A stretch of 49,370 bases of DNA, taken from NCBI GenBank assembly GCA_025449555.1, contig JANWJD010000030.1:1-49370 (forward strand), given 5' to 3'. Origin of the DNA: Chloroflexota bacterium (GTDB lineage Bacteria > Chloroflexota > UBA5177). The translations under genes and the position numbers were made by a program. Shown one piece after another: positions 1-49,370 of the stretch. The notes below the pieces were generated by a model. The model was not told the origin of the DNA. It saw nothing but the letters and a program-made list of their open reading frames with translations, and made no database searches. The number at the start of each line of letters is the position of its first letter. Position 1 is the first letter of the stretch.

Positions 1-219
1 CCAGGAGGCGGAAAAGTTCAGAACAACCGGCCGGCCGCGTAGCTGCGCGAGCGAAACGGTTCGATTTCCGTCGATGTCTCGCAGTACAAATCCGGCAGCC
101 GGTTTGTGCACCAGAGGTGAGGAGATGGCGTTGGGATCTTGGCGAAAACCGGTCGCCAGCAAGACGAGAAATAGTGCTGCCGTGACGCCAATGGTCAGTG
201 CCCAAAACCTACGTTTCAC
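1..219 (-). CDS. ccmG: Thiol:disulfide interchange protein, CcmG/DsbE (TlpA-like), truncated by window edge
   Basis: Reverse-strand translation from GTG at 219: VKRRFWALTIGVTAALFLVLLATGFRQDPNAISSPLVHKPAAGFVLRDIDGNRTVSLAQLRGRPVVLNFSASW..., a TM anchor plus TlpA/DsbE N-terminus ending just before the expected CxxC; GTGA overlap with the ccmF stop. Confidence 0.85.
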   Translation of the reverse strand, partial: MKRRFWALTIGVTAALFLVLLATGFRQDPNAISSPLVHKPAAGFVLRDIDGNRTVSLAQLRGRPVVLNFSASW

Positions 220-2336
220 GCCGTTACTTCTTCTGCATGGACTCGCAGCTCGGGGACCACGGCGCTCACGCGCCGGCGCTGGCGCGCTGGAAGAAGCGCG
301 GCTGCGCCACCCAGTCCCAGCAGAAACCCACCTAGCCAGATGAACCCAACCATGGGATTCACCATAACTTGCAGCAGGATGGGGCGCCTGGAATTATGCG
401 TGCTCGCATTTTGCGTGTCGATGCCCTGCAGCACGACGTATAGATCCTCAAATGGATTCCGACCGTGGACGAGTTGGGCCAGATCGGGCAGCGGATTCCG
501 GCCTTGCACTACTCCGGTTACCATATCCCAGGGTTGTTCCAGCACTGCCGGCGTGACCACCGGCTGCTGCACGGTGGCGTAATAGTTCAGCGAGGGAGTC
601 AACCTCCCAAGATCTTGATTGGCCCGTGAGGCGCTGAGGTTCGCCTGCAAGACCATGCGATTCGACTCCCGGCGAGGCTCGAAACCAAGGTAGCGCACAG
701 TGTACCCGCCAACGCTCACCGTCTGGCCGGGCACCAGAGTCGCCGAGGTACGGAGCACGTACGCTTGTGAGGCTGCGATCCCAATCACGGCCAGGATGAC
801 GCCGACATGGGCCAGATATCCGCCGTAGCGGCGAGGATTGGCCCGCACGAGGCGGCGACCGGCCCCGAGCCAGGTCTCGCCGGTATTGCTGCGTCGTGAT
901 CCGACGTCGGCGCCCATGCTTGACACCGTGACCACCAGCACGAATGCTGCGAGTCCGAAGGTCACCAGCGGGCCGATGCCTCGCACTCCAATTGCAAGCA
1001 GGACGAACACCACACCGACGCCTGCGATCACCGGACCGAGCAACCGGTACTGCAGCTCCGAGAGCCGGGCGGCGCCCCAGGGCAAGGCTGGACCGATTCC
1101 CATCAGGAAGAGCAGCGCGAATCCAATTGGCACCGCGATGTGATTGAAGTATGGAGCTCCAACCGAGAGTTGAGAGCCCTGAACCGCCTCCGCCAGGAGC
1201 GGAAAGATTGTACCGAGCAAGATCGTAAAGGTAATGGCAACCAACAACAGGTTATTTACGAGAAAGGCCGTTTCTCGACAAATGGTCGCGTCGAGCGTCC
1301 CGGCCACCCCTAGGTCTCTGCTTCGCGCCACCAGGAGCGCCGCCGAAGCGAGGAGAAAGAAGCCGAAAAAGGCCAGGAAGACTGGTCCAATGGCTGTCTG
1401 CGTGAACGAATGGACCGATTGAAGTACACCGCTGCGAGTCAAAAACGTGCCAAAGATGCTCAGCAACCAGGCGGCCACAATCAACGACATCGTCCAGGTC
1501 TTGAGCATGCGACGGCGCTCCTGCACTTGCAGCGAATGAAGAAAGGCGGTGGTCACCAGCCAGGGCATCACCGATGCGTTTTCGACCGGGTCCCAGCTCC
1601 AATAGCCGCCCCAGCCCAGGACGGCATACGACCACCACATGCCGGCCGTAATGCCGAGCGAGAGGAAGATCCACGGCACCAGAGCCCACCGCCTGATCAG
1701 CCTAAGCACCTCGGGGGAGGTCGAGCCGCAGAGAAGTGAAGCCATAGCGATGGCATACGGGACCGATAGACCGACGTAGCCCAGGTAGAGTAGCGGAGGA
1801 TGAAGACCCATCATGGGATGGTTCTGCAAAAGGGGATTCGGTCCGCAGCCATCTGCCGGGCATCCGGCTGCGGGCGCCGCCGGACTTACGAGTGCAAACG
1901 GATTGCCCGGGAAGGCGATGACGAAGAGAAAGAAGGCCGAGATGAGAAGCAAGACGCCGGTCGCATACGCCTGCAATTCAGCGAAGCGATCTCGCATCAG
2001 CGACAGAAACAGCGCGGTATAGCATGACAACACCAACGCCCAGAAGAGGATCGAGCCTTCGAGTGCCGCCCACAGCGAAATGACAGTGTAATACAGGGGA
2101 GTCGATCGGCTCCCGACGTCGGACACATATTTCACCGAGAAGTCATGGGTAACCAGGGCCAGAATCATGAGCCCGGTCGCAAAAGCCACCACTCCCAGTA
2201 CGAGGAAGGCAGCACGACGGCCCCACAATGCCCAGGTCGGCTGGTTGGCGGGCTGTGCAAGCAGCGAGGCGGCCGCTCCCAGGAGCGCCACTGCCAGACC
2301 GCACAGAATGCTGAGGTGACCGAAAAAGGAAATCAT
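216..2336 (-). CDS. ccmF: Cytochrome c-type biogenesis protein CcmF (heme lyase subunit)
   Basis: Multi-TM 706 aa with the WWD-type motif WGGYWSWDPVENASVMPWL; located in ccm cluster. Confidence 0.95.
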   Translation of the reverse strand: MISFFGHLSILCGLAVALLGAAASLLAQPANQPTWALWGRRAAFLVLGVVAFATGLMILALVTHDFSVKYVSDVGSRSTPLYYTVISLWAALEGSILFWALVLSCYTALFLSLMRDRFAELQAYATGVLLLISAFFLFVIAFPGNPFALVSPAAPAAGCPADGCGPNPLLQNHPMMGLHPPLLYLGYVGLSVPYAIAMASLLCGSTSPEVLRLIRRWALVPWIFLSLGITAGMWWSYAVLGWGGYWSWDPVENASVMPWLVTTAFLHSLQVQERRRMLKTWTMSLIVAAWLLSIFGTFLTRSGVLQSVHSFTQTAIGPVFLAFFGFFLLASAALLVARSRDLGVAGTLDATICRETAFLVNNLLLVAITFTILLGTIFPLLAEAVQGSQLSVGAPYFNHIAVPIGFALLFLMGIGPALPWGAARLSELQYRLLGPVIAGVGVVFVLLAIGVRGIGPLVTFGLAAFVLVVTVSSMGADVGSRRSNTGETWLGAGRRLVRANPRRYGGYLAHVGVILAVIGIAASQAYVLRTSATLVPGQTVSVGGYTVRYLGFEPRRESNRMVLQANLSASRANQDLGRLTPSLNYYATVQQPVVTPAVLEQPWDMVTGVVQGRNPLPDLAQLVHGRNPFEDLYVVLQGIDTQNASTHNSRRPILLQVMVNPMVGFIWLGGFLLGLGGAAALLPARQRRRVSAVVPELRVHAEEVTA

Positions 2337-2767
2337 TGGGTTGAGTTGTCGACGTAGGTATCCGGGACGGGGGTTTGCCCCGGTTTCGGAGCTCGATAGG
2401 CGTTCGAGTGCTTCACCATGAGATTGGTGGCACTGAATAATCTTCCGGTATACGTGCCTTCCACCACGACGCCGATGCCGGCCCGAAACATTTGGGGAGG
2501 GAGGTCATGGCTGACGACTTCGACCGACGCCTTTGGATCTTGCAACACAAAGCGCAGGAACCGGATCTTGGGATTCAACTGCACGGAACCCGGTCGAACC
2601 TGTCCACCCAGTCGAAAGCTCTGCCCCGTGATGTTTTGTTTCGTCAGCAATTCACTTGGGGTTATGTAGTACACGAGATTGTTTGAAAGCCCTTGATAGA
2701 TCAAGACGCCGACGACGCCAATGATCAAGGCGCTACCAATGATTAAGGAGCGGGTGGGGTGTCGCAT
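2333..2767 (-). CDS. ccmE: Cytochrome c maturation heme chaperone CcmE
   Basis: N-terminal TM then YYITPSELL...FRLGGQVRPGSV...VVVEGTY...LMVKHSNAY; HxxxY heme-attachment motif retained. Confidence 0.92.
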   Translation of the reverse strand: MRHPTRSLIIGSALIIGVVGVLIYQGLSNNLVYYITPSELLTKQNITGQSFRLGGQVRPGSVQLNPKIRFLRFVLQDPKASVEVVSHDLPPQMFRAGIGVVVEGTYTGRLFSATNLMVKHSNAYRAPKPGQTPVPDTYVDNSTQ

Positions 2768-2934
2768 ACCGTGCCGTCCTTGTCGACGGCCTGCATCTCA
2801 TGCTCAAGTGACTTCTGCAAAGCCCGTGTGACATCCCGCGCCTGAGCGACACGGCGCGCCAGCAAGACCGCGTACGCCGCCACAGAACCCCAGACCAGGG
2901 TATATGCAATCGCAACGAAGCCCCAGTTAGACAA
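2743..2934 (-). CDS. ccmD: CcmD-like small heme exporter protein
   Basis: Single-TM small ORF between ccmC and ccmE (LSNWGFVAIAYTLVWGSVAAYAVLLARRVAQARD...); likely TTG start at 2934 overlapping the ccmC stop. Confidence 0.7.
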   Translation of the reverse strand: MSNWGFVAIAYTLVWGSVAAYAVLLARRVAQARDVTRALQKSLEHEMQAVDKDGTVCDTPPAP

Positions 2935-3640
2935 CCCGGGCCTCCTCCCAGAGGACTTCATCCCGGCGTTGTTCAAGTTGCGCGAGCTTCAAGCGCTGCC
3001 CCAGCAAGAAGACGAACAGCACGGTGAAGGCGAAGAGATTGACAAACAGCGCGACCTCCATACGCGGATCGAGCGGCGCGTTCCCCAGGTTCGGCTGCAA
3101 GATGGTGGGAGCCTGATGCAGGCTCCTCCACCACAGCACCGACATATGAACGATCGGGATGTCAATAAATCCGATGATTCCTACTATGGCGGACTGTTTC
3201 GCCCGCGAGCGAGGATCTGCCGCCAGAGTACGTAACATCAGATAACCGGCGTAGATGACGAACAGGATGGCGGTCGTGGTCAAGCGCGGATCCCAGGTCC
3301 ACCACACTCCCCACACCGGTTTGGCCCACACTGAACCGACGGCCAGGGTGAGTGCGGTCAACAGTACGCCCAGTTCTGCCGCGGAACCCGCCAGGCGGTC
3401 CCACTTGAGGTCACGCTTCCAGAGGTACAAGACGCTTCCCACCAGTACCAGAAAGTACGCGAGATACGCTGTCCAGATAGTGGGCACGTGCATGTAGAGA
3501 ATCCGCATGGCATCGCCCTGATCGACATCCGGTGGAGACCACACCAGACCAAGGTACGCGCCGATCGCCATCGAGCCGAAAGCGGTCAATCCAAGCAGGC
3601 GTCCCTGCCTTTGTATCCATTCCATTTCCGTGCTCCCCAA
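2927..3640 (-). CDS. ccmC: Heme exporter permease CcmC
   Basis: WGVWWTWDPRLTTTAILFVIYAGYLMLR tryptophan-rich motif; six-TM pattern. Confidence 0.94.
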   Translation of the reverse strand: MGSTEMEWIQRQGRLLGLTAFGSMAIGAYLGLVWSPPDVDQGDAMRILYMHVPTIWTAYLAYFLVLVGSVLYLWKRDLKWDRLAGSAAELGVLLTALTLAVGSVWAKPVWGVWWTWDPRLTTTAILFVIYAGYLMLRTLAADPRSRAKQSAIVGIIGFIDIPIVHMSVLWWRSLHQAPTILQPNLGNAPLDPRMEVALFVNLFAFTVLFVFLLGQRLKLAQLEQRRDEVLWEEARVV

Positions 3641-3757
3641 TCAGTGTATAACCCAACGCCGATGCAGGCGAAGACTCCTTATGTCAAATAGAAATCGCGG
3701 CCGGCGGCCAATGGCGGCGCACACGCAGCTCGCCGAGCACTCGTTCAACATGGCTCC

Positions 3758-4438
3758 TCATGTGCTTACCGCGCTGTCGTACAGCAACAAGCCGGCAGTG
3801 ATGAAGACGATATCAAAGGCGATGAGAACCTCAATCCATAACCCGACATCCTGCCGCTGGCCTGTGAGCACGTACGAGGTGGCCTTGACGGCTCCCAGAA
3901 TCACCGGCACAGTCACCGGAAGCATCAACAGTGGCAACAATACCTCCCTGGCGCGCAGTGCCATCGTCAAGGCGCCATACAGGGCGCCGATGGCTGAGAA
4001 TCCGAGCGTGCCCAGCACCCCGATCAACAAGAGTGCGGGAATCGATCGCCACAGATCGATGTTGAAGAGGATCGCCATGAGAGGGAGAATCACCGCCTCG
4101 ATGAATAGCATGACGGCGGCAGCTCCACACAGTTTGCCCGCGTAAATGGCGCTGCGGTTTTCCGCGATCAGGAGTAACCCCTCGAATGCGTTATTTTCGG
4201 TTTCGAGTTGATACGAACGGCCGAATGCGAGTAGACCGGCAAAGATAAAAGCGAGCCATAGCAAGCCGGCCGCGGCGGTGCGCAAACGCGCCGGATCCGG
4301 GCCGAGCGCAAAGCTGAAAATGAGCAGCACCGTGCCGGCGAAGAAGAGCATGGCATTGAGGTTGACCTTGGTGCGCAGCTCGACCACGACATCTTTGCGG
4401 AATACGGCCCATGCCTGACTAGCCCACGTGGAGTGCAT
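3758..4438 (-). CDS. ccmB: Heme exporter permease CcmB
   Basis: CcmB-type membrane protein (AVFRKDVVVELRTKVNLNAMLFFAGTVLLIFSFALG...); ATG at 4438 preferred over the longer ORF start at 4501. Confidence 0.9.
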   Translation of the reverse strand: MHSTWASQAWAVFRKDVVVELRTKVNLNAMLFFAGTVLLIFSFALGPDPARLRTAAAGLLWLAFIFAGLLAFGRSYQLETENNAFEGLLLIAENRSAIYAGKLCGAAAVMLFIEAVILPLMAILFNIDLWRSIPALLLIGVLGTLGFSAIGALYGALTMALRAREVLLPLLMLPVTVPVILGAVKATSYVLTGQRQDVGLWIEVLIAFDIVFITAGLLLYDSAVST

Positions 4439-5114
4439 GCGCCCCCTTGTATCCATGGACGGGACCTGCGTATTGCACGACGCCTCGGTCGAGATAGGCA
4501 ACCAGATCTGCCAGGGCCGTGATGCGCTTCGCGTCGTGCGTCGCGACCACTACCGCGCCACCAGAGCGGGTGACGCCGCGGATCCAGTCGTCGATCATGT
4601 CGGCGCCGTCCGCGTCCAGGCTATTGTATGGCTCATCAAGCAGCAGCAAGCGTGGCTCGAGTACTTGCACGCGAGCGACCGCGAGACGACGTTTCATGCC
4701 GCTCGAGAAGGACCGGACGCGATCATCGGCGTGGGACGCGAGTCGCACCGCTTCAAGCGCGTCTGAAACCTGGCTCTTGGTGGCCTTGCGTCCTGCCATC
4801 GTGAGGGTAAAGTGCAGGTTTTCGGCTGCTGTGAGGTCATCGTAGAGGTACGTCTCGCCGGCGAGCAGTCCGATTTGCACTCCGGCGCGACGCGCACCGT
4901 CCCAACCATCGTGACCGAACACCTCAACCGTACCCGCCGTAGGCGCAATGGCACCGGCCACGATCTTGAGCAGCGTCGTCTTCCCGGAGCCGTTAGCTCC
5001 CAGCAGCGCGAGCGACTGCCCGTGGTCGAGTTGAAGCGTTACCGCTCTGAGCGCAATGGTGCGCCCAAAGAGTTTCGATAATCCTCCGATTTCGAGCGCA
5101 GAGGGGACAGGCAT
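4419..5114 (-). CDS. ccmA: Heme ABC exporter ATP-binding protein CcmA
   Basis: Walker A GANGSGKTTLL, signature FSSGMKRRLAVAR, Walker B LLLLDEP; first gene of ccm cluster. Confidence 0.92.
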   Translation of the reverse strand: MPVPSALEIGGLSKLFGRTIALRAVTLQLDHGQSLALLGANGSGKTTLLKIVAGAIAPTAGTVEVFGHDGWDGARRAGVQIGLLAGETYLYDDLTAAENLHFTLTMAGRKATKSQVSDALEAVRLASHADDRVRSFSSGMKRRLAVARVQVLEPRLLLLDEPYNSLDADGADMIDDWIRGVTRSGGAVVVATHDAKRITALADLVAYLDRGVVQYAGPVHGYKGAHALHVG

Positions 5115-5134
5115 GGTCCTCCGGCCAACGGCCG

Positions 5135-5485
5135 TTACTCAACCTTCTCTTCGGCGTCCTCTCCGGCTGAACCGAGCGCCACGATATCCCCGTCGTGGAA
5201 GAGAATAGATTGCAATGCCGCTCTCCACTTGGGCTCCCGGCGAAGCAAAAACTCGAGGTCCATGCCGAAATGTTTGAATTCTTCCTCTTGGGCAGCGGCC
5301 ATGATGTTCCGGGCATCGACATCCGGTTCGACCGACATGCGCTGCTGATACCAATTGATGGCCTCAGCCTCCTCGGTGAGGGATGTAATTATCCGGGCGA
5401 AGGTGCGCGTCTCCTGCGATAACTCGCTCGCCGGCTCGTGGTACTGTTCTGTCGGCACGATAACTTCTCCTCTCGGTCGCGACAC
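5135..5485 (-). CDS. Encapsulated-ferritin-like protein (EncFtn family)
   Basis: 116 aa; YHEPASELSQETR...SLTEEAEAINWYQQR...EEEFKHFGMDLEFLLRREPKW matches the EncFtn pattern (EExEAxxWYxQR, ExxH). Confidence 0.85.
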   Translation of the reverse strand: MSRPRGEVIVPTEQYHEPASELSQETRTFARIITSLTEEAEAINWYQQRMSVEPDVDARNIMAAAQEEEFKHFGMDLEFLLRREPKWRAALQSILFHDGDIVALGSAGEDAEEKVE

Positions 5486-5597
5486 TCAACGTGACACCTA
5501 CGCCTGGGCACCCAATTCGGCGCACAAGCAGCGGCCAGAGCGCGAGTGCCGGCTTCGGCGACTGTGTTCTCACCTCTATGCTAAAGCCTGGAGCCGA

Positions 5598-7250
5598 CTA
5601 TGCTTCCCGTTTGAGCATGCCACCGATGGAAGGCAATCGAATCGGGTCCTCGGATTGTGCGATCGCCAGAGCAAGCTTCGGAATCTTGAGAACATCTCGG
5701 TACGCCAGGTAACGACTGCACCAGTTCGGCGCAAACTTATCGTTGAACTGGTAGAGGGATTTCAACTGATAGAACGACGAGAGGTGATCGAACAGGAACC
5801 GTCTGGTTTCATCGATGGCCTTCGAATCTATGTCATTGGCGGCGTTTGAGAGTGTGGCGAAGTTGAGGCTCAAACGGCAACTTCCTCGAGCCATATAAGT
5901 CTCGGCGGCGGCAATCACCAAAAACTCCATCAATCCATTTGGGCTATCAGGACGTCGCCGCATCGAATCGAGCGACCAGGCATTTCCCTGGTAGACCGGT
6001 GCCAGGGAGAGAAACCCGAAGACCGTATCGCCCTGTTGCGCCACGATCAGTTCGCAGTCCTTGTCCGCGGCTCGAGGCAACCGACCGAGCGTCATGGAGA
6101 AGCCGCGTTCACTCCCGCCTTTAGCCCGCACCCACGCCCGGGAAATAGTACGCACCTGGCTCATGATGTGAGGCGGCACCTGGTCTCGCCGGTATGTCAC
6201 GGCGGAAAATCCGAGGTCCGAGACGTGTCGCGCCGCCCGGCGAACCTTTCTCTTGAGCGACGACAGGTTGAATTCAGCCAGATCTATGACCGCTTCCTCT
6301 CCCACTTTGAGTGTCCCCAACCCCAGCGAACGATAGAGGTGAGCGGAGTTTCCAGAGATCCCAAGAAAACACGGCTCGAGGCCGTTGCCGACGGCAAACT
6401 GCATGAACGATGCGATGAGATCACGGTGGCGCTCGGGAGGTCCAACCGGGTCGCCGGCCACCAACGCAACGTTACCCCATACGCGATACGAGACAAACGC
6501 CGTTTTGGCGCTATCAAAAAAGTAACTTCTGCCGTCTTGCAACGAAAAGTATGCGAGCGTGTCCGATGCATACTGCTCAACGAGTTTGCGCGCGCGCGCG
6601 CGCTCCCATGCGGTGGCGCTGTGCTCGGGAATGAACGGCCGCAGCACCCGCAGGACCACGTACAACGCCACGCAGCAAGCGAAACCGGTGATCGAACGCT
6701 CGAACCATCGTGCTTGCGGAGTGAGATAGTGGTAGTACGCCGCGTCACTCAGCAAACGGAGTGGTTCCTGCACGACGTGAACCATGGACGGAGCCGGAGA
6801 GATATAACGCCGCAGAATGACGAAGCCCGCCACGACGTAGGTGACGTAGAGGACCACGATGGCATGTACACGCGAAAAAAGCCGGCCCGGAACGGCCATC
6901 CGGCTGGGCACGCTGAATGTATCACGCCCGCGAGTCAGCAGCCAGGCGAGTGACAGTGCCATAATCGCCTCCTCGAAATCGAGGCCCTTCGTCAGATGGA
7001 ACAGCGCGGAGAGCAAGAGCGCAGCGACCGCAATCTGAAGTGCTCGTTGACGTCGTTTGCGCAATCCATCTGCCACCAACACAAGCGCGAACCCAAGCAG
7101 TACGGTGGCGGATTGAGCACCTCTAATCACAGTAAGAGGAAGAATGTCGGCCAGAATCTCCATACGCGCCGGGACAGCGGGATACAGGGCCGAAACAATG
7201 TTCATAACGCCGGCCAGTGCGGTCAATAAGGCGCCGAGTCGCCTGGTCAC
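5598..7250 (-). CDS. Phosphatidylglycerol lysyltransferase-like (MprF C-terminal / DUF2156) membrane protein
   Basis: N-terminal TM segments followed by DUF2156-like domain (FFDSAKTAFVSYRVWGNVALVAGDPVGPPE...LKRKVRRAARHVSDLGF...YQFNDKFAPNWCSRYLAY); GTG at 7250 preferred, the first ~110 aa of the 662 aa ORF look non-coding. Confidence 0.8.
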   Translation of the reverse strand: MTRRLGALLTALAGVMNIVSALYPAVPARMEILADILPLTVIRGAQSATVLLGFALVLVADGLRKRRQRALQIAVAALLLSALFHLTKGLDFEEAIMALSLAWLLTRGRDTFSVPSRMAVPGRLFSRVHAIVVLYVTYVVAGFVILRRYISPAPSMVHVVQEPLRLLSDAAYYHYLTPQARWFERSITGFACCVALYVVLRVLRPFIPEHSATAWERARARKLVEQYASDTLAYFSLQDGRSYFFDSAKTAFVSYRVWGNVALVAGDPVGPPERHRDLIASFMQFAVGNGLEPCFLGISGNSAHLYRSLGLGTLKVGEEAVIDLAEFNLSSLKRKVRRAARHVSDLGFSAVTYRRDQVPPHIMSQVRTISRAWVRAKGGSERGFSMTLGRLPRAADKDCELIVAQQGDTVFGFLSLAPVYQGNAWSLDSMRRRPDSPNGLMEFLVIAAAETYMARGSCRLSLNFATLSNAANDIDSKAIDETRRFLFDHLSSFYQLKSLYQFNDKFAPNWCSRYLAYRDVLKIPKLALAIAQSEDPIRLPSIGGMLKREA

Positions 7251-7491
7251 GTGGCACGCCCCGGAGTGAGATGGGTGGACATTGAATCTCTTTACTTCAA
7301 AAATAGGCAGCCTCGACCGCACGGCCCTGGAGCAGCACATCAAGGAACGTGAGCCGTCGCGATTTACCGGTGCCAGTCTGATCCGGTTTTGCGCTACATA
7401 GAGTATCAGATACCGGTCTACCTGGGGGATAGATGCATTCGAGGCGAATGTCCTGACTTGCACGGGCCTTCTGCCTCTATCACCTTCCCTT

Positions 7492-7514
7492 TCACTGACG
7501 CTATATGTCAGTGA
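7492..7514. promoter_or_regulatory. Perfect inverted repeat TCACTGAC-N7-GTCAGTGA (candidate operator)
   Basis: 8-bp arms read directly, in the divergent intergenic region 7251-7616. Confidence 0.4.
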
Positions 7515-7616
7515 CGGGACATTGCCCGCACCCACATGGAGACTTACGTCTTTCTCCAGCGACGGAAGAATGTACCTATGTGCCATTGACTAAGGCTGGA
7601 GCACCGGAGGAATGCG

Positions 7617-8153
7617 ATGCACATACTTGACATGGACCGAGCGGGCATAGACAGCGGAGTCTTTGCGTTTTCGACCGAGTTTTACACTGAACACTTCGTC
7701 GTGCACGCGAGATTATCGAGTCCGGAGCGGAGACTGTCCGACCACCTCAACGGTTCGGTAGCATCGGTTGACATTCGACCAGTGTCCGCCCTGCAGCTCA
7801 ACACGGGAGTGTCAGCGGAATTGGGCAGAACGCACGCCCAGATTACAAAGGCGCGCATCCTGTTCGTCGTACCGATTTCCGAACCGGATCGTCCCAGCGG
7901 ACAGAGCAATGCGGCGTGGAAAGCAACGTCGAAGTACGGCGCCTGGGCCGGCGTGGGACCCTACAGCATCAGCGGGACCATTCACACCGATGCGGGGCGC
8001 GACCCGCAGATTGCGCTCCGGCTGCTCGACAAGCAATTTCTTCCGTTCACCGCCGTGACGATCACATTCCCCGACGGTGAAAAGAAACACTTCCCGACGA
8101 TCATCGTCAATCGCCAATACCTCGACCTGCTGGCGCTGGAGGCAGGCACGTAG
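7617..8153 (+). CDS. Hypothetical protein, apparently two tandem copies of a small conserved domain (DUF6812-like)
   Basis: Both halves share the layout HARL...RLSDHLN...ALQL / SGTIHT...ALRLLDKQFLPFTAVTI; upstream ggaggaatgcgATG. Confidence 0.6.
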   Translation: MHILDMDRAGIDSGVFAFSTEFYTEHFVVHARLSSPERRLSDHLNGSVASVDIRPVSALQLNTGVSAELGRTHAQITKARILFVVPISEPDRPSGQSNAAWKATSKYGAWAGVGPYSISGTIHTDAGRDPQIALRLLDKQFLPFTAVTITFPDGEKKHFPTIIVNRQYLDLLALEAGT

Positions 8154-8173
8154 GTTATGCCGGCGTCGAGTGC

Positions 8174-8202
8174 TTGACTGAAATGTGGGCTCCGCCTATA
8201 CT
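8174..8202 (+). promoter_or_regulatory. Sigma70-type promoter of the aromatic operon
   Basis: TTGACT (8174-8179), 17-nt spacer, TATACT (8197-8202). Confidence 0.8.
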
Positions 8203-8232
8203 TCCAATCAAGAAGCAGGAGTTTTCATAGTC

Positions 8233-8295
8233 ATGGCACTCCACGGGTCGGCGTCGGCCGATCGGTATTATTGGTTTTATAGGGGCATAACGTGA
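8233..8295 (+). CDS. Leader peptide MALHGSASADRYYWFYRGIT* (aromatic amino acid attenuator)
   Basis: ATG GCA CTC CAC GGG TCG GCG TCG GCC GAT CGG TAT TAT TGG TTT TAT AGG GGC ATA ACG TGA; GCAGGAG 11 nt upstream; directly after promoter and before hairpins. Confidence 0.8.
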   Translation: MALHGSASADRYYWFYRGIT

Positions 8296-8338
8296 CGGTT
8301 CTATAAGAGGAACCGCCCCTCACGTTATGCCCTTTTTT
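8283..8338 (+). terminator. Leader hairpin 1 with U6 tract (attenuator)
   Basis: gggcataacgtga (8283-8295) / tcacgttatgccc (8320-8332), perfect 13 bp; inner cggttc/gaaccg 6 bp; TTTTTT 8333-8338. Confidence 0.8.
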
Positions 8339-8370
8339 GACCGGAGGTTTTCACCTCCGGTCTTCTTTTT
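8339..8370 (+). terminator. Leader hairpin 2 with U-rich tract
   Basis: gaccggaggt (8339-8348) - tttc - acctccggtc (8353-8362), followed by ttcttttt. Confidence 0.8.
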
Positions 8371-8390
8371 GCCTCACCAAGGAGAATCCC

Positions 8391-9434
8391 GTGATCGCGG
8401 TAGCAGAGGAGATTGGGAATATGATCATCGTCATGCAGAGCCATGCCGGCCCGGAGCACATCCGCAGCGTGGTACAGCGCATCGAGGAGATGGGATACCG
8501 ATCCAATGTCTCGGAAGGTGAGGAGACCACGATCATTGGCGTGATCGGACATAGCTCTCCGGATCAATTGGCTTCACTGGAATTCATGCCGGGTGTAGAC
8601 CGGATGGTCCCCGTCACCAAACCGTACAAACTCGGCAGCAGGGATTTCCGACCGAAGAGTACAGTGGTGCAGGTAGGTGACGCTCGCTTCGGCGGCGAAG
8701 CACTGGTTATGATCGCCGGTCCCTGCTCGGTCGAAAGTGACCACCAACTATGGGAGGCGGCACGCGCCGTCAAGGCAAGCGGCGCCCAGGTGTTGCGCGG
8801 TGGCGCTTTCAAGCCGCGTTCCTCTCCATACAGTTTCCAGGGACTCGGCAAGCCGGCCCTCGAGATGCTCGACCAGGTGGGCGATGAGTTGGGCCTCCAG
8901 GTGATTACCGAGGTGCTCACACCGGACGATGTCGACCTGGTCGCCTCATACGCAGACATCTTGCAAGTTGGCGCACGAAACATGCAGAACTTTACGTTGC
9001 TGCAGGAAGTTGGCCGCTCAGGTCATCCGGTGCTGCTCAAGCGTGGGATGAGCGCTACTCTGGAAGAACTGCTCATGTCGGCGGAATACATTCTGGCCAA
9101 CGGAAATGACAACGTGATCCTGTGCGAACGTGGCATCCGGACGTTTGAGGATTCCACCCGATTCACCCTGGACATCAGCGCGATTCCAGTGCTCAAACAC
9201 CTCACCCACCTTCCCGTCATCGTCGACCCGAGTCATGCCACCGGTAAGTGGGCGTTCGTGCCGGCGGTGGCCAAAGCGGGTGTAGCGGCGGGGGCGGACG
9301 GTCTCATCATTGAAGTTCACCCGCGACCCGAGGAGGCGTTGTCGGATGGGCCACAATCGCTGAAACTCGAACGATTCGCGCAACTCATGATTGAGTTGAA
9401 GCCTCTTGCCCTCGCGGTCGGCAGGTCCCTGTGA
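8391..9434 (+). CDS. aroF: 3-deoxy-7-phosphoheptulonate (DAHP) synthase, type I with N-terminal ferredoxin-like regulatory domain
   Basis: [14 protein letters not shown]...IAGPCSVES...[17 protein letters not shown]...[17 protein letters not shown] 8391 after AAGGAG, alternative ATG 8421. Confidence 0.95.
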
Positions 9435-10276
9435 CCCAACGCCGAGTAGCCGTGATCGGCCTCGGCTTGATCGGGGCGTCGTTGGGAGGAGCGCTGCGCG
9501 CTCGGGGCTACCTCGTGAGCGGGCTGGACCATGATCCAGCTACCATGCAAACGGCTCTGGATCGAGGTCTGGTCGACGTCGTCTCCGATGACTTGAGGGT
9601 GGTTCTGAAGGAAGCGGATCTGGTGATCCTCGCCATGCCCGTCCTCTCCATCATCGATACGCTGCCTCAGATCGATGAACTGTCGCGTCCCGGTGCCGTT
9701 ATCATGGACGTCGGCAGCGTCAAAGGACCGGTGGTTGACGCCATGGAACGGCTGCCGGGTGCGGGGCGGATGATCGGTGGACATCCCATCGCGGGCAAAG
9801 AACAATCGGGACCCGGCGTGGCCGATGTCTCGCTTTTCCAGAGACGTTCATTTGCGCTGGTGCCGAGCGGCGCGACGAGCATTCCCACCCTTCACACTGC
9901 CGAGTCAGTGGTTCGAGCGGTAGGGGGTGTTCCGGTCGTCCTCGCGGCCGTGGAGCACGACCGCATGGTCGCCATGACCAGCCACCTTCCGCAACTGCTT
10001 GCGACGGCCCTCGCGCTCTCAGTCGAGCCGCGCGATGAGAGTCTGGCCGGGCCAGGGCTGCGCGACATGACCCGGCTGGCGGCGAGCGGGGCAAGCATGT
10101 GGACAGATATTCTGGTGTCGAATGCCGACAATATTGCGGCTGCGCTCGGGGGGTGTGTGGCGCAACTTCAAAACCTGAGCACGATGGCAAGCGCCGGAGA
10201 TACGGTGGCACTGGAAGGTGCCATGACGCTCGCCAACGAACGTGCCGCCACGATCGCCGGTTCGGTGCCCTCGTGA
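9431..10276 (+). CDS. tyrA: Prephenate dehydrogenase
   Basis: [14 protein letters not shown] Rossmann motif, [19 protein letters not shown] overlap with upstream gene. Confidence 0.92.
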
Positions 10277-11553
10277 TGTGGCGCGTGCGTCCGTCCACGA
10301 TTGGTGGCTCGGCGTCCGTGCCGGGAGATAAATCTATCGCCCATCGAGCTTTGATGCTGGCCGGGCTCGCTCGAGGTACCTCCGTCATCCAGAATCTGCC
10401 GAGCGGCGAGGACGTCCGATCGACTGCGTCATGCATGGGTCGATTGGGCGTCGTACTCGACCTGCAATCCGGCAGCGCACGACTGGATTCGGCAGGCGAA
10501 CTGCGTGCACCCGAGCAAGAACTCAATGCGGGAAACTCGGGCACTACTATGCGATTGCTCGCCGGCATGCTCGCGGGCCAGACGTTCTCCAGCCGGCTGA
10601 CCGGTGATGCATCGCTCCGACGCCGTCCCATGGGAAGGGTGGTCGATCCTCTGCGCCAGATGGGAGCCTTGATTGCCACTCGCGACGGTTGCGCACCGCT
10701 CGATATCGCCGGCAGCAATCTCCACGGAATCACCTACACCTTGCCCGTCGCGAGCGCTCAAGTGAAGTCGGCGGTGCTGCTGGCGGGACTCTTCGCGACC
10801 GGCACGACCACGGTGATCGAGATCGTACCGGCCCGAGACCACACGGAGCGGATGCTCACTGCGTTGGGTCTGAACGTGCGACGACATGGGATGTCGGTCC
10901 AGGTCGAACGCGGCACACCTCCGAACGGATTCGAGCTGACGGTTCCGGGTGATATCTCATCCGCCGCATTTCTTTTGGCGGCTGCAGCCGTCACGGATGG
11001 CGCAGTGTCGCTGGATTCGATTGGGTTGAATCCTACTCGAACCGCCATTCTCAGTGTGCTCGAGCGGATGGGAGCTTCCGTCACTGCCGCGATAGAGCGA
11101 GAAGAGACCGGTGAGCCACGCGGATCAATCGCCGTGAGCGGCCGCATCGAGCGCCCGATCTGCCTCTGTGCGGAGGATGTCCCAGGGTTAGTGGATGAGC
11201 TCCCGTTAATCGCCCTGCTCGCCACCCAGGTCGCGGGTGAAAGCGTGATCGAAGGGGCAGCGGAGTTACGCGTAAAAGAAGCTGACCGGATCGCGGCGGT
11301 CACACAAGAACTTCAGGTGCTGGGAGCCGATATCGAGGAGAGACCGGACGGGTGGCGCATTCATGGCAAGAGACCGTTGCGAGGCAGAAAGGTGCAGAGT
11401 CACGGCGACCACCGCCTGGCTATGATGCTTGCAGTCGCGGGAGCGTGCGCCCAGGGAGAGACCACCATCGAGGGCGCCGAGGCAGCCGATGTCTCGTTTC
11501 CCGGGTTCGCCTCAGTCTTTGCGTCGCTGGGAGCCGCGATTGATGAAGATTGA
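10276..11553 (+). CDS. aroA: 3-phosphoshikimate 1-carboxyvinyltransferase (EPSP synthase)
   Basis: VPGDKSIAHRALMLAGLA, LNAGNSGTTMRLLAG, GDHRLAM; ATG at 10276 in a TGATG junction. Confidence 0.96.
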   Translation: MWRVRPSTIGGSASVPGDKSIAHRALMLAGLARGTSVIQNLPSGEDVRSTASCMGRLGVVLDLQSGSARLDSAGELRAPEQELNAGNSGTTMRLLAGMLAGQTFSSRLTGDASLRRRPMGRVVDPLRQMGALIATRDGCAPLDIAGSNLHGITYTLPVASAQVKSAVLLAGLFATGTTTVIEIVPARDHTERMLTALGLNVRRHGMSVQVERGTPPNGFELTVPGDISSAAFLLAAAAVTDGAVSLDSIGLNPTRTAILSVLERMGASVTAAIEREETGEPRGSIAVSGRIERPICLCAEDVPGLVDELPLIALLATQVAGESVIEGAAELRVKEADRIAAVTQELQVLGADIEERPDGWRIHGKRPLRGRKVQSHGDHRLAMMLAVAGACAQGETTIEGAEAADVSFPGFASVFASLGAAIDED

Positions 11554-12391
11554 TCGATTCGTGGTGATCGGCGACCCGATTGCGCACAGCCTGTCGCCGG
11601 TGATGCATCGTGCCGCCTTCGCCGCCGCGGGTGTCGACGCCACGTACGAGAAGGAACGGGTTTCCCCCTCCTCACTCGGTACGTGGGTTCAAGCCGCACG
11701 GGAGCGACCACTTGCCGGCTTCAATGTCACCATTCCGCATAAGGAATCGATCGGCTCATACGTCGACGAGCTGGACGAATCCGCTCGACGCGTGGGCGCC
11801 GTGAACACAGTCGTTAACCGCGACGGCGTGCTGACCGGATACAACACCGACCTTGCGGGCTTCATTGCTACGGTGCGATCTCTCGAAGTGGGACTGCGAG
11901 GGCAGCCGGTGGTGGTGATCGGAGCCGGGGGGTCGGCCGGAGCGGTCGTGCGGGCTCTGGACGATCTAGGCGCGCACGTGACCATCTGCAATCGACACGA
12001 AGGCAACGCCCGCAATCTGGCCGGGAGGCTTTCGATCCCGGCGACGACCATGGAACTCCATAGTTCCGCAGCACGACACGCCATCGAAAGTTCTCGTCTG
12101 GTGGTCAATACCACACCGCTTGGAATGAGCCATTTGCCGGTGTCGCCGCTTCCAAACGAGACGTATCTGAATCGACGAACGGCGGTCATTGACCTGGTGT
12201 ACGGGCTGACGACACCGCTCGTCACGCAGGCTCGGGCCGCGGGTTGCCTGGTGCTCGACGGGATTGAGATGTTGGTCCAGCAAGGCGCCGCTAGTTTCGA
12301 GCTATGGACCGGCGTGGCGCCGGACCTGGACGTCATGCGGGCAGCCTGCAGGCACTCATTCAGGGAGGTAGATCGATGCTCCGTTTCCTGA
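11543..12391 (+). CDS. aroE: Shikimate dehydrogenase
   Basis: MKIDRFVVIGDPIAHSLSPVMHRAAF, FNVTIPHK, GAGGSAGAVVRAL; ATG 11543. Confidence 0.95.
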   Translation: MKIDRFVVIGDPIAHSLSPVMHRAAFAAAGVDATYEKERVSPSSLGTWVQAARERPLAGFNVTIPHKESIGSYVDELDESARRVGAVNTVVNRDGVLTGYNTDLAGFIATVRSLEVGLRGQPVVVIGAGGSAGAVVRALDDLGAHVTICNRHEGNARNLAGRLSIPATTMELHSSAARHAIESSRLVVNTTPLGMSHLPVSPLPNETYLNRRTAVIDLVYGLTTPLVTQARAAGCLVLDGIEMLVQQGAASFELWTGVAPDLDVMRAACRHSFREVDRCSVS

Positions 12392-13491
12392 CCGCCGGTG
12401 AGTCGCACGGTCCCTCCCTCACCGGCATCCTCGAAGGCATGCCGGCCGGCCTGCAGGTCGATACGCACTTGATCGACCGCGATCTGGTTCGCCGCCAGGG
12501 AGGCTATGGACGCAGCGGGCGCCAGAAGATCGAAAAAGATCACATCGATTGGCTGTCGGGCATGGAAAATGGCTGCTCGACCGGAGCGCCCATCGCGATG
12601 AGAATCGAAAACCGAGACTATGCGAATCAGCAAAAACGCGAAAAGCCGGTGTTGACTGTGCCGCGACCGGGACACGCCGACCTGGCGGGCGCCACCAAGT
12701 ATCGATTGGCAGACATGCGAACCGTGCTCGAACGAGCAAGTGCACGTGAGACGGCTATGCGGGTTGCGGTGGGAGCGCTCGCCAAACGGTTGCTCAGCGA
12801 GTTTGGGATCGTGGTGGCGGGCCAGGTCATTTCAATCGGCGATGAAGTAGTGCAAGGCGCGGATCTCGCGGATCCTGCAGTCCGTGATCGCATTGAAGTA
12901 TCAGAAGTACGTGTGGCCGATCCGGAGGCGGAACGGCGCTTCATCGAGCGGATCGACCAGGCCCGGCGTGACCGCGATACGCTGGGTGGCGTGTTCGAGG
13001 TGCAGGTTCTCGGCGTGCCGGTGGGCCTGGGGAGCTATGTGCAGTGGGATCGCAAATTGGACGGCCGGCTGGCGCAAGCAGTCATGAGCATCCAGGCGAT
13101 CAAGGGAGTCGAAATCGGCGCAGGGTTTGAGAACGCGCGGACGCCGGGCACCAGGGCGCACGATGCGATTCTGCCGGGTGAGAGCGGTCCGCAACGTGGC
13201 AGTAATCGCGCCGGGGGCCTGGAGGGCGGCGTGACCAATGGCGAACCGGTCATCGTGCGAGGGGCCATGAAGCCGATATCAACGACTTTGACTCCCATGC
13301 AGAGCATCGACGTCCGGACCGGGGAGGGCGCGCTGGCGCAGTATCAGCGATCCGACATCTGCGCCGTTCCTGCCGCTTGCGTGGTAGGCGAGGCGATGGT
13401 GGCGTTCGTCATGGCAGACGCGGTATTGGAAAAGTTTGGCGGTGACAGTATTGCTGAAATACACGAACACTTCAAATCGGTGGCGCGGTGA
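12376..13491 (+). CDS. aroC: Chorismate synthase
   Basis: MLRFLTAGESHGPSLTGILEGMPAGL, RPGHADLAGATKY, SNRAGGLEGGVTNGEP. Confidence 0.97.
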   Translation: MLRFLTAGESHGPSLTGILEGMPAGLQVDTHLIDRDLVRRQGGYGRSGRQKIEKDHIDWLSGMENGCSTGAPIAMRIENRDYANQQKREKPVLTVPRPGHADLAGATKYRLADMRTVLERASARETAMRVAVGALAKRLLSEFGIVVAGQVISIGDEVVQGADLADPAVRDRIEVSEVRVADPEAERRFIERIDQARRDRDTLGGVFEVQVLGVPVGLGSYVQWDRKLDGRLAQAVMSIQAIKGVEIGAGFENARTPGTRAHDAILPGESGPQRGSNRAGGLEGGVTNGEPVIVRGAMKPISTTLTPMQSIDVRTGEGALAQYQRSDICAVPAACVVGEAMVAFVMADAVLEKFGGDSIAEIHEHFKSVAR

Positions 13492-15059
13492 GGAACCTGA
13501 TTCTGACCGGCTTCATGGGGACTGGAAAGACCACGGTTGGCCGCATTTTGGCTCGTCGCTTCGGCCTGGAATTTCTGGACACGGACGATGAGATCGAGCG
13601 CACATGCGGTTGTAGTGTGGCCGAGCTATTTGCCCGCGACGGCGAGAGCTGTTTCCGCCAACTGGAAACGCAAATATTCAGTGAGGCGCTTCAGGCGTCC
13701 GGGCAAGTGATCGCCACGGGCGGGGGAACGCTCTTGAGCGGGAGCAACCGTCTGCTCCTGGGGTCCGACCAGGAGGTCGTGTGCCTGACCTGCGACCCGG
13801 ATACCATAGCGCAACGCGTCGGCGATGCACGCCAGCGTCCACTGTTTGACCCGCGGCAACCCCGGAAGGTAAGAACCCTGCTGGCGGAACGTGAGCCCGT
13901 TTACTCTCTCTACTCGCAGGTGGACACTACCAACAGATCGCCGGAGCAGGTTGCCCAGGCAGTCACAGATTTGATCCCGCTGGCTGAAGCCGCTGCCTTC
14001 GACCTCACCCAGACCCAGCAGTCGAGGGTTCTGTTCGAAGCCGGACTGTTGCCGCGTGCCGGCACGACTCTGGCGCGACATGGCTTGACGGCTTCGGTCC
14101 TGGTGCTCACCGATTCCACGGTAGCCGGCCTGCCCATCTTCAACGCGATGCGAGCGTCGCTCGCAGCCGCGGGGCTCGACACTCACGTCCACACGATCCA
14201 TCCGGGAGAGGAGCATAAAACGCTTCAGACCATGGACGGCGTCTACCAGGCAGCAATGCAGGCGAGACTGGATCGCTCCTCCACCGTGTTGGGAATGGGC
14301 GGCGGCGTCGTGGGAGACATGGCCGGTCTGCTGGCGGCAACCTACCTGCGCGGACTGAACCTGGTGCTGGCTCCGACGACGTTGCTGGCGCAGGTGGATG
14401 CGGCGATTGGCGGCAAGGTCGGCGTCGACTTTCATGCGGCGAAGAACATGATCGGGGCTTTCAAGCCGGCCAATCTGGTACTGATCGATCCAGCCGCCCT
14501 CCGGACGTTACCGGCCTCGACCCTCGCGGAAGGGTTGGTGGAAGTCATCAAGATTGGGTTCATGTGCTCCCAAGCCTTGATCTCGCAGCTGGAAGAAGTC
14601 ACGCTGGATGACGTGCTCGAGCACCCGCAGATCATTCGAGCCGCCGCTCATCAGAAGGTTGAGATCGTGCAGCGCGACCCACTCGAGCGCGGCGACCGGA
14701 TGCTGCTGAACTTCGGACACACCATCGGCCATGGGCTGGAAGCGGCCAGCGCATACCGGCTCTCGCACGGACAGGCGGTGAGTATCGGCATGGTGGCGGA
14801 GACGCGCCTGGCCGTGACCCACGGCTGGTGCGCCGAGTCGACGCTGGAGACTCTTCGCTCGCTGCTTGCTCGATTTTCGCTGCCGACTGAGGTCGGGCAC
14901 ATAGACTGTGACGCAGTCTTACGCTTCGTGGGTCAGGACAAAAAGCGACGGGCAGGCGCGATCCGGCTGGCGATTCCGCGAGACATTGGGGACGGGGCCG
15001 TGGTCGAGGTTTCACTCGACGATGTGCGATCGGCATTGACCGAAGGCGCGAAGGTGTAA
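13488..15059 (+). CDS. aroKB: Bifunctional shikimate kinase / 3-dehydroquinate synthase (AroK-AroB fusion)
   Basis: N-term [30 protein letters not shown]...[10 protein letters not shown] (AroK); C-term [10 protein letters not shown]...[12 protein letters not shown]...[21 protein letters not shown] (AroB). Confidence 0.95.
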
Positions 15060-15060
15060 C

Positions 15061-15504
15061 GTGGCCTCGATCCTCGTCTTACACGGCCCGAACCTCAACT
15101 TGACCGGCACGCGTGAGCCGGAAATTTACGGACGCACCACACTGGCCGAAATCGATGAACGACTCCACGCGGTGGCGCGAGAACGTGGCGCCGTCATTCG
15201 CACGACGCAGTCAAACCACGCAGGGGTGCTGATTGATACGCTGCATGAGGTGCGGAACTGGGCCAACGGGTGCATATTCAACCCCGGTGCGTTCACACAC
15301 TACAGTTACGCCCTGCGAGACGCGGTCGCGGCGGTTGACTACCCAGTGGTGGAGGTCCATATGTCGCTCCCGGCGGCCCGCGAAGCGTTTCGTCACACGT
15401 CGGTCATCGCTCCGGTCTGTCTGGCACAGGTGGCCGGTTTCGGGGCACGCAGTTACGATCTGGCATTGCTCGGGTTATTGCAGAGCCTGGAGGGACGAAC
15501 GTGA
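15061..15504 (+). CDS. aroQ: 3-dehydroquinate dehydratase, type II
   Basis: [18 protein letters not shown]...[16 protein letters not shown]...[15 protein letters not shown]...VEVHMS. Confidence 0.95.
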
Positions 15505-15857
15505 AGGCGCTGCGCGGCGCGATCACTGCACATGCCAACACGGAAGAGGCGATCATCGATGGTACCCGTACCCTGCTGTCATGCCTGGTGGAGCGTAACC
15601 ACCTGACTCTCGAGGAAGTCGTCAGCGTCTTCTTCACGTTGACGCCGGATCTCAATGCGTGTTTCCCCGCACGTGCTGCGCGCGAGATGGGATGGGATGT
15701 GCCGATGCTGGACATGCAAGAAATCGACGTGCCCGGGGCCCTGGCGTTCTGCATTCGGGTTCTCGTGCACGCAGAAATCAACCGGCCGCCGCGCCATGCG
15801 TACCTGCGCGGTGCGGTCAGCCTTCGTCCGGACCTTGAAACAGAGAGTGCACCATGA
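15501..15857 (+). CDS. aroH: Chorismate mutase, AroH type
   Basis: [23 protein letters not shown]...[23 protein letters not shown]...[14 protein letters not shown]. Confidence 0.93.
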
Positions 15858-17305
15858 ACAACGACTATTTCCCCTCCCTCGGGGAGTGCCGGCGAATCGG
15901 TATGACCGGCTACCCGATCGCCATTTCCCGGGAAGTCTTCGCCGATCTCGACACGCCGGTGTCCGCCTATCTGAAAGTGCGCGAAGCCGGGCCGAGCTTC
16001 CTCCTGGAAAGCGTGGAAGGCGGTCAGAGCCTTGGCCGATACTCCTTCATCGGGTCACGTCCACGCCGCGTCTTGCGCGTGGCCGGTGGGATGCGCCGCT
16101 TCGACGATGATCCTCCCATTCTCTGTCCGGATCCACTCCAAGCGATTCGCGCGATGGTCGACGCCTACGGTCCTTCACCGGCCCCAGATGCTCGCTTTGC
16201 GGGCGGCGCGGTGGGTTACCTGAGTTATGAAGCCGCTCGCTGGTTCGAACGGATTCCGCTGGCCCCGGAAGATCCATTGGGACTTCCGGATGCGGTATTC
16301 CTCGACGTCGATACTGTCCTGATTTTCGACCACGTGCGCCGCAAGATTCGCATCGTGAGTCATGCCTGGCCGTCCGCATCGATCGAACGGTCGTACGGCT
16401 GTGCGGCCGATCGAATCGACGAGATCGCGGAGCGCCTGGAGCGCCCGGTGGATGCTCCGCCGCTGCCGCCGCCGGTGCACCTGCAACCGAGCAGCAACCT
16501 CGAGCCGTCGGAGTTCGAGGATATGGTGGTCGCCGGCAAGAAACATATCCGAGCCGGCGACATACTGCAAATCGTACTGTCGCAACGTTTGAGCATGCCG
16601 CTGGAGGGCGACCCCTTCGGGCTGTATCGGCGGCTTCGCACCGTCAGCCCTTCACCGTATATGTATTATCTCGACCTGGGTGACCATCAATTAGTAGGTG
16701 CTTCACCCGAATTGCTCATCCAGGTGGAGGACGGAGTCGTCTCGAGCAGGCCGATTGCCGGTACACGACGACGCGGCAGGAATCGCGAAGAGGATATGGC
16801 CCTGGCCAGGGATCTGGTCGAGGATGAAAAGGAGCGAGCCGAACACCTCATGTTGGTCGACCTCGCGCGGAACGATGTCGGACGGGTGAGCGCGGCGGGC
16901 ACGGTCGAAGTATCGAATTTCATGGGCGTGGAACAGTTCTCACATGTCATGCATCTGGTCTCGGATGTGACCGGCCGCCTCGGAGCGGACTTTTCGCCCT
17001 ACGACGCGCTACGCGCCGCGTTTCCCGCCGGCACGGTGTCCGGAGCGCCAAAAATTCGGGCGATGCAGATCATCTCCGAACTTGAACGTGACCAGCGCGG
17101 CTCCTACGCCGGAGCGGCCGGATTCATCGGCAAAGGCGGCAACATGGAAACCGCCATCACGATTCGAACGGGTCTGATCAAAGGTGGTGTGCTCCACCTG
17201 CAGGCCGGAGCGGGCATCGTGGCGGACTCGGTGCCGGAGCGGGAGTACGGCGAATCCATGAATAAGGCGCGGGCCATGTTGGAAGCCGCGGGAGGCGCAG
17301 CATGA
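15854..17305 (+). CDS. trpE: Anthranilate synthase component I
   Basis: FLLESVEGGQSLGRYSFIG, GDILQIVLSQRLS, RPIAGTRRRG, GTVSGAPKIRAMQII. Confidence 0.95.
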   Translation: MNNDYFPSLGECRRIGMTGYPIAISREVFADLDTPVSAYLKVREAGPSFLLESVEGGQSLGRYSFIGSRPRRVLRVAGGMRRFDDDPPILCPDPLQAIRAMVDAYGPSPAPDARFAGGAVGYLSYEAARWFERIPLAPEDPLGLPDAVFLDVDTVLIFDHVRRKIRIVSHAWPSASIERSYGCAADRIDEIAERLERPVDAPPLPPPVHLQPSSNLEPSEFEDMVVAGKKHIRAGDILQIVLSQRLSMPLEGDPFGLYRRLRTVSPSPYMYYLDLGDHQLVGASPELLIQVEDGVVSSRPIAGTRRRGRNREEDMALARDLVEDEKERAEHLMLVDLARNDVGRVSAAGTVEVSNFMGVEQFSHVMHLVSDVTGRLGADFSPYDALRAAFPAGTVSGAPKIRAMQIISELERDQRGSYAGAAGFIGKGGNMETAITIRTGLIKGGVLHLQAGAGIVADSVPEREYGESMNKARAMLEAAGGAA

Positions 17306-17877
17306 TCTTGTTGATCGACAATTACGACAGCTTCACTTACAACCTATATCAAGTGCTGTCGGTGCTCGGGGCTGAAGTTCGGGTAGAGCGCAATGACGCG
17401 ATCTCGGTTGAGGAGGTTGTACAACTTCGGCCGGACGGAATCGTGGTCTCGCCCGGTCCCGGCAATCCGGGAGAGGCAGGAATATCGTGCCGGCTCATGC
17501 GCGAAGTGGGGCCATCGATTCCCACACTGGGTGTCTGCCTGGGCCATCAGTGCATCGCCGCCGCGTTTGGCGGTAACGTGGTCGGTGCTCCGGTTCTGAT
17601 GCACGGCAAGACCTCCCAGGTCTTTCATACTCAGGCCGGCGTATTGGCGCGACTGCCGTCGCCGTTCCAGGCCGTCCGGTACCATTCGCTGACGGTCGAC
17701 GAATCGTCCTTGCCCGCGTCGTTGGAGGTGACGGCTCGCTCCGAAGATGGGACCATTATGGCATTGCGCCATCGCGAATACCCCATCGAGGGTGTGCAGT
17801 TTCACCCCGAATCCGTGTTAACGCTCGACGGGCCGCAACTCCTCAGCAATTTTGTCGCCATGTGTCGCCGGCCATAG
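17302..17877 (+). CDS. trpG: Anthranilate synthase component II (glutamine amidotransferase)
   Basis: ILLIDNYDSFTYNLYQ, SPGPGNPGEAG, GVCLGHQCIAAAFGG, GVQFHPESVLT. Confidence 0.95.
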   Translation: MILLIDNYDSFTYNLYQVLSVLGAEVRVERNDAISVEEVVQLRPDGIVVSPGPGNPGEAGISCRLMREVGPSIPTLGVCLGHQCIAAAFGGNVVGAPVLMHGKTSQVFHTQAGVLARLPSPFQAVRYHSLTVDESSLPASLEVTARSEDGTIMALRHREYPIEGVQFHPESVLTLDGPQLLSNFVAMCRRP

Positions 17878-17880
17878 CGC

Positions 17881-18024
17881 GTGCTGGAACTCGAGATGCC
17901 GTTCGATCCGATCGCACTCACGGTACTCGGAACGATTTTCAGCGCGGCGGTTGTCCTGTTGCTGGTCGTCGTTTTCGTGCCGACCACCGTCATTGTCTGG
18001 TTCATTACCCGGCCACGTAACTGA
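17881..18024 (+). CDS. Small single-TM hypothetical protein (47 aa, or 42 aa from ATG 17896)
   Basis: VLELEMPFDPIALTVLGTIFSAAVVLLLVVVFVPTTVIVWFITRPRN*; starts 3 nt after the trpG stop; below the ORF-track cutoff. Confidence 0.6.
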   Translation: MLELEMPFDPIALTVLGTIFSAAVVLLLVVVFVPTTVIVWFITRPRN

Positions 18025-18029
18025 GCGCG

Positions 18030-18878
18030 CTACGCCAGAGCCTCGCTCGTGGCGACGGGCGCGAACAGATCGGTCTCCCGCTCACCAGCCATGGGTGGAG
18101 GCAGGACTCGAACGAAATACTCCACACCCGATCCAGCCGCGAGCGCTTCGTCAGGGATCTGCAAGTAAAAGAAGTCCGGTCGAATTTGCGTCCGGTGGAC
18201 TGCGAGGGCCTGCTTCTTGAGGCCGACAAACGGTTCGACGTCGATATGCGCGGTGATCTCCGCGTCCGGCACGCCGTATTCGTCGAAATTGAAATCTCCG
18301 TCGATCCACGGGACGGTCAACCCGTGCTCCTTGATGGCCTCCACGTAGCGGCGAAAGCCCTCCCGGGAGCGAGCTGAATAGTAGAGTTTGCGCGGGGCGT
18401 CGGGTTCCCCCTGGAGTTTTTGAAACGCTTCGACTGCGATGCGGTGCGCCATGATGTGGTCAGGATGACCGTATCCGCCCTCCTCATCGTACGCGATCAT
18501 GACCTGCGGTTGCGTCGTTCGGATGATCCCGATCAGGCGTTCGGTCGCCTCGTCAAGCGCTGCATTGGCAAACGCGGCCGGATGGGTGTTCTCCTCGGTA
18601 TCCTTCATGCCGGAGTCGCGATACCCGAGAAACATTACATCGGTTACGCCCAGTAACGCGCACGCTTTGCGGGCCTCCTCCATGCGGATCTCACCCAGCC
18701 GGGGTATCGCTTCGTCCGCCACGAGGTCCTCGTCGTGCATCTCACCCGCTTCCCCGTTCGTGCAGTACACCACGACCACCCGATCACCCTGCTGCGCGGA
18801 CTTGGCTAGGATGCCGCCGGTTGAAAACACTTCGTCATCGGGGTGCGCATGCACCGCCATCAAGCATCGATTTGCCAT
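18030..18878 (-). CDS. PIG-L/LmbE family deacetylase (Mca-like)
   Basis: CLMAVHAHPDDEVFSTGGILAKSAQQGDRVVVVYCTNGEAGE...GYGHPDHIMAHRIA. Confidence 0.88.
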   Translation of the reverse strand: MANRCLMAVHAHPDDEVFSTGGILAKSAQQGDRVVVVYCTNGEAGEMHDEDLVADEAIPRLGEIRMEEARKACALLGVTDVMFLGYRDSGMKDTEENTHPAAFANAALDEATERLIGIIRTTQPQVMIAYDEEGGYGHPDHIMAHRIAVEAFQKLQGEPDAPRKLYYSARSREGFRRYVEAIKEHGLTVPWIDGDFNFDEYGVPDAEITAHIDVEPFVGLKKQALAVHRTQIRPDFFYLQIPDEALAAGSGVEYFVRVLPPPMAGERETDLFAPVATSEALA

Positions 18879-18920
18879 TACACGCCACCACGTTCTCTGA
18901 AATCAAAACAGGTTTGTCAG

Positions 18921-18939
18921 CGGCATTGTATCAATGCCG
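18921..18939. repeat. Perfect inverted repeat CGGCATTG-tat-CAATGCCG
   Basis: 8-bp arms between lmbE-like gene and glcE. Confidence 0.45.
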
Positions 18940-18940
18940 G

Positions 18941-20095
18941 TTAGATGTCTCCGACGAACCTGCCGGGACTCATGATGCGCTGTGGATCGAAGACCGATTT
19001 GACGGCACGCATTAACGTCAGCTCTGTACCCACCTCGCCCCAGGTCGAGGCATGTTCGAGGGCCGGCGAACGGCGCCACACCATTACATTTCCGCCGGAA
19101 CGCGCCGCGTCTCGGCGCAATGTAGTTACATTGTCACCGTTCCAATCGGGGGCAAAAAGGAAAGAGGTACCAATGGTGGGATACGAGAGTGCCTCCACCG
19201 AAGACGAGTCGGCGGCGCTCACATGAGGACGGGACATGCGGGCCGAGAGCCGCACGGTGGCACGGCCGGGGAAGTCTCGCATGGCTTGCATCACGGCATC
19301 TGACTCCGAATCGTCCAGCACCCGGACATTCTGAGCCGGCGCCTGGGAGCAGATCTCTGCCATCAACTCTGCTGTTGCCTCGGCCGTACCGCCCAGCAGA
19401 GCGATGGTCGACGCTCCCTCCAGCTGCATTACTCCGGCGAGTCGATCATTCACGACAGCCAGAGAGAGCAAACCGGGACCGAGCCTCGCCACGCCTACGG
19501 CGAAATCCATCGCATTCGAAACACCGGCCGCCGGGACGACGAGCGCACGCCGGGTGAGTGGAAGTGGAAACACCTTGAAGGCCGCCTCCACGATGATTCC
19601 GAGCGTGCCAAACGATCCGATGAAGAGCTTCGACAGATCGTAGCCGGCCACGTTTTTCACCACGCGCCCACCGCTTTTCGCTACGTGCCCACTGGGCAGT
19701 GCCACCCGCGTGCCGATGACCGCATCTCGTATCGAACCGTATGCCAGGCGCAACGGTCCACTCACATTCGCGGCCAGGGTACCGCCGATAGTCGCCCGTT
19801 CCGGAAACGGTGCCTGCACCGACAGGAATTGGCGGTGTGGGCGGAGTTCGGCTTCGACCTCGGCCAGGGTCGTGCCGGCGCGCACCACAATCGTGAGGTC
19901 ACCGGGGTTGTATTCCACGATGCCGGTGAGGCGGTCGGTGGCGACGGCGACCGCGTAGCGGGACGGCGCATTGCCCACATCCAGCAGCGTTGCCCCGCCA
20001 ACCGGTACAACCGCGTCCTCCGCCTGTTGGGCGGCGAGAAGCAGCTGTGCCGCCTCCCGCTCGTCGGCGGGATGGAGTACCCGCTCGGGGATCAT
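18941..20095 (-). CDS. glcE: Glycolate oxidase FAD-binding subunit GlcE
   Basis: FAD-binding PCMH protein VVPVGGATLLDVGN...ATIGGTLAANVSGPLRLAYGSIRDAVIGTRVALPSG...VVKNVAGYDLSKLFIGSFGTLGII. Confidence 0.85.
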   Translation of the reverse strand: MIPERVLHPADEREAAQLLLAAQQAEDAVVPVGGATLLDVGNAPSRYAVAVATDRLTGIVEYNPGDLTIVVRAGTTLAEVEAELRPHRQFLSVQAPFPERATIGGTLAANVSGPLRLAYGSIRDAVIGTRVALPSGHVAKSGGRVVKNVAGYDLSKLFIGSFGTLGIIVEAAFKVFPLPLTRRALVVPAAGVSNAMDFAVGVARLGPGLLSLAVVNDRLAGVMQLEGASTIALLGGTAEATAELMAEICSQAPAQNVRVLDDSESDAVMQAMRDFPGRATVRLSARMSRPHVSAADSSSVEALSYPTIGTSFLFAPDWNGDNVTTLRRDAARSGGNVMVWRRSPALEHASTWGEVGTELTLMRAVKSVFDPQRIMSPGRFVGDI

Positions 20096-20179
20096 CTCTC
20101 CGATGGAGTATTGCGCCGATTCCGCCGAAGTCGCCGCCGTCGTAATCGCCCTTACCTCCCGATGCCATCCATCGTATAC

Positions 20180-20227
20180 AAAAAAGGCCGCGACCCTTGC
20201 GAACGCAAGTTCGCCTGGATCGCGGCC
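20180..20227 (-). terminator. Rho-independent terminator of thioredoxin gene
   Basis: Minus strand GGCCGCGATCC...GGGTCGCGGCC stem, inner GCGAAC-TTGC-GTTCGC, then TTTTTT. Confidence 0.8.
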
Positions 20228-20245
20228 CTCTGAAGCTCGATGGAG

Positions 20246-20587
20246 TTAGGCGGTAGCGGTAGCACCAATATGGGGCCGAACCTTGCCGAGCAAGCGCTCT
20301 TTGGGCATGTACCCTACGATGCGCTCTACCGGTTCGCCGTTCTTGAACAGAATCAAAGTGGGAATACTCTGCACACCGAACTTCATCATCGTCTTGGGAT
20401 TGGCGTCCACGTCGAGCTTGACGATTTTCAGGTTGTCAGAATACTCGTCAACCATGGACTCAAGGATGGGAGCGATCATGCGGCACGGGCCGCACCACTC
20501 TGCCCAGAAGTCGACCAGGACAGGCTTGGATGCATCGACGACCTCGCTCTGAAACGAGTTGTCAGATATGGCAACAGGATGGGACAT
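20246..20587 (-). CDS. trxA: Thioredoxin
   Basis: VLVDFWAEWCGPCRMIAPILE...SIPTLILFKNGEPV. Confidence 0.95.
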   Translation of the reverse strand: MSHPVAISDNSFQSEVVDASKPVLVDFWAEWCGPCRMIAPILESMVDEYSDNLKIVKLDVDANPKTMMKFGVQSIPTLILFKNGEPVERIVGYMPKERLLGKVRPHIGATATA

Positions 20588-20616
20588 TCGAATCTCCTCT
20601 CAGGAATCTTTACTAA

Positions 20617-20659
20617 CCAGTATATAGTAACTACCACTTTGATAGCAACGTGCTATAGT
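20617..20659. promoter_or_regulatory. Divergent trx/hxlR promoter region with inverted repeat ATAGCA-ACG-TGCTAT
   Basis: IR at 20642-20656 overlaps the TTGCTA (-35) of a minus-strand TTGCTA-N18-TATACT promoter and abuts/overlaps a plus-strand TATAGT (20654-20659). Confidence 0.5.
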
Positions 20660-20687
20660 AAGGGATGAAGGCTAGGAGGTGCATGGA

Positions 20688-21032
20688 ATGGGCCGGGTGA
20701 AAACGCGACATGCATCCGTCTGCCCGATTGCCAATGCGGCTCGGCTCCTGGGAGACCGGTGGACCCTCGTCATTTTGCGCGATCTGGCGGAAGGTTCGAT
20801 GCGCTTCTCCGAACTCGAGGACGCCTCGGGTGGTATTAGTCCCCGCACATTGGCGGACCGGCTGCGCCAAATGGACGGCGATGGAATGATTCAGCGTGAG
20901 TCATTTCGCGAAATCCCGCCGCGTGTGCAGTACACGCTCACAGCCAAAGGGGTCGCGGCCCTGCCTGTCATCGAGGCGCTACGTGCATTCGGAGATGCAT
21001 GGCTGACCGACGCGGAAAAAGAGTGCTGTTAG
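20688..21032 (+). CDS. HxlR family transcriptional regulator
   Basis: SVCPIANAARLLGDRWTLVILRDLAEGSMRFSELEDASGGISPRTLADRLRQM; SD GGAGGT 7 nt before ATG 20688. Confidence 0.92.
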   Translation: MGRVKTRHASVCPIANAARLLGDRWTLVILRDLAEGSMRFSELEDASGGISPRTLADRLRQMDGDGMIQRESFREIPPRVQYTLTAKGVAALPVIEALRAFGDAWLTDAEKECC

Positions 21033-21147
21033 CGCGATTGGATTGAAGTCGGATCCGCCTTCACCAATTGGATCGCGATGCGACCCCGAAGCGTCGTAGC
21101 CTGCGAGGCGTACTGTACAATTCCTCCTGCCCCTGGAGGACCGAGCT

Positions 21148-22713
21148 ATGCGCTTCATCATCCCGTTGTTGGTGCTCGCCCTGTTCATTGACGGCTGTGG
21201 CTCGAAGAGCCCGACGGTCGTTGGTCAGGCAGGTCCTACAACGCAACCAGCAACGACAACCGTGCAGTGGGGATTGGCAGGCATTTCCGATGTCCCCACG
21301 CTCGATCCCGCTCTGGCTTCGGATCCTACGTCGATCAGCGTGGCATCGCTGGTATACGGCGGATTGGTACGGTTCGATCAACACTTACGGGTCCAACCTG
21401 ACGGCGCTTCACACTGGACTATTTCGCGCAACGGGAAGACCTACACCTTCTTCCTGCGCCGCAACCTGCGGTACGCCGACGGCAGCAAAGTAACGGCGAA
21501 TGATTTTGTGGCCGCCCTGGACCGTGCCCTCGGCCCGGAAGGGCCGGCCGGAACAGCTCCGTTTTACCTTCAGCTGATCGTCGGGAGCACTTCCGGCACG
21601 AAGCCACGCGGCATCGTAGCCGTGAATTCCTCGACGGTGCGTATCACGCTGACGCGGCCCGCCGCACACTTCCTGTCGGAGCTCGCGTTTCCGGCCGCGT
21701 TTGTGCCTCAGCCGACACTTGTGTCAAAGTTCGGCACTTCGTGGACCGATCACGCCATGGGCTTCGGTCCCTACATGGTGAATGTCTGGCGCCACAGTCG
21801 CTACCTAACCCTGGTGCAGAATCCGCATTACTACGGCGGTACGGTTGCGCCACGCCGCATTACGCTCCGCTTTTACCCGCAGCGGAACGCCGTGACCGCA
21901 TACGATCGCGGCGCACTTGACGTCGTTTCAGGGCTGCCGGCCGGTGAAACGCTCGGTTCCCATCCACCCGGGACACAACGACTTCCGGCACTCGCACTCG
22001 ACTACCTCGCATTGAATACCTCCCGACTGCCGTTCAAGCGACTCAATACCCGACGGGCCTTCGCAGCCGCGATTCAACCGGGTGTGGCCCGCCTCACCAT
22101 GGGCGCAAGCGTGTTTCCCAGTAGCGGTCTCGTTCCGTCCGCGCTCGACATGCCGCTTGCAAGATGGTCGGCCTCGGCCTCGGCGTCCACATACCTGGCG
22201 CGTGCCAGGTATCCGCATGGCAATAAGTTTCCGCCGATCGTTCTGGTGCTTCCCCAGGACGCACATCTGCACGCGCTGGCCCGTGCGCTAAAACTCGACT
22301 GGTTTCGCACCTTGAAGGTTGATGTTCGGATCCAACCGGTCAATGCCACCAACTACACGCAGATATTGAACGCCCACGCTTTTGACCTGGCCCTCGTGCG
22401 ATGGGGTGGTGATTATCCGGACTCACAAGATTTTCTGGGAACGCAACTCGGCGCCTCGCCGTACAACGTCACCGGGTGGTCCAAGCCGAGCTACAACGCG
22501 GCGGTGCAGCTTGCCGACTCGTACAGCCCCTTGGATCCGCGGCGTCAAACGCTGTTGAAACACGCGGCATTCGTCGCGACCCGTTCACTTCCCATCATCC
22601 CCCTGGATGAGCCGGCGGTGACAGCCATCATCCGGCCCGGGCTGCAGGGATTCGCCCTCACCGCGCTCGGCACGATTGTCATCCGGCACGCTGCGCCGGC
22701 AATCACTCGCTGA
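21148..22713 (+). CDS. Peptide/oligopeptide ABC transporter substrate-binding lipoprotein (SBP family 5)
   Basis: Lipobox-like ALFIDGCGS; DVPTLDPALASDPTS...YADGSKVTANDFVAALDRAL...MGFGPYMVNVW. Confidence 0.9.
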   Translation: MRFIIPLLVLALFIDGCGSKSPTVVGQAGPTTQPATTTVQWGLAGISDVPTLDPALASDPTSISVASLVYGGLVRFDQHLRVQPDGASHWTISRNGKTYTFFLRRNLRYADGSKVTANDFVAALDRALGPEGPAGTAPFYLQLIVGSTSGTKPRGIVAVNSSTVRITLTRPAAHFLSELAFPAAFVPQPTLVSKFGTSWTDHAMGFGPYMVNVWRHSRYLTLVQNPHYYGGTVAPRRITLRFYPQRNAVTAYDRGALDVVSGLPAGETLGSHPPGTQRLPALALDYLALNTSRLPFKRLNTRRAFAAAIQPGVARLTMGASVFPSSGLVPSALDMPLARWSASASASTYLARARYPHGNKFPPIVLVLPQDAHLHALARALKLDWFRTLKVDVRIQPVNATNYTQILNAHAFDLALVRWGGDYPDSQDFLGTQLGASPYNVTGWSKPSYNAAVQLADSYSPLDPRRQTLLKHAAFVATRSLPIIPLDEPAVTAIIRPGLQGFALTALGTIVIRHAAPAITR

Positions 22714-23215
22714 CGCGTCGGCCCGCCTGGATATCGAGCGGTTCCTCGTGCACTACATGTTCCATGGCAGCGGGTAACCGGCGCAGTGCAGAGGTCAGGA
22801 ACGTGGGCACGAGCTTGACATCGTCCAGATGTTCCAGCGGAAACCACTTGAAGGTGAGAGGTGCTACATCTGCCTCCAGGCCCGTGTAGATTTCTGTCTT
22901 GTTCAGATACGACGAGCCGACAGGTAGATCTATGAGGTAATAGAGGCCGAGTTCGTGAAACTGGCGGGTTTCGAACTTAAAGAAGTTTTCGACGACCCAG
23001 AGCACGCGGCGGACGCACACCGTGACACCCAATTCTTCCTGCATCTCACGAACGACAGTGGTCCGCGACGATTCGAGTATCTCTGCCCTACCGCCCGGCA
23101 GCGACCAGAAGTTCTCATAGTCGGCGCGATGGAGCAGGACGTATCCATCGTCAATGCACACGGCAACGATCCGATAGCTAAAGCGTCGTCCTGGCTCAAA
23201 ATCCAACGAGATCAC
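22703..23215 (-). CDS. NUDIX hydrolase
   Basis: SLPGGRAEILESSRTTVVREMQEELGV Nudix box; GTG 23215 overlapping upstream stop (GTGA). Confidence 0.9.
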   Translation of the reverse strand: MISLDFEPGRRFSYRIVAVCIDDGYVLLHRADYENFWSLPGGRAEILESSRTTVVREMQEELGVTVCVRRVLWVVENFFKFETRQFHELGLYYLIDLPVGSSYLNKTEIYTGLEADVAPLTFKWFPLEHLDDVKLVPTFLTSALRRLPAAMEHVVHEEPLDIQAGRRVSE

Positions 23216-24402
23216 GCGCGCTGAACCTCGATGCCGGACGCCGGCCGAGAACAGAACTCGAACGCCATCCGGGTGAGGATTTCGGCGCAATTCTCCACCT
23301 CGGACAGTGAGGCATACTCCGTCGTCGCGTGCGCACCCGCCCCTCCCGGGCCAAAAACCACCGTGGGAATCCCGGCAGCCGACAGTAGGGCCGCATCCAT
23401 CCAAGGTGTGTCTCCGTACGTTTCTGGGGACTCGCCGGTCACCGACCGCGCAGCTCCCTCTAGGGCACGCACTACCAGTTCCTCTGACGCCACCTCGAAC
23501 GGCTCCCTCCAGACGGTGAGTCGAAAGGTACCGTTGAAACGGTCATCGCGGGCATGGAGACGATCGAGCAGTTCTACGATTTCACGGATCACACCGGCCT
23601 CAGTCTCCCCTGGAATAGTTCGACGTTCAACCTGGAGACGACACAATTCCGGATAACTACTCAACTCCTGTCCGCCTTCGATCAGCGACGCATGAACCGA
23701 GCCGGTTCCGAGGAGCGCATGTCCTGTCCTCGCGGCGAGCACCATCCCCAGACCCTCGAGTTCGCTCAGGAAGCGCCCCATGTGCGCAATGGCGTCCACT
23801 CCCAATTCCGGTTTACTCCCATGCGCGGCTCGTCCTCGCGTCTCGATCTCCAGCCAGGCGAACCCTTTGTGAGCCAGACAGAGGCGTAGACCGGTGGGCT
23901 CCGTGACCACCGCGCCGTCGGTCTTGAGCTTCTTCACAACCGCCTGCGTGCCCAGGCTGGCGTACTCTTCGTCCATCACCGCGGCGACCAACACATCGCC
24001 CTCGGCTCCGCCGGCCTGCGCCACGCTTCTGCCGGCCAACATGGCGGCGGCCAGTCCGGCCTTCATGTCATAGGCGCCACGCCCGAACAGGCGGTCTCCT
24101 TCGATGCGTGGCCGGAGAGGATGCGCCATACCGACGACGCCCACGGTGTCGAGATGAGCGTTGAGCATGAGGCTACGACCACCCGAGTGCCCCGCCACCC
24201 GTGCCACCACGTTGGGCCTACCGGGCAACACTTCGACGATTTCGACGTCGAGCCCATGCCTGGACAGCCATTCCGCCACGAAACGTGCAATCTCCCCTTC
24301 ACCAGCGGCACCCGGCACAAGTGAGGGATTGACTGAGTCGATCGCGACCAGATCCGACAACAAGGAAGCAACATCGTCACGTTGCAAACGCTGGTACGCC
24401 AT
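23212..24402 (-). CDS. M20 family metallopeptidase (ArgE/DapE-like)
   Basis: SLMLNAHLDTVGVVG...LFGRGAYDMKAGLAAAMLAG...MDEEYASLGTQ...FGPGGAGAHATTEY. Confidence 0.9.
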   Translation of the reverse strand: MAYQRLQRDDVASLLSDLVAIDSVNPSLVPGAAGEGEIARFVAEWLSRHGLDVEIVEVLPGRPNVVARVAGHSGGRSLMLNAHLDTVGVVGMAHPLRPRIEGDRLFGRGAYDMKAGLAAAMLAGRSVAQAGGAEGDVLVAAVMDEEYASLGTQAVVKKLKTDGAVVTEPTGLRLCLAHKGFAWLEIETRGRAAHGSKPELGVDAIAHMGRFLSELEGLGMVLAARTGHALLGTGSVHASLIEGGQELSSYPELCRLQVERRTIPGETEAGVIREIVELLDRLHARDDRFNGTFRLTVWREPFEVASEELVVRALEGAARSVTGESPETYGDTPWMDAALLSAAGIPTVVFGPGGAGAHATTEYASLSEVENCAEILTRMAFEFCSRPASGIEVQRA

Positions 24403-24677
24403 GCGCGCGACGCTCCTTTGCCCACAGTATCACGCCGCAAATGCTGCCACGATATGTGCACAATGGTGTCTCACCACCGGTCAAGACTGCTCGACCCGAC
24501 TGCCGCGCTCAACCTTCGACGGTTCGAGACATCTTTGACGTTAGTGTGTTACAAGATGCGGCCATTCAGCGTTGAGTCTTTTGAGGGAGACAATATTTTC
24601 AATCGAAAAGGTCGACCGAGACTGACGAGCGACGGCTCTCAGGGTGTGGAAACGGTTCTCGTGTTCAGGAGGAAGCA

Positions 24678-25943
24678 TTGGACAGATCGTGGGTAGCGGG
24701 TATACGCATCATGTGCCTGGCACTCTTCATAGCAGTAGCCGGGCAAACTCTGCAGCCGGCTCACACGTTCGCGGCCGGCGAAGCGATTACAGTCACTCCC
24801 AATTCAGGAACAGTCGGCAGCTTATTTACGGTCAACGGTAGCGGATTCGCAACCAGTTTGGTCTCGGTCTATTTCAACGGCACGTTTCTTGGCAATGCGG
24901 GCGTGTCGGGCGGAAACCTCGTCAATGCGACGTTCCAGGTTCCTAATGTGGCGGCCAATCAGATGTATAGCGTCGCCGTGGCGAGTGGACCTTTGAACTT
25001 TTCCCAGAGCGCCAATTACACCGTGGTGGCCAGCACTACCTCGCTCGGTAATTTCGGATTGAGCAAGTTTGTCCAGACCAGCTCCGGCTTCACGTCCTGT
25101 CCAAACGGCGGAGGCTGCACGATCCAGAACTCGGCAGGCGCTACTGAGACCTACGCCGTTCAGTACCAGAACACGGCGAACGCAGCGATCGCACAGTTGA
25201 CAATCACCGACACGCTGCAAGCCGGCCAGACCTTGGTCAATGCCTCGGCCGGGTGCACGGCGAGTGCCACCTCGCCCATGGTCGTCACGTGCACGGTGTC
25301 AAACGTGCCGGCGAGCCCTCAAAATGGTTCGACCAATAGCGTATTGATCACGACCCGACCGGCGGCCGGGTTCGCGGGCGTTATGACGAATCAAGCATGT
25401 GCGACGGAATTGGGGTTTGTGGGCCAAGCGTGTTCCAACACCACGTACTTAACGGTAGGTGGCACCGCGGCAGTCGGCACCGGGACGCAAATCTGCGGTC
25501 TGGTGACCTTCTACACTCCGCCATCGCTCTTTACTAACTCGTACGGACCGATCACGATTGGCGGGCAAACCTTCACGATCGCTCCCAATGCGCAGATTTC
25601 GAGCACGATCACGATCCAGCCTCCGGCCAACAACGTTTGCATCACGTTCACCTTCGTGAACCAGGCGGCTACCGTGCTGACCGTCACGCCGAATCTGGCA
25701 ACCTCGAATGTGGTGTGTGGGATTCTCACGCTTCTGTCACCGAGCACGTCAACCATCGCGGTAGGCAATATCTCCTATCCCGCGCTCGGCAGTGTGACGT
25801 CAGGAACCCTCCTGGTACTTGGGCAGTCGTACTGCTTCCTGATCCAGAACAACACCATCGTGGGAGTCTTGACCGGTGTTCCCACTGAAGCGCATGCCGT
25901 GGCCGGTGCCGGTTACCACCGCGGCCTCATGATCGCCGAATAA
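24678..25943 (+). CDS. Secreted protein with N-terminal IPT/Ig-like and DUF11-like repeat domain
   Basis: Signal peptide, VTPNSGTVGSLFTVNGSGFATSLVSVYFNG, then AVQYQNTANAAIAQLTITDTLQAGQTLVNAS; TTG start after AGGAGGA. Confidence 0.65.
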   Translation: MDRSWVAGIRIMCLALFIAVAGQTLQPAHTFAAGEAITVTPNSGTVGSLFTVNGSGFATSLVSVYFNGTFLGNAGVSGGNLVNATFQVPNVAANQMYSVAVASGPLNFSQSANYTVVASTTSLGNFGLSKFVQTSSGFTSCPNGGGCTIQNSAGATETYAVQYQNTANAAIAQLTITDTLQAGQTLVNASAGCTASATSPMVVTCTVSNVPASPQNGSTNSVLITTRPAAGFAGVMTNQACATELGFVGQACSNTTYLTVGGTAAVGTGTQICGLVTFYTPPSLFTNSYGPITIGGQTFTIAPNAQISSTITIQPPANNVCITFTFVNQAATVLTVTPNLATSNVVCGILTLLSPSTSTIAVGNISYPALGSVTSGTLLVLGQSYCFLIQNNTIVGVLTGVPTEAHAVAGAGYHRGLMIAE

Positions 25944-25963
25944 GGTCAACCGACCCTGAGGGG

Positions 25964-25991
25964 AGAGGGCGTGGCCCCGGCCACGCCCTCT
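25964..25991 (+). terminator. Perfect 13-bp hairpin downstream of secreted protein (no U-tract)
   Basis: agagggcgtggcc-cc-ggccacgccctct. Confidence 0.5.
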
Positions 25992-26088
25992 GTCTATTCG
26001 ACTGAATTGCGGGCACCCTCGGATGTCGCGTGGTGTGCCACGGGACGGTGAGTCGATCTGCTGCTGGACAAGCGATGAGGCAGACCGG

Positions 26089-26766
26089 CTACAGTTGCAT
26101 GAATCCGTGTCGAAGCGCGTACACCACCGCCTGAGCTCGATCACGCAATTCCGCTTTGCTGAAGATATTGTTGATGTGCGTCTTTACGGTCGCCTCTGAT
26201 ACGACGAGGCGCTGCGCAATTTCGCTATTGCTGAGCCCTTCTGCGATCAAGCACAGCACCTCAGCTTCACGGGAAGTAATCCCGTCGGGATATGCCGGCT
26301 CGGAACTCGAGCGACGCGCCGGCATGCCACGAACCTGCTGAATCAGGCGGCGCTGCACGGTTGGATCGAGCAGTGCCTCGCCGGAGTGGACGGTCCGGAT
26401 CGCCTCCTGGATCTCACGAGCGCCGGCATCCTTGGTGAGATACCCCATCGCGCCCGCTTCGAGCGCGCCGAAGATGGATTCATCATCGGCATACGTGGTG
26501 AGAACCACCACGTGAGTCGATGGATGTTCGCGCACGATACGACGCGTGGCCTCGACTCCATCGCACCGGGGCATTCTCAGGTCCATGAGGACGACATCGG
26601 GTTTGACCTCGGCGACCAGCCGGATAGCCTGGTCGCCGTCGTTTGCCGTAGCCACGACCTCGATTCCCGGGCTCAACCCAAGCAGCATCTCGAGCCCCTC
26701 GCGAATGAGCGCCTGGTCATCCGCAATCAGGACGCGGATCGGTCGCTCGGATCGGTCGGTAACCAT
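26089..26766 (-). CDS. NarL/LuxR-family response regulator
   Basis: REC domain IRVLIADDQALIREGLEMLLG...VVLMDLRMP; C-term HTH TSREAEVLCLIAEGLSNSEIAQRLVVSEATVKTHINNIFSKAELRDRAQAV. Confidence 0.95.
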   Translation of the reverse strand: MVTDRSERPIRVLIADDQALIREGLEMLLGLSPGIEVVATANDGDQAIRLVAEVKPDVVLMDLRMPRCDGVEATRRIVREHPSTHVVVLTTYADDESIFGALEAGAMGYLTKDAGAREIQEAIRTVHSGEALLDPTVQRRLIQQVRGMPARRSSSEPAYPDGITSREAEVLCLIAEGLSNSEIAQRLVVSEATVKTHINNIFSKAELRDRAQAVVYALRHGFMQL

Positions 26767-27935
26767 AGACAGACCCTGAAACCTCCGGCCGTGGGACCGG
26801 CCTCCAACTTTCCATGAAGAAGCTCAGCTCGCTCACGCATCCCGGCTACCCCGTACCCGCCGCCTGGAAGGTGAGAGGTAACAGAGACACCTTCATTCTC
26901 AATCACCAATTCGACGGTGTCCACCGTGCTGCGCAGCGTGATGTCGACCACGGAGGAATCCGCATGTTTGCGCACGTTGGTCAACGCTTCCTGGGCGATC
27001 CGGTACAAGGCAAGTCTAGCGTCAGCAGACAGTTCAACCGGCGTCCCCTCGATGCGCAGGCGACATTGCGCGCCGGTGTCGCGCTCGAATTCCTGAGCAA
27101 GCTGAGGCAAAAGATCCGGACCCGGGAGTGTCTCCCCTCGCAGCGACCCGACGGCGCGCCGTGCCTCACCCAGTCCCTCCTTTGCGAGACCCGAAGTCCG
27201 GTTAAGAGCGGTCACCACGGCTGGATCGCACGCGCGCTGCTCAGCCAACAGGCGGGCGCCCTCCAACTGAAGACTGAGTGCCGACAGGGTATGCGCCAGC
27301 ACGTCGTGCATCTCTCTTGCCAGGTGCGCGCGCTCATCGAGCGCCGCAGCCCGAATCACCGCATCGCGTCCCTCCAGGACCTCTTGAAGCAGTTCCTGAG
27401 TCCTCTGTTGCTCCACTCGTAGGCGACGCATCGCGGTGGACCCCAGGTAGGTGAAGAGAAGAGCAGGTATCAATGACACGATCGCGAGCAACGAAAGAGG
27501 ATGCGGGCTGATGGCACTGGCAGCCAGGAAACCGATGCCGCTCAGCCCTGCTGCAACACGCGCCAGGTCCGAGTCAAGTCTGAGGCTCGCCACGGCGATC
27601 GAAGCCACGACGGCGACGAATGCGCCGTTGCCCGGCGCCAGGAACTGCATCGCAACCGCTGCCAGGCCGCTGACCACGATGAGTTTTCCGGCCGTGGGGC
27701 GGGTGACTACGAACGAGAATGTCCCCAAAAAGACGACAGCGCTGATCCAGGCGGCTGCGCCTCGGACGGTTAGCGACTGTGGGACGGCCCCAACCATCCC
27801 ATATATCACCGACAACCAGCAGGCCATAAGCAGGACTCGACCGACCCGGGGTGGGACGATCGAGCCTGGTGTGGTCATGGTCGGTGATGCGTTCGCCGGG
27901 AGAGTGTGTCGAAGAAAACGGATCAGCATCTGCAA
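26727..27935 (-). CDS. Sensor histidine kinase (HisKA_3 / DesK-NarX type)
   Basis: ALDERAHLAREMHDVLAHTLSALSLQLEGA...YRIAQEALTNVRKHADSS...GGGYGVAGMRERAELLHGKLEAGP. Confidence 0.93.
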   Translation of the reverse strand: MQMLIRFLRHTLPANASPTMTTPGSIVPPRVGRVLLMACWLSVIYGMVGAVPQSLTVRGAAAWISAVVFLGTFSFVVTRPTAGKLIVVSGLAAVAMQFLAPGNGAFVAVVASIAVASLRLDSDLARVAAGLSGIGFLAASAISPHPLSLLAIVSLIPALLFTYLGSTAMRRLRVEQQRTQELLQEVLEGRDAVIRAAALDERAHLAREMHDVLAHTLSALSLQLEGARLLAEQRACDPAVVTALNRTSGLAKEGLGEARRAVGSLRGETLPGPDLLPQLAQEFERDTGAQCRLRIEGTPVELSADARLALYRIAQEALTNVRKHADSSVVDITLRSTVDTVELVIENEGVSVTSHLPGGGYGVAGMRERAELLHGKLEAGPTAGGFRVCLWLPTDPSDRSAS

Positions 27936-27973
27936 GCCCCAGTTTCGCGCATCATCAGTGTGCAGTGTGTTGA

Positions 27974-28501
27974 TTACGACTCGAGAGCCGAACCCACCGT
28001 AGACGGTCGTACCAGCAGCAAGGCACGAACCGCAACCACCAGGGTCCGAGTCAGTACCATCGACAGTGCCATGAAGACGAAGGCGGCAGTCCAGGCGGCG
28101 GAGCTGGTGATCTGATGCTGGATGGAAAATTGCGCGACCTGGTGTGACCAGAGATTGGAAGCGGCCCAGGCAAACGCCAGCCGTCCGCCGAACACGATTG
28201 CCCAGAGGGCAGCGTACGTGATTCCCGCCTCCGTCACGATCGAGCCCGTCTGATCGTCGCGCTCGACGTCCATGAAGCCCGCGGCGAGGATGCCACAGAG
28301 GGCGCCGGCGAGGCTCAGAGTAACTTCGAAGTCGAGGTCGCCTCCGACCGTCGGAACTCCTTGGAGGTAATGGTAGCCCACGAGGACGACGGCCACGAAG
28401 GGGAGCAAGAGACGGCGAAGGGTGAGACGGCGGCGCCCCATCTGGGTGGCGATGATGAAGGTCGCGAGGCCGGCAAAGGTGACGATTTCGGTGGTGTTCA
28501 T
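27974..28501 (-). CDS. Multi-TM protein, CcdC/DUF1453-like
   Basis: Four to five hydrophobic segments; QMGRRRLTLRRLLLPFVAVVLVGYHYL; located immediately upstream of the histidine kinase. Confidence 0.55.
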   Translation of the reverse strand: MNTTEIVTFAGLATFIIATQMGRRRLTLRRLLLPFVAVVLVGYHYLQGVPTVGGDLDFEVTLSLAGALCGILAAGFMDVERDDQTGSIVTEAGITYAALWAIVFGGRLAFAWAASNLWSHQVAQFSIQHQITSSAAWTAAFVFMALSMVLTRTLVVAVRALLLVRPSTVGSALES

Positions 28502-28689
28502 CTCGATCCTCCTGGAGTAATCATTGTTTCTACGGGTTTCACTCTAGAGGAAGATCGAGTCGTCGTCATCGGAGCGGGTATGGATTCTCGGGAAGTGGCT
28601 CCCTCCACCCGAGGGTGGACGAGCGCGGCTACCCGTATCGTTTACCATGACTCCAATCAGTACACGTCAGTACGCAGTGGAGGTATCTT

Positions 28690-28947
28690 ATGGCACTCGT
28701 GCGCTCGCTCGTGTTTTCAATCCTGGCATCGGTTCTTGCAACCTTGGTTGCGCGTCGCGTTCTGTCGGCTACCTCCGTGCCCGACCTCGATGGACGTGGG
28801 ACGGCGCTGGGCGATCGGGCCGTCGTGGTCGTGGTGCCGGTGTTCGTGGGCAATAGCAACAATCGAATTGGCTGGATCAAAGAAGAGCATCATCACCATC
28901 GCGGCCGACCACGCTTCGGTAGCCGGCATCACCTCAAGAGGCGATGA
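28690..28947 (+). CDS. Small hypothetical protein with N-terminal hydrophobic segment and His/Arg-rich tail
   Basis: MALVRSLVFSILASVLATLVARRVLSA...IKEEHHHHRGRPRFGSRHHLKRR; GGAGG upstream of ATG. Confidence 0.4.
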   Translation: MALVRSLVFSILASVLATLVARRVLSATSVPDLDGRGTALGDRAVVVVVPVFVGNSNNRIGWIKEEHHHHRGRPRFGSRHHLKRR

Positions 28948-28967
28948 GGTTGCCGGTAGATCCGGCC

Positions 28968-30695
28968 CTATTCGACGGCCAGCGTGGTCGAAGCCTGAAC
29001 CTTTTTCCCGTGCAGCCGCACGACGGCGAGAACCCGAACCGATTGAGTGCGATGTGCGGACGGCAGCAGCTTGAAGTGCAGCTTGACCCAGCCGAGTTTG
29101 CCGGTCGTGCCGCGCAATCGCTTCTCCTTTCCATTCGTGGCTCTCAGCGTCACTGAGACCGCCGTATGAGCCCTGGTATGTACCAGGATCGCTCCCTTGC
29201 CGCCTGCGGGCAGGATGCGAGGTTGCGCGACCACATCGATCTCTCCGTATCCGATCGTGTACTGGACGGACATCGTGGCGCTGCCAGACGCTGTCGTCGC
29301 GGTGACTTCCACCCTGGCTGTGAGACTTCGGCGGGTTAATTTGCTGTCTGCTTGTACGAACACAAATTGCGAATGACCTGTTGGATCAGACGTGGCATGC
29401 CCTTGCATCACTTCGCCATCCGGAAAGATCACGCGAATCTGAATAGACGTTGCCGGCACAAGATTGCCGATCGAGATGCGCTGCGCCGCACCTGGCTTCA
29501 CAACTCCTGAGAGCGAGATCAGCGCCGGCACGGGAGGGTGCGTTGGTACGGGCATGGAGGTGGCGGTGGAGGTGGGTAACGGGGTCGAAGTGGCAGTCGA
29601 GGTTGGCGTTGCCGTAGCCACCGGTTGAGGGGTAGACGTTGCCGTTGGCTCGGGTGTATCGGTCGCAAGCGGGGGCGTGGTTTGGACGTTTCCGGCTGCG
29701 GCCGAACTTTGCAGTGTCACTGACCCATCGCCGACGTAGCCCAGGGTCGCGGGAATCCCGCTGTCGCTGCTGGTGCCGTATCCCGCGGCGCGCAAGGTCG
29801 AAATCGCGGCCGAAACGCTCTGGCCGGTGCCCATCACATTGAAGAATGCAGCCGCCGACAGGTAATCGTCTTTGGCGGCTCCGTTCTGGTCCCAGCTCAC
29901 CAGTGCGGCGGCGCCCCGGCTGTGGAGTGCCTGCCAGAAGGTCGTCGATCGTAGCAGGGCGCATCCGTTCAGAAACAGCAGGGAGCCGGCGGGAAAGTTT
30001 CCTTCGTGACGGGTAATAAACGCGCCGGTGATGCCGTAGTACTGTTGCGGGCTGCCGGCAACTCCCACCGCGATCACGCTGCCGTCGCTGAGATACGGCG
30101 CAACGGCTGGATCGCCGTTGACGGGCTCCCCACTTGCCACGATGCCATCCCCTGCCGCGCTGACGCCCGAGTGGGTATGCATATACACCACGTTAAAGCG
30201 GGAGAGCGTCGCTATCTGGGCGACCGTGACGCTGGTATCGTACTTCTGGTCCACCCCGAAACCGGCGGCCTGTAGCTGCTGCACTTCGATGTCGCCGGCA
30301 TGTGGACCGAGGCCCAGCTCGGCTGCGAACGGCTCCCAGACAGCGGCCTGTGCAGCGGGTGCGGCACTGGGTGCACCGGGCCGAAGCAGCGGCCGGAGTC
30401 CGGGCACGGCCACGTCCCGCTGCGACCTCCCCAGAATCGCGGCTCGGGGTCCGTCACGGAAGTGGATGGAGATCGTCTGGCGATCCCGGCCCACGGCCGC
30501 GGACGAGACCGCACGCTGGGAACGCAACCAGCGAACGACGGACACGGGCGAAAGGAGCCCTGACCGAACCGATGCCCTGGCCAGGATCTGCGTGTCGCTG
30601 TGCCCCGAGGCGGCGGCCACGGAATCGTGGGAATGTGCAAACGACAGGCAAACCGCCGCGATCATCGCCACTATGGCAGTAATCTTCATTGACAT
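28968..30695 (-). CDS. Secreted caspase-like-fold (CHAT/C25-like) protein with Thr/Pro linker and C-terminal Ig-like region
   Basis: Signal peptide; VVYMHTHSGV (His) and SLLFLNGCALL (Cys); PEPTATSTPQPVATATPTSTATSTPLPTSTATSMPVPTHPPVP linker; beta-rich C-terminus. Confidence 0.7.
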   Translation of the reverse strand: MSMKITAIVAMIAAVCLSFAHSHDSVAAASGHSDTQILARASVRSGLLSPVSVVRWLRSQRAVSSAAVGRDRQTISIHFRDGPRAAILGRSQRDVAVPGLRPLLRPGAPSAAPAAQAAVWEPFAAELGLGPHAGDIEVQQLQAAGFGVDQKYDTSVTVAQIATLSRFNVVYMHTHSGVSAAGDGIVASGEPVNGDPAVAPYLSDGSVIAVGVAGSPQQYYGITGAFITRHEGNFPAGSLLFLNGCALLRSTTFWQALHSRGAAALVSWDQNGAAKDDYLSAAAFFNVMGTGQSVSAAISTLRAAGYGTSSDSGIPATLGYVGDGSVTLQSSAAAGNVQTTPPLATDTPEPTATSTPQPVATATPTSTATSTPLPTSTATSMPVPTHPPVPALISLSGVVKPGAAQRISIGNLVPATSIQIRVIFPDGEVMQGHATSDPTGHSQFVFVQADSKLTRRSLTARVEVTATTASGSATMSVQYTIGYGEIDVVAQPRILPAGGKGAILVHTRAHTAVSVTLRATNGKEKRLRGTTGKLGWVKLHFKLLPSAHRTQSVRVLAVVRLHGKKVQASTTLAVE

Positions 30696-30816
30696 GTCTC
30701 ATTCTAGGATGACTCGGTTGCTGGCCGGACGACTGTATAACGTCGCGTCCAGCGGCGATGTGACGCCGCCGCACCGGCCGAACCTGGTCCAAGTCATTCT
30801 GGTATCCTGCCACCAT

Positions 30817-31629
30817 ATGGCCTCACGATCGACTGAGACGAGAACGCGGGCTCGTCACACCTGGGTCCAGCCGGCGCGACCGCACACCAAGCAGCGGCGA
30901 TATCGTCGCCTACGACGCTTCATCAGCGTCGTTGTGGTGTTGGCACTGCTACTGCTCGCCTGCTGGATCTACGTGCTGCATGTCTACGCGCCAGGCTTGC
31001 GAACCGAGGTGCGCGCGATACCGACGCTGGTGAAGGCGGAAGTCGTGGCCAATGGTGGCACTTACGTGACCGAGAGCCAGATTTCTCCGAATTTACTGCA
31101 CGCGATCGTGGCCATTGAAGACTGGCGCTTCTACTATCACCCGGGGATCGATCCGCTCGGCATCGCACGAGCCTTATGGATCAATACCAAACACGAACAC
31201 ATCGATCAAGGCGGAAGCACGCTGGAAGAGCAGTTAGCAAAGCGAGCGATCGTGCACGACGACAGCACGATTCGGGCGAAGCTGCGCACGATGGCGTTGG
31301 CTTGGGCCATCGACCAGGAATTCACCAAGTCGAAAATTCTTGAGGAATACCTCAATGCGGCGTACTTCGGGCAGGGCGCCTACGGCGCGGCCGCCGCTGC
31401 TCGGGTGTATTTCGGCACCGACGTCGCCCATCTGACGATTCCCGAGGCTGCGTTTCTGGCCGCTCTGCCCCAGGCCCCGTCCATATACGGAGACCACCCC
31501 AACGCACCGGTCGTGGTCGCACGCAAGAACACCGTTCTGAGCGACATGGCCAAGTACGGGTACATTTCCGCCACCCAGGCCGCGGCTGCTCAGAGTACCC
31601 ACCTGACTTTTGCCCTGCCGAACCCGTGA
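30817..31629 (+). CDS. Monofunctional peptidoglycan glycosyltransferase (GT51)
   Basis: TM anchor; LLHAIVAIEDWRFYYHPGIDPLGIARAL...GGSTLEEQLAKRAIV...LEEYLNAAYFGQGAYGAAAAARVYFG...AAFLAALPQAP; no transpeptidase domain. Confidence 0.88.
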   Translation: MASRSTETRTRARHTWVQPARPHTKQRRYRRLRRFISVVVVLALLLLACWIYVLHVYAPGLRTEVRAIPTLVKAEVVANGGTYVTESQISPNLLHAIVAIEDWRFYYHPGIDPLGIARALWINTKHEHIDQGGSTLEEQLAKRAIVHDDSTIRAKLRTMALAWAIDQEFTKSKILEEYLNAAYFGQGAYGAAAAARVYFGTDVAHLTIPEAAFLAALPQAPSIYGDHPNAPVVVARKNTVLSDMAKYGYISATQAAAAQSTHLTFALPNP

Positions 31630-31744
31630 ATTCGTCGCAGCGCGCAGCCGCGCAATAGGTAAGCACCACGCGAGTGCCCTATAGTTGCCTAAGCCCTGGA
31701 ACAAAGTTTGCAACCGAGCATGGAAATCAAAGGAGACCGTCAAA

Positions 31745-32050
31745 ATGGAAAGCGAGAAGGTTGATCGGCTCTCCGCACTCAGCGCCCTGCAAATTGCAGG
31801 ACTGGCTATTGCGGGTAGCACCCTGATTGCCGTTGCCACGTTGATCGGATTGCGGCGACTTGGTTTGGTGAGAAGTTTACCGCAGGAGAACGCAGGGACT
31901 GGAGAGCCGCAGCCGGCAGTTCCGGTCGCGACGTCGGCCTCGATTCCCAAGCACTTTAGTGAGAATGTCGTGGTACCCGGCATCACGTACACCGGGGCCG
32001 ATGTTCGGCGGCAGGATGAACAGGACGGTCGCAGCCCGGAAGGCGTCTAA
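31745..32050 (+). CDS. Small single-TM hypothetical protein
   Basis: MESEKVDRLSALSALQIAGLAIAGSTLIAVATLIGLRRLGLV; AAGGAG upstream of ATG 31745. Confidence 0.6.
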   Translation: MESEKVDRLSALSALQIAGLAIAGSTLIAVATLIGLRRLGLVRSLPQENAGTGEPQPAVPVATSASIPKHFSENVVVPGITYTGADVRRQDEQDGRSPEGV

Positions 32051-32054
32051 ATCG

Positions 32055-33161
32055 CTACACATTGAAGCGGAAGTAGACAACGTCGCCTTCCTGCATCACG
32101 TAATCCTTACCCTCCACTCGGGTGAAGCCGAGTTCTTTCGCTTTCGCCTCGCTCCCCGCCGCCACCAATTTGTCGAACGGGGTGGTTTCGACTCTGATGA
32201 AGCCGCGTTCGATATCGGAGTGGATCACACCGGCCGCCTCCGGCGCCTTTGCGCCCTTGCGGACCGTCCACGCTCTCACCTCCGGCGTCCCGGCGGTTAA
32301 GAAGGTCAACACGCCGAGCTCGCGATACGCTGCCTTGATGAATCGAGACAGACCGGTATCAGCGACTCCGATGCTTGCCAGATACTCCATGGCATCTTCC
32401 GGTTCCAGCTCCGCGAGCTCCGATTCCAGCAAGGCGCTCACCACCGCAACTTCGGCTTCGTACTGCTGCGCTGCCGATTCGATGGAAGCGATCACTTGGC
32501 GAATACCGGTGGAATCCTCGGCTGCCGGGTTGTACAGGATCGACAGATCCTCTTCCGAGACATTGGCGACGATGATGAACGGTTTGAGTGTGGTCAGAGC
32601 GAGGTCCTTGAGACTCTGCAATTCCGTATCAGACAGCTCGACGCTGCGAGCGGAACGTCCGGCATCGAGCGCTTCCCGCAGCGCCAGCAGAGCCTGCTCC
32701 TCGCGCTGGGCCAGCGGATCGCGCGACCGTGCCGCCTTCGAGGTACGTTCGAGTCGCTTGTCGACCCGTGCCAGGTCCGAGAGCTGTAATTCGAGGATGA
32801 TCCCTTCCAGATCGCTCAGTGGTTGCGCTTTGTCGGGACCAAACCCAATGTCGGGGCGATCGTACAGGCGCAATACGATGGCCAAGGAATTTACCGGCTG
32901 TAACTGCCCCAGGAACTGACCACCCAGTCCGCCGTCTTTCGAACCCCCCTTGACGAGCCCGGCCACATCCACCATCTGGACTCCGGTCGGAACGACTCTC
33001 TTGGGTTTATACATCTGGGCCAGCGTATCGAGACGTTCGTCCGGGACCGGCAGTGTCGCCGTGGTGGACCGGCCGCTGATTGTGCTCTTTCGGGTCAAGG
33101 CGTTGAACAGCAGGGTTTTTCCTACATCCGGAAGCCCCACGATGCCTACACTTATGTTCAT
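32055..33161 (-). CDS. ychF: YchF/OLA1 family GTP/ATP-binding protein
   Basis: VGIVGLPDVGKTLLFNALTRK, VDVAGLVKGGSKDGGLGGQFL, C-term GKDYVMQEGDVVYFRFNV. Confidence 0.93.
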   Translation of the reverse strand: MNISVGIVGLPDVGKTLLFNALTRKSTISGRSTTATLPVPDERLDTLAQMYKPKRVVPTGVQMVDVAGLVKGGSKDGGLGGQFLGQLQPVNSLAIVLRLYDRPDIGFGPDKAQPLSDLEGIILELQLSDLARVDKRLERTSKAARSRDPLAQREEQALLALREALDAGRSARSVELSDTELQSLKDLALTTLKPFIIVANVSEEDLSILYNPAAEDSTGIRQVIASIESAAQQYEAEVAVVSALLESELAELEPEDAMEYLASIGVADTGLSRFIKAAYRELGVLTFLTAGTPEVRAWTVRKGAKAPEAAGVIHSDIERGFIRVETTPFDKLVAAGSEAKAKELGFTRVEGKDYVMQEGDVVYFRFNV

Positions 33162-33321
33162 TCTGATTCACCCCGCTTACAGTATCGGTCACTTCGCCAC
33201 TCGACCAGATTCTGCGGCGTACGGAGCAGAGTCTCGGAAAGTCAAGCAAATCCGGCGCGCACCCACCACACGGATTCCGTGGTACCGTCGGGATAGGTCA
33301 CTCCAGGAAGGAGCGCTTCCC

Positions 33322-35277
33322 GTGTCGATTGAGACGACGCCTGACATCATCTGGCAACCGGGCCAGCGGTACCTCGACCAGAGCCGAGTGCTCCGTCTCA
33401 TGCGCCACCACGGAATTGAGCGGTACGAAACATTCTATGCGCGGTCGATCGACGATCCCGAATGGTTCTGGGAAACGGTGGTCAAGGAGGAGCTCGAGCT
33501 CGAATGGTTTCGACCGTACGAGCGGGTGCTCGACACGTCCCGGGGACCCGCATGGCCCCAGTGGTTCACCGGCGGCAGGTTCAATTACGTAGCCAATGCG
33601 GTGGACCGGCATGCCGAAGGGGCGCGTGGCACCCACATGGCAGTTACCTGGGAGGGAGAAGAGGGGGCCGTACGTGGCCTCACCTATCGAGAACTCCAGT
33701 ACGAGGTGAACCGCCTCGCCGCCGGCCTGCGTGAACTGGGCATCCAAAAGGGTGATCGGGTAGGCATCTTCATGCCGATGGTGCTCGAAACCGTGGTGGC
33801 AACACTCGCGTGCTCCAAGATCGGTGCGATTTACATTCCAACCTTTTCGGGGTACGGATCGGAAGCGGTGGCGCTCCGGCTGCGGGATGCCGAAGCGAAG
33901 TTGTTGATTACGGCTGACGCTTTCTACCGACGCGGCAGAAAGATCGAGATGAAAGCGACCGCCGACCGCGCCGCGGAGCTCGCGCCGTCCATCGAACGTG
34001 TCCTGGTGTGCACGCGCGTGGCTGGGGAGATGCCCTGGACTGAGGGCCGGGATGTCCACTGGTCCGAGTTAGTAGAGCGGCAGGCCGGTGATCTGGCGAC
34101 GGAGCAAACCGAAGCCGACGATCCGTTCATGATCATCTACACGTCCGGGACCACCGGGCGTCCCAAAGGCACGTTCCATATCCATACAGGGTTCCCGATC
34201 AAGGCCGCGCAGGACATGGCACATTGTTTCGATGTCCACGACAGCGACACACTCTTCTGGCTCACCGATCTTGGCTGGATGATGGGGCCGTGGGCGATCA
34301 TGGGAACGCTCATGCTGGGCGCCACCTTATTCCTGTACGACGGAACCCCCGACTATCCGGAGCCGGATCGGATCTGGCGGATGGTCGACCGGCATCGCCT
34401 GTCGGTGCTCGGCATATCACCCACCGTGATTCGCGCCTTGATGCCGCACGGCGAACAGTGGCCCCACAATCATGACCTCTCGTCACTGCGTGTCCTGGGC
34501 GGATCCGGCGAGCCATGGAACCCGGGTCCCTGGATCTGGTACTTTCAGCAAATCGGCAATAGCACCTGCCCAATCATCAACTACTCCGGTGGAACCGAGA
34601 CCTCGGGCGGCATTCTCGGCTGCAATACCATACTGCCGCTGCGCCCTACATCGTTCTCGACGCCGGTACCGGGTATGGCGGCTGACGTCTTTGACGAACG
34701 TGGTGAGTCCGTGCGGGGCGTGGTGGGCGAACTCGTGGTGAGGAAGCCATGGGTCGGCATGACTCATGGGTTCTGGCAGGACGCGGAACGCTACGAAGCA
34801 ACCTATTGGTCCAGATTCCCCGGTACCTGGACTCACGGCGACTGGGCGCTGGTCGACCGGGACGGCTTCTGGTACATCCTGGGCCGTTCCGACGACACAT
34901 TGAAAGTCGCCGGCAAGCGCGTCGGTCCGGCGGAAGTTGAGTCGGCCGCGGTAAGCCACCCCGCCGTGCAGGAAGCAGCCGCTATCGGAGTTCCACACGA
35001 GGTCAAGGGCGAAACGGTCACGCTTTTTGTCATCCTGGGACGGGAACACGTTCCGAGTGAAGCCCTGCGGGAAGAAATTCGCCAGGAAGTGGGCCGACAC
35101 CTGGGCAAAGCGCTATTGCCGCAGGAGGTACGGTTCTGCACCGATTTCCCGCGGACGCGCAATGCAAAGATCCTACGACGGGTCATCCGAGCGCGCTATC
35201 TCAACCAGGACGATCTTGGTGACCTTTCCTCGCTGGAAAACCCATCAGCGCTCGAGGCTATAGCCGCTTCTACCTGA
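33322..35277 (+). CDS. Acetyl-CoA synthetase-like AMP-dependent acyl-CoA synthetase
   Basis: MIIYTSGTTGRPKGTFH, INYSGGTETSGGILG, SDDTLKVAGKRVGPAEVE; GTG 33322 preferred over the 775 aa ORF start. Confidence 0.92.
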   Translation: MSIETTPDIIWQPGQRYLDQSRVLRLMRHHGIERYETFYARSIDDPEWFWETVVKEELELEWFRPYERVLDTSRGPAWPQWFTGGRFNYVANAVDRHAEGARGTHMAVTWEGEEGAVRGLTYRELQYEVNRLAAGLRELGIQKGDRVGIFMPMVLETVVATLACSKIGAIYIPTFSGYGSEAVALRLRDAEAKLLITADAFYRRGRKIEMKATADRAAELAPSIERVLVCTRVAGEMPWTEGRDVHWSELVERQAGDLATEQTEADDPFMIIYTSGTTGRPKGTFHIHTGFPIKAAQDMAHCFDVHDSDTLFWLTDLGWMMGPWAIMGTLMLGATLFLYDGTPDYPEPDRIWRMVDRHRLSVLGISPTVIRALMPHGEQWPHNHDLSSLRVLGGSGEPWNPGPWIWYFQQIGNSTCPIINYSGGTETSGGILGCNTILPLRPTSFSTPVPGMAADVFDERGESVRGVVGELVVRKPWVGMTHGFWQDAERYEATYWSRFPGTWTHGDWALVDRDGFWYILGRSDDTLKVAGKRVGPAEVESAAVSHPAVQEAAAIGVPHEVKGETVTLFVILGREHVPSEALREEIRQEVGRHLGKALLPQEVRFCTDFPRTRNAKILRRVIRARYLNQDDLGDLSSLENPSALEAIAAST

Positions 35278-35337
35278 CTTCCTCGGCTTGAATCAGCCGA
35301 CGGCCCTGCCCGACGGAAACCTGGCCGAATATCGTGC

Positions 35338-36483
35338 TCACTCGTCGCGGAGCAAATCGTCGGCAATGATCATGCGCTGTATTTCGCTGGTTCCCTCATA
35401 GATGCGGACGATACGGGCATCCCGGTACATGCGTTCGATATCGAACTCCTTCATGTATCCCATGCCGCCGTGTACCTGCACCGCACGATCCACCACGCGA
35501 TTCAGCATTTCGCTGCAATAGACCTTCACCACCGCCGCCTCATGCGATGCCCGCTGACCGGAGTCAATCTTCCAGGCAGCGTGATAGGTCATCCAGCGTC
35601 CGGCGTGCACATCCACCTCGGAGTCGGCCAGCATCCATTGGATCGCCTGGTTGCTGGCAATCGGTCGCCCGAACTGCACGCGTTGCCGGCTCCATTGGAT
35701 CGACATAGTGAGGGCGGTCTGCGCCTGTCCCACACAGCTTGCCCCGAGCGCGATTCTGCCTCCGTCCAGGGTCTGCATGGCGACTCGAAAGCCACGCCCC
35801 TCCTCCCCGATGACATTCTCGGCGGGCACGCAGCACTCATCGAAAAAGATCTCGCTCGTCTTGGATCCGCGCAGCCCCATTTTTTCGTCGACTTTTCCGA
35901 TGGTCAGACCCGGTGTGTCGCGATCCACGACAAAGGCGGTTACCCCTTTCGAGCCTTGTTCCTTGTCTGTGACCGCAAAAACCGTGTAGAGATCCGCCAT
36001 CGGACCATTGCTGACCCAGAGCTTCGATCCGTTCAGGACGTAGTGGTCTCCGTCGCGGCGGGCAGTCGTCTGAATGTGGGCCGCATCAGATCCGGCGTTC
36101 GGCTCGGTCAGCGCAAAGGCTCCCAGCTTCTCACCTGTCGCCATGGCGGGAAGGTAGCGTTGCTTCAAGTGGTCGGAACCGGCCAACGCGATGGCCGCGC
36201 CGCTCAAACTGCAGTGGCCCCCGATGATGTTGGAATATGCAGCGTTGACAGCTCCCAGCTCTTCCATGGCCACACAGTAGCCGAGTTCACCGAAGCCCCC
36301 GCCACCGTACTCTTCGGCGAACGGAATCGCGAACAACCCGAGATCCTTCATTTCCTGCAAGACTTCGGATGGAACGGCGTCATCATGTTCCACCTGCATG
36401 GTGAGCGGCGCCAGACGATCGCGCACGAACTCGCGCACCGTCGATTGCAGCAATTTCACATCGTCGGGAACGGAAAAATCCAA
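35338..36483 (-). CDS. Acyl-CoA dehydrogenase
   Basis: AFALTEPNAGSDAAHIQTTARRDGDHYVLNGSKLWVSNG...VQVHGGMGYMKEFDIERMYRDARIVRIYEGTSEIQR. Confidence 0.95.
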   Translation of the reverse strand: MDFSVPDDVKLLQSTVREFVRDRLAPLTMQVEHDDAVPSEVLQEMKDLGLFAIPFAEEYGGGGFGELGYCVAMEELGAVNAAYSNIIGGHCSLSGAAIALAGSDHLKQRYLPAMATGEKLGAFALTEPNAGSDAAHIQTTARRDGDHYVLNGSKLWVSNGPMADLYTVFAVTDKEQGSKGVTAFVVDRDTPGLTIGKVDEKMGLRGSKTSEIFFDECCVPAENVIGEEGRGFRVAMQTLDGGRIALGASCVGQAQTALTMSIQWSRQRVQFGRPIASNQAIQWMLADSEVDVHAGRWMTYHAAWKIDSGQRASHEAAVVKVYCSEMLNRVVDRAVQVHGGMGYMKEFDIERMYRDARIVRIYEGTSEIQRMIIADDLLRDE

Positions 36484-36551
36484 CGTCTGTCTCCCGTCAA
36501 ACTGAGGTTACGCCCCTCAGCTCAGCACCAGGTGCGTTCCAACCCCTGACT

Positions 36552-36965
36552 TTAGCCGAAAAAAGCGCTCCACCATTGATTCCAGGTGGCCGGTTGCGGG
36601 GGCGGGGGCGTCACCGGTGCTGGTCTGAAGTGCTCGACTACCGCCTGGGTCGGCGCCAGTTGTACGAGAGTTTCTCCCGGTTTCGTATACCCCAGGACAG
36701 AGCGGGCGATGTTCTCGACGTAGGCCGGCGATTGATAGCCACGGATGGCAGCCTGCGTATTCGTGCGGTCTCTCTCTAGCGCAAGATTCTGCTGCTGCAG
36801 CGCAACCTCCTGAGAGGTCAAGCTCTTAATCTGGTCGGTCTTCTGTACAAATTTGAAGGCAAAGAGGCCCATCAGAAGAATGAGCACCACATAGGCGGGG
36901 CGAAATCTGAAGCGCTTTCGGCTCTCCGGAGCCTGCTTGTTCTTGCGTTGTGTTACAGTCGGCAT
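36552..36965 (-). CDS. Septum formation initiator family protein (FtsB/DivIC-like)
   Basis: Short cytoplasmic N-term, one TM, coiled coil, SPAYVENIARSVLGYTKPGETLVQL. Confidence 0.88.
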   Translation of the reverse strand: MPTVTQRKNKQAPESRKRFRFRPAYVVLILLMGLFAFKFVQKTDQIKSLTSQEVALQQQNLALERDRTNTQAAIRGYQSPAYVENIARSVLGYTKPGETLVQLAPTQAVVEHFRPAPVTPPPPQPATWNQWWSAFFG

Positions 36966-36971
36966 CGATCC

Positions 36972-37448
36972 TTACCTTCCCAGGAGCGCGAACACATGGT
37001 CGACCGCAGCTTGGGGCGTGTCCGCCTGCACCAAATCATCGGACTCTCCATCGGGCCGCGCGCAGCGCCAGGTGTGCAAGCCCACGACCGGCTTTCCAGT
37101 CTTGCGAGCAAGAGCAATCTCTGACAGAGTGCCCCACTCACCGGCGACGGCAATCACAGCCCCCGCGCTACTCACGATCAGACCGTTCCGCAACTGTCCC
37201 ATTCCAGTTGGAATGGCGACTTCGACCCACGCATTCGCCGCAGCCGGATCAGCCCCGGCCAGAATTCCGACGACCAATCCCCCGGCCGTGTGAGCGCCCC
37301 GGGAGGCTGCTTCCATCACGCCGGTCGATCCGCCAGTAATCAGGATGGCACCTCTCTCAGCGATTAATCTGCCGACTTCAGACGCCAGAGCGGCAGTGTC
37401 GGCATCACATTCTCCGGATCCAACGACCGCGACCGCGACTCGTGCCAC
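36972..37448 (-). CDS. TIGR00725/SLOG family protein
   Basis: VAVVGSG...LIAERGAILITGGSTGVMEAASRGAHTAGGLVVGILAG...GEWGTLSEIALARKTGKPVVGL. Confidence 0.85.
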   Translation of the reverse strand: MARVAVAVVGSGECDADTAALASEVGRLIAERGAILITGGSTGVMEAASRGAHTAGGLVVGILAGADPAAANAWVEVAIPTGMGQLRNGLIVSSAGAVIAVAGEWGTLSEIALARKTGKPVVGLHTWRCARPDGESDDLVQADTPQAAVDHVFALLGR

Positions 37449-37580
37449 GCCACGCCGCTCCTTCCGAGATATGGTGTTAGTGTACCGAGGGCCATTTCAC
37501 AGAAGCAATACATCTCGCGAGGAATGTGCCCGCATTCGACCGGCACCAGACACATTGCCCGGGCCACTGGCGAGCTGCAC

Positions 37581-38546
37581 ATGACCGTAACGCTGATTCA
37601 CGGCGACAACCAAATCGAAATAGACGACGCACTTCACACGATTCGCGCGCCCTTCAATGACGCGGACATCCTCACCTTTGACGGCGCGGTCGTGGGATTG
37701 GGTACCCTCTCGGAAGCCTGTTTGACGGCGGGTCTCTTCGATCCCGAACGCCTCGTGATCGTGCATGACCTTCAAGAGCGCCTGAAGGGCACCAAAAAAG
37801 ACGCGGGCGAAACGCAGGAGATTCAGAACATCCTGTCCGGCGTGGCTCCAACCACCACGCTGCTTTTGCTGTCAGCCGGAATGCCGGCAGACAACCCCCT
37901 GGTTTCGCTCGTACGAAAGGCGGGAGGCGAAGTGCGCACCCTCACGGTGCCACGCAAGAACGACCTGCCACGTTGGGTCATCGGCCGAGGCAAGCAGCAC
38001 GATGTGACGGTCGATCGCGATGCAGCCATATTGCTCACGGACCTCGTGGGTGCTGACACAGTGTCACTGGATACCGAGCTCGAGAAACTCGCGACCTTCG
38101 TGGGAGCGGAGGCGCGCATTACGGTGCCGGTGGTGGATTCGCTAGTCGGCGCTGTACCCCAGGATTCGATCTTCGCGCTGGTGGATGCGATCGCGACCGG
38201 AGATCACAAAAACGCATTTAGGCTCCTGCATGCCCAACTCGATTCTTCCTCGACCAACGCCGTCGAATTCGCGTTGTATCTGATTCGAATGCTGGCTCGA
38301 CAGGTGCGGATTCTCCTGCGCATCCGGTTGGGGCTGAGTGCGGGGAAGCCGCAAGGCGTCATCGCCTCGGAATTGCGACTCGCTCCGTACTACACCGAGC
38401 GGTATTTTCGGCAGGCGAAACGACTGTCCAATGACCGATTGAGAGATGCCTTTGAGACACTCGCCGCCCTGGAATACGCGCTCAAGCAAGGGAAAATGGA
38501 CGCATCCGCGGGTCTGGACCTGCTGGTGGCGGAACTCTGCGCGTGA
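37581..38546 (+). CDS. holA: DNA polymerase III delta subunit
   Basis: MTVTLIHGDNQIEIDDAL...LLLLSAGMPADNPLV...FALVDAIATGDHKNAFRLLHAQL...SELRLAPYYTERYFRQAKRLS; upstream of and convergent with rpsT. Confidence 0.85.
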   Translation: MTVTLIHGDNQIEIDDALHTIRAPFNDADILTFDGAVVGLGTLSEACLTAGLFDPERLVIVHDLQERLKGTKKDAGETQEIQNILSGVAPTTTLLLLSAGMPADNPLVSLVRKAGGEVRTLTVPRKNDLPRWVIGRGKQHDVTVDRDAAILLTDLVGADTVSLDTELEKLATFVGAEARITVPVVDSLVGAVPQDSIFALVDAIATGDHKNAFRLLHAQLDSSSTNAVEFALYLIRMLARQVRILLRIRLGLSAGKPQGVIASELRLAPYYTERYFRQAKRLSNDRLRDAFETLAALEYALKQGKMDASAGLDLLVAELCA

Positions 38547-38579
38547 GTGTGGTGGTCATGCTCGAGGGAGCTCAATGCG

Positions 38580-38609
38580 AAGACCCCAGCTCGGTTGAAC
38601 CGGGGTCTT
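38580..38609. terminator. Hairpin between convergent holA and rpsT
   Basis: aagacccc (38580-38587) / ggggtctt (38602-38609); no strong U-tract. Confidence 0.45.
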
Positions 38610-38649
38610 GAGCAATCCTACTCATGCGACCGCGAAGCGGCTCGCCTGG

Positions 38650-39000
38650 CTACTTCTTGGTCGCTCGGGTCTTTGTACCAGTCGCTTTCGCCCGCGAAGG
38701 CTTCTTCGCCTCGGGCGCGACCTCCGGCGTCGCTTCCACGGCGATCGCCGCGTTGAACGCCTTCATCAATCGAGATTTCCGGCGAGAGGCGTTGTTCTTA
38801 TGAATGACACCCTTTTTTGCCGCTTTATCGAGAGCAGAAATCGCCGCGCGAAGATCGTCCTGTGCTTCGGCGGCATTTGTGTTGATCACCGCACGAGCCT
38901 TCTTGACGAAGGTTCTGGTCGACGATTTCACAGCCACGTTACGCGCGTGCCGCTTCTCGGCAATTTTCTCGCGCTTGATGGCCGATTTCGTATTGGCCAT
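38650..39000 (-). CDS. rpsT: Ribosomal protein bS20 with C-terminal Lys/Ala-rich extension
   Basis: MANTKSAIKREKIAEKRHARNVAVKSSTRTFVKKA...GVIHKNNASRRKSRLMKAFN. Confidence 0.97.
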   Translation of the reverse strand: MANTKSAIKREKIAEKRHARNVAVKSSTRTFVKKARAVINTNAAEAQDDLRAAISALDKAAKKGVIHKNNASRRKSRLMKAFNAAIAVEATPEVAPEAKKPSRAKATGTKTRATKK

Positions 39001-39107
39001 ATGAGTTACTTTCCTCCTGCCGCAGTGCCCTAAACAGTAAAGGGCTACGCGGCCCTGCAGACGGCGTAGCTAGGAGGATTATACCAGCCGCTCTGAATGC
39101 AGGGCAA
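39001..39107 (-). promoter_or_regulatory. rpsT promoter and structured 5'UTR
   Basis: Minus strand TTGCCC-N18-TATAAT (-10 at 39083-39078); leader hairpins GCTACGC/GCGTAGC and GCCCT/AGGGC before SD AGGAGGA. Confidence 0.6.
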
Positions 39108-39161
39108 CGCACGACGGGTATCAATCAAGCGGGCGGATAGATTCCATGGCGCAGACGTCGT

Positions 39162-39410
39162 TTACTGTGGTGACAACGGGGTGCCACCGATGCGTTGTTG
39201 CAAAAGTCTCCGATGGACTCCGGGAAGCGGCTTTCCAGACGTGCGGTGGTGAACAACGGACGGACGCATACGATCGCCGGGCGTCGCCCCAACAGCAGTG
39301 CCGCCCAGCGTCCCGGTGATCAGCGCTATGCCCAGAATGAAAGATGCGATCCAGAGCGTGGCCACCAAAGATCGTCGCTTCGGCCAACTTCCGCTCGAAA
39401 CCACCTTCAC
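39162..39410 (-). CDS. Small hypothetical protein with one hydrophobic segment
   Basis: MKVVSSGSWPKRRSLVATLWIASFILGIALITGTLGGTAVGATPG... Confidence 0.3.
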   Translation of the reverse strand: MKVVSSGSWPKRRSLVATLWIASFILGIALITGTLGGTAVGATPGDRMRPSVVHHRTSGKPLPGVHRRLLQQRIGGTPLSPQ

Positions 39411-39473
39411 CTCGCCACAGGATGCCTCGACCCGTTCCTGACCTCACTGTAACGGTCCATAGACGTATCTACA

Positions 39474-39634
39474 AGGTCGATCCGACGTCAACCGTGTGGC
39501 TGGTCGACCTCCCACAAGCCTGACCCGCGGTAGGGAGGGCCGCGCAGCAGTGCTCCTCCGCCCTCACGGTCGCTTCCGGAGAAAACGACCGAAGCGGCGG
39601 GCCACTGCGGCTGACGCCGCGGGCGTGCCCTACC
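39474..39634. ncRNA. Candidate structured intergenic element (small hairpin followed by nested rod-like hairpin)
   Basis: AGGTCGA/TCGACCT; then nested GGTAGGG/CCCTACC, GCAGTG/CACTGC, CCGCCC/GGCGGG, CGGTCG/CGACCG. Confidence 0.35.
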
Positions 39635-39831
39635 GAAGCGAAGTGGAGGCGCCATGCAATCACACAAGCGGCAGCATCCACTCCCATCGGTCGGGCCTCA
39701 CGGTGCTGCCCCCACTCACATCTCACATCGCCTGATGCGCGCGGCCCGCACGGGACGCTACCCTAGAGTCACAGGTGCCGCACGGCTGCGAGGCTGGAGT
39801 GCGGCGCAAACCGATGAGGAAGGACTGAGTA

Positions 39832-41166
39832 GTGGTAGCAGGCACGACGCCACTGGAATCGGGTGATCCGACACCTCGCGTCGGCGGGCCGACTGAAGAA
39901 GATCTCGCGAAATGCGTGCACTGCGGCCTCTGCCTGAATGCCTGCCCGACGTATCGTGCCACCGGTCTCGAAACGGAGTCGCCCCGCGGGCGCATCTATC
40001 TCATGCGGGCGCTACATGACGGACGCATTGATCTGGACGACAGCTTTCATACGCACATGGATCTCTGTCTGGTATGCCGTGCGTGCGAGACCGCGTGTCC
40101 GTCAGGAGTGCCGTTCGGACGCATGATGGAAGCGACGCGCGACCAGATGTGGAACGAGCCGGTGGGACCGCCCGCCCAACGCGTCGCCAATCGGCTCACC
40201 TTCGAGTTCGTGTTTCCACACAGGCGACTCTTTCAAAGACTGTTTGCCGCGATGCGTATCTACCAGCACTCCGGACTACGGAGCATCGTGCGCCGCTCGG
40301 GCCTGCTGCGGAAGATGCCGGGAGGGTGGGGCGAACGGGAAGCGCTCATGCCACTCCTGGATTCGGCTTCCTTTGTTGTCCAGGACGCAATACCTCCACG
40401 GCTGCCGGGCGTACCTCGGGTTGGATTTCTGGCGGGTTGTGTGATGAGTACCGCCTTTGGCGACGTACAGCGCGCTTCAGTTCGTGTCCTCGAACGTTTC
40501 GGTTGCCAGGTCGTGGTCCCACCGGGCCAGGGCTGCTGCGGTGCCCTGAATGTCCATGCGGGCGAGCGTGCCCGTGCCAAGATCATGGCGAAGGCGGTCG
40601 TCGAGTCCATGCTCGAAGCCGACCTGGACGTGATTGTGGTCAACTCCGCCGGCTGCGGGTCGACCATGAAAGAGTACTCGGAACTATTTGCCGATGAGCC
40701 CGACTACCTGCCGAGAGTGCGCCAGTTCGAGCGCCTGGTGCGCGACTTCAGCGAATTTCTGGCCGAGTTGCCATTTCCCAGGGTCTCCGGTCCCGGATCG
40801 AAGGAATCGGACGGCGTGATCGCGGTGTATCAGGACGCGTGCCACCTGCGCCACGCGCAACGCATCGCCGCGCAGCCCCGCGAATTGCTGAAACAGGTGG
40901 ATGGTCTACAAACGGTGGAGTTGGCGTATCCCGATCTCTGCTGCGGTAGTGCCGGGGTGTACAACTTGCAACATCCTGCGATGTCGCGCGAAATCCTCAA
41001 TGCCAAGCTGGACGACATTCGCGCGAGCGGTGCATCGTTGGTGGTCAGTGCCAATCCGGGATGCATCATGCAACTCCGCAAGGGAGCCGAGGAGGCCCAA
41101 CTTCCAATCCAGGTTCGACACATTGCGGAGGTACTCGACGAAGCGCTGAACGGTCGGGATGGGTAG
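39832..41166 (+). CDS. glcF: Glycolate oxidase iron-sulfur subunit GlcF
   Basis: CVHCGLCLNACPTYRATG and CLVCRACETACPSGVPFG ferredoxin motifs; two CCG domains; adjacent to glcD. Confidence 0.92.
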   Translation: MVAGTTPLESGDPTPRVGGPTEEDLAKCVHCGLCLNACPTYRATGLETESPRGRIYLMRALHDGRIDLDDSFHTHMDLCLVCRACETACPSGVPFGRMMEATRDQMWNEPVGPPAQRVANRLTFEFVFPHRRLFQRLFAAMRIYQHSGLRSIVRRSGLLRKMPGGWGEREALMPLLDSASFVVQDAIPPRLPGVPRVGFLAGCVMSTAFGDVQRASVRVLERFGCQVVVPPGQGCCGALNVHAGERARAKIMAKAVVESMLEADLDVIVVNSAGCGSTMKEYSELFADEPDYLPRVRQFERLVRDFSEFLAELPFPRVSGPGSKESDGVIAVYQDACHLRHAQRIAAQPRELLKQVDGLQTVELAYPDLCCGSAGVYNLQHPAMSREILNAKLDDIRASGASLVVSANPGCIMQLRKGAEEAQLPIQVRHIAEVLDEALNGRDG

Positions 41167-41169
41167 GGC

Positions 41170-42621
41170 ATGAGACGATTCGAACGGGACTCGACGCAGT
41201 TGGTGGCCGAACTTGTGGCGGTCGTGGGAGCAGAGCATTTGCTGCATAAGCCGGAGGATACGATCGTCTACGAGTCCGACGGCACGGCGGAACGGGGTAT
41301 TCCGACCGTCGTCGTGTTGCCTGATTCGGCAGAGCAGGTAGAGGCGGTCGTTCGAGTCGCACGGCGTCACGGATTGCCCATTGTTCCCAGAGGAGCCGGC
41401 ACCGGTTTGAGCGGTGGGGCCGTGCCGGATTCAGGTGGAGTCTTGATCGGCACCGCGCGGATGCGCCGCCTGCTCGAGCTCGACGTACGCAACCAATTCG
41501 CCATCGTGGAGCCGGGCATGGTCAATGCGGAGCTCTCGGCGCTGGTGGCCCGCCACAATCTGTTTTACGCGCCGGATCCATCAAGCCAGAAGGCGTGTAC
41601 GATTGGCGGTAACGTGGCCGAAAACTCAGGTGGCCCCCATTGCCTGATGTACGGCATGACCACGAACCACATTCTGGGCCTCGAAATCGTCACGGTGGAC
41701 GGCGAACGAATGTGGATCGGCGGGGCGAATCCGGATCCGGTCGGCTATGACCTGGTTGGCGCAATTGTTGGGTCGGAGGGAACGCTGGCGCTGGTTACCA
41801 AGATCATGGTTCGACTCCTGCCCAAACCGCCTGCGACCCGGACCATCCTGGCAATTTTTCCGACCATGGACGCCGCGTGCGACGCCGTGTCTGCCATCGT
41901 GAGCGCCGGCATCGTACCCGCCGCGATGGAAATGATGGACGCCGTGACCACGAGCGCGGTCGAAGCCGCCGTACACGCCGGTTACCCGCTCGATGCAGGA
42001 GGAATCCTGTTGGTGGAGCTGGATGGAACGGCGACGACGCTGGCGGCGCAGGCAGCGTCGATCGAGGCGGTGTGCAGAAACCACCAGGTGCGCGAGGTGC
42101 GAGTGGCGGATCGCCAGGAGGAGCGGGACCGGCTCTGGGCGGGCCGAAAAGGGGCTCTCGGGGCGTTGGGCAGACTGGCGCCGAACTATTTCATTCAGGA
42201 CGGCGTGGTGCCCCGCACGAAGCTACGGGAGGTTCTGCAACGCGTGCAAGAAATCGGCGAGAGGTATGGCTTGGTGGTCGCCAACGTGTTCCATGCGGGC
42301 GACGGGAACCTTCATCCCAACATCCTGTTCGATGCGCGAACTCCCGGAATCCGAGATTGGGTGAGACAGGCCGGGGCGGAAATCCTGCGTGTCTGTGTCG
42401 AGGCCGGTGGCAGCATCACCGGCGAACACGGCGTCGGAGTCGACAAACAAGACTATCTGGCCTGGATGTTCACCCCGGTCGAGATCGACGTGATGAGGGA
42501 ACTCAAGGCGGCGTTCGACCCACAGGGCATTCTTAACCCCGGCAAGATCTTTCCCGGCGCCAAGGGGTGCGGTGAGATACAAGGCGTGGATCGGCGACTC
42601 GCGCTCGCCGCCATGGTCTGA
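41170..42621 (+). CDS. glcD: Glycolate oxidase FAD-linked subunit GlcD
   Basis: PIVPRGAGTGLSGGAVPDSGGVLIG...DPSSQKACTIGGNVAENSGGPHCLMYG...GSITGEHGVGVDKQDYL. Confidence 0.94.
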   Translation: MRRFERDSTQLVAELVAVVGAEHLLHKPEDTIVYESDGTAERGIPTVVVLPDSAEQVEAVVRVARRHGLPIVPRGAGTGLSGGAVPDSGGVLIGTARMRRLLELDVRNQFAIVEPGMVNAELSALVARHNLFYAPDPSSQKACTIGGNVAENSGGPHCLMYGMTTNHILGLEIVTVDGERMWIGGANPDPVGYDLVGAIVGSEGTLALVTKIMVRLLPKPPATRTILAIFPTMDAACDAVSAIVSAGIVPAAMEMMDAVTTSAVEAAVHAGYPLDAGGILLVELDGTATTLAAQAASIEAVCRNHQVREVRVADRQEERDRLWAGRKGALGALGRLAPNYFIQDGVVPRTKLREVLQRVQEIGERYGLVVANVFHAGDGNLHPNILFDARTPGIRDWVRQAGAEILRVCVEAGGSITGEHGVGVDKQDYLAWMFTPVEIDVMRELKAAFDPQGILNPGKIFPGAKGCGEIQGVDRRLALAAMV

Positions 42622-42624
42622 AAT

Positions 42625-42698
42625 AAAAAAACCGGGCGGTGCGCGCCTCCCCAGGCTACACCACCCGTTGGCAATCCCCCACCTCCGCAGATTGCCAA
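42625..42698 (-). ncRNA. Candidate small RNA (about 75 nt) with two hairpins and intrinsic terminator
   Basis: Minus strand: TTGGCAATC...GATTGCCAA (perfect 9 bp), then CGGGTGGTG...CACCGCCCG followed by GTTTTTTTATTT. Confidence 0.6.
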
Positions 42699-42703
42699 GA
42701 CCT

Positions 42704-42731
42704 ACTATAAGGATCTCGCCGGAATACTCAA
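42704..42731 (-). promoter_or_regulatory. Promoter of candidate sRNA
   Basis: Minus strand TTGAGT (42731-42726), 16-nt spacer, TATAGT (42709-42704), placing +1 at the base of hairpin 1. Confidence 0.55.
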
Positions 42732-42956
42732 TGGCTGCGAGCCGAGATTCGGCCGGTTCGCAGATGTTATGTCGAGCGTGGCGGCCCATAGCGACGGTGG
42801 CATTGAGGTGACGATGTCGAAAGAATGTCAGTAGTCGAGGGATTTATCCACGACCTGTGGACGAGCCTCAGAGCTCATCCACAGAAGTGTCCACGAGATT
42901 ATGCAGATGTGACATGACCGGCGAGCCCGAGGTAGATTGTTTGCCGGCGAGTCGGC

Positions 42957-43955
42957 TCAGTCGTCCGACAACGACGCGGCAAATGACTCATCCGCGGAGT
43001 ATTCCATGCTGATCATCGGGTGCATGCCGGCGTGCACCACCAATTCGAACACATCGGGCCGCGCGTAATGCCCGGCTACGTCCAGTGACGACCGGGCCGC
43101 ACGCGCCTCCCTGGGATCGACCTGGGCGTACAGGATTCCCTCTTCGGCTTCGAGCGGACCCGCGATGAAGGTGCCATGGGGATTCACAATGGCACTGCGA
43201 CCAACGTTGATCCATTCATCCGCCTGCCCGTAGAACCGTTGCTTCATCGCCAGCGAGTCCGGACTATCCGACAACCTGAGTGCCATGCAACTGCTGATCA
43301 CGTGCACTCGTCCCTCGCGCGCGATGTGTTGAATGGTTGCCTGCCAGCCGTCGCCGCGATCCCAGGTGGAGGCGATATACAGTTGCACGCCCCAGGCATA
43401 CAGGGTGTACCGGGCGAGCGGCATGTAATTTTCCCAGCAGATCAAACCACTCAATCTGCCGTAGGGAGTATCGAACACCTGAAGTGTACTGCCGTCCCCC
43501 TGCGCCCAGATCAAGCGCTCACCGCCGGTGGGAACGAGCTTACGATGCTTGCCCATAATATTGCCCTGGTCATCGATGTACAGGAGCGTGTTGTACAGGC
43601 TGGTGCCGCTGGCTTCGGCGTTACATTCGTTCAGGCCCACCACCACAAAGGCGTTCGCCGCCTGTGCCGCCGCACAAAGATCGTCCGTCGATTGGCTAGG
43701 AATGGTGACCGAATTGGCGAGCAGGCGTCCGTACAGGTGATCGAGCGTATCACTATCTCCCGCCGGCACCGCCCACACCCAATCGGGATAGGTTGGAATG
43801 TACGCCTCGGGAAACACGATCACACGGGCTCCCCGAGATCCAGCGTCCTGAATGAGACGGCAAGCTTTGGCGACGGTCGCTTCGCGATTCAAGAACACCG
43901 GCGAGGCCTGTACAGCGGCAACCGTGAATGGTACATCCAGCGGGAGATTATCCAT
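42957..43955 (-). CDS. Nitrilase family carbon-nitrogen hydrolase
   Basis: FPEAYIPTYPDW, GKHRKLVPTGGE, GLICWENYMPLARY (Glu/Lys/Cys triad context); ATG 43955. Confidence 0.93.
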   Translation of the reverse strand: MDNLPLDVPFTVAAVQASPVFLNREATVAKACRLIQDAGSRGARVIVFPEAYIPTYPDWVWAVPAGDSDTLDHLYGRLLANSVTIPSQSTDDLCAAAQAANAFVVVGLNECNAEASGTSLYNTLLYIDDQGNIMGKHRKLVPTGGERLIWAQGDGSTLQVFDTPYGRLSGLICWENYMPLARYTLYAWGVQLYIASTWDRGDGWQATIQHIAREGRVHVISSCMALRLSDSPDSLAMKQRFYGQADEWINVGRSAIVNPHGTFIAGPLEAEEGILYAQVDPREARAARSSLDVAGHYARPDVFELVVHAGMHPMISMEYSADESFAASLSDD

Positions 43956-44085
43956 GGTCGAACTCGAAATGGAGTTGTGGTGCCTCCTGATGGTAGTAAG
44001 TTCGGTCTTGCATGATGCGCCTCTCCGTGCCGCTGAACGATCGCAAGTCCTAGCACGGCAACCATAACGCCGGATTGTGATCTTG

Positions 44086-44398
44086 TCAAAGAGCGGCAGG
44101 TGCGTGTCTCGCTTTGTGCATGCCGTTAAACGCTCGGGCCGCACCCTGCCTGGAAAGACGGGTACGTAAGGGTCGCTCCCGGGCAAAGAATGCGTATAAC
44201 AGCGAGGCTCCGACGAGATAGCAGCCGGTCCCCATGAGAAATGCCGGAGTGAAGTCACCGACTTTTTTCAGCTGCCCGCTGACCGCCGGCGAGCAGTACG
44301 GGACGCCGTACGACCCGATCGGCCAGGAATCCTAGCGGGAGGCTGACCAGCAAGACGGCCGGCGAAACAATCCAGGATACTGACCCTGTGTCACGCAC
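44086..44398 (-). pseudogene. Remnant of an MFS transporter
   Basis: Frame 1: SWIVSPAVLLVSLPLGFLADRVVRRPVLLAGG (motif A-like), then another frame: SPAVSGQLKKVGDFTPAFLMGTGCYLVGASLLYAFFARE (terminal MFS helices). Confidence 0.5.
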
Positions 44399-44418
44399 TT
44401 TGATCCCGGAGAAAAGCT

Positions 44419-46038
44419 ATGCCCGATGAAGCCACTCTGTACAGCAACGGAATCATTCACACCATGCGAGCAGGGGAAGGCCCTGCCGAGGCGTTCCTGG
44501 TGCGCGGCGAGCGCGTTGCCGGGGTGGGGAGCCGAGAGGACCTTCTGGCGCTAGCGGGGGGAGCGGCCCGCGTTGATCTCGACGGATGTACCGTCATTCC
44601 GGGCTTCAACGATTGTCATGCGCACCTCCTTTCCTTTGGGCTCGCGCTCGATCAGCTCGATGTCAGCGCGGACTCCGTTCACTCGATCGCAGACATCGTC
44701 GGCGCCGTGGAACGGCGTGGTCGGGACACCGGTTCACACGCGTGGATACACGGTCGCGGTTACAACCAGAACGAACTGGTTGAGGCCCGACATATCACGC
44801 GACTCGAGCTCGATGCGGTCAGTAGCGCGCGGCCCGTAGTACTCGATCACACCTCCGGTCATGTGCTGGTATGCAATACAGCGGCGCTGGAACGGGCCGG
44901 AATCGCACGCGACACCGAAAATCCGGCCGGTGGGGAGATCGAGCGCGATGAGCACGGTGATCCAACGGGATTGTTAAAAGAGTCCGCCATGGATCTACTG
45001 CGCCGTGTGATCCCGACAACCACCGAAGTGGAGGGCCGGGACGCGATTTTGAAAGCAATGGCAACGCTGTCGACATTCGGCATCACCAGCGCCTCGGACG
45101 CGTGGACGGGACACGGCCCATCGATCGAGGGAGAGCTGGCCATGTATCGCGCTTCGGTGCGCAGCGGTCGGCTGACGGCTCGGATCACCCTCATGCCGCT
45201 GATTTCATATGTCGTTCGAGATGACTCCGACCGTGTGCGACTCCCATCTGACTTCGACGTCGGCTCGGATCCGGCCTGGCTCACCATTGGTGCAACCAAG
45301 ATCTTTTCTGATGGAGCGCTTTCCACCCGCACGGCTGCCATGCGCGAACCGTACGCCGATGATCCGTCGAACCGGGGGATTCTCTTCTGGGAGCGACCGG
45401 CGTTGGTAAGCGTGATGCGCCGTGCCCACGAGGCAGGCTGGCAGATTGCAACGCATGCCCTGGGCGATCGGGCGGTCGAGATGGTACTGGACTGCTACGA
45501 CGGGGCCATTCGCGACAGACCCCGGGCCGATCATCGGCACCGTATCGAGCACTGTATGTACGCCGACGAGACCATGGCGCGCGCAATCCGGGATCTGGGC
45601 ATCGTGCCGTCCTTGCAGCCGGACATCTACCGACTTGGCGATGCCTACGTGGCGGCGCTCGGACTGGAGCGCGCTGCTGAGAGCATTCCAATCGGGCTCT
45701 TTCGGCGGTTCGGGATCGAGTTGGCGCTTAGTTCCGACCTTCCGGTGATCCCGGGGCGACCGCTCGACGTTATCCGTTCCGCCATGGAACGAACGACTCC
45801 GAGGGGAGTGGAATTGGGCCCGCACCATGCCATCCCCGCCATGGACGCGATCCGGGCCTACACCTGGGGTGGCGGGTATGCGACGCACTCCGAGCGGATA
45901 AAAGGGACCCTGGCCCCGGGCATGCTCGCAGACTTCATCGTGCTGTCCGGTGATCCCGCCCAGACGGAACTTGATGACTGGCAGACGATCCAGGTGGTAC
46001 GGACAGCGGTTGGAGGACAGCTTATGTACCGGGGCTAG
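44419..46038 (+). CDS. Amidohydrolase (YtcJ-like metal-dependent hydrolase)
   Basis: VIPGFNDCHAHLLSFG...KIFSDGALSTRTAAM...ATHALGDRAVEMVLD...HRIEHCMYA...SSDLPVIPGRPLDVIRSAM. Confidence 0.92.
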   Translation: MPDEATLYSNGIIHTMRAGEGPAEAFLVRGERVAGVGSREDLLALAGGAARVDLDGCTVIPGFNDCHAHLLSFGLALDQLDVSADSVHSIADIVGAVERRGRDTGSHAWIHGRGYNQNELVEARHITRLELDAVSSARPVVLDHTSGHVLVCNTAALERAGIARDTENPAGGEIERDEHGDPTGLLKESAMDLLRRVIPTTTEVEGRDAILKAMATLSTFGITSASDAWTGHGPSIEGELAMYRASVRSGRLTARITLMPLISYVVRDDSDRVRLPSDFDVGSDPAWLTIGATKIFSDGALSTRTAAMREPYADDPSNRGILFWERPALVSVMRRAHEAGWQIATHALGDRAVEMVLDCYDGAIRDRPRADHRHRIEHCMYADETMARAIRDLGIVPSLQPDIYRLGDAYVAALGLERAAESIPIGLFRRFGIELALSSDLPVIPGRPLDVIRSAMERTTPRGVELGPHHAIPAMDAIRAYTWGGGYATHSERIKGTLAPGMLADFIVLSGDPAQTELDDWQTIQVVRTAVGGQLMYRG

Positions 46039-46225
46039 CCGGCTGACGAGGCACCGTACAACCACATATGTCAGGCGTTCCAACCCGGCTCCGGGCGTGG
46101 ATTGCGCTGGCCCTGTTAGAAACTCACACCGATGAGTAACTAGACTGAAATCGGAGAGCCGTGAGCGGACCCCGCATCAGCAAACGACTGCGGTAGACGC
46201 CAGGGCAGGATGCTTCCGAAGGGGT

Positions 46226-47212
46226 GTGGCTAGCGACGCCATAGCCCCGGTACGGTTGCATTCACGCCTACCGCCTCTCGTTTTGCCTATCCTCAGGGTG
46301 GAACGTGGCCTGCAAAACGACTCTCCACCATCCATAACGAACAAAGAGGCCCGCACGAAACAAATCGAGTTCGGAACGTCAAGCTTACTTGCGGACGGGG
46401 CCATGGGAACCGAACTCTTGCGACGTGGCCTACCGGCGTCGTGTTGTCTCGAAGCCGCCACGCTGACTCACCCCGACTTGGTGAGGTCAATCCATCGTGC
46501 GTACCGCACGGCAGGAGCGCAACTGCTGACCACGAACACCTTTGGTTCGAATCGCTTTCGGTTAGCGCGTCGCGGTCTGACCGACCATACCGGTGATTTC
46601 AATCGGGCAGCAGCGCGACTCACTCGCTCGATTGCGGGTGACGCCCTCATAGCCGGCTCGATCGGTCCCAGCGGCGAGCAGGACCGGCTTCCACCCGAGA
46701 ATGATCTGCGTGCTGCATTTCGTGAACAGGCGTCGGCGCTGGAACAGGGAGGGGTCGACCTATTTCTGTGCGAAACGTTTGGCGACCCGGGCGAATTGAG
46801 AGCGGCCGTGCTTGGGATCCGTGACATGTCTGCTCTTCCTATTATCGCCAGCATGTCCTACGGCCCTGATGGGCGCACGTTGACCGGGGTCGAACCGGCT
46901 GCCGTCGTCGGGACACTCGGTGATCTGGATATTACCGCCTTCGGTGCGAACTGCTGCATCGGCGATGGGACGATTGAGCAGGTCATCACTGCACTGCATG
47001 AGCTGACCGCACTGCCGCTGGTGGTTCGCCCGAATGCGGGTCAGCCAAGACTCGTCGGGGGGCGCTGGACGTATCCACTCGGCCCGCGGCAATTTGCTGA
47101 ACTGATAGCTCGCCTGAAGGGAGCAACCCGGCTGGTGGGAGGCTGTTGTGGTACCACGCCGGCACACATCGCCGCGCTGCACGACGGCTGGAACTCGATC
47201 GCGCCCAATTGA
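46226..47212 (+). CDS. Homocysteine S-methyltransferase family protein
   Basis: LLADGAMGTELLRRG...TTNTFGSNRFRL...FGANCCIGDG...VGGCCGTTPAHIAAL; true start may lie downstream of 46226. Confidence 0.87.
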   Translation: MASDAIAPVRLHSRLPPLVLPILRVERGLQNDSPPSITNKEARTKQIEFGTSSLLADGAMGTELLRRGLPASCCLEAATLTHPDLVRSIHRAYRTAGAQLLTTNTFGSNRFRLARRGLTDHTGDFNRAAARLTRSIAGDALIAGSIGPSGEQDRLPPENDLRAAFREQASALEQGGVDLFLCETFGDPGELRAAVLGIRDMSALPIIASMSYGPDGRTLTGVEPAAVVGTLGDLDITAFGANCCIGDGTIEQVITALHELTALPLVVRPNAGQPRLVGGRWTYPLGPRQFAELIARLKGATRLVGGCCGTTPAHIAALHDGWNSIAPN

Positions 47213-47242
47213 CACAGGGCGATCTGAAACGTCGGATCGTCG

Positions 47243-49090
47243 TTACCGCACGCCCGTGTCGCGTTCGCTCCGTGCCTGCACCTCATCTTCGGCCTGACGT
47301 GCCACGCGCTCAAGCAGGGCGCGATCGTCGACCTCCGGGAGATCGCGATAGTGGTTGGCAATCGGCAGGCGTCGATCCTTGCCGAAGGCGCGCGTGCTGA
47401 TCTTGATGCCGGGGGGCGCCTGTCGCCGTTTGTACTCGTTGTGGTCCACCATGTTGATCACCCGGGTCACTACCGCTGCGTCGTAGCCACGCGCCACGAT
47501 GTCGGATGCGCTGCGATCCTCTTCCACATAGAGCTTGAGAATAGAGTCGAGCACGTCGTACGGCGGTAACGAATCCTGATCCTTCTGCTCGGGCCGGAGC
47601 TCGGCGGACGGTGCCTTTTCGAGCACGGCGGCCGGGATGATCTCCCGGCCCGCCGATTCATTCTTGTACCGGGCCAACTCGTACACCTTGGTCTTGAACA
47701 CGTCCTTGAGCATCGAGAAGCCTCCCGCCATGTCACCGTAGAGCGTGCTATAGCCCACCGCCATCTCGCTCTTGTTCCCGGCGGTCAACACGATGCCACC
47801 GAACTTGTTGGTGAGTGCCATCCAGATGTTGCCGCGGATGCGGGCCTGGATATTCTCTTCGGCGAGGTCCATGGGACGGCCCTGGAACGGGCCCTCGAGC
47901 GTCTGCAGGTATGCTGCATAGATCTCCTCAATCGGAATGCTCGTGAACCGAATGCCCAGGTTCTCGGCCAGTGCCTGGGCATCGGTTCGGCTCCCCGCGG
48001 AGGAGTAGCGGGAGGGATTGGAGATGCCGAGGACGCACTCCGGCCCCAGCGCATCGACCGCCACGGCGGCGGTGAGACTGGAATCGATGCCTCCCGAGAG
48101 GCCGATGATGACCTGCCTGAAGCCGGATTTGCGGACGTAGTCACGTGTGCCGAGTACGAGCGCGCCATAGATCTCCTCCAGCGGCTCCGGCAAGGGGCAC
48201 AGGTGCGGCGGCAACGGGTCACGCGTCAGTCGTTCCAACGGCGCGGCGAGTGGCGTTGCCACGACCCGGCCGGGAGCATCCAGCCATGCGTCGGCGTGTA
48301 CCACGCTCTGGCGTCGCCGGGCATCATGCAGCCGGGCATTGAACACCGAGTCGACATCGAGATCGACCACCAGAAAATCTTCCGCAAAGAATGCACCGCG
48401 CTGCAGCAACGACCCGTCCTGATCGAACACCATACTGGCGCCTTCGAAGATCAATTCATCCTGACCGCCGACGGAATTGAGATAGCACACGTAGGTCAAC
48501 TCGTCCATCGCTCGGGTCGAGACCATGCGATAGCGCTGCTCGTACTTGCCGCTGCGGAAGGGGGAGGCATTGATGTTGAGGATCACCTCGGCGCCACTGA
48601 GTGCTTCCAGTGCGCCGGGGCCGACCGGGTACCAGATGTCCTCGCAAATCGTCACTCCCACCTTGACGCCGCGAATGGTATAGACGGCCCACTCGCTGCC
48701 GGCGCGGAAGTAGCGCTGCTCATCGAAGACCGAGTAGTTGGGCAGGTAGAACTTGCGGTGGCGTCCGACGATCTTCCCCTGCTGAATGATGGCGGCGGCG
48801 TTGTAGATGTCGCCGCCATCCGTGTCGACGAAACCGACCACGGCCGTGATATCGGCCACCGCCTCGGCGATGCGATCGAGTTGACGTAGGTTGTCTCGGA
48901 TGAATTCGGGCTTGAGGACCAGGTCTTCTGGTGGGTACCCGGTGACCGCCAACTCGGGGAACGCCACGATATCGGCGCCTGCTTCCTCGGCCCGCTTGAC
49001 CCACTCGATCATGCGGTCGGCGTTCTCTTCCAGCCCGCCCACCACCGTATTCATTTGTGCCAGAGCAACTCGCAGTGTGCGCATAGACAT
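47243..49090 (-). CDS. nadE: NAD+ synthase (glutamine-hydrolysing)
   Basis: N-term nitrilase domain (FPELAVTGYPPEDLVLK, GVTICEDIWYP); C-term GLSGGIDSSLTAAVAVDALG...GNKSEMAVGYSTLYGDMAGG. Confidence 0.95.
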   Translation of the reverse strand: MSMRTLRVALAQMNTVVGGLEENADRMIEWVKRAEEAGADIVAFPELAVTGYPPEDLVLKPEFIRDNLRQLDRIAEAVADITAVVGFVDTDGGDIYNAAAIIQQGKIVGRHRKFYLPNYSVFDEQRYFRAGSEWAVYTIRGVKVGVTICEDIWYPVGPGALEALSGAEVILNINASPFRSGKYEQRYRMVSTRAMDELTYVCYLNSVGGQDELIFEGASMVFDQDGSLLQRGAFFAEDFLVVDLDVDSVFNARLHDARRRQSVVHADAWLDAPGRVVATPLAAPLERLTRDPLPPHLCPLPEPLEEIYGALVLGTRDYVRKSGFRQVIIGLSGGIDSSLTAAVAVDALGPECVLGISNPSRYSSAGSRTDAQALAENLGIRFTSIPIEEIYAAYLQTLEGPFQGRPMDLAEENIQARIRGNIWMALTNKFGGIVLTAGNKSEMAVGYSTLYGDMAGGFSMLKDVFKTKVYELARYKNESAGREIIPAAVLEKAPSAELRPEQKDQDSLPPYDVLDSILKLYVEEDRSASDIVARGYDAAVVTRVINMVDHNEYKRRQAPPGIKISTRAFGKDRRLPIANHYRDLPEVDDRALLERVARQAEDEVQARSERDTGVR

Positions 49091-49311
49091 AGTTCCGATC
49101 CGTGCCGTACTTTCCGCTATTCTACCGACCGGTCGCGGAGCGTAGGCTGTTTCCGCATCGAAGCCCTACGGACGCGTTCTTCGTACTGCATCCGAGTTTC
49201 GAGTTATTCAGTAACCAACCATGCATCAGTGGCGCTACTTCCGGTATACGTCATTAAGACAGATTCGCCCCTGCTTTGCGTCAGACCAAGGGCGAGACAC
49301 AATCTGGGTCT

Positions 49312-49370
49312 ATGACCCACATTTCCCCGGCGAATGCCGAGTTCGCGATCGTCTCTTTTGAGGGACCGGA
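49312..49370 (+). CDS. Start of a CDS truncated by window edge (possibly glycosyltransferase-like)
   Basis: MTHISPANAEFAIVSFEGP...; open to window end. Confidence 0.3.
   Translation, partial: MTHISPANAEFAIVSFEGP

Follow-up and report, generated by a model that had tools for sequence, protein, structure and literature searches.

The csRNAs of streptococci are several paralogous small RNAs (sRNAs) with one common promoter and an unpaired stretch complementary to the Shine-Dalgarno (SD) sequence (PMC3091779). In Bacillus subtilis, the G-rich regions of RosA act as a sponge for the C-rich sRNAs RoxS and FsrA (PMC8216469), and RsaI of Staphylococcus aureus binds SD sequences via a C-rich region and was also proposed to be a sponge of sRNAs (PMC8216469, PMC9266662). 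CsrB, RsmY and RsmZ form a further group, which sequesters the protein CsrA.

The locus described here lies in a 49,370-nucleotide stretch of DNA (contig JANWJD010000030.1, hereafter the window) from a bacterium of the phylum Chloroflexota, the class of which (UBA4733/UBA5177) is represented by few metagenome-assembled genomes (MAGs) only, all uncultured (PMC10608941). Judged by sequence comparison, this locus is a genuine small-RNA gene. It belongs to a family, not described before, of at least 14 genes in six genomes of class UBA5177, counted as 11 genes with a G-rich hairpin (hairpin 1) and three sRNA genes found through their promoter or linker. The family is modular. Type A, to which the window RNA belongs, consists of hairpin 1 and a terminator hairpin, without a linker; type B contains hairpin 1, hairpin 2, a C/U-rich linker and a covarying 3' hairpin; type V has a different 5' part followed by the linker and the 3' hairpin, without the G-rich hairpin.

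The family resembles the csRNAs of the CiaR regulon of Streptococcus, where several similar sRNAs per genome stand under the direct-repeat promoter of one regulator (PMC3091779), as one promoter layout is shared here by the 14 genes of six genomes, and types B and V likewise carry an unpaired SD-complementary region between stem-loops. Unlike the csRNAs, it belongs to another phylum and has a G-rich hairpin, the window RNA has no SD-complementary linker, and the csRNA repeat TTTAAG-N5-TTTAAG is absent from the aligned promoters, which have a GTGGA array and a TNGACATAA box. With RosA, it shares the presence of a G-rich RNA without a C-rich seed (type A) alongside sRNAs having one (types B and V); however, RosA is about 229 nt long with three G-rich regions, and nothing suggests that it shares a promoter with its partners. 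Type B is similar to RsaI, one RNA with both SD-binding and proposed sponge roles, although RsaI is CcpA-controlled and from another phylum. No homology to RosA or RsaI was found, since neither the window nor nine sibling loci matched any Rfam family at the gathering score, and a permissive scan returned chance-level matches only. No Chloroflexota sRNA family of this design came up in the searches of this analysis.

Results and Discussion

The small-RNA gene

On the minus strand, positions 42698-42625 hold a candidate RNA gene of about 74 nt, with its own -35 and -10 elements, two stacked hairpins and a U7 tract. The features of the locus are as follows:

42625-42698, minus strand: type-A small RNA, about 74 nt, predicted +1 at or near 42698 (fold z = -5.6; homologues in six genomes)
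42726-42731, minus strand: -35 element TTGAGT (sequence, aligned promoters, promoter scan)
42704-42709, minus strand: -10 element TATAGT (TANNNT, 4-5 nt ahead of hairpin 1 in every copy)
42668-42698, minus strand: hairpin 1, 9-bp stem with G-rich loop UGCGGAGGUGGGG (11 copies; covarying stem)
42633-42667, minus strand: hairpin 2, the terminator stem, with an inner GCCU/AGGC stem and a GGGG tetraloop (fold)
42625-42631, minus strand: U7 tract, intrinsic terminator (sequence)
42767-42775, minus strand: upstream box TCGACATAA (its CATAA begins 62 bp ahead of the -10)
42847-42894, minus strand: array GTGGA-N7-GTGGA-N26-GTGGA, DnaA-box-like (promoter alignment)
38650-39000, minus strand: rpsT, ribosomal protein S20 (Pfam PF01649; synteny)

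The original prediction, made from this sequence without any comparison, had read a promoter, two hairpins and a terminator within about 110 nt, and most of it stands. TTGAGT (42731-42726) and TATAGT (42709-42704) are separated by a 16-nt spacer, with a 5-nt gap between the -10 and hairpin 1, and a promoter scan recovers the same pair (9/12 matches; two sites in the 401-base region vs 0.2 expected in shuffles). The perfect 9-bp hairpin, with the predicted +1 at its base, is formed by the arms TTGGCAATC (42698-42690) and GATTGCCAA (42676-42668) around the 13-nt loop TGCGGAGGTGGGG. The second hairpin (CGGGTGGTG...CACCGCCCG, 42667-42633) and the T7 behind it (42631-42625) are present as well, but GGGGAGG is not an open loop as had been supposed, since GCCU pairs with AGGC around a GGGG tetraloop. 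A simple terminator scan of the region left hairpin 2 unscored because its stem contains this inner hairpin and a bulge; despite the missing score, a stem of 10 bp with U7 behind it has the standard form of an intrinsic terminator. The predicted fold of the 74-nt RNA reaches -43.5 kcal/mol vs -27.0 ± 3.0 kcal/mol for dinucleotide shuffles (z = -5.6), and none of the 200 shuffles was as stable.

Only 335 bp separate glcD (ending at 42621) from the CN-hydrolase gene (ending at 42957), and the sRNA gene with its upstream region fills most of this gap. Promoter and terminator do fit in the proposed 110 nt, but the whole feature reaches much further upstream, to 42894. The claim that the interval is free of open reading frames holds in that none is conserved among the copies, although chance frames do cross the site in this GC-rich DNA. 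With its own promoter and terminator, conserved structure and no conserved frame, the locus fits the general kind of intergenic trans-acting sRNAs. A peptide gene started by the GGAGG of the loop was considered and rejected: type B2 has lost the UUG that comes next (AUUACC), and the frame after the loop closes within about 5 codons in one of the type-A copies and after 17 in another.

Distribution and conservation of the family

In class UBA5177, hairpin 1 is found in 11 intergenic genes distributed over six genomes. A DNA search of 61 related genomes gave nine copies, spread over four genomes of the same family with one to three in each. The covariance search suggested by the original prediction, run with a hairpin-1 model, gained two more: a fifth genome of the family contributed a diverged copy, and the order's only other genome a weak one (E = 0.05), the latter confirmed by its own promoter and 3' module. 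Convincing matches among 399 genomes of the phylum were confined to five genomes of the window's family. A scan for the hairpin core in the genome_contigs collection (approx. 85,000 species genomes) returned seven true matches and one chance match in coding sequence; all seven are in three MAGs, including Chloroflexi bacterium UBA5177, which correspond to G001, G003 and G004. After reading of the sequences, the matches L010, L014, L016, L019, L028 (a weak one elsewhere in the phylum) and L036 were discarded as chance. The title of MAG Centralia_MAG_338 (L038, L039 and L041; JAJPIP010000057.1, JAJPIP010000094.1 and JAJPIP010000010.1) names Proteobacteria, which looks wrong, as it corresponds to G001 of the window's family. 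All genomes are MAGs of 82-97% completeness, in which missing types may be gaps, and the comparisons comprise 11 to 14 sequences only.

Across the 11 copies, 89% of the cells of the hairpin 1 stem are paired, and the covariation score of the structure was reached by one of 500 shuffles; one pair is CG in six copies and UA in five, a double change from C-G to U-A, while two basal pairs are unconserved in most type-B copies. The compensatory substitutions which the original prediction would have expected among relatives are thus found for hairpin 1. The loop core GAGGUGGGG is present in 11/11 copies, and GCCTGGGGAGGC of hairpin 2 is identical in the type-A copies of three genera. The 11 homologous copies, the stem compensation and the fixed distance from the -10 to the hairpin strongly support a small-RNA gene, as first proposed; that proposal did not include the existence of a modular family or the conserved promoter further up. 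A quadruplex of the form GG-N-GG-N-GG-N-GG was rejected: most loops match it, but the G002 and G005 loops do not.

Three sRNA genes with the shared promoter (G000:C284, G004:C291 and G005:C7) have no G-rich hairpin, and all of them carry the C/U-rich linker and the type-B 3' hairpin. Seven genes from five genera share one and the same 17-nt linker, CCTTCTCCTTTCCGTCC, which has no other exact occurrence in the seven genomes. Of the 132 cells of the 3' hairpin in types B and V, 130 are paired, and every pair shows compensatory changes; almost every pair differs between members, and arms swapped between members pair at 59%. Several type-B2 RNAs lack a U tract immediately after the 3' hairpin, and their 3' ends are uncertain.

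Type A is syntenic in G000, G001 and G003 (three genera), with an N-carbamoyl/NAD-synthetase-like gene and an amidohydrolase on one side and rpsT on the other. In two other genera rpsT is the adjacent downstream neighbour on the same strand, which could suggest that the RNA acts in cis, as a leader or attenuator of rpsT, and not in trans. We regard this as highly improbable, since 3.6 kb with two genes of the opposite strand separate it from rpsT in the window, where the promoter, RNA and terminator are nevertheless intact, and sibling copies adjoin unrelated genes. The two genes are glcF-glcD (39832-42621), which came between the sRNA and rpsT by insertion or rearrangement.

The type B1 place is common to G001 and G003, and the type B2 place to G000, G001, G002 and G003, the V gene of G004 occupying the same place. 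As every type has a location of its own, preserved by synteny in two to five genera, the loci are old, separate genes and not recent copies. The several dispersed copies per genome might also be expected of a mobile or repeated DNA element that is not an RNA gene at all; with this synteny, with no match in plasmid or phage records, with stems that change by compensation and a -10 at fixed distance, such an element is barely conceivable. In three genomes (L046, L051 and L139), the type-B2 place lies immediately upstream of a PHP/CpsB-like gene (IDLHNHILPGLDDG), with a divergent gene of about 165 residues of unrecognised family on the other side.

The shared promoter

All 11 hairpin-1 copies are preceded by GTGGA-N7-GTGGA-N26-GTGGA, then TNGACATAA, then TANNNT, which stands 4-5 nt ahead of hairpin 1. 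The CATAA of the consensus starts 61-63 bp before the -10 in 17/17 promoters (those of the 11 hairpin-1 genes, the three other sRNA genes and three short-ORF loci), and the first GTGGA repeat falls for the most part 174-188 bp ahead of the -10, forming clusters spaced by about 12 bp. An exact search for the triple array in seven genomes found seven hairpin-1 genes, one further locus and no other match. Among 198 CATAA sites in 0.96 Mb (both strands), 16 had the array upstream, and 16/16 are family or regulon loci. Since the hairpin-1 copies were found by the hairpin alone, without the promoter, the promoter is independent evidence for those 11; the V and regulon loci were found via promoter or linker and lend these elements no independent support. 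Based on this comparison between genomes, by which gene, family, promoter, structures and modularity are established, we are highly confident that this is a genuine co-regulated sRNA family. The same promoter layout stands ahead of three short ORFs in G002:C55, G000:C84 and G001:C14. These ORFs, at L138, L137 and L107, have 126, 65 and about 41 residues, and the last one looks hydrophobic.

Possible mechanism of action

The window RNA probably tunes translation by pairing with other RNAs. We infer that the type-A gene is transcribed, from a sigma-70-type promoter which the GTGGA array and the TNGACATAA box would govern, and that the siblings act against SD sequences: the conserved C/U-rich linker CCUUCUCCUUUCCGUCC of types B and V resembles the 3' end of 16S rRNA and would cover the SD sequences of mRNAs. 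It includes CTCCTTTC, the anti-SD end of 16S rRNA in G005, in 8/11 linkers, and type B1 linkers are without it. The predicted unpaired probability of the type V linker is 0.74-0.97, and in one type-B2 RNA the linker is predicted to be about half unpaired. Reverse-complement matches of the linker in G003 include two plausible ribosome-binding sites, L087 and L092, the latter before a ProC-like start; because SD-like sequence makes such matches expected, neither is claimed as a target, and no target mRNA was established.

Type A, a G-rich hairpin without the linker, could then be an antagonist or sponge of its type B and V siblings. Since type A resembles RosA, type B RsaI and type V RoxS, our best guess is that the window RNA would be the partner or sponge of the C/U-rich siblings. 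Loop-linker duplexes of about -12 to -19 kcal/mol are predicted, but they are not more stable than those with shuffled linkers (0.25-0.92 of shuffles were at least as stable), and own pairs were no better than swapped ones, so that a sponge role is still something we infer. The G-rich loop may pair with C-rich RNA, as in the original prediction; predicted loop-linker pairing, intramolecular or intermolecular, did not rise above composition. For these reasons, we put forward the sponge mechanism tentatively; the entire statement, of a stand-alone untranslated type-A sRNA of a co-regulated family that would act as a sponge, we place a little short of an even chance.

The sRNAs that act at ribosome-binding sites usually have C-rich and not G-rich seeds. 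This weighs, together with the lack of any identified target site, against the G-rich hairpin being itself a direct mRNA-pairing seed by which type A would repress mRNAs with C-rich sites CCCCACCUC, the siblings not being involved. The near-invariant loop, conserved among paralogues up to order level, is what many targets would lead one to expect, and type B RNAs retain the G-rich hairpin beside the linker; still, we think this unlikely.

GGA in a hairpin loop is the classic ligand of CsrA, and the extreme loop conservation would also fit protein binding, so the hairpin might be a decoy that titrates a CsrA-like or other RNA-binding protein, like CsrB, RsmY and RsmZ. Those RNAs, however, have many such loops, compared with one per RNA here, and a search for CsrA (PF02599) found none in seven of seven genomes of the class, three of them at least 92% complete, with positive controls detected. 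The earlier suggestion that a CsrA-type GGA-binding protein is sequestered is unsupported in this genome and in six others of the class, and a decoy seems quite improbable.

The loop sequence GGAGGUG could, finally, mimic an SD sequence and bind 16S rRNA, directly affecting ribosome recruitment, with 8 contiguous pairs to the 16S 3' end CACCUCC (-14.3 kcal/mol). As 19% of shuffled loops equal this value, it is not above composition, and the invariant GGGG after GGAGGUG is left unexplained; we consider such mimicry very improbable.

Possible control by DnaA

The DnaA box, which is TTATCCACA in E. coli and TTGTCCACA in actinobacteria, has GTGGA as its core (PMC4285127). The first GTGGA repeat tends to have A at the adjoining positions, as in the DnaA box, which is a partial agreement. 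DnaA-type proteins are present in 6/6 genomes searched: a classical DnaA of about 460 residues in four of the six, and a longer one with a CxxC-rich start in four genomes. This second DnaA-like protein (L157, L158, L159 and L160; G000:C162, G005:C28, G003:C241 and G001:C79) has a zinc-finger-like N-terminus and open frames of 553-614 residues, and the G001 copy contains DnaA_N, Bac_DnaA and DnaA_C (Pfam). Ahead of its gene, three genomes have a pair of TCCAC sites spaced by about 32 bp, and G005 has three such sites close together. Directly 3' of classical dnaA, GTGGA-N26-TCCAC-N10-GTTATG, thus both elements of the sRNA promoters, occurs in three genera; this flank (L153:4160-4250, L155:3030-3110 and L156:3630-3690) is possibly part of the origin, and GC skew near dnaA showed no origin and was uninformative. 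DnaA-type control of the sRNA promoters would be a testable lead, not proof. A replication-linked regulon, in which DnaA or the CxxC-rich second DnaA, bound to the GTGGA array and helped by a partner at TNGACATAA, would activate modular sRNAs for the global tuning of translation initiation, type A being the antagonist, seems to us rather doubtful.

Conclusions

The family offers a sharply defined promoter, clear orthology across genera and parts that are shuffled among its members. The logic of a C-rich regulator and a G-rich sponge, known from Firmicutes, becomes testable here in what is likely a case of independent invention. Should DnaA or its paralogue read the GTGGA array, replication initiation would be tied to translation control via small RNAs.
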